DNA from: Zetaproteobacteria bacterium
Lineage (GTDB): Bacteria > Pseudomonadota > Zetaproteobacteria > Mariprofundales > Mariprofundaceae
Assembly: GCA_021545665.1 (NCBI GenBank)
Contig: JAJRTX010000187.1
Location: 1-6,306, forward strand
Length of the DNA: 6,306 nucleotides
Reading direction: 5' to 3'
Both the position numbers and the translations under genes were made by a program. Under the pieces are notes generated by a model. That model worked only from the letters and a program-made list of their open reading frames with translations. It was not told where the DNA came from and made no database searches. Of the stretch, positions 1-6,306 are shown one piece after another (the stretch's first letter is position 1; every line of letters begins with the position of its first letter).

Positions 1-1
1 C

Positions 2-394
2 GCCTGCCGGCGGCTGGCGGACAGCCCCGGCGCCGATGCCGGCGAACGCGACTATATCCGCAGGCAGATAGCCCGGGCGGCCGAGCTGATAAGGGAGATT
101 GAGCAGCGTCGCCTGACGCTGACGTCCGTCGCCCGCGCCATCGCCGCCATCCAGCCGGAGTTCTTCGAAGCGGGGCCGAGCCGCCTGCGGCCCGCCAGCC
201 TCGATGACGTCGCCTCCCTCCTCGACGTGCATGCGTCGACGGTCAGCCGCGCCATCCAGGGCAAGTATCTCAGCACCGCCTTCGGCATCTTCGAATTCAA
301 GTATTTCTTTCCCTCCGGCTGCGCCACCGACGACGGCAGGCAGCTGGCGGCACCCGCCATCAAGGAGCAGCTGGGCAAGCTGGTGGAGGCGGAA
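2..394 (+). pseudogene. rpoN: RpoN (sigma-54) C-terminal fragment, truncated at both ends
   Basis: This frame is open from the left edge and encodes the core-binding to DNA-binding part of sigma-54, the factor that directs RNA polymerase to -24/-12 promoters. Recognisable sigma-54 segments occur in order: YIRRQIARAAELIREIEQRR (56-115), TLTSVARAIAAIQPEFFEAG (near 116-175), the helix-turn-helix segment with HASTVSRAIQGKY (230-268), and FEFKYFFPSG (290-319). The alignment runs on through the AIKEQLGKLVEAE stretch (353-394) and then stops. In intact RpoN this point is followed by a PLSD-type linker and the RpoN box (ARRTVAKYRE), which reads the -24 element; both are absent. The segment is very GC-rich, unlike everything after it. 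The ATG at 227 lies inside the helix-turn-helix and is not a real start. Identification is firm; whether the truncation exists in a genome or only in the assembly is open. Confidence 0.85.
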
Positions 395-397
395 AAA
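374..397. other. Chimeric junction between RpoN and TPR/GT41 sequence
   Basis: Homology and base composition switch together here. Upstream codons are almost all G/C-ending; from base 398 they become A/T-rich (agt tat tta cgt). The stretch encoding GKLVEAE fits both partners: in sigma-54 it aligns with the segment just before the RpoN box linker, and in a TPR protein it fits helix B preceding KSYLRCLEI. A short shared sequence at this point would let an assembler, or recombination, join two unrelated genes in frame. The exact breakpoint cannot be placed within the shared part. Confidence 0.75.
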
Positions 398-2119
398 AGT
401 TATTTACGTTGTCTTGAGATTCAAGCTGACTTTGTTCAGGCACTCAATACTCTCGGTGTTTTGTATCAGCAGCAGCAAAAGCCAAAACAGGCGATTAAAT
501 TATTTAAAGCCGCAATAGGTATCAAATATAAGTATGCAGAGGCGCATAATAATTTAGGCGCAAGCTTCAGCGACGTTGGTGATATAGATCGTGCACTGTT
601 TCACTTTTCTAAAGCAATTGAAATTAACCCGCACTTTATTGAGGCTGGTATTAATGCTGGAATGGCAAAGCAGAACCAGGGTTTTCATGTCCAGGCTAGA
701 GAACTGCTGGACAGAGTGATACAGATTGACCCAGAAAATATGACTGCGCTTTGGGCGCGTTGTGTCTGTGAGCTAGAAACTGTTTATTTCAGTAAGGAGT
801 CCATCGATGTAGCTCGCAGTGCTTATGAATCCAGACTTAAAGATTTATCGACAGATGCCACATCTGAGGCCTCAGGTCAGATTGAGCTAACGATGATGTC
901 AGTGGGCTCTATGCAGCCATTTTTGTTGCCATACCAGGGCAGGAACGATAAGGCGCTACAGATGGTTTACGGTAATTTTGTTAGCAACTCAATTCAACGG
1001 TATGAACCTGAATCATTCCCTGCATCACGCAAACCCGGCCTTCTCAGGGTTGGCATAGTCTCTGCTTTTTTCTATGATCACTCTAACTGGAAAATACCGA
1101 TACAGGGCTGGTTGAAATCACTCACTGAAGAGTGTGAAGTCTCGGCTTATTATACTGGTATGCGTCAGGATCTGGCCACGGCTGAGGCAGAAAATCTTTG
1201 CGCACATTTTCATTCGGGCCTAAGCGCTCAGCAGTTTGCAACTGTGATTATGAATGATGAAATAGATGTATTAATTTATCCTGAGGTTGGCATGCATCCA
1301 GTGACTTGTCAGCTCGCAACCCAGCGACTGGCTAAAATACAGTGTGTGTCCTGGGGGCATCCCGTGACTTCCGGCTTACCCACCATGGATTATTTCCTTA
1401 GTAGTGAATTAATGGAGCCAGAAGCGGCACAATCGCAATATACTGAAAAATTAGTTCGCTTAGCGGGCCTCTCATTTAGCTGGGCGTCCCCTGAGTACGA
1501 TGCAAGCACAATAGTTGATTTTGGATTTTCTGATGATGAAATAATTTGTCTGTGTGTGCAAAATTTGTCGAAGTATCTTCCGCAGCATGATTATCTATTG
1601 GTGGAAATCGCCAGGCAGGTGAGTGAGATAAAGCTGATCTTTATTGAGGGTGCAGAAGGTTCTACTCGATTGCTTAAAAAGCGCTTGTTAGCCTGCTTTG
1701 AGGACGCAGGGCTAAACTTTGAAAAAAAGGTGTTGTTTATGCCGCGCCTCAACCGTGATGATTTTCATGCTCTTAACCGGCGTGCTGATTTTAGTCTGGA
1801 TACAGTCGAATGGTCGGGTTGCAACTCAACCCTTGAAGCGCTTAATTGTGATTTACCTGTGGTGACCTTACCAGGGCAATGGATGCGTGGCCGGCATAGC
1901 TATGCTATTTATCAAAAAATGCAGTATGTGGCCTTGATAGCTCAAGATGAAACACATTATGTTGAGCTGGCTGTGCGTCTGGCAAAGGATGCGGGTTGGC
2001 GAGAGCAGCAGCGGCAGAAGATTTCACAGGCCAGGTTCAGGTTAACCGAGGATGATGAGTCTGGTCGTGCCTTGGTGGAAACGATAACTGATCTGGTTGC
2101 GCAGCAATCGTCATGCTAA
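374..2119 (+). CDS. TPR protein with O-GlcNAc-transferase-like (GT41/SPINDLY) glycosyltransferase domain, 5' end missing
   Basis: Cytoplasmic glycosyltransferase of the OGT/SPINDLY type, expected to transfer a sugar from a nucleotide-sugar donor to protein side chains; donor and target are not known here. TPRs occupy roughly 374-745, seen in segments such as AEAHNNLGASFSDVGDIDRA and the helix ending in EINP. The catalytic domain runs from LRVGIVSAFFYDH (1040-1081, with a His as in the OGT SxDFxxH region), through EIDVLIYPEVGMHP (near 1259-1300) and VSWGHPVTSGLPTMDYF (1346-1396), to NLSKYLPQHD (Lys codon at 1571, where OGT has its essential Lys) and SLDTVEWSGCNSTLEAL (1793-1843), matching OGT's LDTxxxNGxTT loop. 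The frame continues upstream to base 2 through RpoN sequence, so the native start and probably more TPRs are lost; the in-frame ATG at 227 is not the start. The stop overlaps that of the convergent UPF0489 gene. The domain call is firm; substrate unknown. Confidence 0.82.
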   Translation, partial: GKLVEAEKSYLRCLEIQADFVQALNTLGVLYQQQQKPKQAIKLFKAAIGIKYKYAEAHNNLGASFSDVGDIDRALFHFSKAIEINPHFIEAGINAGMAKQNQGFHVQARELLDRVIQIDPENMTALWARCVCELETVYFSKESIDVARSAYESRLKDLSTDATSEASGQIELTMMSVGSMQPFLLPYQGRNDKALQMVYGNFVSNSIQRYEPESFPASRKPGLLRVGIVSAFFYDHSNWKIPIQGWLKSLTEECEVSAYYTGMRQDLATAEAENLCAHFHSGLSAQQFATVIMNDEIDVLIYPEVGMHPVTCQLATQRLAKIQCVSWGHPVTSGLPTMDYFLSSELMEPEAAQSQYTEKLVRLAGLSFSWASPEYDASTIVDFGFSDDEIICLCVQNLSKYLPQHDYLLVEIARQVSEIKLIFIEGAEGSTRLLKKRLLACFEDAGLNFEKKVLFMPRLNRDDFHALNRRADFSLDTVEWSGCNSTLEALNCDLPVVTLPGQWMRGRHSYAIYQKMQYVALIAQDETHYVELAVRLAKDAGWREQQRQKISQARFRLTEDDESGRALVETITDLVAQQSSC

Positions 2120-3576
2120 TCACGCGATTCAATGATCAGACTGGATAACACCTGTTTTCGCTGCTCAATACGTTCCTTCAATGTATTGAGTTTATCTCTT
2201 TCATCCAGCCTTTCTAAACAAAATAATCGTCGTTCCAGAGGTGCCATCCAGGCAGGGGCATAGCCACTGGTTTTCAGATAAAATTCGTCAGCTAGTTTTA
2301 TATTGCCGGCCATGAAAGCCAGGTCACCTATCAGCATCGTTGCACCAGTTCGTGTTTTAATGTCTTTTGTTGCAAGTTCAAGCAGTTGTTTTGCCTTATA
2401 GGGCTCATTACTTGCAAGTACTCCGCGTGCGATAGCCATCAACAGGTCGCAGTGATCAGCTAACTCTCCGCTTTGTTTCTGTAGAAGTTCCCAGGCCTGT
2501 TTTAACATTCCGTGTTCGGCATACAGCAGTCCTATCGCAATTTCAGCGAAACAGCGTTCCTTAGATTCAAATGTGCGTGTATTTAATTGTGTTGCCAGTA
2601 AATTCAATTGGTCACTGTGGAGTTCGCGATGACGGTTTGGAAAGCTCGATGCTTCTCGTGACAGATCGTAATTGTACTGATCATCCAGCTTCATTGCGTG
2701 CTTAATGTTTGATTCTCCTCCTGTTATATCCGCCTGATTCATTGCCTTGCCAAGCAGATAGTGACTGGCGGCGCAGTCAGCATGTGTGGTAATCGCTTGC
2801 TGGCAGAGAGAAATTGCCTTCTCTGTCTGGTTTTTCTCAATTGAAAGGGTAGCCAGATACAGTTGATGAAAATGGTTTGATTCTGATTTCTCGCCGGCAA
2901 TAACAGCGGTAACATAGTCGCCAACAAATCGTAATGAGAGCGGGGTGTGCCCACTACTGACCGCCCGTGACACAGTGGCAATAACAGGAGCTCCAAGTTG
3001 TTTCAGGACTTGTTCAACTACCTGCCCCGGATCCACCCAAAGCCGGTCTTCAGGTACTTTGACGAAGTAATCGATATCAATATCCAGATAATAATGATTA
3101 CTTACATTAAGTTTATGCAGATGATGGAATTCGCAAATGGTTATATCCAGTCCCAGTAACTGACCTCGCAGCACGCCTTCGAATACTTCAACGAAGCCGG
3201 ATAACTCTTCAAAACTGATGCCATCCATCTGCTGTATATATTCCAGCAGAGTAGCGTTATAGGATCGGGGTATATGGGGAGGAACCACCCAGATCAGGCG
3301 GTCTATCAATTTTAACTGACTGGCAGGGTAGAGAAAGTTTTCTATGCCATAGGCGTAGCGGGTGTTCTGAATGAGGTGGTGAGGTGCCTCAAGCGCTTTG
3401 AACTCGTCCAGGCTGTCACAATTTTTAAGTGACTGTAATTGTTCTTCACTAATTTGCTGCAGATCCAGGTGTGCATCCAGATAAACCGCTGTACACGGAC
3501 TGGCTCGGTTTTGCCACCAGATGGGTAAGCTGGCGGAATGTTCTTCAAACAGGTGGATTGGGAATGTGGCTGGCAT
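2116..3576 (-). CDS. UPF0489-family (arginase-like) protein with C-terminal TPR region
   Basis: 486 residues. The N-terminal ~225 residues match UPF0489 (human C5orf22 type): HLFEEHSASLPIWW (8-21), VYLDAHLD (31-38), YYLDIDIDYF (162-171) and SSGHTPLSLRF (207-217). H13, D34/H36/D38 and D165/D167 resemble the manganese ligands of arginases (DAHxD and DxD), so a metal-dependent amidinohydrolase role is plausible. UPF0489 also includes OspR, a peptide arginase that converts arginine to ornithine in RiPP precursors, as I recall the literature. Residues ~235 to 475 form helical TPR-like repeats (e.g. AISLCQQAITTHADCAASHY), possibly for binding a peptide or partner. No signal peptide or membrane segment. 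The ATG at 3576 is the only possible one: the family motif starts at residue 8 and the same frame runs back to the methyltransferase stop; no good ribosome site is visible. Third gene of a likely operon, 60 bases after the methyltransferase. Family firm, reaction inferred. Confidence 0.75.
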   Translation of the reverse strand: MPATFPIHLFEEHSASLPIWWQNRASPCTAVYLDAHLDLQQISEEQLQSLKNCDSLDEFKALEAPHHLIQNTRYAYGIENFLYPASQLKLIDRLIWVVPPHIPRSYNATLLEYIQQMDGISFEELSGFVEVFEGVLRGQLLGLDITICEFHHLHKLNVSNHYYLDIDIDYFVKVPEDRLWVDPGQVVEQVLKQLGAPVIATVSRAVSSGHTPLSLRFVGDYVTAVIAGEKSESNHFHQLYLATLSIEKNQTEKAISLCQQAITTHADCAASHYLLGKAMNQADITGGESNIKHAMKLDDQYNYDLSREASSFPNRHRELHSDQLNLLATQLNTRTFESKERCFAEIAIGLLYAEHGMLKQAWELLQKQSGELADHCDLLMAIARGVLASNEPYKAKQLLELATKDIKTRTGATMLIGDLAFMAGNIKLADEFYLKTSGYAPAWMAPLERRLFCLERLDERDKLNTLKERIEQRKQVLSSLIIESRD

Positions 3577-3636
3577 CAGTTTGTATTTTCGAATGTGATT
3601 TTTGAATGAAGTTTCTGAATGAGTTCTTCGATTGAG

Positions 3637-4524
3637 TTACGCAGGCTTTACCGAGCTGAATCGGCCTATTGTAAAAGCCTGAGCAGTGAGCGCCTGCCCT
3701 AGTTTTAACAAACCCTCCAGTGTCAGTGCAAGCAACGGGTTCTGGCAATGCTGGATTTCCTGCTGCAACGAGATCTGTTGTTCAGGATGCACAGAAAAAC
3801 CTCTACTCAACGGCATTTCTGTCCGCATATCAGTGTATGACACATCAGTAAACCCAGCATTGCGCATTTGCTCTTTGTACGATGCGCCATCACCAAGCAT
3901 CGGTATGGCCCAGCTTCTACATATGGGTTTAATATACTGCCTGATCTGATTGCTGTTCGAGAGATCGCAGACTAACCAGTCTTCTCCTGCCAGCCGGCCA
4001 CCGGGTTTTAATACCCTGAATGCTTCGTTAAAAAACAGCTGTCGATCAGGGAAGTGACACGGCGATTCAAAAAAGAAAAGAACATCAAAGCTATTGTCAT
4101 CATAGGGCAGGGCGGAGGCATGACCGAGGTCGACATTCACCAGCTCATCTAGATTCTGGTTGGTGATCATTCGTGTTGCTATTTCTTTCTGCGCAACTAC
4201 CGGCGTGAGTCCATGAACGGTGCAGCCATAATAGTTTGCCAAGTAGCAAGCCGTCGCAGCTATGCCACAGCCCACATCCAGTACACTGTCTTGCTGGTTA
4301 AGCTTGATTGAGTCAGCAATCGTCCGGATCATGCGAGTTTGGTCCTCTGCCGAGATGTCATTCTTGTCATCCAGGTAGAAACCCGTGTGCCAGTGGATGC
4401 CGATAAAATCGAGATAGAGCGGGATGCATCGTCGATAGTATTCGTCTACATAATCCTGGTGGATAGGCGTGGAACTGCGAATTGCATCAACCAGGGCCTG
4501 ATCACTTAAATTGCTAGTTTTCAT
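3637..4524 (-). CDS. Class I SAM-dependent methyltransferase (UbiE / gamma-tocopherol-MT / RebM-like)
   Basis: 295 residues from the chosen start. The SAM-binding fold is clear: motif I VLDVGCGIAATACYLA at residues 81-96, the post-I strand CTVHGLTPVVAQ at about 101-112, a DNSFDVLFFFESPCHF segment near 143-158, and LKPGG at 172-176. The second strand ends in GLTP rather than in an acidic residue; the same is seen in sterol C-methyltransferases and gamma-tocopherol methyltransferases (GITLS), which also share the N-terminal YYRRCIPLY...HWHTGFY type of segment. These relatives methylate small molecules or sugars at C, N or O, so the target cannot be read from sequence. The ATG at 4524 lies in an 11-base overlap with the upstream gene's TAG, suggesting coupled translation. 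An ATG at 4545 adds seven residues, but its GGAG touches the start codon with no spacer. Middle gene of the - strand operon. Fold certain, substrate unknown. Confidence 0.85.
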   Translation of the reverse strand: MKTSNLSDQALVDAIRSSTPIHQDYVDEYYRRCIPLYLDFIGIHWHTGFYLDDKNDISAEDQTRMIRTIADSIKLNQQDSVLDVGCGIAATACYLANYYGCTVHGLTPVVAQKEIATRMITNQNLDELVNVDLGHASALPYDDNSFDVLFFFESPCHFPDRQLFFNEAFRVLKPGGRLAGEDWLVCDLSNSNQIRQYIKPICRSWAIPMLGDGASYKEQMRNAGFTDVSYTDMRTEMPLSRGFSVHPEQQISLQQEIQHCQNPLLALTLEGLLKLGQALTAQAFTIGRFSSVKPA

Positions 4525-5320
4525 AGTAGATGGTGAGATATTCATCTCCGTTACGACCTATTCCCGCAGAAATGTGACCGAACAATTTACCCGACACTAT
4601 CGACATCAGTTGATCAAACTGCCCCATGTCAAGGTTTAGCAAGGCCGCAGCATCAGTTAGCGGCTTGATGATTTCCTGTACCGTCAATCCAGCAGGGTAG
4701 AGATTCAAATCAAAAGAACGACGCGAGTTACCGGGTTCGCTGACCTCGACATAGATGAATTTCTTTTCGGGTACTTTACGTTGAGCTAAGTTAATAATGT
4801 GATTAATTGCTTGCAGGCATTTTGGCGCAACCGTACCAGGGTATTGAGATTCAATTCGTTGCTGAATATTAACTGTGCTCAATCCCGGAAGACATTGATA
4901 TTCGGTGATCAGGTTTTTCCCCGGCTTATTGAACTTCCATTTAAAACCCCTGTGTAATAGATGGGGCTCACTCAGTGCCGGGTTGTGTTGTAGTTTTTTT
5001 TGTAGCGCATCCCAGTATTCAAGGTACACCTTGAACAATGCCCCTCCTTGAGAGTCGGCCTCGAATCCCAGAAATACAAGATTGGCACCCGCGAGCCCTG
5101 CCTGAAATTGTTCCAATAGCGGTGCTGGCATCTCGAGTTGATGGCAGGCATCTATTAACTGCTGGTGCGTCACATCCGCAGTATTAATCCCCAGTAGATA
5201 ACGATTAGCCAGGATATTGCCCTCAGAAAGCTTGAATGATCGCTCATAACCACAGGGTATAGCGAGATCTTCTAATATCTTAAAGGGCAGGACGGCTGCC
5301 TGAGATACGGGGCTGTTCAT
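4514..5320 (-). CDS. Candidate ABBA-fold peptide prenyltransferase (LynF/TruF/PatF-like)
   Basis: 268 residues. The sequence reads as five strand-strand-helix units, about 24-60, 80-112, 124-160, 187-226 and 248-268, as expected of the ten-stranded ABBA prenyltransferase barrel. From memory of cyanobactin enzymes such as PagF, YERSFKLSEGNILANRYLL (25-43) lines up with LEASCKIESDKLIASRFLL, LLEQF (68-72) with LLQQF, and GALFKVYLEYW (93-103) with the LKMHI strand; the ends also match (YLTIYYE with IRLYYYK). E26 falls on the Glu before the first strand, and K30, R40 and K97 on basic residues suited to diphosphate binding. The predicted reaction is transfer of a C5 prenyl group to a peptide side chain or terminus. 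The ATG at 5320 is preferred because the upstream 45 codons to an ATG at 5455 look unconserved; neither start has a good ribosome site. First gene of the likely operon. Fold moderately sure; peptide substrate inferred. Confidence 0.55.
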   Translation of the reverse strand: MNSPVSQAAVLPFKILEDLAIPCGYERSFKLSEGNILANRYLLGINTADVTHQQLIDACHQLEMPAPLLEQFQAGLAGANLVFLGFEADSQGGALFKVYLEYWDALQKKLQHNPALSEPHLLHRGFKWKFNKPGKNLITEYQCLPGLSTVNIQQRIESQYPGTVAPKCLQAINHIINLAQRKVPEKKFIYVEVSEPGNSRRSFDLNLYPAGLTVQEIIKPLTDAAALLNLDMGQFDQLMSIVSGKLFGHISAGIGRNGDEYLTIYYEN

Positions 5321-5529
5321 CTTTTTATGGTCGGATAAGGTTGAATAGGGTCGAATAGAGTGAGATTTAGCTTCGAAAGTATACGCACCCGGATATGTGG
5401 AAGTACAGGTGTTTTCAGTGGTTAGATTCAGGAGTAGGGGGTAACAAAAACACATACAAAAAGTGCTGGTAATTTGGGGAATAAATAGTCAAAAAAAGAC
5501 ATATTTAAATTTCCCCTGTGCATTATTTT

Positions 5530-5535
5530 ATTATA
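5530..5535 (-). promoter_or_regulatory. Candidate -10 box for the leftward operon
   Basis: The - strand reads TATAAT exactly here, in AT-rich DNA. The -35 region at the usual spacing is poor (ACGATA with a 17-base spacer), so an activator might be needed. Transcription from here would give a leader of roughly 200 bases before the ATG at 5320. A TTGACT on the - strand at 5492-5487 has no matching -10 and is less likely. Confidence 0.3.
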
Positions 5536-5546
5536 TGCTCTCTGTC

Positions 5547-5578
5547 GGCATATATCGTCCGCTGGTCTTGTATATGCC
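5547..5578. repeat. Perfect 8-bp inverted repeat, possible operator
   Basis: GGCATATA at 5547-5554 is the exact reverse complement of TATATGCC at 5571-5578, with 16 bases between. A third, 7-base copy, TATATGC, lies at 5532-5538, partly over the candidate leftward -10 box. The right arm abuts or overlaps the candidate TolC-gene -35. The placement fits a dyad bound by a regulator controlling both directions, but AT-rich 7-8-mers can recur by chance. Confidence 0.4.
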
Positions 5579-5620
5579 ATTTAAAAACAATATATAAATA
5601 ATTTAAGTAATTGAAATCAC

Positions 5621-5626
5621 TGAGGA
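5621..5626 (+). promoter_or_regulatory. Ribosome binding site of the TolC-family gene
   Basis: TGAGGA lies four bases before the ATG at 5631. It supports this start, which is followed directly by a signal peptide. Confidence 0.6.
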
Positions 5627-5630
5627 ATGT

Positions 5631-6306
5631 ATGCATTTATTCAAGGATCGATTTGCAGGCGCAATACTGGTATTGATATTTTTTATGACGTCGATGCCTG
5701 CTAATTCGGCAGATCTACTGGCGGTATATCAAATGGCGCTGGAAAACGATGATGTTTTGAAGGCTGCACGCAATGAAAATCAGGCGGTTCAGCAGGTCGG
5801 ACGACAGAAAAAAGGCTTGTACTATCCCAGCATCGATTTTGGCTACGATTCAATTCAGACCAACCAGGTTATTAACCGCAGTGAAAACGATGTATTTGGC
5901 AGTGGTGAATCCGATTTTCCTACCGATGTATTATCTCTTTCGTTGAATCAGCCGGTATTCCGGTTGGGCTTCTTTCAACAACGAAAAGTGGCCAAAGCGG
6001 AGATTAGTCAGGCGGATTATCTGCTAACGGCTGCTGAGCAGGAGTTAATGTTGCGCAGTGCGGAAAGTTATTTGCTGACACTGGCGGCGCACGATAATGA
6101 ATATGTGACAAGAACAGAAGGTGAAGTACTTCAGCAGCAGCTAAAGCTAACTGAAAAGCGTCTTGAAGTCGGCATGGCAAACCCGGCTGAAGTGTATGAA
6201 TCACGTGCTCGCGTTGAATTTAATCAGGCGGAACGTATTGCTGCTGAGAATGCCGTTGTCGATCAGGAAGAAGGCATGCGCGTGATTACCGGCGTTGCAG
6301 TCAATA
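5631..6306 (+). CDS. TolC-family outer membrane channel protein, N-terminal part (cut by window edge)
   Basis: The frame is open from 5631 to the window edge (225 complete codons, no stop). It encodes a periplasm-spanning outer membrane channel of the TolC type, used by type I secretion systems and tripartite efflux pumps. Residues 1 to about 27 form a signal peptide: a charged start with K5 and R7, hydrophobic core AGAILVLIFFM, and cleavage near PANSA|D. The mature part begins with the family helix LLAVYQMALENDDVLKAARN, followed by LYYPSIDFGYDS, the strand LSLNQPVFRLGFF, and long coiled helices with QRKVAKAEISQADYLLTAAE, SAESYLLTLAAHD, LTEKRLEVGMANPAEVYESR and a final RVITGV. These match the first half of TolC; about 440-480 residues would be expected in total. 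A clear TGAGGA ribosome site precedes it. It is divergent from the peptide-tailoring genes and may export their product; inner membrane partners would lie beyond the right edge. Confidence 0.85.
   Translation, partial: MHLFKDRFAGAILVLIFFMTSMPANSADLLAVYQMALENDDVLKAARNENQAVQQVGRQKKGLYYPSIDFGYDSIQTNQVINRSENDVFGSGESDFPTDVLSLSLNQPVFRLGFFQQRKVAKAEISQADYLLTAAEQELMLRSAESYLLTLAAHDNEYVTRTEGEVLQQQLKLTEKRLEVGMANPAEVYESRARVEFNQAERIAAENAVVDQEEGMRVITGVAVN

Follow-up and report, generated by a model that had tools for sequence, protein, structure and literature searches.

The window, which is the whole stretch of DNA that was analyzed, is 6306 bases long and apparently one entire contig. It carries the following genes and features.

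2..395, plus strand: fragment of the RpoN (sigma-54) DNA-binding domain (Sigma54_DBD 2e-30), of high G+C
396..2119 (start approximate), plus strand: TPR and GT41 glycosyltransferase (PF13844 4e-18, and TPR matches)
2116..3576, minus strand: peptide-arginase-like protein with a TPR-like C-terminal half, 486 aa
2869..3576, minus strand: arginase-like domain of that protein (residues 1-236), from the alignment with OspR
3637..4545, minus strand: class I SAM methyltransferase, 302 aa (Methyltransf_11 5e-20)
4514..5320, minus strand: prenyltransferase-like gene of ABBA fold, 268 aa, first in the trio
5321..5630, no strand: intergenic region flanked by the divergent prenyltransferase and TolC genes, the sole sizeable free space in the window
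5631..6306, plus strand: TolC-like outer membrane efflux protein (PF02321 4e-19), truncated by the window end

The preliminary description of this DNA had reported three same-strand genes, the first two overlapping and the third 60 bases on, and the list of open reading frames agrees: the prenyltransferase and methyltransferase ORFs overlap by 32 bases, and the gap from the methyltransferase to the arginase-like gene is 60 bases. The TolC and GT41 genes on either side were outside the scope of that description. The prenyltransferase frame is open further, to an ATG at 5455; most of its close homologues have a start close to the ATG at 5320 and a length of some 268 aa. The GT41 gene is convergent with the trio and its 5' end is absent. 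Around base 400 of the window G+C drops from about 0.7 to about 0.4, and the RpoN fragment is in frame with the TPR-GT41 gene of lower G+C; their junction is probably the joint of a chimeric contig.

The first protein of the trio has 116 homologues. Its predicted structure is an alpha-beta-beta-alpha (ABBA) barrel, which places it in that fold and agrees with the earlier proposal of a prenyltransferase barrel for the product of 4514-5320. The further proposal, that it is LynF-like, stood for the predicted fold and fell for the sequence: at E 0.1 none of 73 family members matched a prenyltransferase model of NCBIfam, a library that we take to include a LynF model, and the best sequence matches in the PDB, two LynF-type enzymes, had E values of 0.62 and 0.64. 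Membership of the LynF family was thus discarded on sequence, by both searches, and retained for fold. Residues E26, R40, K97 and Y99 are conserved in the family and, by analogy with FgaPT2, may be the catalytic Glu and the diphosphate-binding Arg, Lys and Tyr; D204 and N206 occupy the positions of Arg and Lys in FgaPT2.

The second protein was correctly named a methyltransferase, as the Methyltransf_11 match indicates. It belongs to a broad family (930 homologues), and its best NCBIfam match is a sarcosine/dimethylglycine N-methyltransferase, at 95.9 bits against a cut-off of 550.

The third protein, which had been described as peptide-arginase-like, has at least 184 homologues among the best 7998 candidates scored. 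Its matches to NF052474 (E 8.7e-6; 25.4 bits against a cut-off of 350) and to UPF0489 (PF12640; E 8.9e-4; 20.1 bits against 27) are below cut-off. All 11 N-terminal domains compared matched NF052474, the best at E 4e-11, and a profile of residues 1-236 built from 11 sequences found OspR (8brp) in the PDB at E 6.7e-5, with the runner-up at E 1.1. In the alignment E12, H13, D34, H36, D38, D167 and D169 correspond to Glu11, His12, Asp39, His41, Asp43, Asp165 and Asp167 of OspR, whose metal ligands are identified in the accessible part of PMC10028609, so that the binuclear metal ligands of the ureohydrolase fold are all present. Among 37 relatives aligned, out of the best 120 of 184 matches, E12 and the six ligand positions are each kept in all 37 or in 36 of them, the single gap belonging to a sequence that starts later. 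The C-terminal half is TPR-like, by TPR matches under the cut-off and by profile matches. Because its scores lie under the curated cut-offs the protein is not classed in the peptide arginase family, and judging from the sequence it very probably works like one. The profile match and the aligned metal ligands uphold the earlier naming; Arg chemistry also stands as a possibility and a polypeptide substrate as plausible.

To obtain loci of relatives, two peptide patterns were run against 84,980 species, each represented by a single genome. This gave 20 loci (L001-L020), which are a sample because they were drawn by those two patterns; with genomes G127 and G570 they make up the 22 prenyltransferase-bearing genomes counted here. 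That homologous loci should keep the trio together had been set as a test, and L001 does so with the gene order unchanged, at 48% identity for the prenyltransferase, 53% for the methyltransferase and 46% for the arginase-like protein, and it also keeps the overlap of the first two. Its GT41 gene is in the same place (50% identity over 578 aa) and its TolC is 56% identical to that of the window over 210 aa. The order in L001, namely giant gene, TolC, prenyltransferase, methyltransferase, arginase-like gene and GT41, is syntenic with the whole window. The GT41 gene of L001 is adjoined by a WbsX-type glycosyltransferase gene with methyltransferase domains downstream in the same frame (L001:13244-15880, minus strand).

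Among the 22 genomes L001 alone has the full trio, and an arginase-like gene was found in two (L001 and G570). G570, which came from a search for the arginase domain in 109 genomes in the order of G001, has adjacent prenyltransferase and arginase-like genes without the methyltransferase. The other 20 genomes gave no methyltransferase or arginase-like gene of the window type on their loci (tblastn, E 1e-5). When all 116 prenyltransferase matches were compared with the best 120 of 184 arginase and the best 120 of 930 methyltransferase matches, at least seven contigs were common to the three lists (the window, the contig of L001 and five others), at least 11 to prenyltransferase and arginase, at least 21 to prenyltransferase and methyltransferase and at least 27 to arginase and methyltransferase; contigs were matched by a size proxy, so that small values may coincide. 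From sequence comparison, then, the trio is more than a set of chance ORFs, and since few genomes have it in full it is a variant that is real, though narrow, within a broader prenyltransferase theme.

The LEPR-XLL motif marks some very large bacterial proteins, with open frames of more than 12,000 aa. It is mentioned in passing, in the available part of PMC10868602, in connection with a giant Vibrio protein of about 8000 residues; as far as the accessible texts of the literature searched extend, no account of its role was found. In 19 of the 22 genomes the prenyltransferase locus has a LEPR- or RTX-type exoprotein gene or LEPR-type export genes. In 13 of them the locus has a gene whose product bears an LExR-xLL (LEPR-XLL-like) motif at its N terminus, 11 by the NF012209 model (L001, L006, L008, L010, L012, L015-L018, L020 and G127) and two further genomes by close variants (LEERTLLS in L004, LENRVLLS in G007). 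Only LEPR-type export genes are present in L005, L009 and L013, the match in L009 being partial (23% identity) and L013 also carrying the end of a protein grouped with the giants by clustering. RTX giants are present in L011, L014 and L019, where the motif was not found; the start of the protein in L014, and perhaps in the others, was not reached. The three genomes without such a gene, L002, L003 and G570, have the prenyltransferase close to the end of a contig or on a contig that is short: no giant gene was seen on the short or cut loci of L002 and L003, and G570 has a LEPR gene on a different contig.

Frames of at least 2,000 aa occur in 12 of the 22 (L001, L007, L010-L012, L014-L019 and G127); the exoprotein frame is cut off in L004, L006, L008 and L013 and is of 284 aa in L020. 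The giant frame of L001 starts 70 bases past the end of TolC and bears FEALEPRILLSADG. By coordinates, the prenyltransferase ORF of G127 begins 13 bases after the end of a 12,249-aa LEPR frame, and in L007 45 bases separate the giant and prenyltransferase ORFs.

Anywhere in the genome, LEPR-XLL (NF012209, above cut-off) was found in 16 of the 22 (14 of the 20, plus G127 and G570), and in 14 of the 17 without a planctomycete title. The background was 29 of 369 genomes in the class of G001 (G001 and G127 included in the 29), 45 of 120 in the planctomycete class of G007, and none of 14 control genomes. The prenyltransferase itself occurred in two of the 369 and one of the 120, and the arginase-like domain in one of the 369, centre genomes included. 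Set against the 39 LEPR matches listed in those 369 genomes, 11 adjacencies in 22 genomes look far beyond chance, which is offered as an argument and not as a calculation, and two pairs of close loci, L012/L015 and L017/L018, make the sample less than independent.

Most LEPR-XLL genomes are without the prenyltransferase (27 of 29 in the class of G001, 44 of 45 in that of G007), and of the two LEPR giants of G127 one is without it; this makes the cassette accessory and means that the motif has some other role of a general kind. LEPR motifs look alike with and without a prenyltransferase nearby. The idea that the Arg of LEPR is the sole reason for the motif is weakened by the same counts.

Some members of the prenyltransferase family have unusual frames. 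In L016 (8371-10707) the prenyltransferase is fused to a Trp_halogenase domain, near a second ABBA family, radical SAM, SapC and a LEPR-XLL giant; sequence kinship between the two ABBA-like families was considered and rejected (hhalign probability 2.5%). One protein of L008 (8750-10804) consists of a DUF3467 domain followed by two prenyltransferase-like domains. A TGA lies inside the prenyltransferase frame of G570 (L069:389-1198), and the match in L020 (10001-10729) is in three pieces. These broken frames may reflect decay, sequencing error or recoding; in L020, where the LEPR frame is also so short, both genes may be decayed or misread.

A PqqD-M50-HlyD fusion together with a GAF-HlyD gene was found near the LEPR gene in six (L043, L055, L056, L058, L059 and L060) of 15 prenyltransferase-free LEPR loci (L043-L051 and L055-L060), and the same pair is at L067 of G005. 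At prenyltransferase loci both genes are present in L005 (5081-9300) and L016 and one each in L009 and L013. The PqqD and M50 matches in the fusion are under the cut-off; the two genes are possibly a dedicated export pair for LEPR-XLL proteins. TolC matches were found at L001, L012, L015, L017 and L018. SapC (PF07277) genes lie near the prenyltransferase and giant genes in L012, L013 and L015-L018, and also at L045, a LEPR locus without a prenyltransferase.

The preliminary description had read the three genes as a RiPP operon and proposed a scan for short conserved ORFs. Leaving aside ORFs mostly within larger ones, we took those of 20-130 aa that lie no more than 6 kb from the prenyltransferase, 363 in the 20 loci, together with those of the window itself, and compared them by plain blastp at E 0.01, a comparison that is weak for short peptides. 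With the matches of the near-identical pair L012/L015 excluded, no ORF matched across loci; in that search, neither a cyanobactin-type nor another RiPP short precursor was found near the prenyltransferase, no precursor of the DD(I/V)LF type was among the short ORFs of the 20 loci and the window, and the intergenic region 5321..5630 held no short ORF conserved in the 20 loci. An operon with its own short precursor is thus not borne out, and the interpretation shifts: these results suggest decoration of a secreted giant protein in place of a small, antibiotic-like peptide.

We consider it somewhat probable that the trio, which stands as one operon-like block, is an accessory protein-modification cassette for giant exoproteins. 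The window, which ends inside TolC, contains no giant gene; by the synteny with L001 its own would lie just past the contig end, downstream of TolC. The enzymes would modify the exoprotein, their presumed substrate, in the cytoplasm before export, by prenylation, perhaps of an Arg or an aromatic side chain, alongside methylation and conversion of Arg to Orn. The TPR-like tail of the arginase-like protein could provide a substrate-binding surface, and the GT41 enzyme may add sugars. Lipid-like and charge-altered groups would tune the anchoring of the giant protein or the properties of its surface. More tentatively, Arg might be the target, as suggested by analogy from the arginase site, the likeness in fold to the Arg prenyltransferases AutF and DciF (AutF prenylates Arg, according to the available part of PMC9609003; on prenylation see also PMC13290415, likewise in part), and the Arg kept in the motifs, although the search pattern for the printed motifs itself required Arg.

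Other readings have to be weighed against a cassette acting on exoproteins. The three enzymes might make a small molecule, lipid or glycan that is attached to the exoprotein or exported with it, with no polypeptide substrate. The GT41, WbsX and methyltransferase genes of L001 fit a glycan or small-molecule pathway too, the top curated match of the methyltransferase uses, by its name, sarcosine/dimethylglycine, and many of the structurally matched ABBA prenyltransferases use amino acids; we nevertheless think this account unlikely, as the third enzyme has a TPR-like tail and resembles OspR, which, according to the accessible text of PMC10028609, yields no urea from free arginine and seems to need a peptide chain. 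A classical RiPP pathway, in which a short precursor whose gene lies elsewhere undergoes prenylation, methylation and Arg-to-Orn conversion by the trio and is exported through TolC, would suit the characterized peptide arginases OspR, FlmR and OhkR, whose substrates are RiPP precursors (PMC12703449 and PMC10028609, as far as their texts were available), as well as the cyanobactin prenyltransferases, which have the same fold and include the Arg-prenylating AutF. This we regard as distinctly unlikely: the trio block has no room for a precursor, the comparison of short ORFs yielded none, and the steady neighbour is an exoprotein gene.

Mere co-location, whereby exoprotein islands gather unrelated accessory genes by horizontal transfer, agrees with the rarity of the prenyltransferase (one of 368 and none of 119 besides the centre genomes), its scattering over phyla by record titles, and the variation of partner enzymes between loci. 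However, exoprotein and prenyltransferase genes are repeatedly neighbours, in gammaproteobacterial, planctomycete and desulfobacterial records, the spacing is operon-like in places (L007 and G127) and L001 still has the first two genes overlapping, so that we hold this explanation to be highly improbable. Also very unlikely, if slightly less so, is a protein-scale RiPP-like system in which LEPR-XLL would be a leader-like signal for recognition and modification, the giant the precursor, the motif Arg or its neighbours N-prenylated or converted to ornithine by the ABBA prenyltransferase and the arginase-like enzyme, and the PqqD-like domain fused to the M50 protease and HlyD the reader of the motif at export.

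In the literature searched, which included few subscription journals or preprints and was in part available only incompletely, no prenyltransferase-arginase cassette, no modification of LEPR-XLL and no pathway combining these three enzymes was described. A prenyltransferase family that is without curated annotation and recurs beside LEPR genes across phyla offers a concrete handle on these giants. If the cassette does act on exoproteins, an ABBA enzyme prenylating an intact secreted protein would be, to our knowledge, a new use of the fold, and ornithine in a giant exoprotein would extend peptide arginases past small natural products.

The window can be compared with four known systems. The first protein shares with the cyanobactin prenyltransferases (PatF, PagF, KgpF, LimF and DciF) the ABBA barrel, a similar size, a spacing of 14 from Glu to Arg in the first strands, as in 9vtd, and the plausibility of peptide substrates; it differs in an identity of only 11-15% in structure alignments, an insignificant sequence match, a place near exoprotein genes, and the lack of a detected short precursor in the 20 loci and the window. 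Identity to the bacterial ABBA indole prenyltransferases CymD and 5-DMATS, whose substrate is, by their structure titles, free Trp, is 8-12%. These alignments come from VIA-align, which re-examines the matches of Foldseek, and families missing from it may still be related. The third protein is like OspR, FlmR and OhkR (PF12640, NF052474) in having all six metal ligands, the Glu on the guanidine side, and DxHxD, EEH and LDIDIDYF motifs resembling those in the available part of PMC12703449; it is unlike them in scoring far under the curated cut-offs, in its TPR-like tail and in having no short precursor detected nearby. Most sampled LEPR-XLL exoprotein loci (NF012209) are without these modification enzymes, whereas the likeness to them lies in the TolC/HlyD-type export genes and the RTX or DUF4347 proteins beside the prenyltransferase of the relatives; a giant LEPR-XLL protein beside export genes, at the place where the window ends inside TolC, is present in the syntenic L001.
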